Positions 1 through 40,248 of a DNA stretch of 40,248 bases are shown piece by piece; the first letter of the stretch is position 1; every line of letters begins with the position of its first letter. The stretch is from Verrucomicrobiota bacterium (GTDB lineage: Bacteria; Verrucomicrobiota; Verrucomicrobiia; Opitutales; UBA953). The DNA lies in the NCBI GenBank assembly GCA_030831965.1, contig JAURJZ010000036.1:1-40248 (forward strand), written 5' to 3'. The position numbers and the translations under genes are program-made. The notes below the pieces were generated by a model. It made no database searches. It was given only the letters and a program-made list of their open reading frames with translations, and was not told the DNA's origin.

Positions 1-601
1 CCTGGGTGTCGCCCTCGGGGGTCAGGTCGACGTGCAGCTCGGTGCAGGGGCCGCAGGGGCCGGTCTCGCCCATCATCCAGAAGTTGTCCTTCTTGTTGCC
101 GTTGACGATGTGGACGGCGGGGTCGAGGCCGACGGAGCGGAACTTGGCCGCCCACGCGTCCCAGGCCTCCTGGTCGAACTCGGCCGGGTCGCCCTTCGAC
201 TTGTCGGGCGCGTAGACGGTGGCGTAGAGGCGGCGGGGCGGGAACTTCCAGACCTCGGTGATGAGCTCCCAGGCCCAGTCGATGGCCTCCTGCTTGAAGT
301 AGTCCCCGAAGGACCAGTTCCCGAGCATCTCGAAGAAGGTGTGGTGGTAGGTATCGAGGCCGACGTCCTCGAGGTCGTTGTGCTTGCCGCCCGCGCGGAT
401 GCACTTCTGGGTGTCGGCCGCCCGGCCGGGCGCGTAGGGGCACTTGGCCTGGCCGAGGAAGATGGGCACGAACTGGTTCATCCCCGCGTTGGTGAACAGC
501 AGGTTGGGCGAGTCCGGCATGAGGCTGGAGCTCGGGACGATGCTGTGCTGCTTCGAGCGGAAGAACTCGAGGAAGGACTGGCGGATCTGGGCGGAGGTCA
601 T
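1..601 (-). CDS. alaS: Alanyl-tRNA synthetase, N-terminal part (3' end outside window)
   Basis: This is the first ~200 residues of a class II alanyl-tRNA synthetase, which charges tRNA-Ala in the cytoplasm. The translation begins [17 protein letters not shown] and carries the class II motif 1 region ([20 protein letters not shown]), followed by [14 protein letters not shown] and [18 protein letters not shown], all hallmark AlaRS catalytic-domain segments. The ATG at 601-599 fits the usual family N-terminus, so the start is well placed; no Shine-Dalgarno is visible and the leader reads CACCTTCTCA before ATG. The frame is open to the left window edge, so the rest of the catalytic, editing and C-Ala domains lie outside. 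It is divergent from the acyltransferase/ligase gene at 840. Identity is essentially certain from motif content. Confidence 0.97.
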
Positions 602-839
602 TGAGAAGGTGCGAGGAGCGAGGTGCGAGGCGCGGGGAGCGAGGGGGAGGGGCGGGCGAAGAACGAAGAACGAAAGGATGAGAGAAAAGGAGGAGGGCTT
701 GGGGGCCGGGGCTGCGAAAGGGACCGTCGGTGAGAAATAGGGGGGAGGGGAGGGGTAGGGAAAGGGGAAAAAGGGGTGCAGGGCGGCTGTTTTCCTCTGA
801 GGTTGCCCTTGGCTGACAGGAAGGGAGATTGGGGGTGGC
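602..839. other. Divergent intergenic region with G-run tract and GAGCGAGG repeats
   Basis: This 238-bp spacer separates the divergent alaS and acyltransferase/ligase genes and must hold both promoters. The plus strand is strongly purine-biased. At 605-650 there are degenerate GAGGAGCGAG-type repeats, also found at 7210-7260 and 12577-12594. At 740-776 there are six runs of three to six G within 37 nt, a pattern able to form G-quadruplexes on the coding strand of the plus gene. I see no convincing sigma-70 promoter; a TTGCCC at about 802 is a possible -35 for the plus gene. No small ORF with family features was found. Confidence 0.6.
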
Positions 840-3140
840 ATGCCGCTGATTCCCGCCCTCGGATTGCTCGCCGCCCTGGCGGTGTTCGCGGTCGTCGCCG
901 CGGCGATCTTCCTGGTCGCCTATGTTGTCCGGTTGGCCATCTCGCACCGTCAGATGGGCTGGTTCTACTGCGGGGTGCAGACGCTTTGCCTGCTCTTCGT
1001 CCGTTTCTTCTACCGGATCCGCGTGCAGGGGGTGGCGAATTTGCCGGACACCGGGGGCGTGCTGATTGTCTGCAACCATGTCTCGTACTTGGACCCCGTC
1101 CTGATCGGCACCTTCTCCCCGCGGCCGGTGCGCTTCCTGTCCTGGGACGGCTTTGAGCGGATGCCGGTGATGCGCCAGGTGATGCGGCTGATGGGGACGA
1201 TTCCGGTCGACGCCTCGCGGGCCAAGGACGCCGTGGCCAAGGCCGAGGAGGCCCTCCGACGGGGCGAGGTGGTCTGCATCTTCCCCGAGGGTAATGTGAC
1301 GCGCAACGGCGCCCTGCTCGAGATCCGCCGCGGCTTCGAGCTCATCGCCCGTCGCGCGGGCTGCCCCATCGTCCCCGCCTGGGTGGACGGCAAGTGGGGC
1401 TCGATCCTGAGCCTGAGCGAGGGGCGTCTCTTCTGGAAGAGGCCCCGCGGTTGGCGTCGGCCGGTCGGTGTCGCCTATGGCAAGCCCTTCGCCGCTGAGC
1501 AGGCCGCGGAGGCGCGGCTGCGCCTGCTGGAGGTCGGCTCCGAGCTCTTCGCGACCCGTCCCCAGCTCAGGGGGCACCTGGCCTCCGAGGTGGCGCGGGG
1601 CTTGGGGCTTAGGGCGGGGCGCGAGGTGCTGGTCGACCGGACGCAGGGGCGCCGGGCGGTGTCCGGCGCCATCCTCCTGGCCTTGGCCTGGCTCCTGGCC
1701 CGCCGCCTGGGGCGCTTGCCCGAGGAGCGGATCGGCATCGTTCTGCCCGCGGGCCTGGGCGCGGCGGTGGCGAACCTTGCGTGCGCCTTCGCGGACAAGG
1801 TACCGGTGAACCTCAACTTCACGGTTGGCCGGGCCGCCTCGGAGTCGTGCCTGCGTCGGGCGGGCGTGCGGACGATGATCACGGCGGAGGCCTTCCGGTC
1901 GAAGCTGGGCGAGCGTTTTGCGGATTTCCCCTGGACGGAGGATCGGATTGATGTCGCCGACGCCCTTAAGGCGCTGCCGAAGTGGAAGATCGCGCTGGTC
2001 GCGCTGGTGGCGCGCGTGACGCCCTCCGACCTGCTGCCCTGGGTGCTTGGCTTGCCCCGCGAGGGCGGCGAGCGCGAGGCCGGGCTGCTGTTCACGAGCG
2101 GGAGCTCGGGCGAGCCGAAGGGGGTGGCGCTGAGCCACGCGAACATCCTGGCCAACCTTTTCCAGATCGACGAGTCGGGCGCGGTGCCGCGGCGCGCGCG
2201 CCTGCTGTCGAGCCTGCCCGTCTTCCATTCCTTCGGCTTCACGGTGGGGGTGTGGTATGCGCTGTCGCGCGACACCACCCTGATCACCTTGCCCTCGCCG
2301 GTCGACACCGCCGGGAATGTCGCCGCCGTCCGCGAGGAGGCCGCGACGGTGACCGTGGGCACGCCGACTTTCCTGCGGCCTTGGCTCAGGAAGGCGAAGC
2401 CGGCCGACCTCGCCTCGCTCGAGTGGGCGGTGGCCGGGGCGGAGAAGGTGCCGGCCGACTTGGTGGCGGCATGGGGGCGCGAGCTGGAGACTCCCTTGCT
2501 CGAGGGCTATGGCACGACGGAGTCGAGCCCGGTGCTGGCGGTGAACATTCCCGATGTGTCGGACGGCAGCCAGACGTGGCGCGGCAACCGTATCGGCTCG
2601 GTGGGGCGCCCGGTCGTGGGTGTCGCCGTCCGTTTCCTCGACCCTGAGACGGGGGCGACGTTACCCGAAGGCAAGACCGGCCTTCTGCAGGTGCGCGGCG
2701 CCAATCTGTTCTCGGGTTACCTTGGCGACACCACCCGCACGGCCGAGGTGATGTCGGATGGCTGGTACACCACGGGTGACCTGGGTCGGCTGGACGAGGA
2801 GGGCTTCCTGCACCTGGAGGGACGTCTCTCCCGCTTCTCGAAGGTGGGCGGGGAGATGGTGCCCCATGGGGCGGTCGAGGACGCGATCCTGGGGTTGCTG
2901 GGCGGGGCGGGGGAGGGGGCTCGGCCCTTGGCGGTGGCGGGGCGCGCCGATGAGGCCAAGGGGGAGCAGCTGGTGGTGCTTCACGCCGTCGACCTCGAGC
3001 CTGAGCGCATCCGGGAGGGCTTGGTGGCGGCCGGCCTGCCGAACCTGTGGATTCCCAGGATTTTTGTCAGGGTGCCCGCCATCCCGGTTCTGGGCACGGG
3101 CAAGCTGGACTTGCGCGCCATCAAGCACCTGGCGTCCTGA
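840..3140 (+). CDS. aas: Bifunctional acyl-glycerophosphate acyltransferase / acyl-ACP ligase (Aas-like)
   Basis: A 766-residue fusion in the domain order of Aas. Residues 10-30 form a membrane segment. A PlsC-type acyltransferase follows, with the HX4D motif (His80, Asp85 in NHVSYLD) and FPEGNVTR at 148-155. From about 270 onward it is an AMP-forming ligase: phosphate-binding loop [13 protein letters not shown] (about 416-428), YGTTESS at 557-563, [11 protein letters not shown] from 646, and a C-terminal GTGKLDL lysine region. Such proteins re-acylate lysophospholipids at the inner membrane using fatty acids activated on ACP. The ATG at 840 follows the purine-rich stretch GATTGGGGGTGGC. The gene precedes glgP by 83 bp, so co-transcription is possible. 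It could instead act mainly as an acyl-CoA/ACP synthetase with a PlsC domain; the fusion itself is clear. Confidence 0.9.
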
Positions 3141-3210
3141 AAAGCGACAAATCGCCGGGCGTGAGCTGACGTTTGGGCAACGCGGGGGATTTGGCTCGCA
3201 TGGTGCTTTC

Positions 3211-3216
3211 GGGAGG
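3211..3216 (+). promoter_or_regulatory. Shine-Dalgarno that fixes the glgP start
   Basis: GGGAGG lies 7 nt before the ATG at 3224. In-frame upstream alternatives exist (TTG at 3173, ATG at 3200) but neither has a comparable site. This clear Shine-Dalgarno is unusual for the window, where most starts follow pyrimidine tracts. Confidence 0.7.
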
Positions 3217-3223
3217 CGGCAAA

Positions 3224-5803
3224 ATGTCCGCAACCATGGCCAAAACCGCCAAGAAGTCCCCCCAGTCGAAGAAGGCCGCCAGGCCCAAGGGGCGTGTGGC
3301 CAAGGGCGCGCCGCGGGCCAAGAAGGTCGCGGTGAACCTGAAGGTTGGCACGGACTTCGCGGTCGAATGCCACAACTGCGACCCGGCCTCGTTCAAGGCC
3401 GACATCCTCCGTCACCTCACCTACACCCTGGCGCGCGACACCACGACGGCCATCCGGATGGACTGGTGGCTGGCGACCTGCTTCGCCCTGCGCGACCGGG
3501 TGCTGGAGCGCTTCCTCAGGACGCAGGGGCGCCACGCCTCGGGCAATGTCCGGCGCGTCCACTATCTCTCGCTCGAGTACCTGATGGGCCGGCTGCTCCG
3601 GAACAACCTGAGCAACCTGGGCATGCTGGAGTCGGCCCGCGCGGCGTTGTCCGAGCTGGGCAAGGACCTCGACGATGTGTGCGAGGAGGAGAACGACATG
3701 GGTCTGGGCAACGGCGGCCTCGGCCGCCTGGCAGCCTGCTTCCTAGACTCGCTCGCCACGATGGACCTGCCGGCGATCGGCTACGGCATCCACTACGAGT
3801 TCGGCCTGTTCCGGCAGACATTTGTCGACGGGCGCCAGGTGGAGGAGGCGGACAACTGGCTGGGGCGTGGCACGCCCTGGAAGATCCGCCGTCCCGAGTA
3901 CCAGGCCCGCGTGCCCCTCTACGGTCGGGTGGTCGACGGCGTGGACGACCGGGGCAACTACGCGCCCCAGCTTGTCGAGACGCAGGACCTGCTGGGGATT
4001 CCCTGGGACATCCCGATCGTGGGCGCGGGCGGGTTGACGGTGAACTTCCTCCGCCTCTGGGAGTCGAAGGCCACCACGGAGTTCGACTTCCGGGCCTTCG
4101 ACCAGGGCGACTATGTCGACGCCGTCCGCTCGCGCATCGCGGGCGAGACCGTGTCGAAGGTGCTCTATCCCAACGACAGCAAGGCCGCGGGCAAGGAGCT
4201 GCGCCTCGTCCAGCAAATCTTCTTCGTCTCCTGCTCGCTGCAGGACATCCTCCGCCGCCACCGCCGCCGCAACCCCGGCTGGGCCAACCTGGCGGACAAG
4301 GCCGTGGTGCAGCTGAACGACACCCACCCCGCCATCGCCGTGGCCGAGCTGATGCGCCTGCTGGTCGACGTCCATCGCCTGCCCTGGGACGACGCCTGGT
4401 CGCAGGTCACGCGCATCTTCAACTACACCAACCACACCCTGCTGCCCGAGGCCCTCGAGACCTGGGGCGTGGACCTGCTCGAGCGCGTGGTGCCCCGCCA
4501 CCTGCAGATCATCTACGAGATCAACCGCCGCTTCCTCGAGGAGGTCGAGGCCCGCTGGCCGGGCGACGGTGCCCGCCAGGCCGAGCTCTCGCTCATCGGC
4601 GAGGGCCCGCACCGGCACGTCCGCATGGCCCACCTCGCCATCGTCGGCTCCGCGAAGGTCAACGGCGTGGCCGCCCTCCACACCCGCCTGCTCAAGGCGA
4701 ACCTGCTGAGGGGCTTCGACGAGCTCTCGCCGGGGAAGATCGTCAACATGACCAACGGCATCACGCCGCGCCGCTGGCTGCGGGCGTGCAATCCCGGCCT
4801 CTCGGCGCTCTGCGACGAGGTGGCGGGCCCGGGCTGGGACAAGGACCTGTCGCGCCTGCGCGCGCTCGAGAAGGTGGCGGACGACCGCCGGTTCCAGGAC
4901 CGGTTCCTCGCGGTGAAGCGGGACAACAAGCTGCGCCTCGCCGAGGTCATCCGCGAGGTCGCGGGCGTGGGGGTCGACCCCGACTCGCTGTTCGACGTGC
5001 AGATCAAGCGCCTGCACGAGTACAAGCGCCAGCATCTCAACCTGCTCCACATCCTCGCGCTCTACCGCAGGCTCCTCAACGACCCCAGGGCCGACATCAC
5101 GCCGCGGACCTTCGTCTTCGGCGCCAAGGCCGCCCCGGGCTACGCGATGGCCAAGCACATCATCCACGCCATCAACCGCGTGGGGGCGGTGATCAACGCC
5201 GATCCCCGCGTGCGCGGCCGGCTCAAGGTCGTCTTCCTTCCCGACTACCGCGTGACCCTCGCGGAGCGCATCATCCCCGCGGCGGACCTTTCGGAGCAGA
5301 TCTCGACCGCGGGCAAGGAGGCCTCGGGCACGGGCAACATGAAGCTGGCCCTCAACGGGGCGCTGACCATCGGCACGCTCGACGGGGCGAACGTCGAGAT
5401 CCTCGAGGAGGTCGGCGCGGACAACATCTTCATCTTCGGCCTGACGGTCGAGGAGGTCGCCGAGCTGAAGTCGCGCGGCTACGACCCGCGCGCGGTGGCC
5501 GACGCGGACGAGGAGCTGCGGGCGGTTCTCGACTGGCTGCTCTCCGACCATTTCACGCCGGGCGAACCGGGGGCGCTGGCCCCGGTGGTGCAGGGCTTGC
5601 TCGACGGCGGCGACCCTTACCTTGTGTTGGCCGACTTCCGCGCCTACGCGGATGCCCAGGACCGGGCGGGCGCGGCCTTCCGCGACCGGCGCAGGTGGGC
5701 GCGCATGGCCATCCTCAACACGGCCCGCATGGGCAAATTCTCGTCCGACCGGACCATCGGGGAGTATGCCCGGGTGATCTGGGGAGTGGAGGCTGTGAGG
5801 TAG
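3224..5803 (+). CDS. glgP: Glycogen/starch/maltodextrin phosphorylase (GT35)
   Basis: An 859-residue alpha-glucan phosphorylase that releases glucose 1-phosphate from storage glucan in the cytoplasm. The chain is co-linear with GlgP/MalP, with [36 protein letters not shown] and, near the C-terminus, [20 protein letters not shown], in which Lys707 is the expected pyridoxal-phosphate lysine. An odd feature is the first ~40 residues, rich in Lys, Ala and Pro (for example [19 protein letters not shown]), resembling a histone H1-type tail; the phosphorylase core starts after it. The start was chosen for the GGGAGG site; starting at 3173 would add 17 residues. It follows the acyltransferase/ligase gene on the same strand and is convergent with prfB. 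Function is secure; the role of the basic tail is unknown. Confidence 0.95.
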
Positions 5804-6019
5804 GCAGGGGCTCAGGGGCACAGGGGCTCGGTAGCACAGGGGCACGGGAGGTAGGGTGGTTTCTCCGAAACCGCCATCAGGTCCTTGGTGAACGCCTCGG
5901 GTAGGGCCACATCGTCCTGAGCCGCCCCCTCAGGCAACGCATCGGTTTGTATCACCGGTCAGCCGCAAGCGATCACCTGCATTTCCCCGTGCCCCTGTGC
6001 CGCCGTGTAGCTGTGCCCC
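5804..6019. repeat. Intergenic inverted-repeat element, copy 1 (GGGGCACAGGGGC family)
   Basis: This spacer lies between the convergent glgP and prfB genes. It starts with GGGGCACAGGGGC at 5815-5827, followed by CTCGGTAG; the 20-mer 5815-5834 matches 12528-12547 at 19 of 20 positions. The right side holds CCCCGTGCCCCTGTGC at 5985-6000, identical to 12663-12678. Bases 5817-5827 and 5991-6001 form a perfect 11-bp inverted repeat enclosing about 163 bp. A small hairpin (GGTTTC-TCC-GAAACC) lies at 5858-5872. It may act as a bidirectional terminator or be a non-coding repeat family; no ORF of note lies inside. Confidence 0.6.
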
Positions 6020-7162
6020 TCAATCCTCAATCTTGATATCCTTGTTGCGCGTGCGGGGGCCCCCGGCGCGCAGCCAGGCGTTGATGAAGGCGTCGAGGTC
6101 GCCGTCCATGACGGCCTGGATGTTGCCGGTCTGGACGCCGGTGCGGAGGTCCTTGACCATCTGGTAGGGCTGGAAGACGTAGGAGCGGATCTGGTTGCCC
6201 CAGCCGATGTCGCCCTTCTCCCCGTAGAAGCGCTCCATCTCGGCGCGCTTGTCGTCGAGGGTCTTCTCGTAGATGCGGGCGGGGAGGATGTTCATGGCGA
6301 GCTCGCGGTTCTTGTGCTGGGAGCGCTCGCGCTGGCAGGCGACGACGATGCCGGTGGGGAGGTGGGTGAGGCGGACGGCCGATTCGGTCTTGTTGACGTG
6401 CTGGCCGCCCTTGCCGGAGGAGCGGTAGACGTCGACCCGGAGGTCGGCCTCGTTGACCTGGACGTCCACGTCGTCGTCGATCTCCGCCACGACGTCGACC
6501 GAGGCGCAGGAGGTGTGGCGCCGGTCGTTGGCGTCGAAGGGCGAGATGCGGACGAGGCGGTGGACGCCGCGCTCGGCCTTGGCGTAGCCGTAGGCGTTGG
6601 GTCCCTCGATGCGGAGGGTGGCGGAGGAGATGCCGGCGCCCTCGCCCTCGGAGACCTCCTCGACCTCGACCTTGTAGCCGCGGCGCTCGGCCCAGCGGCT
6701 GTACATCCGGAAGAGCATGTCGGCCCAGTCGTTGGACTCGGTGCCGCCGGCGCCGGCCTTGACGGTGAGGAGGGCGTTGGACTTGTCGTGCGGGCCGGAG
6801 AGGAAGGAGGCGATCTCGAGGTCGGCCACCTCGGCGACGAGGGCGGTGGCGAGCTCGCCCAGCTCCCTGACCTCGGCCTCGGCCCCCTCGGGGGTCTCGG
6901 CGACGAGCTCGGCCAGGGTCTTGGCGTCCTCGATCTTGCGCCGGAAGGCGGCCTGGGGGTTGGCGATGTTCTTCAGCTGGTTGGACTCCTGGATGACCTT
7001 CTGGGCCGCCTGCTGGCTGTCCCAGAAGCCCTGCTCGGCCATCTTGCCCTCGAGCTCGGCGATGCGGGCCTGCTTGCCCGGGACGTCGAGGAACTTCCAG
7101 AGGTGGCCGGCGCGGCGCTCGGCCTCCTCAAGGGCGGCTCGGGTCTCGGGCGGGATGTACAT
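6020..7162 (-). CDS. prfB: Peptide chain release factor 2
   Basis: A 380-residue class I release factor that recognises UGA and UAA stop codons on the ribosome. The GGQ hydrolysis motif is in [17 protein letters not shown], and SPF in [15 protein letters not shown] is the RF2-type codon-recognition tripeptide (RF1 would carry PxT). The N-terminal domain runs [19 protein letters not shown] and continues in one frame through [18 protein letters not shown]. The codons there read TTC CTC GAC with no internal TGA, so the programmed +1 frameshift known from many prfB genes is absent. The leader before the ATG at 7162 is ACCCTCCC, without a Shine-Dalgarno. It lies downstream of the cupin gene on the same strand. 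Confidence 0.97.
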
Positions 7163-7322
7163 GGGAGGGTTTAGTGGAAGGAGCGGTGGCGGGGTAGGCG
7201 AGGATGGAAATTTTGGGGAGGAGCGGGGAGCGAGGGGCGGGGAGCGGGGAGCGAGGGGCGCAGGGTGGAGCGCTAGGCGCGCTCCCCGCTCCCCGCGCCT
7301 TCGGGGCTGATTCCAGCCGAAC
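7163..7322. repeat. GGAGCGAGG repeat tract with 17-bp stem-loop
   Basis: This spacer separates prfB from the cupin gene upstream of it (both minus). It contains tandem-like GGGGAGCGAGGGGC units at about 7215-7260. Bases 7237-7253 are the exact reverse complement of 7280-7296 (core GGGGAGCGGGGAGCG), giving a 17-bp stem with a 26-nt loop. A second small hairpin (CGGGGCTGATTCCAGCCG) sits at 7302-7319, just after the cupin stop. Neither has a T-tract typical of an intrinsic terminator. The prfB promoter is probably here; CACTAAACC just upstream of the start could hold a -10. Confidence 0.55.
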
Positions 7323-7721
7323 TTAGCCCCGGATCGACTTCCAAGGTTCCTGCTGGCTGACGTCCACGAGGCCGGGGCCCTTGCAGGAGCCGGGTGAGAG
7401 GATGGCGAGGATGCGGGCGGGAGTGGAGCCGACGTTGAAGGTGGCGTGGACCATGCCCATGGGGATGTGGGCGAGGTCGCCGGCCTCCAGGACCTTGCGC
7501 TCGCGGTCGACCCATTGCTCGATGCGGCCGGCGAGGACGTAGATGCACTCCTCGAACTCGGGATGGGTGTGGAAGCCGTGGCCTTGGCCGACGGCGAACT
7601 CGGCCTCGATGACGGCGAGGTCCTTGGCCTCGGTCTGGCCGGGTCGGCAGAGCCAGCGGTTGACGCGGTCCTCGAAAGGCTCGCGGATGGCCTCGGCGGC
7701 CTTGACGAATCGGGTGGGCAT
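7323..7721 (-). CDS. Small single-domain cupin protein
   Basis: A 132-residue cytosolic protein with both cupin motifs. Motif 1 is [21 protein letters not shown] (His-x-His and Glu metal ligands) and motif 2 is [16 protein letters not shown] with a third His. These four residues normally bind one divalent metal in a beta-barrel. The substrate cannot be told from sequence; small stand-alone cupins include isomerases, dioxygenases and sugar- or metabolite-binding proteins. The ATG at 7721 follows CCCACTCCC and starts [20 protein letters not shown]. It is divergent from the M16 peptidase (119 bp apart) and upstream of prfB; nothing in the neighbours fixes its job. Confidence 0.85.
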
Positions 7722-7805
7722 GGGAGTGGGTACGGGAGGGGAATAGGGGAATGCGCGGATGGGGGAAAGCGGGAAAGGGGTTGGGCGCGAAGCCTGGATG
7801 AGGCC

Positions 7806-7833
7806 TTGCCCCTGCCTGAAGGCCGGGCAATCT
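7806..7833 (+). promoter_or_regulatory. Possible promoter of the M16 peptidase gene
   Basis: TTGCCC at 7806-7811 and CAATCT at 7828-7833 are 16 bp apart and end 7 nt before the ATG at 7841. The match to the sigma-70 consensus is partial and the implied leader is almost absent. This is a by-eye guess. Confidence 0.25.
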
Positions 7834-7840
7834 CCCCGGC

Positions 7841-10396
7841 ATGTCGTCCCTTTTGGAAGGTCTCACCCTGGAGCAGGTGGCGGGAACCGTCCCGGTCCGG
7901 CGCACGCTGGACAACGGGGTGGAGGTGGTCGTGGTCGAGCGCCCCGGCTGCGGCCTGATGTCGGCCCAGGTCTGGGTGCGCACGGGCAGCCTGCACGAGG
8001 GGCCCCGGCTGGGCGCAGGGGTGTCGCATTACCTGGAGCACATGGTGTTCAAGGGGACGGAGCGGATGACAGGTCGGCAGCTGACCGACCGGGTGCACGA
8101 GATGGGGGCGACGGCGAACGCCTACACGACCCTCGACCGGACGGTCTACCACATCGACGGCCCGGAGGAGGGTTTGGACGGTGCGCTCGAGGCGTTGTCG
8201 GAGCAGGTGCTGGCCCCGCAGCTCCTGGATGCGGATGCCCGGACGGAGCGCGAGGTCATCCTGCGCGAGATCGACATGTGCGCGGACGACCATGACGGGG
8301 TGCTGGCCGAGGCCGCGCTCGCCGAGGCGTTCCGGAGCCACCCGCTGCGCCATCCGGTGATCGGGCACCGGGGGTCGTTCGCCGCGCTGACCCCGGACGA
8401 TCTGCGCGCCTACCATGCCGCAAGGTACACCCCGGACAACCTGGTGGTCGCCGTGGCGGGGTCGGTGCCGGCCGAGCAGGCGATGGCCTCGGTGGAGCGT
8501 TGGTTCGGCCGCTTTGGACGTCGCTCCGCCGAGACCCGCCTCAACGCGGCCGAGCCTCCGGGCGCCGAGCCGAGGGTGCTGCGCCTGACCCGCGACGTGT
8601 CCACGGCCCGCGGGGTGGTGCTATGGCGCACGCCCGGCATCCTGTCGCCGGACTCCCTTCCGCTCGACATCGCCGGCGGCATCCTTGGCGCCGGTCGCAG
8701 CTCCCGCCTTTGGCGCGAGCTGCGGGAGCGCCGCAAGCTCGTGCACGCCGTCTCGGCGAGCACCTGGGGCGTGGAGGATGCCGGCCTGATGTGGGTGGGT
8801 TGGAGCGGCGACGCCAACACCGACGCCGAGGCGGTCGAGTCGGCCATCCTCGGGGTGGTGGGCGATTTCCTGAAGTCGGGCCCCACCGAGGCCGAGCTGG
8901 CGAAGGCCCGGCGCCAGGCGGTGGTCGGCATGGTCAACGGCTCGAGGACGGTCCACGGTGCCGCCTCGCGCGCGGGCTACGCGCTGGCGATCGCGCGTGA
9001 CGAGCTGCAGCCGCTCGCCACGGCGCGCCAGCTGGCGAGCCTGGGCGCGGACGCGGTCCGCGACGCCGCGAGGCGCGCCCTGGTCGATCCGTCCCGCACG
9101 GCCGCCGCGATGCGCGCGAAGCCCGAGGAGGCGAGGTCGGCCGGGGCGCGGCGGCTGGCGCCGGCGGGCGACTTCGAGGTGAGGGTGCTGCCGAACGGGG
9201 TGCGCGTGCTGCTGCAGCAGGACGACGCGCTGCCCAAGGTGTCGGTGGGGATGGCCTGCGCCGGAGGCCTGGCGCTCGAGGCGCCCGGGCGCGCCGGGTC
9301 GGCCGTCCTGCTCGCGACCTTGCTGGCGCGCGACACGGCGCGCCGCTCGCGCGCGGAGGTGTCGGAGCTGGTCGACCGTCTCGGCCTGACGTTCCGTCCC
9401 TCCTCCTCCGGCTTCTCCCTTGGTCTCTGGGGCGAGGGCCTGTCGAGCGACTTCGCGGCCCTGGCCGAGCTGGTGGCGGACGGCATGCTGGGCCCGAGGC
9501 TCGACCCGGACACCTTCGCGCGCGAGCGCGCGGCGCAGGCGGATGCCTGCCGCGAGGATTTGGACGAGGTGGTGGAGCTGGGACGGCAGCGTTTGCTCAA
9601 GGCGTTCTTCGGCGACCACCCCCTGGGACGTCCCTTGGCCGGCACGGCGGAGTCGGTCGAATCCATCCAGCTCGACGAGCTGTCGGCGATGCACCGGGCG
9701 ATGCTCCGGTCGGGAAACCTCGTCGTGGGCTTCGCCGGCCAGCTGGACCGGCCCGCCATCGAGGCCTTCGTGGCGGAGCGCCTGGCAACCCTGCCGGCGG
9801 CCGCGAGGTCGGTGACGGCGATCGCCCCCGCCCCGACGCGTCCGGCCGGCGCGCTGTCGGAGACGGTCGACCGCGAGCAGGCCATCGTGCTCCTCGGTTT
9901 CCCCCATTGCGGCTTCGCCCATCCACGGATCGCGGAGGCGAACGTGACGGAGGAGTTGCTGAGCGGGATGGCGAGCGGCCTCTTTCGCCGGGTGCGCGAG
10001 GAGAAGGGCCTGGCCTATTTCGTGGGCGCCTCGCGGGTCGAGCTGGCGGACCAGGGGATGTTCTACCTCTATGGCGGCACGCACGCCGGGGCGGCGGCGA
10101 CGGTCGAGGCGGAGATGCGGGCGGAGCTGGCGCGGCTGGCGGAGGGGCGGTTCGAGGCGGGCGAGGTGGAGTCGGCCAAGCGCCGGCTGCGCGTCGCGAG
10201 GCGCGAGGCGCGCCAATCGTCGATGTCGCGCCTGGGCGGGGCGCTGTTCAGGGAGATCTCCGGCCTAGGCGCCAACTACGAGGAGCGCTGGGAGGCCATG
10301 CTCGCCGCGGTGGACGAGGCCGCGGTGGCGGGATTTGCGCGCGACCACCTGAGGGCGGAGGCCGCCCAGGCGGTCACGCTTTTGCCGAAGGGCTGA
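7841..10396 (+). CDS. M16 family zinc peptidase with fused active and inactive halves
   Basis: An 851-residue insulinase-type (pitrilysin family) peptidase. The N-terminal half has the inverted zinc motif HxxEH (His63, Glu66, His67 in SHYLEHMVF) and the third ligand region at Glu143 ([11 protein letters not shown]). The second half restarts at about residue 445 ([16 protein letters not shown]) with the same fold but no HxxEH, as in fused M16 enzymes whose C-terminal half only closes the chamber. No signal peptide is visible, so it is probably cytosolic, although relatives can be periplasmic. It degrades peptides or processes small proteins; the substrate is not predictable. The last 23 nt overlap tail-to-tail with the MFS transporter gene. 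Confidence 0.93.
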
Positions 10397-11642
10397 CGGG
10401 GTCGTCGAGGACGCGTCGGGCGACGACCGAGGACCACACGCCGGGAATGGCGAGGACGAGCGTCAGGACGAAGTACCCCGCGTAGCCGAGCTTCTGGGCG
10501 AGCGCACCGGCCCACATGCCGGGGAGGTAGGCGGAGATGAGGGCCACGGTGGAGAGGGTGGCGTAGCGGATCGCGGCCTGCGGACCCTCGGCGAGGCGCA
10601 TCATGGAGAGCAGGAGGGCGCAGACGCCGGCGCCGTAGGCCACGTGCTCGACCATGAAGATGGCGCCGATGGTCCATTGGGATTGGCCGGGATGGGTGGC
10701 GAGCCAGGCGATGGCGGCGATGGGCGCGTGCATGGCGATGCCGAGCGGCACGAGGCAGCGGCCAAGGCCGAGGCGGGTGATGAGGGCCGAGCCGACGAGT
10801 CCGCCGATGGCCAGGCCGCCGACGGCGGTGATGAGGCGGAGGATCGCGTAGTCCTGGTTGTCGAGGCCGAGGCCCCCGGCCTCCGTCTTGGCGATGGAGA
10901 AGAGGGGCAGGACGCGGGTGAGGTGGACCTCGCTCGTGCGGTAGAGGAGGATGAGCCAGAGCAGGGCGGGGAAGCGCGGGTCGGTCAGGAGCTGGCGGAT
11001 GCTGTCGCCGAGGGGCTGCTGGGGGGCGAGGTCGCGCCGGGGCTCGGCGTTGAGGCCGCCGGCGCAGAGGAGCCAGGCGGCGCCGGCGAGGAGCATGGAG
11101 AGCAGGAGGGCGTCGGCCCAGGCGCTGGAGGGCGTCTCGCCGGTGGAGCGAAGCCAGCCGGCGAACCAGATCAGGCAGGGACCGGCGAGGACGGTGCCCG
11201 TCTTGGAGGCGAAGTTGAGGAGGCCGGCGAGGCGGCTGCGCTCCTGGTCGCGCAGGGAGGCCACGTAATAGCCGTCGAGGGCGACATCATGCCCGGCCGA
11301 GAGGATGGACAGGAGGGCGAGCAGGGCGAGGGAGGGCCAGGGGTTGGCGGCGGAGTCCGGGGTGGCGAGGGCCAGCCAGCCGAGGAGGGCGACGATGAGG
11401 GCCTGGCTCGAGCGGATGACGCGGGTGGGGTCGCCCATGCGCACGACGGCGGGGGCCCAGAGGAGCTTGAGGCCGACGAGAAGGCCGAGGGCGCCGGCGA
11501 CCTGGGTGATGCGGGCGTCGGGCAGGCCGGCGTTCTTGAGGGCGACGGGGAGGGCCTCGTCGCGGATGGCGCCGGGAATGGCCTGGAAGAGGAAGCCGGC
11601 CCCGACCCAGAGCCAGGCTCGCCTGGCGGGGGCGTCAGCCAT
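10374..11642 (-). CDS. MFS transporter, AmpG-like
   Basis: A 422-residue integral membrane protein with about twelve hydrophobic segments. It shows AmpG-like features: GLKLLWAPAVVRMGDP after the second helix and AGHDVALDGYYVASLRDQERSR in the first half (AmpG has related KxxWAP and D-A-D signatures). AmpG imports anhydro-muropeptides for cell-wall recycling; a related cargo here is an inference from this similarity. Its ATG (11642) lies inside the end of the upstream gene, overlapping it by 8 nt (ATGGCTGA), so translation is probably coupled. The 3' end overlaps the convergent M16 gene by 23 nt. Other sugar or siderophore-type MFS permeases remain possible. Confidence 0.8.
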   Translation of the reverse strand: MADAPARRAWLWVGAGFLFQAIPGAIRDEALPVALKNAGLPDARITQVAGALGLLVGLKLLWAPAVVRMGDPTRVIRSSQALIVALLGWLALATPDSAANPWPSLALLALLSILSAGHDVALDGYYVASLRDQERSRLAGLLNFASKTGTVLAGPCLIWFAGWLRSTGETPSSAWADALLLSMLLAGAAWLLCAGGLNAEPRRDLAPQQPLGDSIRQLLTDPRFPALLWLILLYRTSEVHLTRVLPLFSIAKTEAGGLGLDNQDYAILRLITAVGGLAIGGLVGSALITRLGLGRCLVPLGIAMHAPIAAIAWLATHPGQSQWTIGAIFMVEHVAYGAGVCALLLSMMRLAEGPQAAIRYATLSTVALISAYLPGMWAGALAQKLGYAGYFVLTLVLAIPGVWSSVVARRVLDDPVSPSAKA

Positions 11643-12420
11643 TCTTGCCGCCGAGGGCGTTGGTGCCGTATTGGTCGACGGCGCGGAAGAGGTTGTCGAG
11701 GAACTTGGCGACGGTGATGTTGAGGCCGATCAGCTCCTCGTCGGTCAGCTGGAGCTGCTCGCCGGGGCGGAAGGTGCGGCTGACATCGGTCAGCTTGGGC
11801 TGGGTCTTCCCGTCCTGGTCGACGTCGCGGACCATCTTGAAGTCCAGCACCAGGGTGCCGTCGGGCGAGATGTCGTCGTTGGTGACCTGCCCGCCGTTCG
11901 CCAGGACGCGCAGGGCGGCGGCGAGGCTGAAGAGGGCGTCCTCGAGCTCGTTGATGATGCCGAAATCGCGCTCGAGGGTCTCGAACTTCTCCTGGAGCTT
12001 GGCCCGCGCGAAGGCTTGCTGGCGCTTGCCGACGCGCTGGTCGGCCTCGGGATTGGGGGCGGTTTGGTTGCCCTTTTCCTGGATGAAGGCGCAGAGCAGG
12101 TGGCACTGGTCGAGGCCGGCGGCGGCGAGCTGGAGGAGGTCGTTGACCGCGGTGCGCTGGAGGAGGGCGCGGGAATAGGCCCGCATCTGGCCGTGGGTCA
12201 GGTGGGCCTTGGGGGCGGGCATGACTCGGGCGATGGCCGAGTAGAGGTCGTAGGCGCTGGGGTCCTCGCCGCGAAGGTTGGCAAGGGTGAAGGCGAGGAT
12301 GTCGTACTGCCTCTGGAGGTGAACGAGCAGGTTGCGGCTGATGGACTGGAGGCTGATGGTGCCCTCGGGACCGTCCGAGTCGGGCTGCTTCATGGGGTTG
12401 CCGGGGTTCTGCTGGCTCAT
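11635..12420 (-). CDS. Hypothetical protein coupled to the MFS transporter
   Basis: I do not recognise this 261-residue soluble protein. It lacks a signal peptide and membrane segments. It is mostly helical by composition (SISRNLLVHLQRQYDILAF, FARAKLQEKFETLERDFG, LEDALFSLAAALRVLANGG) and has an acidic, polar C-terminal part ending LIGLNITVAKFLDNLFRAVD. The ATG at 12420 follows CCTTTCCCC, the start context common in this window; a second in-frame ATG lies at 12393 (MKQPDSDG). The stop codon is embedded in the MFS gene start, which suggests a functional link with that transporter. The frame is supported by uniformly G/C third positions. Confidence 0.75.
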   Translation of the reverse strand: MSQQNPGNPMKQPDSDGPEGTISLQSISRNLLVHLQRQYDILAFTLANLRGEDPSAYDLYSAIARVMPAPKAHLTHGQMRAYSRALLQRTAVNDLLQLAAAGLDQCHLLCAFIQEKGNQTAPNPEADQRVGKRQQAFARAKLQEKFETLERDFGIINELEDALFSLAAALRVLANGGQVTNDDISPDGTLVLDFKMVRDVDQDGKTQPKLTDVSRTFRPGEQLQLTDEELIGLNITVAKFLDNLFRAVDQYGTNALGGKNG

Positions 12421-12734
12421 GGGGAAAGGACCAAGGGGGATTAATCCAGCCGTGGGGGGAGGGGAAGGGGATAATCTGGAAGGGGAAGAACGGTGGCGTG
12501 GGTGCTCGGGGGCACGGCGGAGAAGCCGGGGCACAGGGGCGCGGTAGGGTGAACTCACTATCGCTCGTTGGTTTCGGAGGAGCGAGGAGCGAGACGCCCT
12601 AGTCGGCTGGCTCTATCCCAAGCCTCCTTCGTATCCTCTCTTGCCGTGAGGCCTTTCCCGTGCCCCGTGCCCCTGTGCAGCTGATAGCTTGCCCCTGGGC
12701 CCCTGAGCCCCTGTGCCCCCGTGCAGCCCCTTGC
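12421..12734. repeat. Intergenic inverted-repeat element, copy 2 (GGGGCACAGGGGC family)
   Basis: This 314-bp gene-free stretch contains GGGGCACAGGGGC at 12528-12540 and its exact reverse complement at 12707-12719, a perfect 13-bp inverted repeat with 166 bp between. A further copy of the right-hand unit (GCCCCTGTGC) is at 12669-12678. The left 20-mer 12528-12547 matches copy 1 (5815-5834) at 19 of 20. Between the arms is a GGAGGAGCGAGGAGCGAG unit (12577-12594) of the second repeat type. Near the gene start are a palindrome GGATTAATCC (12438-12447) and G-runs (12454-12487); the promoter of the minus-strand gene at 12420 must lie here. No protein gene is supported. Confidence 0.6.
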
Positions 12735-13537
12735 TTAGGCCTTCCTCGCCCTTTTGCGGGCGAGGAAGCCAGTGCCCTCCCTGGGCTTGGCGGGGGCGGG
12801 GGCGTTGAGCCAGTGAAGGATGAGGGCGGCGCTGTCGCCGGCGCTGAGGGCGTGGTCGCCCTTGGCGGCGGGGAGGCGGATGAGGTGCTCGACCTTCGGT
12901 TGGAGGTCGGCGTCGACGCCCTGGGGGGAGAGGAGGACGACGTTGCCGCGTCCCGGCGCGCGGATGGGCGCAGCCTCGGCGAGGGAGCGGCCGAGCTTGG
13001 GCGAGAAGCCGATGACGACGCTGGTGGGCTCGATCAGCTTGAGGAGGCCGCCGAGGGCGGGGGCGCGGATGAGTCGGACGGCCTCGAGGGCGCCGCGGGA
13101 GCCGTCCCAGAGCGCGGGCTCGAAGGCGAGGCGCTCGCTGCTGCCGGCGAGGAGGAGGCGGCGGGAGCCGAAGGCGGCCATGGCGCGGACGACCGAGGCG
13201 AGGTCGGAAGGGTCGTCGAAGCCGTCGGCGATGACGACGGTGTCGCCGGCCTCGCGCCATTCGGCGAAGTCGGAGAGCTTGGCCAGGCCGAGGACCGGGC
13301 GGGCGGTGACGGCCGCGGCGGGGGCGTCGGCCTCGGCGAGCTCGCGGACCTCCTTGGAGCCGACGACGGTGGCGGGGAGGCCCTGGGCTCCCATCCAGGC
13401 GGCGACCTCCTGCAGGGCCTTGGCTGCCTCGCGCGTGGCGCGCAGCTCGCGGAGGGCCTTGGGGTGGTCCCGGAAGCAGGCGAGGATGGCGGGGAGCGTC
13501 CGCAGGACGACCCGGTTGGGATTGGCTTGGTCGAGGC

Positions 13538-13541
<4 letters not shown>
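12735..13541 (-). CDS. Divergent SpoU/TrmH-type RNA methyltransferase-like protein
   Basis: A 268-residue protein with the SpoU (SPOUT) layout: an N-terminal substrate-binding-like part (residues 1-95) and a C-terminal domain starting DTVVIADGFDDPSDLASVVR. That stretch aligns with SpoU motif 1 (P-x-N-x-G...R) but has Asp for the conserved Asn. The motif 2 position reads VVLLSPQGVD instead of a G-x-E core, and motif 3 reads ALSAGDSAAL instead of SLNVS. The fold is likely, but 2'-O-methyltransferase activity is doubtful because key residues differ. The start is GTG at 13541, overlapping the upstream stop as GTGA. It is the last gene of the Mla operon. Confidence 0.65.
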
Positions 13542-14007
<466 letters not shown>

Positions 14008-14011
<4 letters not shown>

Positions 14012-14565
14012 CGGGCGGGGACGGTGACGTCTCCGGCGGGTTTGGCAACCTCACCGAGCTCGGCCTCGACCCGGGCGCGGACGCCCTTGCCGATCGCCTT
14101 GGCGGCGCCCTGGTAGGCCTCCACGGCGTTGCCGAGGGAGGTGTGCTCCATCTCGGTGCTACCGGCATGGCTCAGCTCGAGGACGATGGGGGCGGGTGTC
14201 GCGGAGAGTTGGAACTCGACGCTCGCCTCGGCGCGCAGCGCCCCTTCCCGCCCAGCCTCGAGCCGGCGGAAGGTGACGGTCGCGGATCGGAGGGGTAGGC
14301 CGGCCAGCTCGGCGCCGATGACCTTGGCGAGCTGGGCGGTCAGGGGGGTCGACCAGCGGTCGAGCGGGTGGGTGACCGGCGCGTCGCCGGGCTCCTGGGT
14401 TATGACCGAGGGCGCTCGCAGGCCGGCGGGCAGGAAGACGCGCACGGGGAAGCCCGCCGTGGCGGCCGGCAGGTCGAGCGTCCACTCGGCGGCGGGCTCG
14501 CTGTCGCCCACGGATAGGCAGCCGCCGAGGACCAGGCAGGCGAGGAGCGGGGCGGCGCGTGTCAT
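14008..14565 (-). CDS. ABC-type transport auxiliary lipoprotein (PqiC/DUF330-like)
   Basis: A 185-residue predicted lipoprotein. The signal sequence MTRAAPLLACLVLGGC ends in a lipobox with Cys16. The body has the beta-rich pattern of the auxiliary lipoproteins that accompany MCE transporters (EWTLDLPAATAGFPVRVF early, TPLTAQLAKVIGAELAGLPL, then ATVTFRRLEAGREG). Such proteins sit at the inner face of the outer membrane and are thought to help pass phospholipids between membranes. Start (ATG 14565) and stop both overlap neighbours by four bases, locking it between mlaD and the DUF5069 gene. Family assignment rests on context plus general features. Confidence 0.75.
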
Positions 14566-15503
14566 TTGGCGGGGGAGGGTTCCTCCGCGGGACGGCGCTT
14601 GCCCTTGAGGATGGCCTCGGGGTTGCGGTCGAGGTAATCGGCGAGGGACTTGACCGCCTGGGCGGCCTCGGCGAAGTCGACGAGCGCCTGGTCGAGCTGG
14701 GTGCGGGTGGCGCCGCCGGCGCGGGTGAGGTCCTGGAGGTTGTCGGCCGCCTGGCCGAGCTTGCCGAGGGTTCGGCGGGTCTCCTCGGCGGTGAGGCGGA
14801 GGTCCTGGCCGAGGGGCTCGATCTGCTGGGAGAGCTTCTCGGCGACGCGGTTGAAGGCGGCCATGGCGGCGGAGAGGTCGCGCGAGGCCTGGGCGAGGGC
14901 GGGATCCTCGGCGAGGCGGTTGACGGAGTCGGCGAGGCGACCGAGCTTGGCGGAGAGCCCGGCGAAGTCGACCTGGCTCAGGTTGCCGACGGTGCGGCTG
15001 ACGGCCTGGGTGAGGGCGACGTGGTCGGAGAGCTCGGTGGGGATCTCGGCGAGGCCGTCGCTGCGCAGCAGGGTGCGCTCGGCGGGCTTGGCGGCGTAAT
15101 CGAGGTCGACGTAGAGGATGCCGGTGACGAACGACTGGAGGCGGAGCTTGGCGGTGAGGCCGCCGAGGACGGCTTGCTCGAGCCCTTCCTGGGTGCCGAG
15201 GGTGTCGCCGACGCCGAGCCGCTCGGCCAGGTCGGGGTCGATCTCGATGACCACGGGGATGGACTTGCTGTCGCCGTTGCCGGTGCGGATGAGGATGGAG
15301 GCGACCTTGCCGACGGCCACGCCGCGGAGGCGGACGGCGGAGCCGGTGTCGAGGCCGCTGACGTCCTGGTCGAAGCGGGCAAGGAGGCGGGGGCGGTCGC
15401 CCTTGAGCCAGCCGCCGCCGAGGGCGACGAGGAAGGCGAGGCTGAGCGCGAGGCCGACGAGCACGAAGAGACCGATGAGGGTGCGGTTGGCGGAGGTGCT
15501 CAT
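14562..15503 (-). CDS. mlaD: MCE-domain lipid-binding protein (MlaD-like)
   Basis: A 313-residue periplasmic protein anchored by one N-terminal helix (about residues 8-28, TLIGLFVLVGLALSLAFLVA). A single MCE domain follows (RPRLLARFDQDVSGLDTGSAV, then RLRGVAVGKVASI), and the C-terminal half is a long helical region (about 170-290). MCE proteins form hexameric rings carrying phospholipids across the periplasm. It is longer than E. coli MlaD (about 183 residues) because of the helical tail, which resembles longer MCE proteins that form tubes or needles. The ATG overlaps the mlaF stop (ATGA). Assignment is firm. Confidence 0.93.
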   Translation of the reverse strand: MSTSANRTLIGLFVLVGLALSLAFLVALGGGWLKGDRPRLLARFDQDVSGLDTGSAVRLRGVAVGKVASILIRTGNGDSKSIPVVIEIDPDLAERLGVGDTLGTQEGLEQAVLGGLTAKLRLQSFVTGILYVDLDYAAKPAERTLLRSDGLAEIPTELSDHVALTQAVSRTVGNLSQVDFAGLSAKLGRLADSVNRLAEDPALAQASRDLSAAMAAFNRVAEKLSQQIEPLGQDLRLTAEETRRTLGKLGQAADNLQDLTRAGGATRTQLDQALVDFAEAAQAVKSLADYLDRNPEAILKGKRRPAEEPSPAK

Positions 15504-16252
15504 GGTTGCGCGTGGCGGGAGAAGAAGTCGCGGGCCCCGGGATGGGCGTCGGGCCGCAGGAAGTCGTCGATCTTGCCCGTGGCGGCCATCGTGCGACTAA
15601 CCGGGTCCAGGTAAACGCAGAAGTCGGCCAGGCGGCGGATGGAGGGCACCTCGTGGCTGACGAGGACGATGGAGGTGCCCAGACCGTCGCGCAGGCGCAG
15701 GATGAGGTCGTCGAGCCGGGCCGAGGTGACGGGGTCGAGCCCGGCGCTCGGCTCGTCGAGGAAGAGGACCTCGGGGTCGAGGGCGAGGGCCCGGGCGAGG
15801 CCGGCGCGCTTGGCCATGCCGCCGCTGATCTCGGCGGGGTGTTTGTCGGCGGCGCCGAGCAGGCCGACCTGGCCGAGCTTGTGGAGGGCGAGGAGGCGGC
15901 GCTCGCGCGCGCCGCAGCGGGCGAACTCGCGCAGGGGCAGCTCGACGTTCTCGGCCAGGGTGAGCGAGGACCAGAGCGCGGAGCCCTGGAACATGAAGCC
16001 GACGCGCCGGAGGAGGGCGTCATGCCCCGCCTCGTCGAGCCCGCCCAGGCGCTCGCCGAGGATCCACGAGTCGCCCGCCATCGCGGGGTCGAGGCCCGCG
16101 AGGGCGCGCATGAGGGTGCTCTTGCCGCAGCCGGAGGGGCCGACGACGGCGACGACCTGGCCGGGCTCGACCGCGAAGCTGACGCCGCCCACGACCTCCC
16201 GCCCGTCATGGCCGACGGCGAGGTCGCTGCAGCGCACGCGGGGCTCGGGCAT
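15500..16252 (-). CDS. mlaF: Lipid transport ABC ATPase (MlaF-like)
   Basis: A 250-residue ATPase of an MCE-type phospholipid transporter. Walker A is GPSGCGKST (residues about 38-46), the signature is EISGGMAKRAGLARALALDP (ISGGM, typical of the Mla family rather than LSGGQ), and Walker B is EVLFLDEPSAGLDP. The switch His follows in VLVSHEV. The ATG at 16252 shares one base with the stop of mlaE (TGATG), so translation is coupled. It would power lipid movement by the MlaE permease at the inner membrane. Confidence 0.94.
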   Translation of the reverse strand: MPEPRVRCSDLAVGHDGREVVGGVSFAVEPGQVVAVVGPSGCGKSTLMRALAGLDPAMAGDSWILGERLGGLDEAGHDALLRRVGFMFQGSALWSSLTLAENVELPLREFARCGARERRLLALHKLGQVGLLGAADKHPAEISGGMAKRAGLARALALDPEVLFLDEPSAGLDPVTSARLDDLILRLRDGLGTSIVLVSHEVPSIRRLADFCVYLDPVSRTMAATGKIDDFLRPDAHPGARDFFSRHAQP

Positions 16253-17370
16253 CAGTAGAAGGCGAAGAGGTTGAAGAGGACCGCGAACGCCGCGTCGGCC
16301 ACGACCAGCAGGGTGATGCCCAGCACGGCCGCCGTCGTGGCGGCCTCGCCGACCCCGCGGGCGTTGCGCCGGGCGACATGCCCGCGGTAGCAGCCCGCCC
16401 AGGCCACGATGAGCGCGAACGCGTGCGCCTTGATGAGACCGGTCAGGAAGCTCCGCACGGAGACGGCCTCGATGACCTGGTTGGCGTATTGCTCGGCCGA
16501 CATGCCGTAGCCGACCGCCACCGCCATGCCGCCGAGGATGCCCGCCGCGGTGGCGAAGACGGAGAGGAGGGGGAGGACGGCGAGGACGGCGAGGAGGCGG
16601 GGGACGCCGAGGTACTCGACCGGGCGAAGGCCGATGGCCCGGAGCGCGTCGGTTTCCTGGCTGACGTTCATGCTGCCCAGGTGGGAGGCGAAGGCGGTCG
16701 AGGTGCGCCCGCAGGCGACGACGCCCGTCATCAGGGCGCCCATCTCGCGGGCCATCGCGAGCCCCACGAGGTTGGCGACGTAGATGTTGGCCCCGACCTT
16801 GCCCAGCTGGATCATGCCGACATAGGCCATGATGACGCCGGTGAGGAACCCGAGGAGCAGGGTGATGGGGAGCGCGTCGGGTCCGGTCGTGCGCAGCAAC
16901 TGGGGGAATTCCTGCCAATTCACCTTCGCCCTGCCGACGAGCAGGCGGGCCAGGCCGAGGGCGAGCTCGCCGATGTGGGAGACGGCCCGGAGCCAGGAGG
17001 CCTTGCTGAGGGTGGCCCAGAGCCCGAGCCTGGCGATCCACGGGAGGGATTCCTCCCCGCCATCCGACTCCGCATCCGCCGAGGCGAGGAGCACCCAGCC
17101 GCGGATGCGCGGGGGGAGCCCCTCGTGCCGAAAGGACACTCCCGGGGGGGCGGCGCGCTCAAGGCCTTGGATCCAGGCGGGCAGGGCGGAGTCGACCTTG
17201 CCCAGCTCCTCGACGGACCATCGGACCTCGCTCCCATCCCGGAGCTGGGGGAAATCGGGAAGGGGGCCGTCCTTGGTCCAGTCGCCCGCGAGGGAGATCC
17301 TCAGGCAGGCGCCCTCCGTGGCGAGGGAGAATCTGGCTGGGCTGTCGGCGACTTCCGGCATCGAAGGCAT
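16252..17370 (-). CDS. mlaE: MlaE-type permease with N-terminal STAS-like domain
   Basis: A 372-residue inner-membrane permease. Residues from about 140 match MlaE, including GMIQLGKVGANIYVANLVG, AREMGALMTGVVACGRT and the typical GSMNVSQETDALRAIGL segment. The first ~120 residues are soluble and resemble a STAS domain (LRISLAGDWTKDGPLPDF, then VDSALPAWIQGLE), so the role of separate MlaB is probably fused into this protein. It heads a six-gene operon whose junctions all overlap. Start is uncertain: ATG 17370 or ATG 17361 (MPEVADS), with no Shine-Dalgarno for either. No mlaA or mlaC homologue is visible in the window. Confidence 0.93.
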   Translation of the reverse strand: MPSMPEVADSPARFSLATEGACLRISLAGDWTKDGPLPDFPQLRDGSEVRWSVEELGKVDSALPAWIQGLERAAPPGVSFRHEGLPPRIRGWVLLASADAESDGGEESLPWIARLGLWATLSKASWLRAVSHIGELALGLARLLVGRAKVNWQEFPQLLRTTGPDALPITLLLGFLTGVIMAYVGMIQLGKVGANIYVANLVGLAMAREMGALMTGVVACGRTSTAFASHLGSMNVSQETDALRAIGLRPVEYLGVPRLLAVLAVLPLLSVFATAAGILGGMAVAVGYGMSAEQYANQVIEAVSVRSFLTGLIKAHAFALIVAWAGCYRGHVARRNARGVGEAATTAAVLGITLLVVADAAFAVLFNLFAFY

Positions 17371-17398
17371 CGGTATCGCGCGGCTGGCGGGGTGTCAA
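17371..17398 (-). promoter_or_regulatory. Possible promoter of the mla operon
   Basis: On the minus strand, a perfect -35 hexamer TTGACA (17398-17393) is followed after 15-16 bp by GATACC/ATACCG as a weak -10. The predicted transcript start falls at or within the first codons, which would favour the second ATG (17361) and a leaderless or nearly leaderless message. Hypothesis only. Confidence 0.3.
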
Positions 17399-17424
17399 AG
17401 GGGTTCGGGTCGCGGTTTTCGGCT

Positions 17425-17452
17425 TTTGCCCCCGCCTTTCGCCCGCTAACTT
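17425..17452 (+). promoter_or_regulatory. Possible promoter of the LpxR-like operon
   Basis: TTTGCC (17425-17430) and TAACTT (17447-17452) are 16 bp apart, 21 nt before the ATG at 17474. The leader is CT-rich (CCGTCCGTTTCCCG). Partial consensus only. Confidence 0.25.
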
Positions 17453-17473
17453 GCCCGACCCGTCCGTTTCCCG

Positions 17474-18379
17474 ATGAGGTCAGCCCTTCTCCTCCCGCTT
17501 CTCCTGGCCGCACCGGTGCCGGCCGCGACGGCGTGGATGATCCTCGAGGAGAACGACAAGTTCTCCGACGACAACCTGGACCGGTACTACACCCAGGGCA
17601 TGCGCATCTGCTGGATGGACACGGAGAGCCTGAGGCATTTCTCGATCGGGCAGGAGATCCACACCCCGAGTCGCCCCACCGTCGTCCCGACGCCCCTGGG
17701 TGACCTGCCTTTCTCGGGGTATCTTTACGCGACGGTGGGTCGCGGCTACCGGCTGGGACCCGGGACCATTGGTTCCATGGAGTTCGCGCTTGGGGTCGTC
17801 GGTCCCTCGGCGCTGGGGGAGGAATTTCAGAACGGTTTCCATGAACTGGTGGGTTCCCAGACCTATTCCGGATGGGAGGACCAGCTGCAGGATGAGCCGG
17901 TGGGCAACGCCCGGGCGGAGATCCGGCACCGTTTCGACCTCGATGGACCGGACTTGCGTCGATGGGACCTGGTCACCCGGGCCTCGGCCCAGCTGGGGAC
18001 GGCCCGGGCGGGCCTCACGCTCGGCGCCCAGCTCCGCTGGGGTGTCCTGGACGAGGGATGGGGCCACGGCTTCATCCGACAGACCACGGCATGGGTGGAT
18101 CCGCTGACGTCGCAGGACAAGGGCGCCCTGGGCTGGTGTTGGTTCGCCGACGGGTCGATCGAGGTCCAGCCGCGCGAGTACTCGACCGAGGGACTTTATT
18201 TCCGCGGCTCCTACTCGGTCGACGGGCGCCCGATCGTCGGCCAGCTCGCCCTTGGCATCCTCACGCGGCTCGAGGGCTTCTCCCTTTCCTTCGCCATGGC
18301 TTTTCGAACCAAGGATTTCGACACGCAGGATGGTTCCGGCCATTCCTACGGGAGCCTCCGCCTCCTCTTCGCCTACTGA
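17474..18379 (+). CDS. LpxR-like lipid A deacylase family outer-membrane protein
   Basis: A 301-residue predicted outer-membrane beta-barrel. A signal peptide (MRSALLLPLLLAAPVPAATA) is followed by ENDKFSDDNLDRYYTQGMRI, the characteristic N-D...DRYYTxG start of LpxR (DUF2219) proteins, with Asn27-Asp28. The segment GPSALGEEFQNGFHELVGSQ with His123 matches the family's catalytic His region, and the chain ends in LRLLFAY, an outer-membrane C-terminal aromatic pattern. LpxR removes the 3'-acyloxyacyl chain from lipid A in Salmonella; activity here is inferred. It is first of a four-gene plus-strand operon and divergent from mlaE (103 bp between starts), placing two outer-membrane lipid functions side by side. 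Confidence 0.88.
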   Translation: MRSALLLPLLLAAPVPAATAWMILEENDKFSDDNLDRYYTQGMRICWMDTESLRHFSIGQEIHTPSRPTVVPTPLGDLPFSGYLYATVGRGYRLGPGTIGSMEFALGVVGPSALGEEFQNGFHELVGSQTYSGWEDQLQDEPVGNARAEIRHRFDLDGPDLRRWDLVTRASAQLGTARAGLTLGAQLRWGVLDEGWGHGFIRQTTAWVDPLTSQDKGALGWCWFADGSIEVQPREYSTEGLYFRGSYSVDGRPIVGQLALGILTRLEGFSLSFAMAFRTKDFDTQDGSGHSYGSLRLLFAY

Positions 18380-18382
18380 GCC

Positions 18383-19315
18383 ATGGGTCGCGTCGGCGTC
18401 ATCGATCTCGGCTCGAACTCGCTCAAGCTCCTCGTGGCGGAGGGACCCGCCTTGGAAACCGTCCAGCGCGCGACCGCCGATGTCAGGCTCTTCCCCGCGC
18501 GGGGCAACCGGCTCGATCCCGCCGCGATCGAGGCCGCGGTCGGCGCCATCGGCGACCTGGTCGGGCGCGCCCGGCAGGCGGGCGCGGGGCGGATCGCGGT
18601 CATCGGCACCTCCGCCCTGCGCGAGGCCGAGAATCGCCCCACCCTCGCGCGCGCGCTGGAGCAGCGGTTCGGCCTGCGGCTCGCGGTGATCTCCGGCGAG
18701 ACGGAGGCGCGCCTCACCGCCGACGGCATGCTGCGCGACCCGGCGCTCGCCAGCCAGCCGGGCTTTGTCGCCTTCGACCTGGGCGGCGGCTCCCTCGAGG
18801 TCGCCCGCGTCCTTCATCGTCGGTGTGTCGCGGCGGCGAGCTTCCCCCTGGGGGCGGTGCGCTTGACCCGCTCCTTCCTTGGCGACGGGACGGCTCCGGC
18901 GCGGTCCGGCGAGCTCGAGGCCCTTCGTCAGCACGTCCTCGGAGCGCTGGCTCCGGGTGTCGCCCCTCTCTCGGCCCGCGGGCTTCCCTTGGTGGGTTCC
19001 GGCGGCGCCCTCGCCGCCTTGGCCGAGATGCAGCGCGCGGCCGGCGAGCCTGGCGACCAGATCGGACTGCTCGCCGTGCGCAACTGGCTTGCGCGGCTTT
19101 CCGAGCGGGACCTGGCGGGGCGGCGCGCCCTGCCTGGCGTGCCGGCGGCGAGGGCGGACATCCTTCCGGCCGCCCTGGCGGTTGTCTGCGCCTTGGCCGA
19201 TCACGTGGGGGCTGAGGTGCTGCAGGTCAGCCATTACGGCCTTCGGCAGGGGATGGCAGCCCTGCTAATGACCGAGGCGGGGGACTTGCTCTCTCCCGGC
19301 GCGCCCCTTCGCTGA
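18383..19315 (+). CDS. Ppx/GppA family phosphatase (exopolyphosphatase-like)
   Basis: A 310-residue single-domain member of the actin-fold Ppx/GppA family. Motifs are VGVIDLGSNSLKLLVAEG at the N-terminus, VIGTSALREAENR, ISGETEARLTADGM and FDLGGGSLEVARV, matching the phosphate-binding loops of these enzymes. They hydrolyse polyphosphate or pppGpp; which applies cannot be decided here. It lacks the C-terminal HD-type extension of long Ppx proteins. It starts 3 bp after the LpxR-like gene and ends 4 bp before the Sco-like gene, so it is within the same operon. Confidence 0.9.
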   Translation: MGRVGVIDLGSNSLKLLVAEGPALETVQRATADVRLFPARGNRLDPAAIEAAVGAIGDLVGRARQAGAGRIAVIGTSALREAENRPTLARALEQRFGLRLAVISGETEARLTADGMLRDPALASQPGFVAFDLGGGSLEVARVLHRRCVAAASFPLGAVRLTRSFLGDGTAPARSGELEALRQHVLGALAPGVAPLSARGLPLVGSGGALAALAEMQRAAGEPGDQIGLLAVRNWLARLSERDLAGRRALPGVPAARADILPAALAVVCALADHVGAEVLQVSHYGLRQGMAALLMTEAGDLLSPGAPLR

Positions 19316-19319
19316 TCCC

Positions 19320-20141
19320 ATGCGCTTTCTGTGGCCGTTCCTGGCCTTGGCCGCCCTGGCCGCCGAGCCCTTCCGCGGTGATGTCCTCTCCGTCGATCCC
19401 GCCGCGGAATCCCTCCGCCTCAGGGCCGAGGATGGCCGCGAGCTGACGGCCCGGGTCGGGGTCGGCGATGTCGCCATCGGCTGGGCCGGACGCACCGTCC
19501 AGGGCGAGCTGGTGGAGTCGGAGGGAAGGCTGCGCCTGGAGCGCGTTTTCCCCGCGGGTGCCGATGAGCTGAGGGCCGAGGCCGAGGTCGCCGCCGCCCT
19601 GCGCCGCGACACGGTCGAGCGGGGGCGTTTGGCCGCCCGCGCCGCGGGTGACGAGGCGCCGGTGTTCCTTCTCTGGGACCAGGACGCCCGGGTGGTGCGG
19701 TCCTCGGACCTCCGGGGCAAACCCCATGTGGTCAACTTCATCTTCACGCGCTGCAAGGCCGCGGAGATGTGCCCGGCCTCGACCGCCTCGATGGTCGCCC
19801 TGGGCAAGACCCTGCGCGAGGCGGGGCTGGGCGACAAGGTGCGGCTGGTCAGCGTCAGCTTCGACCCCGCCTATGACTCGCCGGGCGTGCTTCGGGCCTA
19901 CGCCCAGTCCTGGGGTGCCGACCCGGCGCAGCACCGCTTCCTGACCGGCCGGCGCGAGATGATCCGCGACCTGATGCGCCAGCAGGGCATCCTGACAATG
20001 CAGGCGGATGGGACGATTGTCCACAACGCGGCGACCGTGGCGGTGTCGGCCGAGGGGCGGATCCTCGCCCGCAAGGAGGGACCGCGCTTCCTGCCCGAGG
20101 ATTTCCTTCCCCTGCTCAGGAGGCAGGTTGAGCCCAGATGA
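19320..20141 (+). CDS. Sco1/SenC-like copper chaperone/thioredoxin-fold protein
   Basis: A 273-residue exported protein. The N-terminus (MRFLWPFLALAALAAEP) is a signal peptide. Residues 20-75 form a small beta domain (VLSVDPAAESLRLRAEDGR), of the sort found before Sco domains. The Sco domain has the redox/copper motif in FTRCKAAEMCPAS (Cys145 and Cys151, a CX5C variant of the usual CxxxC) and the expected distal His in GTIVHNAATV (His235). Sco proteins deliver copper to the CuA site of cytochrome oxidase; no oxidase gene is in the window. The stop overlaps the next gene's ATG (ATGA). The start codon is preceded by ATCCC. Confidence 0.88.
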   Translation: MRFLWPFLALAALAAEPFRGDVLSVDPAAESLRLRAEDGRELTARVGVGDVAIGWAGRTVQGELVESEGRLRLERVFPAGADELRAEAEVAAALRRDTVERGRLAARAAGDEAPVFLLWDQDARVVRSSDLRGKPHVVNFIFTRCKAAEMCPASTASMVALGKTLREAGLGDKVRLVSVSFDPAYDSPGVLRAYAQSWGADPAQHRFLTGRREMIRDLMRQQGILTMQADGTIVHNAATVAVSAEGRILARKEGPRFLPEDFLPLLRRQVEPR

Positions 20142-21004
20142 AGCCGCTTGCGCAGGGCCTGCTCATCACCGGCCTGGCCGGCCTGGCCTACCTCGGCCTG
20201 CGCGCGATGCCCGACACGCACTGCTCCTTCCTCCATGCCTCGCACGAGCCGGTGCTCGTCGAGGGGGTGGCGTTCTGCGGCGAGGACGAGGAGGCCAATT
20301 TCTACGACCCGGCGGCGCTGGGGTTCCCCTTCTCGCTGCGCGTCGAGCCCTCGCGCGACCTCTCGGGCGGCACCCTGCGGGTGCTGGACGAGGCCAAGCG
20401 GCCGGTCCCTCCCCATCTCTTCGCGGTCTCCCACACCCGGCAGCTGCACCTGCACCTTCGCCAGGGGGCGCTCTACGCCCATCTTCATCCCGAGCCCTCC
20501 CCGGATGGCACGTGGACCTTCCGCCTGCCGCCGGAGTGGGACGGGCGGTTCCCGGGGGGCGAGGTCGAGGCCTATGTCGATTTCCAGCATGCGCGGAGCC
20601 GCCGGACCATCCTCGCCTCCGCGCGCCCGTCGTGGCCGGCCGTGGCCGGCCGGGCGGCGCCCCCCGTCTCGCCCGTCCTCGCCCGCCTGGTCGGCGCGCC
20701 GGCCTTGGTCGAGGGCGAGTCGGCGACCCTCGCCCTCCGCCTGTCGCGGCCGGACGGCGGCGCGGTCGAATTGCGCCCGGTCATGGGGGCGTTGGGCCAC
20801 GCGGTCCTGTTCTCCGAGGATGGCCGGCCTGGCTACGCCCATATCCACCCGAGCTTCACCGGGCGCGAGCGTGGTCCCGTCCCGGAGCTGGCGTTCCGGC
20901 TGCGGTTGCCTCCCGCGGGCCGTTACGTGCTCCACGTGCACGTGGACGATGCGGGGCGGGAGGCCTACGCGCCGGTGCGGATCGAGGTCGCGGCCCGGCC
21001 CTGA
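20138..21004 (+). CDS. Membrane-anchored His-rich protein with two HxHP modules
   Basis: A 288-residue protein I cannot name. Residues 4-22 form one hydrophobic segment (signal or anchor). The rest consists of two beta-rich halves, each containing the same signature: YAHLHP at 113-118, preceded by LHLHL, and YAHIHP at 233-238, preceded by MGALGHAVLFSEDG. The His spacing suggests metal binding, and similar HxHP segments occur in heavy-metal-associated exported proteins. It overlaps the Sco-like gene by four bases, so a role in copper handling with Sco is a reasonable hypothesis. Cys29 and Cys47 may add ligands. It is convergent with the epimerase gene, 10 bp away. Confidence 0.8.
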   Translation: MKPLAQGLLITGLAGLAYLGLRAMPDTHCSFLHASHEPVLVEGVAFCGEDEEANFYDPAALGFPFSLRVEPSRDLSGGTLRVLDEAKRPVPPHLFAVSHTRQLHLHLRQGALYAHLHPEPSPDGTWTFRLPPEWDGRFPGGEVEAYVDFQHARSRRTILASARPSWPAVAGRAAPPVSPVLARLVGAPALVEGESATLALRLSRPDGGAVELRPVMGALGHAVLFSEDGRPGYAHIHPSFTGRERGPVPELAFRLRLPPAGRYVLHVHVDDAGREAYAPVRIEVAARP

Positions 21005-21014
21005 GCCGGGGCGT

Positions 21015-21932
21015 TCAGCCGCGGGCGCGGAAGTGCTCCACGGTGGCCCTGAGGCCCTCGGCGACGGAATGGGCGGGCTTCCAGCCGGCGGCCTGGAGCT
21101 TGTCGGACGAGGCCATGGAGTGGCGCACGTCGCCGAGGCGCTCGGGCCTGTGCTCGATGGCCGAGGCGGAGCCGGTGAGGCGGAGGACTTCCCGGGCGAG
21201 CTCGAGGACGGTCATCTTGCGGCCGTAGCCGACGTTGTAGGTGCCGGCGGCGGCCTCGTGGGTGGCGGCGAAGACGAGGGCGCCGACGATGTCCTTGACG
21301 TAGATGAAATCGCGGGTGGCGCCGCCGTCGCCGAAGATCGTGATGGCGTCGCCGCGGAGGGCTTTCTCGATGAAGATGGGGACGGCGGCGGCGTAGGGGG
21401 ACGCGGGGTCCTGGCGCGGGCCGAAGACGTTGAAGAAGCGGAGGCTGGCGGTGGCGAGGCCGCGCTCGCGGTGGAACATCTCGAGGTAGTACTCGCCGTC
21501 GAGCTTGGTCACGGCGTAGGGCGACTTGGGCTCGGGGAGCATCGTCTCGACCTTGGGGACGGACGGGTTGTCGCCGTAGATGGCGGCGGAGGAGGCGAGG
21601 ACGACCTTGCGGACCTTGGCCTCGGCGGCGGCCTCGAGGAGGTGGAGGGTCCCGGTGGCGTTGATCTCGACGCACTCGCGGGGTTTGGACATGGACTCCG
21701 GCACGGAGATCATGGCGGCGAGGTGGAAGACGAGGTCGACGCCGCGCAGGGCGCGGTCGAGGGCGGCGCGGTCGAGGATGGAACCCTCGACGAGGTCGAC
21801 CCTCAGACCGTCGAGGTTGCGGCGGTGGCCGGAGCGGAAGTTGTCGAGCACGACGACCTCGGCCTTGCCCTGGAAGTGCTCGGCGATGTGGGAGCCGATG
21901 AAGCCGGCGCCGCCGGTGATGAGGACGCGCAT
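21015..21932 (-). CDS. NAD-dependent sugar epimerase (GalE/UDP-HexNAc 4-epimerase-like)
   Basis: A 305-residue extended SDR enzyme. The NAD site is TGGAGFIG (residues 6-13), and the catalytic Ser/Tyr/Lys are in LASSAAIYGDN (Ser114-115) and YxxxK at Tyr139-Lys143. SLRFFNVFGPRQDP and DFIYVKD are typical of UDP-sugar 4-epimerases. It is last in the valS-led run and starts four bases (CCCC) after the NahK-like gene, so it probably interconverts UDP-GlcNAc and UDP-GalNAc or UDP-Glc and UDP-Gal. Exact substrate is not resolved. A dTDP-glucose dehydratase is less likely. Confidence 0.88.
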   Translation of the reverse strand: MRVLITGGAGFIGSHIAEHFQGKAEVVVLDNFRSGHRRNLDGLRVDLVEGSILDRAALDRALRGVDLVFHLAAMISVPESMSKPRECVEINATGTLHLLEAAAEAKVRKVVLASSAAIYGDNPSVPKVETMLPEPKSPYAVTKLDGEYYLEMFHRERGLATASLRFFNVFGPRQDPASPYAAAVPIFIEKALRGDAITIFGDGGATRDFIYVKDIVGALVFAATHEAAAGTYNVGYGRKMTVLELAREVLRLTGSASAIEHRPERLGDVRHSMASSDKLQAAGWKPAHSVAEGLRATVEHFRARG

Positions 21933-21936
21933 GGGG

Positions 21937-23049
21937 TCAGGACTTGGCCACGAGGGCCTGGAGGGCGGGAAGGCGGGCCTCGATGAGCTCGACGAGGCGG
22001 AGCTGGGTGCGGCACCGGTCGAGGTTGTGGCCGGGGCGCTTGACCTTGAAGTAGACGTCGCCCTCGAGCCAGTCGGTGAGGAAGCGCATGCCGACCTCGA
22101 GGGTCATGAGCTTGCCGCCGAAGGGCAGGAGCTCGCGCTCGCGGGCGGTGAGGAAGGCGCCGGCGCTGGAGAGGTAGCCGGAGACGAGGGCCTCGGCCAT
22201 GGGCATCTGCAGGGCGACCTTGGAGAGGTCGGTCTCATCCTCGGCGGCGGGGGAGGTGGAGGTCCGCACGAGGTCGCCGAAGTCGTAGAGGGCGGAGCCG
22301 GGCATGACGGTGTCGAGGTCGATGACGCAGACGCCCTCCTGGGTGGCGTCGTCGAGCAGGACGTTGTTGAGCTTGGTGTCGTTGTGGGTGACGCGCTCGG
22401 GGATCTCGCCCTTGGCGATGCCGTCGGTGACGACGGCCATGTCGGCCGCTCGGGCCAGGACGAAGTCGACCTCCCGGGCCACGCCCTTGGCCCGGCCGTG
22501 GGCGTCGGCCTTGAGCGCCTGCCGGAAGCGGGCGAAGCGGGAGGGGGTGTGGTGGAAGTCGGGGATGGTCTCGGCGAGGCGGCCTCCGGGGAGGTCCGCG
22601 ACCAGCGCCTGGAAGGCGCCGAAGGCGCGGGCGGCCTCGCGGGCCTGGGCGGGGTCGCGGATGATGTCGTGGCCGGTGGCGCCCTCGACGAAGAGGTAGC
22701 AGCGCCAGCGGTTGCCCTCGGGGTCGGTGTGCCAGGCCTTGCCGGAACGGGTGGGGACGAGGGTGAGGGCGCGGCGGGTGGCGTCGGGCGCGCCGGCTTG
22801 GCGGAGCTTGGCCTGGGCGTGCTCGCAGACCCGGGCGACGTTGGTCATGAGGCCGTCCGGGTCCCTGAAGATGGCGTGGTTGATGCGCTGGAGGATGTAG
22901 CGGACGGGGGTGCCGCCCTGGCTCATCCGGAGGCAGAAGGTGTCGTTGATGTGCCCGCTTCCGTAGGGGTCGGCGGCGACGTAGTCGCCCTGGAGGGCGA
23001 AGGCCGAGGCGACGGCGCGGGTGTCGAAGGTCCGGGAGGGCGCGGCCAT
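21937..23049 (-). CDS. nahK: N-acetylhexosamine 1-kinase-like phosphotransferase (NahK/LnpB)
   Basis: A 370-residue APH/choline-kinase-fold protein that matches the Bifidobacterium N-acetylhexosamine 1-kinase along its length as I recall that sequence: DPYGSGHINDTF (residue 28 onward), RYILQRINHAIF, the catalytic-loop motif THNDTKLNNVLLDD (221-234), VIDLDTVMPGSALYDFGD (242-259) and the C-terminal EVGMRFLTDWLEGDVYFKVK. NahK phosphorylates the anomeric O1 of GlcNAc and GalNAc with ATP. The start MAAPSRTFDTRAV at 23049 follows CCCCCTCCC. The adjacent nucleotidyltransferase and epimerase give the expected downstream steps. Family assignment is strong; sugar specificity is inferred. Confidence 0.88.
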   Translation of the reverse strand: MAAPSRTFDTRAVASAFALQGDYVAADPYGSGHINDTFCLRMSQGGTPVRYILQRINHAIFRDPDGLMTNVARVCEHAQAKLRQAGAPDATRRALTLVPTRSGKAWHTDPEGNRWRCYLFVEGATGHDIIRDPAQAREAARAFGAFQALVADLPGGRLAETIPDFHHTPSRFARFRQALKADAHGRAKGVAREVDFVLARAADMAVVTDGIAKGEIPERVTHNDTKLNNVLLDDATQEGVCVIDLDTVMPGSALYDFGDLVRTSTSPAAEDETDLSKVALQMPMAEALVSGYLSSAGAFLTARERELLPFGGKLMTLEVGMRFLTDWLEGDVYFKVKRPGHNLDRCRTQLRLVELIEARLPALQALVAKS

Positions 23050-23063
23050 GGGAGGGGGCGGGC

Positions 23064-23972
23064 TCAGGCCCAGAGATTGGGCGGGTAGTCGCCGCGGGCG
23101 ATGAGCTGGGCGAGCCTCGCCTGGACGGCGGGCTTGTCCTCCTTGTAGGTGACGCCGAACCACTCCGAGGAGGTGCGGAGGACGCGGCAGGTGGCGAGGC
23201 GCTCGCGGACGAGCTGGCCGACGGCCATGGGGATGTAGCTCTCGCCCCTGAGCTCCTTGCCGGAGCGGTGGAGGAACTCGAGGAAGAGGCGGTCGAGGTG
23301 GTCGAAGAGGCGGGGGGTGAAGCCCCACATGTTCATGGAGACGGGCTCGTCGCCGGTGAGGTCGACGGTGGAGCCGTCGTCGCGGGTGTGGCGGGCGCCG
23401 CCGGGGACCTTGGCGATCCGGGTCATCTCCTCGATGTCAGTGAGGAGGCCGGCGGCGTCGGTCTGGCAGACGCCGCGGGCGACGGTGCCGTGGTCGGAGA
23501 GGGTGTTGCGGAGGGTGAAGCCGACCATGGAGAAGTCGGACCCGCGGGGGTCGGCGGCCTGGAGGAAGCGGGCGAGGGTGGCGTAGGCGTCGCGGCCGTA
23601 GAAGTCGTCGGCGTTGATGACGGCGAAGTTCTCGCGGACGACGCCCTTGGCGCAGAGGATGGCGTGGGTGGTGCCCCAGGGCTTCTCGCGCCCGGGCGGC
23701 ACGGTCCAGCCGGCGGGGAGCCTGTCGAGGGTCTGGAAGGCGAGGTCGACCGGCACGCGCCCGGCGAACTTGGCGGCGACCTGGTCGCGGAAGGCCTGCT
23801 CGAAGTCGGGGCGGATGATGAAGACGACCCGGCCGAAGCCGGCGCGGAGGGCGTCGTGCACGGAGTAGTCGAGGATGGTCTCGCCGGAGGGGCCCATCGG
23901 GTCGATCTGCTTGAGCCCCCCGTAGCGGGAGCCCATGCCTGCGGCCAGGACGAGGAGGGTGGGGGCTGGCAT
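23064..23972 (-). CDS. Sugar-1-phosphate nucleotidyltransferase-like protein
   Basis: A 302-residue nucleotidyltransferase of the GT-A-like fold. The N-terminal signature LAAGMGSRYGGLKQ (residues 9-22) binds the NTP, and NADDFYG near residue 124 provides metal-binding Asp residues. The other parts (PSGETILDYSVHDALRAG, WGTTHAILCAKG) are as in GalU/RfbA-type enzymes. It probably converts the HexNAc-1-P made by the neighbouring NahK-like kinase to UDP-HexNAc. It begins one base after the stop of the PIG-L gene (TGACATG). Substrate and nucleotide are not proven by sequence. Confidence 0.85.
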   Translation of the reverse strand: MPAPTLLVLAAGMGSRYGGLKQIDPMGPSGETILDYSVHDALRAGFGRVVFIIRPDFEQAFRDQVAAKFAGRVPVDLAFQTLDRLPAGWTVPPGREKPWGTTHAILCAKGVVRENFAVINADDFYGRDAYATLARFLQAADPRGSDFSMVGFTLRNTLSDHGTVARGVCQTDAAGLLTDIEEMTRIAKVPGGARHTRDDGSTVDLTGDEPVSMNMWGFTPRLFDHLDRLFLEFLHRSGKELRGESYIPMAVGQLVRERLATCRVLRTSSEWFGVTYKEDKPAVQARLAQLIARGDYPPNLWA

Positions 23973-23973
23973 G

Positions 23974-24819
23974 TCAGAGCGACTTGCGGATGGCGGCGGA
24001 GATGTCGGCCTTGAGGCGGTCGACGAAGCCGAGGGTGTAGGCCTCGATGTCGAGCGAGGGGTCCAGGACGAGGGGGGTGAGGTCCATGGCCCATTGGAGG
24101 TGGGTCTCGGCGTCGGACGCGTAGGCGTCGTGGAAGGTGGCGTTGGCGAGGCGGCGGCCCATGACGGCGAGGTCGTAGCGCTTGCCGCCGGTGATCTGGG
24201 TGTCGAAGACGCCGTTGAGGGCGGCCGCGAGGTTGGGGCTCTGGGAGACCGGCAGGACGACCTTGTCGGCGTCGGTCAGCCAGTCGAGGCTGCGCCAGAC
24301 CTCGCAGCCGAGCACGCGGGCGGGGCGCCGGTCGGCGGGGAGGGCGCGCATGGCCTCGAGGGCGCGGAGGGTGACGCCGACGTGCGTCGGGTGCTTGTCG
24401 GCGGGGTTGTGGAGGTAGACGACCTCGGGGCGGGCGGCCTCGAGGATGGTCCTGAGGTCGTCGCGGGGTGCGGCGGCCCTGGCGTCGCGCACGTCCTTGC
24501 TGGGGAAGCCGAGCTGGGCGACGAAGCTGAACTCGCCGACGGTGGCGGCGCGGCGCTGCTCCCGCACGCGCTCGGCGGCGAGCTGCTCGTCGGTCCAGTC
24601 CTTGTAGGGGCCGGCGCGCGAGCTGCCCTTGCCGTCGGTCGCGATCACGCCCCCGAACCACTTGTCCTGCCGGTGGAAGCACTCGGCGATCCCGTGGTAG
24701 GCCATGAACTCGAGGTCATCCTGGTGGGCGCCGATGCCGAGGTGGGTGGTGCGGGAGACGGCCTCGGGCAGGGCCTTCCCGTCGGGGATGTGGAGGTCGG
24801 CCTTGGGGTTGAGTCGCAT
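23974..24819 (-). CDS. PIG-L family deacetylase
   Basis: A 281-residue LmbE/PIG-L zinc deacetylase. The zinc motif reads GIGAHQDDLEFMAYHG (His32, Asp34-Asp35; canonical AHPDDE has Pro-Asp-Asp-Glu, here Gln-Asp-Asp-Leu-Glu), and the second motif is HNPADKHPTH (137-146) with the third His ligand. Such enzymes remove the acetyl group from GlcNAc moieties, including free or oligomeric GlcNAc. The ATG at 24819 follows AATTCCCC. It sits in the amino-sugar operon with nagB and a sugar kinase but no nagA, so it may provide the deacetylation step. That role is an inference. Confidence 0.88.
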   Translation of the reverse strand: MRLNPKADLHIPDGKALPEAVSRTTHLGIGAHQDDLEFMAYHGIAECFHRQDKWFGGVIATDGKGSSRAGPYKDWTDEQLAAERVREQRRAATVGEFSFVAQLGFPSKDVRDARAAAPRDDLRTILEAARPEVVYLHNPADKHPTHVGVTLRALEAMRALPADRRPARVLGCEVWRSLDWLTDADKVVLPVSQSPNLAAALNGVFDTQITGGKRYDLAVMGRRLANATFHDAYASDAETHLQWAMDLTPLVLDPSLDIEAYTLGFVDRLKADISAAIRKSL

Positions 24820-24826
24820 GGGGAAT

Positions 24827-25480
24827 TCAGCCGGCGACGGCGGCGCCGTCGAAGAGGCGGGTGTAGGCCACGGCATAGGCCAGATAGGCGAGAGGCGCGG
24901 TCAGGAGCACGCCGACGCCGCAGAGCAGCAGGCCGGAGACGGCCACAAGGGAGAGGACGAGGAAGAGGAGGATGGCCCAGCCGAGATGGGCGGTGAGGGT
25001 GCGGCGGCTGATTTCCATGCATTCCCAGAAGCTGCCCCGCCGGTCGGCGAGCAGCCCCCAGGAGGCGCCCCAGGCCAGGGCGAGGTAGAGTCCGGGCAGG
25101 ATGCAGAGCGCCAGCCCGAGGGCGACGAGGATGGCGTTGACGAGGTAGAGGGCGAGGGCCTCGCCGAAGCGGGGGAACTGGGAGAACAGGAGGGCGACCG
25201 AGGGGCGCTGGCCGCGGGCGCGGGCGAGGAGCCAGGCGGCCGCGCCGAGCCCGAGGGCGGGGGCCACGAGGATGCCGATGGCGATTCCCAGGAACGGGAT
25301 GAGGCTGAGGACGCCGACGGCGCCGCCGAGCACGACCAGGATGAGGAAGCCGCCGAGGATTCCCCAGAAGTCGGACCTGAGCAGATGCCAAGCCTGGCCG
25401 AGGCAGGCGCCGACATCGAGGGGGTCGCGGGCCAGCTTGGCCTGGTTGACGAGGGCTTCCTGGGAGGGGTTGAGGGGCAT
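24827..25480 (-). CDS. Small integral membrane protein of unknown function
   Basis: A 217-residue protein with about five or six hydrophobic helices (IPFLGIAIGILVAPALGLGA, LYLVNAILVALGLALCILPG, GWAILLFLVLSLVAVSG). A cytoplasmic N-terminus, MPLNPSQEALVNQAKLARD, precedes them. It resembles YciC/DUF975-like small membrane proteins in general shape, but I cannot name it. The ATG at 25480 follows ACCCTCCC and comes 7 bp after the ROK gene stop. A role in sugar uptake or scaffolding of the operon's enzymes cannot be tested from sequence. Confidence 0.75.
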   Translation of the reverse strand: MPLNPSQEALVNQAKLARDPLDVGACLGQAWHLLRSDFWGILGGFLILVVLGGAVGVLSLIPFLGIAIGILVAPALGLGAAAWLLARARGQRPSVALLFSQFPRFGEALALYLVNAILVALGLALCILPGLYLALAWGASWGLLADRRGSFWECMEISRRTLTAHLGWAILLFLVLSLVAVSGLLLCGVGVLLTAPLAYLAYAVAYTRLFDGAAVAG

Positions 25481-25487
25481 GGGAGGG

Positions 25488-26888
25488 TCAGCGTCGGGAC
25501 TTGGGCAGGGAGGCGGCGGCGATGGCCTGGCCGTGGCGCTTGTCCTTCTCGTCGGGGACGACGAGGTCGATGCGGAGGGCGGGGAACTCATCCTGCAGGA
25601 CTTGGCGCGCCTTGTCGATGATGACCGAGCCGCCCTCCCCGGAGGTGACGCGGCCCATGATGAGGAGGCAGTCGTAGCGGTAAAAGTCGGCGAAGTGGGC
25701 CAGGGCGTAGCCGAAGGCGATGCCGATGGCGTCGTAGACCCGGCGGGCGCGGGGGTCGCCGGCCTTCATCAGCCGCTGGAGCTCCTCGAGCTGCTCGGGG
25801 AGCCTCATGCCGGCGGGCATGGGGATGCCGGCGAGGGGAAGGAGCCGGCCGACGCCCTGCTGGCTGAAGTATTGGACGCCGCAGCCGAGGTCGCCCGACC
25901 ACTCGTCGGCCGGGCCGCCGGGGCGGTAGTCGACGGGGACGAAGGCGAGCTCGCTGAGCCAGTTGGTCAGGTTGCCGTGGGTGTCGACGTAGCCGGCCGC
26001 GACGGAGGTGCCCATGGCGATGCCGAGGACGGAGTTGCGGTTGAGCGACATCGATGCGGCGAGGGCGGTGACATCGCCGTCGTTGATGACCTCGAAGGGC
26101 ACCCCGGGCCAGCGCTTGGCGATCTCGAGGAACATGGGTTTCACGCGGGTCTCGAAGACCGCGGGGTCCTTGATGCCGCGGAAGAGGGAGGCGGCGCGGA
26201 CGGTGTTGTTGATGTAGACGCCGGCGGCGGAGCCGCCGATGGCGTCGACGCGCGGCAGGTGCCTGGCGGCGAGCTCGAGGGAGTGCACGATGCCGTCGAA
26301 CTGGTACTGGGGGTCCTCCTGGAAGTAGGGGTCCCACTTGACCTCCTCGGAGAAGACGACCTTGCCGTCGATGACGGCGGCGCACTTGCGGTCGGAGCCG
26401 CCGAGGTCGAAGCCGATGCGGCAGCCGTCGAGGTTGCGCCCGAGGGGAAGGTGGGAGGCGCTCTCGGCGGGGAGGTCGGCCTCGGCGCAGGCGAGGAAGG
26501 AGGGGAGGCGGTCGAAGAGCCTGCGGACGAAGTCGGCGTCGAAGGCGCGCTCCCCGCCGGGACGGTAGAGGTCGGCGAGGAGCTTGGCGAAGTGGGCGGC
26601 GTGGGGGCCGGCGAGGCGGACGGTGTCGCCGCCGCGCGCCCAGAGGAGGAACTTCACGGTGCGCTCGACGTGGGTGCGGTTGAGGGCGTCGAAGCCGGCG
26701 CCGGGGGGCAGGGTGCGCGTGCGGTGGACGGAGGCGGTGCCGTCGGGGCGAGAGAGGGCGAGGGCGAGGGGGGCTGAGCCCGGGGTGCGGTCGCAGAGGG
26801 CGAGGTACTCGCGGGTCCAGAGGGAGGCGGGGACGAGGCCCGGGTCGATCTCGGCGACATGGCGGGGGCGGAGGGCGAGGCTGTCCAT
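25488..26888 (-). CDS. ROK-type sugar kinase with long N-terminal extension
   Basis: A 466-residue protein with an actin-fold sugar kinase domain. The phosphate-1 motif GFDLGGSDRKCAAVIDGKVV lies near residue 160, and VINDGDVTALAASMS has the catalytic Asp region (ROK: E-N-D-x-N). GIAMGTSVAAGYVD follows as a phosphate-2 motif. The usual ROK zinc motif CxCGxxGCxE is not seen, although GDLGCGVQYFSQ is in the corresponding area. The first ~155 residues have no counterpart in standard ROK kinases. It lies directly after nagB, so GlcNAc or GlcN is a plausible substrate. A transcriptional ROK repressor is unlikely, since no HTH is visible. Confidence 0.8.
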   Translation of the reverse strand: MDSLALRPRHVAEIDPGLVPASLWTREYLALCDRTPGSAPLALALSRPDGTASVHRTRTLPPGAGFDALNRTHVERTVKFLLWARGGDTVRLAGPHAAHFAKLLADLYRPGGERAFDADFVRRLFDRLPSFLACAEADLPAESASHLPLGRNLDGCRIGFDLGGSDRKCAAVIDGKVVFSEEVKWDPYFQEDPQYQFDGIVHSLELAARHLPRVDAIGGSAAGVYINNTVRAASLFRGIKDPAVFETRVKPMFLEIAKRWPGVPFEVINDGDVTALAASMSLNRNSVLGIAMGTSVAAGYVDTHGNLTNWLSELAFVPVDYRPGGPADEWSGDLGCGVQYFSQQGVGRLLPLAGIPMPAGMRLPEQLEELQRLMKAGDPRARRVYDAIGIAFGYALAHFADFYRYDCLLIMGRVTSGEGGSVIIDKARQVLQDEFPALRIDLVVPDEKDKRHGQAIAAASLPKSRR

Positions 26889-26893
26889 GGCGT

Positions 26894-27643
26894 TCAGCGG
26901 GGGGAGAGCTTGGCGGCGGCGGCGGGGTCGAGGACGAAGTCGCAGGCGGGGTGGCGCTGGAGCCAGCTGGCCGGGCAGTCGTCCGAGGGGGTGTCCTCGG
27001 CGGCGCGGCGGACGATGTCGGCCTTGCCCTCGCCCCAGGCGAGGAGGACGACGCGGCGGCAGTCGAGGATGGTGCCGACGCCCATGGTTACGGCGTGGCG
27101 GGGGACCTTGGCGATGTCGCCGAAGAAGGCGGCGTTGTCGCGGCGGGTGAGCTCGTCGAGGTGGACCTGCCGGGTGCGGGTGGCGGGGCCGGCGGGGGGC
27201 TCGTTGAAGCCGATGTGGCCGGTGCGGCCGATGCCGAGGACCTGGAGGTCGATGCCGCCGGCGGCCAAGATGGCGCGCTCGTAGGCGGCGGAGGCGGCGG
27301 CGGGGTCGGGGGCGAGGCCGTCGGGCACGTGGGTCTCGGCCGGGGGGATGTCGACGTGGTCGAAGAGCTGGCGCTGCATGAACCAGCGGTAGGATTGGTC
27401 GTGGCCGGGTCCGAGGCCGGAGTATTCGTCGAGGTTGAAGGTGGTGACGTGGCGGAAGGAGAGGCCCTCCTCGCGGTGGAGGCGCACGAGCTCGGCGTAG
27501 AGCGGGATGGGGGTGGAGCCGGTGGCGAGGCCGAGGACGGCGCGACGGCCGGCCCGGGCGCGGTCGCGGATGAGGCCGGCGATGTCGGCGGCGACGGCCG
27601 TGACGGCCGCGGCCCTGTCGGGATGGACGCGCAGCCGGATCAT
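26894..27643 (-). CDS. nagB: Glucosamine-6-phosphate deaminase
   Basis: A 249-residue NagB, converting GlcN-6-P to fructose-6-P and ammonia. Motifs are LGLATGSTPIPLYAELVRLH, TTFNLDEYSGLGPGHDQSY and GIGRTGHIGFNEPP. In E. coli numbering, which fits without gaps here, Asp72, His143 and Glu148 are present, but the position of Asp141 is Thr141. Some NagB enzymes carry Asn there, so activity is not excluded. The ATG overlaps the valS stop (ATGA). Confidence in family is high; kinetic consequence of Thr141 is unknown. Confidence 0.93.
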   Translation of the reverse strand: MIRLRVHPDRAAAVTAVAADIAGLIRDRARAGRRAVLGLATGSTPIPLYAELVRLHREEGLSFRHVTTFNLDEYSGLGPGHDQSYRWFMQRQLFDHVDIPPAETHVPDGLAPDPAAASAAYERAILAAGGIDLQVLGIGRTGHIGFNEPPAGPATRTRQVHLDELTRRDNAAFFGDIAKVPRHAVTMGVGTILDCRRVVLLAWGEGKADIVRRAAEDTPSDDCPASWLQRHPACDFVLDPAAAAKLSPR

Positions 27644-30378
27644 GGGGCGGCGCCCCCGCCGAGGGCGGCGAGCATGCGGGCGACCTCGTCGCGCCTGGCC
27701 CTGGCCTCCGCGAGCTGCGCCTTGGCGCCGTCGAGGATGGCGGGAGGGGCCTTGGAGACGAAGGTGGCGTTGCCGAGCTTGGACTCGCCGGCGGCGACGG
27801 CCTTCTCGAGCTTCTCGAGCTCGCGGGCGAGGCGGACGCGCTCGGCGGCGACGTCGACCTGGCCGGACTGCTCGAGAAGCACGGTGCCGGCCTCGGTGAT
27901 CTCGCCGGGACGGCCCTGGGTGTCGGCGGCGAGGCGGAGCTCGGCGAGGCCGGCGAGGCGGAGGAGCTTGTCGCGGCTCGACTCGGCGAGGGCGCGGGAG
28001 GCGGCGTCCCTGGGCACGAGGGTCGCGACGCTGTCCCGGCGGCCGGCCTGGCCGTTGGCGGACTTGACGGCGCGGATGCCGCCGACGAGGGAGCGCAGGC
28101 GGGCGATGTCGGCCACGGCGTCGGGGTCGGGGCGGACGCCGGCCTGGGCGAGGGCGGCGAGGAGGTCGGCGCCGGTGCCGGGGTGGTGGCCTTGGATGAA
28201 GTCGGACTCGGGGCCGTAGCCGAGGAGGTGCCAGAGCTCCTCGGTGACGAAGGGGGCGAGGGGGTGGAGGAGGAGGAGGAACTGGCGCAGGACGAGGTCC
28301 TGGACGGCGAGGCAGGACGCCTTGGCGGCGGGGTCGGCGAGGCGGGCCTTGGAGACCTCGACGTACCAGTCGCAGAAGTCGCCCCAGAAGAAGGCGTAGA
28401 GGGCCTGGGTGTAGTCGGTGAACTCGTGGTCGGCGAGGGCCTTGGCGACGGCGTCGGTGGTCTCGGCGAGGCGCGCGAGGATGGCCTGGTCGTCGGCGTC
28501 GAGGGCGGCGGGGGAGAGGCGGGCGGCGATGGCGGCGACGGAGGCGTTGTCGCCGGCGGGGCCCGACATCTGACGGAAGCGCGCGGCGTTCCAGAGCTTG
28601 TTGCAGAAGTTGCGGCCCTGCTGGACGCGGTCCTCGGCGAAGAGGATGTCCTGCCCCTTGGGGGCGATGGAAAGGAGGCCGAAGCGGAGGCCGTCGGCGC
28701 CGAACCTGGCGATGAGGTCGAGGGGCTCGGGGGAGTTGCCGAGGGACTTGGACATCTTGCGGCCCTGGGCGTCGCGGATGATGCCGTTGAAGACGACGCG
28801 GCGGAAGGGGACGCGGGCGCGGATCTCGTCGTCGGTCAGGGTCTTGCGCTCGGGTCCGTGGAGCTCCAGGCCGGCGATGATCATGCGGGCGACCCAGAGG
28901 AAGATGATGTCGGGCCCGGTGGCGAGGGCGGCGGTGGGGTACCAGTGGTCGAGCTCGGGGGTGCGGTCGCCGGGCTTGCGCCAGCCGAGGGTGGCGAGGC
29001 ACCAGAGCCAGGAGGAGGCCCAGGTGTCGAGCACGTCGGCGTCCTGCTCCCAGTTGTCGGGGTCGGCGGGGCCGTCGACGGAGACGTGGCGGTTGGCGGG
29101 GTCGGCGCGGTCGGCGCCCTTGCGGTACCAGACGGGGATGCGGTGGCCCCACCAGAGCTGGCGGCTGATGCACCAGTCCTGGATGTGGTTGAGCCAATGG
29201 AGGTAGGTCTTGGTCCAGCGCTCCGGGCTGAAGCGGATGATGCCGGTCTCGACGGCGCGCTTGGCCTCCTCGACCTTGGGGTAGCGGATGAACCACTGCT
29301 CGCTCAGGCGGGGCTCGATGGGGACGTCGGCCCGCTCGGAGTAGCCGACGTTGTTCTCGTAGGGCTCGGCCTTGATGAGGAGCCCGAGCTCGTCGAGCTT
29401 GCGGGCGGCGAGGTCGCGGGCCTTGAACCGGTCGATGCCGGCGAGGTCACCGGCGAGGTCGTTGAGGCGGCCGTCGGGGTGGAGGACGTCGCGGATGGGC
29501 AGGCCGTGGCGCTGGCCGATCTCGAAGTCGGTCCGGTCGTGGGCGGGGGTGACCTTGAGGACGCCGGAGCCGAAGGCGCGGTCGACGGCGGCGTCGCCCA
29601 CGATGGGGATGCGCTCGCGCGGGAACGGGCGCCAGACGTGCCGGCCGATGAGGTGGCGGTAGCGCTCGTCCTCGGGGTGGACGGCCACGGCGGTGTCGCC
29701 GGGGATGGTCTCGGGGCGGGTGGTGGAGATCTCGAGGAAGGCGCCGGGGGTGTCGGCGACCTCGTAGCGCATGCGGTAGAGGAAGCCCTTGGAGGGCTTC
29801 ATCACGACCTCCTCGTCGGAGAGGCCGGTGAGGGAGACGGGGCACCAGTTGACCATGCGGCGTCCCCGGTGGATGTGGCCGCGGTCGTGGAGGGTGACGA
29901 AGGCCTGGAGGACGGCGCGGGAGTAGCCGGCGTCGAGGGTGTGGACGGCCCGGTCCCAGTCGCAGGAGGCGCCGAGCTTGCGCAGCTGGCGGAGGATCAT
30001 GCCGCCGTGCCTGTCGCGCCACTCGGCGGCGCGGGCGACGAAGGCCTCGCGCCCGAGGTCGTGGCGGGTCTTGCCCTCGGCCTGGCGGAGCTCGCGCTCG
30101 ACGCGCGACTGGGTGGCGATGCCGGCGTGGTCGGTGCCGGGCAGCCAGAGGACGGACTTGCCCTCCTGGCGCGCGCGGCGGACGAGGATGTCCTGCAGCG
30201 TGTTGTTGAGCAGGTGGCCCATGTGGAGGACGCCCGTGACGTTGGGCGGCGGGATCATCACGGCGTAGGGCTCCTTGCCGGGCTGGACCTTGCCCGCGAA
30301 GCAGCCCGCCGAGACCCAGCGGTCGTACCAGCGCAGCTCGACCTCGGTCGGGTCGTACGTCTTGGGGATCTCGGCCAT
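27640..30378 (-). CDS. valS: Valyl-tRNA synthetase
   Basis: A 912-residue class I tRNA synthetase. PPPNVTGVLHMGH carries the HIGH-type motif (HMGH at 52-55) and GRKMSKSLGNS the KMSKS loop (Lys541). The middle holds the CP1 editing domain (STTRPETIPGDTAVAVHPED), and the C-terminus has the coiled-coil arm (AERVRLARELEKLEKAVAAG). The ATG at 30378 follows CAGCTTCCCC. It heads the amino-sugar run and is divergent from the SRP RNA gene, whose start is about 60 bp away. Confidence 0.97.
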   Translation of the reverse strand: MAEIPKTYDPTEVELRWYDRWVSAGCFAGKVQPGKEPYAVMIPPPNVTGVLHMGHLLNNTLQDILVRRARQEGKSVLWLPGTDHAGIATQSRVERELRQAEGKTRHDLGREAFVARAAEWRDRHGGMILRQLRKLGASCDWDRAVHTLDAGYSRAVLQAFVTLHDRGHIHRGRRMVNWCPVSLTGLSDEEVVMKPSKGFLYRMRYEVADTPGAFLEISTTRPETIPGDTAVAVHPEDERYRHLIGRHVWRPFPRERIPIVGDAAVDRAFGSGVLKVTPAHDRTDFEIGQRHGLPIRDVLHPDGRLNDLAGDLAGIDRFKARDLAARKLDELGLLIKAEPYENNVGYSERADVPIEPRLSEQWFIRYPKVEEAKRAVETGIIRFSPERWTKTYLHWLNHIQDWCISRQLWWGHRIPVWYRKGADRADPANRHVSVDGPADPDNWEQDADVLDTWASSWLWCLATLGWRKPGDRTPELDHWYPTAALATGPDIIFLWVARMIIAGLELHGPERKTLTDDEIRARVPFRRVVFNGIIRDAQGRKMSKSLGNSPEPLDLIARFGADGLRFGLLSIAPKGQDILFAEDRVQQGRNFCNKLWNAARFRQMSGPAGDNASVAAIAARLSPAALDADDQAILARLAETTDAVAKALADHEFTDYTQALYAFFWGDFCDWYVEVSKARLADPAAKASCLAVQDLVLRQFLLLLHPLAPFVTEELWHLLGYGPESDFIQGHHPGTGADLLAALAQAGVRPDPDAVADIARLRSLVGGIRAVKSANGQAGRRDSVATLVPRDAASRALAESSRDKLLRLAGLAELRLAADTQGRPGEITEAGTVLLEQSGQVDVAAERVRLARELEKLEKAVAAGESKLGNATFVSKAPPAILDGAKAQLAEARARRDEVARMLAALGGGAAP

Positions 30379-30438
30379 GGGGAAGCTGTTTGCTAGGGGG
30401 TAAGTTGCGGGTTGAAAAGGCTAGGTTTTTCGGCCATC
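30379..30438. promoter_or_regulatory. Divergent promoter region of valS and SRP RNA
   Basis: A 60-bp spacer must contain promoters for both valS (minus) and the SRP RNA (plus). It is the most AT-rich part of this region. On the minus strand TAGCAA (about 30395-30390) lies 12 bp upstream of the start and may be a -10. I cannot assign hexamers reliably. Confidence 0.35.
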
Positions 30439-30548
30439 AAAAGGGCAAGCCAGGCCCCATGCGACGGGGCGTCGGCGCAACCCGCCAGGTCCGGAAGGAA
30501 GCAACGGACGCCGGCGGACCGTGCGCCGTGGCAAGCCTGGCCCCTTTT
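30439..30548 (+). ncRNA. ffs: Signal recognition particle RNA (4.5S-like, small bacterial type)
   Basis: The apical domain is plain: CCAGGTCCGGAAGGAAGCA at about 30483-30502, with the GGAA tetraloop and the conserved right-hand GGAAGCA strand that binds Ffh. Flanking halves pair over the whole length: AAAAGGG (30439-30445) with CCCTTTT (30542-30548), GCCAGGC with GCCTGGC, and CCGCC with GGCGG near the tip. The length of about 110 nt fits E. coli 4.5S RNA. The terminal stem followed by T residues could end transcription. Boundaries are by pairing, so accurate to a few bases. It is not coding; the overlapping short frame is spurious. Confidence 0.9.
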
Positions 30549-30555
30549 CGACCCC

Positions 30556-32367
30556 TCAGCCCTCCCGCCGCGTGAACTCGGCGTGGAGTCGGGCGTAGGC
30601 GCCCCCCGCCGCGACCAGCTCGGCGTGGCGGCCCGACTCGGCCAGGCGGCCGTGGTCGAGGACGAGGATGCGGTCGGCGTTGCGGATGGTGCTGAGGCGG
30701 TGGGCGACCACGAAGCTGGTGCGGCCGCGCATGAGGCGCGCGAGGGCGACCTGGAGGCGGGCCTCGGTGAGGGTGTCGACGGCGCTGGTGGCCTCGTCGA
30801 GGACGAGGATGCGGGGGTCGCCGACGAGGGCGCGGGCGAAGGCGACGAGCTGCTGCTGCCCCATGGAGAGGCCGCGCCCGCGCTCGGCGAGCTCGGTGTG
30901 GATGCCCTTGGGCAGGGCCTCGACGAGGTCGCGGCAGTCGAGGGCGTCGAAGGCGGCGAGGATCTCGGCGTCGGTCGCCCCGGGCCGGCCCTGGCGGACG
31001 TTGTCGGCGACGGTGCCCGAGAAGAGGAAGTTGGACTGGAAGACGAAGCCCATCTGGCGGCGCAGGCTGTCCTGGGCGACGCGGGCGAGGTCGAGGCCGT
31101 CGACCGTGACGCGGCCGGCGCCGGGCGGGTGGAACTTGGCGAGGAGGTTCACGATGGTGGACTTGCCCGAGCCGGTGTGGCCGACGAGGGCGACGACCTC
31201 GCCGGGCTCGGCCCGGAAGGAGACGTCGTGGAGCACGGGCCGGCCCTCCTCGTAGGCGAAGGTGACGCGCTCGAAGGCCACGGCGCCGCGGAGGGGCGGG
31301 CAGGGGATGGCGTCGGGGGCGTCGCGCCAGGCCGGCTCGGTGTCGAGGATGCGGAAGTAGCGCTCGGCGCTGGCCATGGCCAGGGTCGCCTCGGAGAGCT
31401 GGGTGCCGATGAGGGTGATCGGGCTGAAGAAGAGGTTGGCGAGGAAGAAGAAGGCGACGAGGTCGCCCGCGCCGGCGGCGCCGGAGGCGGCCATCCAGCC
31501 GCCGACGGCGACGAGCGCGGCGAGGAAGCCCTGGGCGTTGAGCTCGAGCAGCGGGAGGAAGAGGGCGACGAGGCGGCTGGTGCGGACGACGTTGCCGGCG
31601 AGCGCGTGGACGAGGCGGGAGAAGATGCCCGCGTTGGTCTCCTCGCGGGCGAAGCCCTGGGTGACGCGGATGCCCTGGACGGTCTCGGCCAGGGCGGCGG
31701 TGACGCGGGAGAAGCTCTCCTGCTGGGTGCGGGAGGCGTCGAGGATGCGGCCGCGGAAGTGGCGGTTGACGGCCCAGAGGACGGGAGCCAGCGCGAGGAG
31801 GACGAGGAACAGCCTGGGCTGGATCCAGAGCATGACGGCGGCGGCGCCGAGCATCTGGCCGGCCTGGATGAGGGTGATGAAGAGGTTGTTCTGGATGCCG
31901 TTGCGGACCTGCTCGATGTCGCCGATCATCCGGCTGATGAGGGAGCCGTGGCGCCGGGCGTGGAAGAAGGCGAGGGGCTGGGCGAGGAGGTGCGCCATCA
32001 TGCGGTCGCGCATGTCGCGCAGGACGCATTCCCCGATCTGGTGGGCGAGCCGGATGCGCCAGTAGAGGGTGACCTCGGCGGCGAGCATCAGGGCGGCGTA
32101 CCCGGCGATCCAGGGGGCGAGGGCGGCGAGGTCGCCCCGGGAGACCGGGCCGCGGATGACGTGGGCGAGGAGCCAGGCGAGGACGGGGAGCTGGACGGCG
32201 CGGGCGGCGCAGAGGGCGAGGAGGACGCGGCGCCAGCGGAGGTAGGGGGAGGTGAGGTCGATGGTGCGCCGGATGAGCGCCCAGGCGAGGGGGAGGCGCT
32301 CGGGCTCGTCGTCCTCGGGGCGCTGGCGGCGGACGGTCAGCTCCTGGCGGGGGTCGGCGGCGCTCAC
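30556..32367 (-). CDS. ABC exporter half-transporter, subunit with canonical ATPase Walker B
   Basis: A 603-residue type IV (MsbA-like) half-transporter: a six-helix membrane domain (about 45-320) followed by an ATPase domain. Walker A is GHTGSGKST (396-404), Walker B is ILVLDEATSAVD with the catalytic Glu525, and the H-loop is VVAHRLST. The signature is LSMGQQQ instead of LSGGQ. The GTG start at 32367 overlaps the stop of the partner gene (GTGA). Together with that partner it forms a probable heterodimer with one degenerate ATP site. Substrate unknown; lipids, drugs or peptides are typical. Confidence 0.9.
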   Translation of the reverse strand: MSAADPRQELTVRRQRPEDDEPERLPLAWALIRRTIDLTSPYLRWRRVLLALCAARAVQLPVLAWLLAHVIRGPVSRGDLAALAPWIAGYAALMLAAEVTLYWRIRLAHQIGECVLRDMRDRMMAHLLAQPLAFFHARRHGSLISRMIGDIEQVRNGIQNNLFITLIQAGQMLGAAAVMLWIQPRLFLVLLALAPVLWAVNRHFRGRILDASRTQQESFSRVTAALAETVQGIRVTQGFAREETNAGIFSRLVHALAGNVVRTSRLVALFLPLLELNAQGFLAALVAVGGWMAASGAAGAGDLVAFFFLANLFFSPITLIGTQLSEATLAMASAERYFRILDTEPAWRDAPDAIPCPPLRGAVAFERVTFAYEEGRPVLHDVSFRAEPGEVVALVGHTGSGKSTIVNLLAKFHPPGAGRVTVDGLDLARVAQDSLRRQMGFVFQSNFLFSGTVADNVRQGRPGATDAEILAAFDALDCRDLVEALPKGIHTELAERGRGLSMGQQQLVAFARALVGDPRILVLDEATSAVDTLTEARLQVALARLMRGRTSFVVAHRLSTIRNADRILVLDHGRLAESGRHAELVAAGGAYARLHAEFTRREG

Positions 32368-34187
32368 GGGACGCCTCCTTCGGTCTGGACGAGGATGGCG
32401 CGGCGGTAGGGGCCGTCGGCGGCCATCAGCTCGTCGTGGGTGCCGGACTGGGCGAGGCGCCCGCGGTCGAGGACGAGGATGCGGTCGGCCCGGCGCAGGG
32501 TGGCGAGGCGGTGGGCGACGATGAAGGTGGTGCGGCCCTCCATGGCGGCCTCCATGGCGGAGAGGATCTCGCGCTCGGTCTCGGCGTCGATGGCCGAGGT
32601 GGGGTCGTCGAGCAGCAGCACGGTGGGCTCGAGGAGGAGGGCGCGGGCGATGGCGAGGCGCTGGCGCTGGCCGCCGGAGAGGTTGACGCCGCTCTCGCCG
32701 AGGAGGGTGTCGTAGCCCTCGGGGAGCTCGCGGATGAAGCCGTCGGCCTTGGCGACGCGGGCGGCGCGCTCGACGCGCTCGCGCGAGGCCTCGGGGTGGC
32801 CGAAGGCGATGTTGGCCGCGATGGTGTTGGAGAAGAGGAAGTTGTCCTGGAAGACGACGCCGACCTGGCGGCGGAGCTCGGGGAGGGGCAGGTCGCGCAG
32901 GTCGTGGCCGTCGAGGGTGACGCGGCCGGAGCGGGGGTCGTAGAAGCGCGGGATGAGGGAGAGGAGGGCGGACTTGCCCGAGCCGGTGGCGCCGGCGATG
33001 GCGATGCGCTGGCCGGGCTCGGCGACGAAGCTGAGGTCGCGCAGGACGGTGTCGCGCTCCCGGTACTCGAAGGAGACGCCCTCGAAGGCGACCCGGCCGA
33101 GGAAGCGCCCGGGGGAGCGCGCCCCGGCCTTGCTGGCGACGCCCGGCTCGGTGTCGAGCACCTCGAAGATGCGCTTGGCGCCGGTGAGGGCGACCTGGGC
33201 GTTGTCGACCACGGTGGCCACGGTGGCGACCTGGCCGGCGAACTGCTGGAGCAGGGCGGCGAACGCAACCAGGCCGGCGCCGAGGGCGAGCTGGCCCTGG
33301 ATGACCATCCAGCCGCCGTAGCCGAGGAGGATGCAGAGGGAGAGGTGGTTGAGGCCGTCGATGACGGGCCAGAAGAGGGCGACCTCGCCGATGACGACCT
33401 GCTTCTGGGCGCGCACGTCCTCGTTGCGCGCGGCGAAGGCGGCCCTGGCCCGGTCCTCCGCCGCCAGCCCCTTGACGGCCTGGATGCCCTGGAGCGACTC
33501 GGAGAAGCCGAGGACGAGGCGGTCCATGCGCTCGCGGTTCTCCTCGTAGGCGGGCCGGACCCGGCGCGAGAAGCGGATGGCGTAGGCGACCTGGAGGGGC
33601 AGGAGGGCGAGGCAGGCGAGGGTGAGGCGCCAGTCGGTCGCGAGCATGTAGGCGGCGCAGGTCGCGAGCGTGAGGCCGATGATGGCCACCTGGAGGACGA
33701 CGCCCTCGATGAAGAGGCGGACGGAGTGGGCGTCGGCGGTGACGCGGTTGATGATCGAGCCGCTGGCGTTGGTGTCGAAGAAGCGGAAGCTGAGCTGCTG
33801 GAGCTTGGCGTAGACCCGGGCCCGCATGCCGACCACGACGCGGCCGTGGAGAAACCGGACGGAGGCGACGCCGTAGGCGTAGGAGAGGGCGGCGCGGAGG
33901 GCGGCGAGGGCGAGGATGAGGCCCGCCACCCAGAGGCAGGACTCGAGGCCGCCGCCGGCCGGGAGCCAGCCGGGGTGGGCGGGCGCAACGGCGCGGTCCC
34001 CGGAGATCCCGCGGACGAGGTCGATGCCCGCGCCGGTCAGGGCGAGGATGGCGACGGTCAGCCCGGTGAGGACGAGCTGGAGCGAGAGGAGGAGGAGGCA
34101 GTCCGCGCGGTATTCCCAGGCGATGCCGGCCAGACGGCGCACGACGCCTCGCTCGGCTTCGGCGGGGGCTGCCGGGGGCTCGCCCAT
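32364..34187 (-). CDS. ABC exporter half-transporter, subunit with degenerate Walker B
   Basis: A 607-residue half-transporter of the same family, located upstream of and translationally coupled to its partner. Walker A is GATGSGKS (399-406), the signature is canonical LSGGQRQR (503 onward), and the H-loop is IVAHRLAT. Walker B reads VLLLDDPTSAID, so the catalytic Glu is replaced by Asp528. This complements the partner: the site formed by this Walker B and the partner's LSMGQ would be degenerate, the other canonical, as in TM287/288-type exporters. The gene begins 7 bp after ilvE. No substrate can be given. Confidence 0.9.
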   Translation of the reverse strand: MGEPPAAPAEAERGVVRRLAGIAWEYRADCLLLLSLQLVLTGLTVAILALTGAGIDLVRGISGDRAVAPAHPGWLPAGGGLESCLWVAGLILALAALRAALSYAYGVASVRFLHGRVVVGMRARVYAKLQQLSFRFFDTNASGSIINRVTADAHSVRLFIEGVVLQVAIIGLTLATCAAYMLATDWRLTLACLALLPLQVAYAIRFSRRVRPAYEENRERMDRLVLGFSESLQGIQAVKGLAAEDRARAAFAARNEDVRAQKQVVIGEVALFWPVIDGLNHLSLCILLGYGGWMVIQGQLALGAGLVAFAALLQQFAGQVATVATVVDNAQVALTGAKRIFEVLDTEPGVASKAGARSPGRFLGRVAFEGVSFEYRERDTVLRDLSFVAEPGQRIAIAGATGSGKSALLSLIPRFYDPRSGRVTLDGHDLRDLPLPELRRQVGVVFQDNFLFSNTIAANIAFGHPEASRERVERAARVAKADGFIRELPEGYDTLLGESGVNLSGGQRQRLAIARALLLEPTVLLLDDPTSAIDAETEREILSAMEAAMEGRTTFIVAHRLATLRRADRILVLDRGRLAQSGTHDELMAADGPYRRAILVQTEGGVP

Positions 34188-34194
34188 GCCCGGC

Positions 34195-35073
34195 TCAGCG
34201 GATGCGGGTGCCCTCGGCGGCGGCCTTGCGGCGGAAGACCTCGAGGATGCGGCCGGTCACCGGCCCGGGCTTGCCGGAGCCGATGACGCGGGCGTCGACC
34301 TCGATGACGGGGATGACCTCGGCGGCGGTGCCGGTGAGGAAGCACTCATCCGCGTTCCAGACGTCGTAGCGCGTGAGGTTGGTCTCGACGACCTCGAGGC
34401 CGAGCTCCCGGGCGATCTCCATCGAGACCTGGCGGGTGATGCCGATGAGGGCGCCGGCGTGGGCGGCGGGGGTGAGGAGGCGCCCCTTGTGGACGAGGAA
34501 GACGTTGTCGCCGGTGCACTCGGCGACAAAGCCCTGCTCGTTGAGCATGAGGCACTCGTGGAAGCCGTGCTGCTGGGCCTCGATCTTGGCGAGGATGTTG
34601 TTGAGGTAGTTGAGCGACTTGATCATCGGCGGCAGCGCGGCGGGGCTGATGCGCCGGGTCGGCGAGGTGATGATGCGCATGCCCTGGGTGTAGAGGGCCT
34701 CGGGGTAGAGGCTGATCTTGTCGGCGATGCAGACGATGGAGGGGGCGGGGCAGTTCTTGGGCGAGAGGCCGAGGTCGCCCGTGCCGCGGGAGATGACGAG
34801 GCGGATGTAGCCGTCGGCGAGGTTGTTGCGCCGGCAGGACTCGCAGACGATGTCGCTGATCGCCTGGCGCGACCACGGGAGGGAGAGGCAGATGGCCGTG
34901 GCGGACATCTCGAGGCGCTCGAGGTGCTCATCGAGGCGGAAGACGTTGCCGGCGTAGAGGCGGATGCCCTCGAAGATGCCGTCGCCGTAGAGGAAGCCGT
35001 GGTCGAAGACGGAGACCTTGGCCTCGGCCTTGGGGAGGAACTTGCCGTCGATGTAGACTTCCATGGGAGCCAT
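34195..35073 (-). CDS. ilvE: Branched-chain amino acid aminotransferase (fold-type IV PLP enzyme)
   Basis: A 289-292 residue class IV aminotransferase that makes or degrades Leu, Ile and Val. Motifs are FDHGFLYGDGIFEGIRLYAG, the PLP-lysine region IKSLNYLNNILAKIEA, GFVAECTGDNVFLVHKGRLL and CFLTGTAAEVIPV. Two starts are possible: ATG 35073 (MAPMEVYIDG) or ATG 35064 (MEVYIDG). No Shine-Dalgarno precedes either. The intrinsic terminator of the lpd gene ends one base before the first ATG, leaving no room for a separate promoter between them. The gene leads into the two ABC exporter genes. A D-amino acid aminotransferase is a less likely alternative. Confidence 0.88.
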   Translation of the reverse strand: MAPMEVYIDGKFLPKAEAKVSVFDHGFLYGDGIFEGIRLYAGNVFRLDEHLERLEMSATAICLSLPWSRQAISDIVCESCRRNNLADGYIRLVISRGTGDLGLSPKNCPAPSIVCIADKISLYPEALYTQGMRIITSPTRRISPAALPPMIKSLNYLNNILAKIEAQQHGFHECLMLNEQGFVAECTGDNVFLVHKGRLLTPAAHAGALIGITRQVSMEIARELGLEVVETNLTRYDVWNADECFLTGTAAEVIPVIEVDARVIGSGKPGPVTGRILEVFRRKAAAEGTRIR

Positions 35074-35074
35074 G

Positions 35075-35099
35075 AAAAAAGGGGCTTTTCGCCCCTTTT
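35075..35099 (-). terminator. Intrinsic terminator after sucA-sucB-lpd
   Basis: On the minus strand, AAAAGGGGC-GAAAA-GCCCCTTTT followed by TT forms a 9-bp stem with a T-tract (stem 35077-35085 with 35091-35099). It follows the lpd stop (35126) by about 27 nt and is nearly symmetrical, so it could work in both directions. It ends one base from the ATG of ilvE, which is unusual. Confidence 0.88.
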
Positions 35100-35125
35100 G
35101 CCACCGCAAACCGCTGGGGTGCCGC

Positions 35126-36526
35126 TCAGAGCGAGTGGATGCTCGACTTGGAGACGGCCATGGCGGCCTCCTTGAAGGACTCGGAGAGGGTGGGGTGGGC
35201 GAAGCAGGTCCGGGCGATGTCCTCGGCGCTGCCCCCGTACTCGATGTGGGCGCAGGCGGCGGCGATCATCTCGGAGGCGCCCTTGGCGACCATCTGGACG
35301 CCGAGGACCTTGTCGGTCTTGGCGCAGGCGACGACCTTGACGAGGCCGGCCGTGGCGTCGGTCGCGATGGCGCGGCCGTTGGCCTGGAGGGCGAACTTGC
35401 CGACGCGGACCTCGATGCCCTTGGCCTGGGCCTCGGTCTCGCTCAGGCCGACGTTGGCGACCTCGGGCTCGGTGTAGATGACGCCGGGGATGGCGCCGTA
35501 GTTGACGTGCCCGGCCTTGCCCGCGATGAGCTCGGCCACGGCCACGCCCTCCTCCTCGGCCTTGTGGGCGAGCATGGGGCCGGCGACGACGTCGCCGATG
35601 GCGTGGACGCCGGGGAGGTTGGTGCGGTAGTGGTCGTCGATGGCGATGCGGCCGCGGTCGTCGGTCTTGAGCCCGGCCTCGGCGGCGCCCAGGCCGGTGG
35701 TGTTGGCCTTGCGGCCGACGGCGACGAGGATGCGGTCGGCGGGGAACTCGAGGGCCTTGCCGTCGCGCTCGGCGGTGAGGGCGTGGCCGGCGGCGGACTT
35801 CTTGACGCCGGTCACCTTGGCGCCGAGCTCGAACTTGATCCCCTGGGCCTCGAAGGCCTTCTGGGCGGCCTTGGCGACGTCGGGGTCGAGGGCGGGGCCG
35901 CCCACGGTGGCGAGCATCTCGACCACGGTGACCTGGGCGCCGAGGCGGGCCCAGACGGAGCCGAGCTCGAGGCCGATGGCGCCGCCGCCGACGACGACCA
36001 TGCGGTCGGGGACCTTGGGGAGGGCGATGCCCTGGTCGGAGGAGATCACGGTCTCGCCGTCGAACTTCATGAAGGGCAGCTCGACGGGCACGGAGCCGGT
36101 GGCGATGACGACGTTGCGGGCCTCGAGGACGCGCTCGCCCTTGTCGGAGCGGACGACGACCTTGCCGGCGCCGCCGAGGCGGCCGAGGCCGGGGACGATC
36201 TCGATGCCGCGCTTGGAGACGAGGGTCCTGACCCCGCCGCGGAGCTGGCTGACGACCTTGTCCTTGTTGGCCATCAGCGCGGCGACGTCGATGGTGAGCT
36301 TGTCGCCGCCGACGACGCCGTGCCTCTTGCCGTGCCGGGCGTGGGCGAAGACCTCGGTGGAGTGGAGGAGGGCCTTGGAGGGGATGCAGCCGATGTTGAG
36401 GCAGGTGCCGCCGAGGTTCGGGTCCTTCTCCACGAGGGCCACCTTGAGGCCGAGCTGGGCGGCCTTGATGGCGCAGACATAGCCGCCGGGGCCTGAGCCG
36501 ATGACAACGAGATCGAGTTGGGACAT
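35126..36526 (-). CDS. lpd: Dihydrolipoyl dehydrogenase (E3)
   Basis: A 466-residue FAD-dependent flavoprotein that reoxidises the lipoyl groups of 2-oxo acid dehydrogenases. The FAD site is VVIGSGPGGYVCAI (7-20), the redox disulfide is in GGTCLNIGCIPSK (Cys42, Cys47), NAD binding is VVVGGGAIGLELGSVW, and the active-site His-Glu pair is His444 and Glu449 in FAHPTLSES. The ATG at 36526 follows the 10-nt pyrimidine spacer CCCCTTCCCC after the sucB stop. Codons sampled here end almost only in G or C, in contrast to the sucA side. Operon context: sucA-sucB-lpd. Confidence 0.96.
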   Translation of the reverse strand: MSQLDLVVIGSGPGGYVCAIKAAQLGLKVALVEKDPNLGGTCLNIGCIPSKALLHSTEVFAHARHGKRHGVVGGDKLTIDVAALMANKDKVVSQLRGGVRTLVSKRGIEIVPGLGRLGGAGKVVVRSDKGERVLEARNVVIATGSVPVELPFMKFDGETVISSDQGIALPKVPDRMVVVGGGAIGLELGSVWARLGAQVTVVEMLATVGGPALDPDVAKAAQKAFEAQGIKFELGAKVTGVKKSAAGHALTAERDGKALEFPADRILVAVGRKANTTGLGAAEAGLKTDDRGRIAIDDHYRTNLPGVHAIGDVVAGPMLAHKAEEEGVAVAELIAGKAGHVNYGAIPGVIYTEPEVANVGLSETEAQAKGIEVRVGKFALQANGRAIATDATAGLVKVVACAKTDKVLGVQMVAKGASEMIAAACAHIEYGGSAEDIARTCFAHPTLSESFKEAAMAVSKSSIHSL

Positions 36527-36536
36527 GGGGAAGGGG

Positions 36537-37646
36537 TCAGACGCCGAAGAGGAGGCGCTGGGGGTCCTGGATGGAGTCGCGGACCTTGATGAGGAAGGTG
36601 ACGGCCTCCTTGCCGTCGACGAGGCGGTGGTCGTAGGAGAGGGCGAGGTACATCATCGGCCGGATGACCACCTGGCCATCGACGGCAACCGGGCGCTGCT
36701 GGATGCTGTGCATGCCAAGGATGCCGCTTTGCGGCGGATTGAGGATGGGGGTGCTGAGGAGCGAGCCGTAGACACCGCCGTTGGAAATGGTGAAGACGCC
36801 ACCGCTGAGGTCGGCGATCTCGATCTTGCCTTCCTTGGCCTTGGCCGCGTAGGCAAGGATGTCCTTTTCCAGGTCGGCAAAGGACTTGCTGTCGCAATCG
36901 CGCAGGACCGGGACAATCAGGCCGCGCTCGGTGCCAACGGCCACGCCGATGTCATGGAAGTGGTTCTGCACGATCTCGTCGCCATCGACGCGGACGTTGA
37001 TGCCCGGCACCGCCTTGAGGGCCTCGACCACGGCCTTCACAAAGAAAGACATGAAGCCGAGCTTGACGCCATGTTTGGCGACAAAGCTGTCCTGCAGCTT
37101 GGAACGCAGGGCCATGACGGCACTCATGTCGCACTCGTTGAAGGTGGTCAGGATGGCGGCGGTCTGCTGGGCGCTGACGAGCTGGTCGGCGATCTTGCGG
37201 CGCAGTGGCGACATCTTCTTGCGCGTGACCCGGCCCTCGGCGGGCTTGCTGGCCGGGGCCGGTTTGGCAGCTGCCTGGGGCTGGGGAGCAGGGGCCGGTT
37301 TCGGTGCCTCGGTCTTCGGGGCGGGAGCCGGCGGAGCTTCAGCGACTGCAGGCGCGGTGGACGGGGCGGCCTCCGGCTCGGGTGCAGGAGCCACGGCGGC
37401 GGCTGGCGCGGTTTTTCCCTCGGCGATGCTGCCGACCACGGTGCCGATCTCGACGTCGGCACCCTCGGCGAGCAGGATGCTCAGTTCGCCGCCGGTCTCC
37501 GCGGTGATTTCCGCGGCGACCTTGTCGGTCTCGAGCGTCAGCAGGATGTCACCCGGCTTAACGAGGTCGCCGGTCTTGAAATGCCATTTGGAGATTTGTC
37601 CGCCGGAAACGGATTCGCCAAGAGCGGGGATTTTGATGTCGGCCAT
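36537..37646 (-). CDS. sucB: Dihydrolipoamide succinyltransferase (E2 of 2-oxoglutarate dehydrogenase)
   Basis: A 369-residue E2. The lipoyl domain covers residues 1-78 with the lipoylated Lys42 in [10 protein letters not shown] Pro/Ala-rich linker (79-138) leads directly to the catalytic domain (from [17 protein letters not shown]), which ends with SYDHRLVDG (His340, Asp344). The peripheral subunit-binding domain usually found between linker and catalytic domain is absent, as in mitochondrial DLST. The 3' 46 sense codons (36540-36677) all end in G or C, whereas upstream codons often end in A or T, so the gene has two codon-use regimes. The ATG at 37646 lacks the pyrimidine leader seen elsewhere. 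Confidence 0.95.
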
Positions 37647-37681
37647 GATCGTGCAGCAGGGGGTTCAGTCGCGGGGGTGAA

Positions 37682-40248
37682 TCAGACACTGAAGGCGTCC
37701 TCGACGAGCTTTTCCTGCTCGAGAACGTGGATGGCCTTGGAGCCGGCGGCGGGGCTGGAGCTGCGTTCGCGTCCGGCGTAGCGCAGTTTGTGGTTGGAGA
37801 GTTCCTCGAGGCGGGGGCGGATGTAGTAGAAGGCGCCCATGTTGCGCGGTTCCTCCTGGCACCAGATCCACTTCTTCTGGGCACGCGGATAGCGCGCCAC
37901 AATCGACTTCAGCATCTCGTAGTTGAGCGGATACAGCTGCTCGACACGGATGATGGCGGCGTTCTGGATCTTGTTCTTCTCGCGGGATTCCAGCAGATCA
38001 TAGTAGACCTTGCCGGAGCAGAAGATGAGGCGGGCGACACGGTCCGGGCTGCACGGCAGGTGCTCGTCGTCGAGAACCTCGCGGAAGTGGCTGCCGGCGG
38101 CCATCTCGTCGATCTTGGAAACGCAGCGCGGGTGACGCAGCAGGCTCTTGGGGGTCATCACGACGAGCGGCTTGCGGGTGCCGCGACGCACCTGTCGGCG
38201 CAGGGCGTGGAAGTATTGGGCGGGGGTGGTGAAGTTGCAGACCTGCATGTTGCCGCCGGCGCAGAGCTGCAGGAAGCGCTCCAGGCGGGCGCTGGAGTGC
38301 TCCGGCCCCTGACCCTCGTAGCCGTGCGGCAGGAGCAGGGTCAGGTGGCTTGGCCGCTGCCACTTGCTTTCAGCCGAAGCGATGAACTGGTCGATGATGA
38401 CCTGGGCGCCGTTGATGAAGTCGCCAAACTGAGCCTCCCAGCAGATGAGCAGGTTCGGGGCGAGCAGGGAGTAACCGTAATCGAAGCCGAGCACGGCGGC
38501 CTCGGAGAGCAGGCTGTTGTAGACGCAGAAGCGGGCCTGCCCCTCCTCAAGATGGTTGAGCGGGATGTGGCGTTCGCGCGTTTCGGTGTCGTAGAGAACG
38601 CTGTGGCGCTGGCTGAAGGTGCCGCGGCGGACGTCCTGGCCGGAAAGGCGGACCCCGAAGCCCTCGGTCAGCAGGGCGCCGAAGGCGAGTGACTCGGCGG
38701 TGGCCCAGTCGATGCCCTCGCCCGACTCGACCGCCTTGCCGCGTGCGGCAAGAAAGCGACGCGCAATCGTGGGATGCAGGTGAAATCCCTCGGGTGCCTC
38801 GATCAGCTTGCGGCCGATGTGACGCAGTTTTTCATGTTCGACGCCGGTGTCGACGACACTGTAGTCGTAAGCCGGCTGGGGTTCGACCACGAAGCCCTCA
38901 AAGGGATTGCCGCCCTGGCCGTCGTCGCGGGAGGCGAGCGTGGTCATGCCACCCTCCAGTTGGTTTTCCAGGTCCTTCTGCAAATGGTCGGCGGAGGCTT
39001 CGTCGAGCACGCCGTCCTCAATCAGTTGACGCCGGAACAGCGCGGCGGTCGACGGACGCGCAGCGATGGAGCGCGCCATGTTCGGCTGGGTGAAGGCGGG
39101 TTCGTCGGTCTCATTGTGGCCGTAGCGACGGTAGCAGACAATGTCGAGCACGACGTCGCTGCCGAACTGCTGGCGGAATTCCAGGGCGAGGCGCGCGGCG
39201 CGCACCACCTCAAGCGGGCAGTCGCCGTTCACATGGAAGACCGGGGCGTCGATCATCTTGGCGACATCGGTGCAGTAACGACTGGAACGGGCGTCGGCGG
39301 GCAGGGTGGTGAAACCGATCTGGTTGTTGACGACGATGTGCAGCGTGCCGCCGGTGCGGTAGCCGGGAAGCTGGGAGAGGTTGAGCACCTCGGCGACAAT
39401 GCCCTGTCCGGCGAAGGCGGCGTCGCCATGCACGAGCACCGGAATGACCTGGTTGCGCGCGGTGGTGTCGTCCAGGAAACGCTGGCGCGCTCGCGTCATG
39501 CCTTCGACCACCGGGTCCACAGCTTCGAGGTGACTCGGGTTGGGCGCGAGCATGACCGCGATCTCATGGCCGTCACGGGTGCGGCGGACGGTCTCGAAAC
39601 CGAGGTGATATTTCACGTCGCCATCGCCGGCGACCATGTTCGGCACGTAGTTTTCCGAGAATTCGTAGAACAGGTTCTCCAGCGGCTTGCGCAGGAAATT
39701 GGCCAATACGCTTAGCCGGCCGCGGTGGGCCATGCCCATGACGATCTCCCGTCCGCCGAGCGCGGGCAGGCTTTCGAGAATGGCTTCCAAAGCCACCAGC
39801 ATGGATTCACCGCCCTCGACCGAGAACCGTTTCTGGCCGACGAAGCGACGGTGAAGAAAGCGCTCGAAGGTTTCAGCTTCGAGAAGCCAGCGCAGGGCGG
39901 CGATTTGTTCCTCCGGCGTCGGTGCCGCTTCAAAGGGACGTTGTTCGATGCGCGCCAGCAGCCAGTCGCGGACTTCCGGCGCGTGGATGTGCATGAACTC
40001 GTAGCCGGTGGTGCCGCAATAAGTCCGGCGCAGTTCCCCGAGCATGTCCTGAAGACGCATCGGCTGGCCGTCGCGGAACATTTGCGTGCGAACTTCCTGC
40101 TCGAGTTCGGCCGCCGTAAAGCCCAGTCCTTCGGGGGTCAGTCCGCTGACTTCGGGGCCGGCCGGGCTGAGCGGATCGAGGTGGGCGGCCGTGTGGCCGA
40201 GTTGGCGAAAGGCCAGCAGCGCGTGGGTGACGCGCATGCGAAAATTCA
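37682..40248 (-). CDS. sucA: 2-oxoglutarate dehydrogenase E1 subunit, N-terminus outside window
   Basis: A thiamine-diphosphate E1 decarboxylase, 855 or so residues visible, starting the TCA-cycle step to succinyl-CoA. Landmarks are RFSVEGGESMLVALEAIL, MGMAHRGRLSVLANFL, VHGDAAFAGQGIVAEVLNLS, NNQIGFTT and, near the end, CQEEPRNMGAFYYIRPRL, all typical of the SucA/OdhA family. The frame is open to the right edge (RMRVTHALLAFRQLGHTAAHLDP follows the edge codons), so the true start is outside; the ATG at 40237 is internal. Codon use is clearly less GC-rich than in lpd. It stops 36 bp before sucB, with which it forms an operon. Confidence 0.96.
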   Translation of the reverse strand, partial: NFRMRVTHALLAFRQLGHTAAHLDPLSPAGPEVSGLTPEGLGFTAAELEQEVRTQMFRDGQPMRLQDMLGELRRTYCGTTGYEFMHIHAPEVRDWLLARIEQRPFEAAPTPEEQIAALRWLLEAETFERFLHRRFVGQKRFSVEGGESMLVALEAILESLPALGGREIVMGMAHRGRLSVLANFLRKPLENLFYEFSENYVPNMVAGDGDVKYHLGFETVRRTRDGHEIAVMLAPNPSHLEAVDPVVEGMTRARQRFLDDTTARNQVIPVLVHGDAAFAGQGIVAEVLNLSQLPGYRTGGTLHIVVNNQIGFTTLPADARSSRYCTDVAKMIDAPVFHVNGDCPLEVVRAARLALEFRQQFGSDVVLDIVCYRRYGHNETDEPAFTQPNMARSIAARPSTAALFRRQLIEDGVLDEASADHLQKDLENQLEGGMTTLASRDDGQGGNPFEGFVVEPQPAYDYSVVDTGVEHEKLRHIGRKLIEAPEGFHLHPTIARRFLAARGKAVESGEGIDWATAESLAFGALLTEGFGVRLSGQDVRRGTFSQRHSVLYDTETRERHIPLNHLEEGQARFCVYNSLLSEAAVLGFDYGYSLLAPNLLICWEAQFGDFINGAQVIIDQFIASAESKWQRPSHLTLLLPHGYEGQGPEHSSARLERFLQLCAGGNMQVCNFTTPAQYFHALRRQVRRGTRKPLVVMTPKSLLRHPRCVSKIDEMAAGSHFREVLDDEHLPCSPDRVARLIFCSGKVYYDLLESREKNKIQNAAIIRVEQLYPLNYEMLKSIVARYPRAQKKWIWCQEEPRNMGAFYYIRPRLEELSNHKLRYAGRERSSSPAAGSKAIHVLEQEKLVEDAFSV

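Follow-up and report, generated by a model that had tools for sequence, protein, structure and literature searches.

A predicted PIG-L-type deacetylase in the place of NagA in a putative N-acetylglucosamine operon from Verrucomicrobiota

NagA deacetylates N-acetylglucosamine 6-phosphate (GlcNAc-6-P) and is a standard marker for the use of N-acetylglucosamine (GlcNAc) in genomes. Kinases of the ROK family, one of which is encoded in the locus described here, carry a zinc motif of the form CxCGxxGC. Deacetylases of the PIG-L/LmbE superfamily share the motif HxDD, where x is any residue, and one of them, the archaeal enzyme Dac, acts on GlcNAc2 (PMC4101496). A dependence of Akkermansia muciniphila on GlcNAc has been published (PMC5902328). 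A role as GlcNAc-6-P deacetylase for PIG-L proteins was not found in the open-access literature searched.

The operon and its predicted products

The window (the whole stretch of DNA that was analyzed, 40,248 nucleotides) is contig 12 of a host assembly of 1.85 Mb in 96 contigs, 98.35% complete. An operon with nagB and a sugar kinase and without nagA had been described there in an earlier note on this DNA, which was confirmed by family models and a genome search. From nagB to the epimerase gene, the following genes lie head to tail on the minus strand, and the short gaps and overlaps between them suggest a single transcript.

30448–30545, plus strand: bacterial small SRP RNA, upstream of valS
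30378–27640, minus strand: valyl-tRNA synthetase (valS), preceding nagB with a 4-base overlap
26894–27643, minus strand: nagB, glucosamine-6-phosphate deaminase, 249 aa (TIGR00502 and the NagB half of NF002557)
25488–26888, minus strand: ROK-fold kinase, 466 aa, proposed GlcNAc kinase (predicted model and fold match)
24827–25480, minus strand: small membrane protein (open reading frame; probable start at 25480)
23974–24819, minus strand: PIG-L/LmbE-type N-deacetylase, 281 aa, proposed GlcNAc-6-P deacetylase (PF02585, metal site, model)
23064–23972, minus strand: sugar-1-phosphate nucleotidyltransferase (NT), 302 aa (PF00483, PDB 3pnn)
21937–23049, minus strand: NahK-like N-acetylhexosamine 1-kinase, probable start at 23049 (PF01636, PDB 4ocj)
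21015–21932, minus strand: GalE-like NAD-dependent sugar-nucleotide epimerase, 305 aa (PF01370)

The PIG-L open reading frame (23974–24876) encodes 300 aa. The ATG at 24876, given in the list of reading frames, adds 19 residues that are absent from PIG-L homologs, and the start aligned with those homologs, at 24819, yields the 281-aa protein. With 56 bits against PF02585 (cut-off 28.2), the protein belongs to the superfamily. In an alignment of 41 members, the metal ligands H32, D34, D35, H143 and H146 were invariant, matching the HxDD motif followed by later histidines, as were R68, R84, R176, K186 and K213. R84 is matched by an arginine of LnmX and Dac in profile alignments and R68 is unmatched; a phosphate-binding role for these invariant Arg and Lys residues is a guess. 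The sequence HQDDLE (H32-Q-D-D-L-E37), which the earlier note had read as a variant of HPDDE, is indeed present, but it is not an odd one, since position 33 is Q in 36 of the 41 aligned members, P in 4 and H in 1. Q being the most frequent letter there, HQDD was rejected as a special variant.

An AlphaFold2 model of PIG-L (pLDDT 95.9) showed the Rossmann-type fold of LmbE, superimposing on BshB (6p2t; Z 24.6, 2.2 Å, 204 residues), on BC1534 (2ixd; Z 24.5, 2.2 Å, 204 residues) and on Dac (8bgn; Z 21.9, 2.9 Å, 218 residues). In the fold comparison the archaeal Dac enzymes were 15–17% identical to PIG-L, and a profile comparison also matched Dac (E 6e-5). A PDB search with the single sequence gave no match, whereas profile and fold searches succeeded. 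The PIG-L enzymes of chitin-degrading archaea, cited in the earlier note as acting on GlcNAc or its oligomers, have their fold in common with this protein, Dac being no nearer than BshB or BC1534. BshB itself, the bacillithiol enzyme, was tried as an identity for PIG-L and rejected, with 20.3 bits against TIGR04001 (cut-off 182.5) and 22.2 against TIGR04000 (195.25). By sequence and model, the protein is predicted to be a metal-dependent deacetylase of the PIG-L/LmbE superfamily.

The sugar kinase had been called a ROK kinase, and the predicted model bore this out, although the protein falls below the Pfam ROK cut-off. It matched no Pfam or NCBIfam family at E 0.001 and reached 16.9 bits against PF00480 (cut-off 22.9), a model that matched 21 of 34 members of the kinase family (the window protein plus 33 of 40 kinase references) at E ≤ 0.1. 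In its model (pLDDT 93.5) a ROK fold spans residues 154–466, preceded by ca. 150 extra N-terminal residues, and superimposes on the ROK glucokinase 2qm1 (Z 26.6, 3.1 Å, 292 residues) and on the GlcNAc kinase 7p9l (Z 25.6, 2.8 Å, 282 residues). At the site of CxCGxxGC the translation, inspected by eye, reads DEWSGDLGCGVQ, so that the zinc motif is missing. A PDB search with the single kinase sequence returned a chance match only, and profile and fold searches did match.

NagB of the window scored 244.5 bits against the equivalog model TIGR00502 (cut-off 236.9). Its best match was the NagB half of NF002557, at 305 bits, under the cut-off of 384 for this fusion of NagB and a PIG-L domain. Such long proteins occur in relatives: in 10 of 40 fetched PIG-L loci (out of 43 places, the window's own and those of G038 and G056 being set aside) nagB encodes ca. 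630–650 aa, and the two that were scanned, from L034 and L045, belong to NF002557 and contain a PIG-L domain. The fused domain was considered as the active deacetylase of these relatives and rejected, since 8 of the 10 Opitutales fusions have Glu (EPxDD or similar) at the position of the first zinc-binding His. The Glu-bearing fusions are those of L034, L035, L036, L040, L046, L051, L061 and L066; HPDDD is kept in L045 and L057. As the window NagB is closest to the NagB half of NF002557, it may derive from a fusion that shed its decayed domain.

The nucleotidyltransferase scored 25.4 bits against PF00483 (cut-off 21.2) and matched PDB 3pnn, a protein without a named function, at E 4.1e-106. 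The NahK-like kinase, with 72.1 bits against PF01636, is by its match to the N-acetylhexosamine 1-kinase 4ocj (E 2.4e-94, residues 25–381) a homolog of that enzyme, and 1-kinase activity on GlcNAc or GalNAc is predicted for it. The epimerase scored 210.4 bits against PF01370, and its best NCBIfam match was galE, under the cut-off (186.6 versus 262.3). Family searches with the operon genes detected neither a phosphorylase nor GalT. The membrane protein, inserted between kinase and PIG-L in the window, matched NF041043 weakly; in G102, a genome of the same family, kinase and PIG-L are adjacent and their matches overlap.

PIG-L and nagA beside the same kinase

A search of the entire host genome for nagA with TIGR00221, the check named in the earlier note, gave no match at E ≤ 0.001. 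At this threshold all 14 control genomes gave a match, 7 of them over the cut-off. Likewise, at E ≤ 1e-20 nagA was found neither in G102 nor in G145, the nearest named relative (the uncultured Opitutae assembly LaPlata bin-3548), whose PIG-L and kinase are 87 and 91% identical to those of the window; this closeness suggests a host near Opitutales within Verrucomicrobiota.

Of 145 genomes of the phylum, 40 contain PIG-L (E ≤ 1e-20), 97 the kinase and 117 nagB; 98 have a nagA match, which is over the cut-off in 68. Counted per genome, nagA over the cut-off was present in 4 of the 40 PIG-L genomes versus 64 of the 105 others (Fisher 2e-8). At the family level the figures were 4 of 18 PIG-L families versus 11 of 25 others (p 0.20, not significant), and when weaker matches were included 17 of the 40 PIG-L genomes had one. 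In the PIG-L genomes G114, G120, G129 and G132, nagA encodes proteins 30–33% identical to the kinase-linked NagAs and lies outside any kinase cluster (L192–L195), with a SIS gene near one of them. The claim that NagA is replaced rests on the exchange of the two genes beside the kinase, and not on an anti-correlation of PIG-L and nagA.

Where both occur in a genome of the phylum (23 cases), kinase and PIG-L are same-strand neighbours within 3 kb in 20. Among 59 genomes with the same kinase and a nagA over the cut-off, 10 have the two genes 22–88 bp apart, and in none of these 10 was a PIG-L match found. Two such loci, L182 (G061) and L184 (G006), have the gene complement of the window with nagA instead of PIG-L, the kinase-nagA pair facing NT, nahK, galE and nagB. 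The adjacency comparison took in a subset of the nagB places and so gives a minimum for nagB. Conserved features of the kinase are common to both settings: the PIG-L-linked kinases have 95 conserved columns, and the nagA-linked ones retain 90 of them.

In a tree of the kinase (86 of 88 rows, two identical ones having been dropped and rows shorter than ca. 380 residues not taken; quick method, unrooted), all 10 nagA-linked kinases fell in one branch of 18 rows with support 97, together with 4 PIG-L-linked and 4 other rows. PIG-L-linked kinases make up 63 of the 86 rows and most of the tree outside that branch. This looks more like a displacement of PIG-L by nagA in one lineage than like the reverse, as far as an unrooted tree can tell. 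In 17 of the 40 PIG-L genomes of the phylum the kinase is missing, and on the PIG-L tree (120 of 121 rows) kinase-linked copies are mixed with unlinked ones, so that the family may also serve a further function.

Beyond the phylum, a scan of contigs for PIG-L gave 259 confirmed relatives, of which the best 80 were taken with flanks of up to 10 kb, often shorter. Judged by their record titles, these best 80 of 259 come from Verrucomicrobiota, Lentisphaerae, Acidobacteria, Chloroflexi, Armatimonadetes, Clostridia, Tenericutes and Aminicenantes, and kinase-PIG-L pairs recur among them in Acidobacteria, Chloroflexi, Armatimonadetes, Clostridia and others. The kinase was present in 47 of these best 80 loci, nagB in 18, nahK in 10, NT in 9 and a SIS-family protein near PIG-L in 6; nagA was found in none within the flanks covered. 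The whole genomes behind 37 of these 80 named loci were also surveyed for nagA, with a nagA-like match in 15 and one over the cut-off in 10. Anaerolinea thermolimosa, which carries the kinase-PIG-L pair, gave no nagA match.

A ROK-family regulator-like protein is encoded upstream of the kinase-PIG-L pair in Anaerolinea-type loci. In L116, L169 and L151 of Chloroflexi, genes for a ROK-family regulator, the kinase, PIG-L and an ABC transporter run in one direction, joined in L116 and L169 by a co-directional gene for a SIS-family protein. That of L169 scored 232 bits against NagB-II and 234–245 against GlmS models (isomerase half), below all cut-offs. GH20 hexosaminidases adjoin the cluster in relatives and are also encoded in the host genome. 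A second, kinase-free setting of PIG-L, with common neighbours (gene clusters 14–17), was seen in L062, L065, L067 and L071; two of these neighbours resemble, by eye, a release factor and PrmC.

Proposed pathway and order of the steps

The operon is proposed to break down GlcNAc. The ROK-fold kinase would convert GlcNAc to GlcNAc-6-P, which PIG-L, a zinc deacetylase unrelated to NagA, would deacetylate to GlcN-6-P, and NagB would turn the latter into fructose-6-P and ammonia. In a second branch, the NahK-like kinase would make GlcNAc-1-P from GlcNAc, and the nucleotidyltransferase and the GalE-like epimerase would carry it on to UDP-GlcNAc/UDP-GalNAc. Comparative genomics gives good support to a predicted PIG-L deacetylase standing in for NagA. 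What has been seen directly is the arrangement of the genes, their families and folds, the conserved metal site, the lack of nagA and the swapping of PIG-L and nagA next to one kinase family. All substrates and the order of the steps are what we infer: PIG-L is rather probably a non-orthologous stand-in for NagA, in the order kinase, PIG-L, NagB, and probably acts on NagA's own substrate. The kinase family pairs with NagA, whose substrate is GlcNAc-6-P; the expected product of the kinase is hence GlcNAc-6-P, with PIG-L as its expected recipient.

The earlier note had PIG-L replace NagA through a different sequence of reactions, GlcNAc to GlcN to GlcN-6-P. The replacement itself was supported, with PIG-L occupying NagA's slot by the same kinase and the host lacking nagA. 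The proposed sequence was not supported, since this kinase family stands beside true nagA in 10 genomes, in which GlcNAc-6-P is what it has to deliver, and most of the conserved kinase columns (90 of 95) are common to both groups; phosphorylation probably precedes deacetylation. Deacetylation of free GlcNAc, or of GlcNAc2, by PIG-L ahead of phosphorylation of GlcN by the kinase and the action of NagB is therefore rather unlikely, although it agrees with the fold that PIG-L has in common with archaeal Dac and Bacillus BC1534 and with the activity on GlcNAc2 given for Dac in PMC4101496. Adjacency of kinase and PIG-L is compatible with either order and, since a ROK kinase may accept GlcN and GlcNAc alike, the order preferred here is a probable one.

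PIG-L could also serve the NahK branch or act on another substrate (GlcNAc-1-P, a sugar nucleotide, a disaccharide or a glycoconjugate), its neighbours then reflecting a looser amino-sugar theme. In the window NT and then nahK directly follow PIG-L; in L041, L047, L053, L056 and L070 PIG-L adjoins NT or nahK with no kinase alongside, and 17 PIG-L genomes lack the kinase. We nevertheless hold such a role to be improbable: among the best 80 of 259 relatives the kinase accompanies PIG-L in 47 loci, against 10 for nahK and 9 for NT, and the slot in relatives is taken by nagA and by no other enzyme. Finally, a nagA lost in an assembly gap or hidden in a diverged amidohydrolase, with PIG-L as an accessory, is conceivable for an assembly in 96 contigs that is 98.35% complete. 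The failure of TIGR00221 to match anywhere in the host at E ≤ 0.001, and the lack of nagA at E ≤ 1e-20 in both G102 and G145, make this very improbable. PIG-L as the stand-in for NagA, acting after the kinase, remains the reading that we prefer.

Amino-sugar economy and comparison with described systems

In the host genome no recognizable glmS was found (best 17 bits, for a PurF-like protein), nor a glmM over the cut-off (best 55 bits, for a mutase-family protein). The same-family genome G102 has both, about 900 bases apart (G102:C5:445523–449598), and no good glmM was found in the nearest relative, G145. Given their proximity in G102, a single gap in the assembly might be enough to account for the absence of both from the host. 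The host organism may depend on exogenous GlcNAc, and if the absence of glmS and glmM is real, NahK and the nucleotidyltransferase would constitute a route from GlcNAc to UDP-GlcNAc. Similarly, glmS was not found in Akkermansia-like genomes (genus g21, the naming being inferred), which agrees with the GlcNAc dependence of A. muciniphila described in PMC5902328.

A wider reading, which we put forward only tentatively, is that this PIG-L family is an unrecognised class of GlcNAc-6-P deacetylases working with ROK-fold GlcNAc kinases in many phyla, and that the operon is the entire amino-sugar economy of the host, NahK and NT making cell-wall UDP-GlcNAc from scavenged GlcNAc and the remainder being consumed by kinase, PIG-L and NagB. 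Should a PIG-L enzyme carry out the step of NagA in many Verrucomicrobiota, Acidobacteria, Chloroflexi and Clostridia, annotation pipelines would score these organisms as incapable of GlcNAc use and would name the enzyme after GPI-anchor synthesis. A widespread kinase family, whose window member does not reach the Pfam ROK cut-off, would then also gain a function, as would a PIG-L family without a curated name.

Among described systems, the 'GlcNAc shortcut' of Akkermansia (PMC5902328) offers a glmS-less member of Verrucomicrobiota in need of exogenous GlcNAc. The putatively Akkermansia-like genomes carry the same kinase family but, unlike the window, mostly have nagA and no PIG-L of the window family. 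The lacto-N-biose/GNB pathway of bifidobacteria resembles the locus in its close NahK homolog and GalE-like epimerase and differs in that NahK of the window follows a nucleotidyltransferase within a nagB operon. BshB and the LmbE-like BC1534 have the fold and HxDD metal site of PIG-L, whereas its scores of ca. 20–22 bits fall far from the BshB1/BshB2 equivalog cut-offs of 182–195. The archaeal Dac chitin pathway likewise has a deacetylase of the PIG-L fold (Z about 22) in an amino-sugar route; identity is 15–17%, however, and the window has nagB and a ROK-fold kinase, with phosphorylation probably coming first. NF002557 (PRK02122) unites NagB with a PIG-L domain in a single polypeptide and stands in the equivalent operons of Opitutales relatives, whereas PIG-L of the window is a separate gene of another subfamily. 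The NagA pathway (NagK/PTS, NagA, NagB) has much of its layout in common with the locus: NagB is present, a kinase precedes, the deacetylase adjoins the kinase and, in relatives, the same kinase adjoins nagA itself. The difference lies in the deacetylase, which in the window is a PIG-L/LmbE zinc enzyme instead of the amidohydrolase of TIGR00221.
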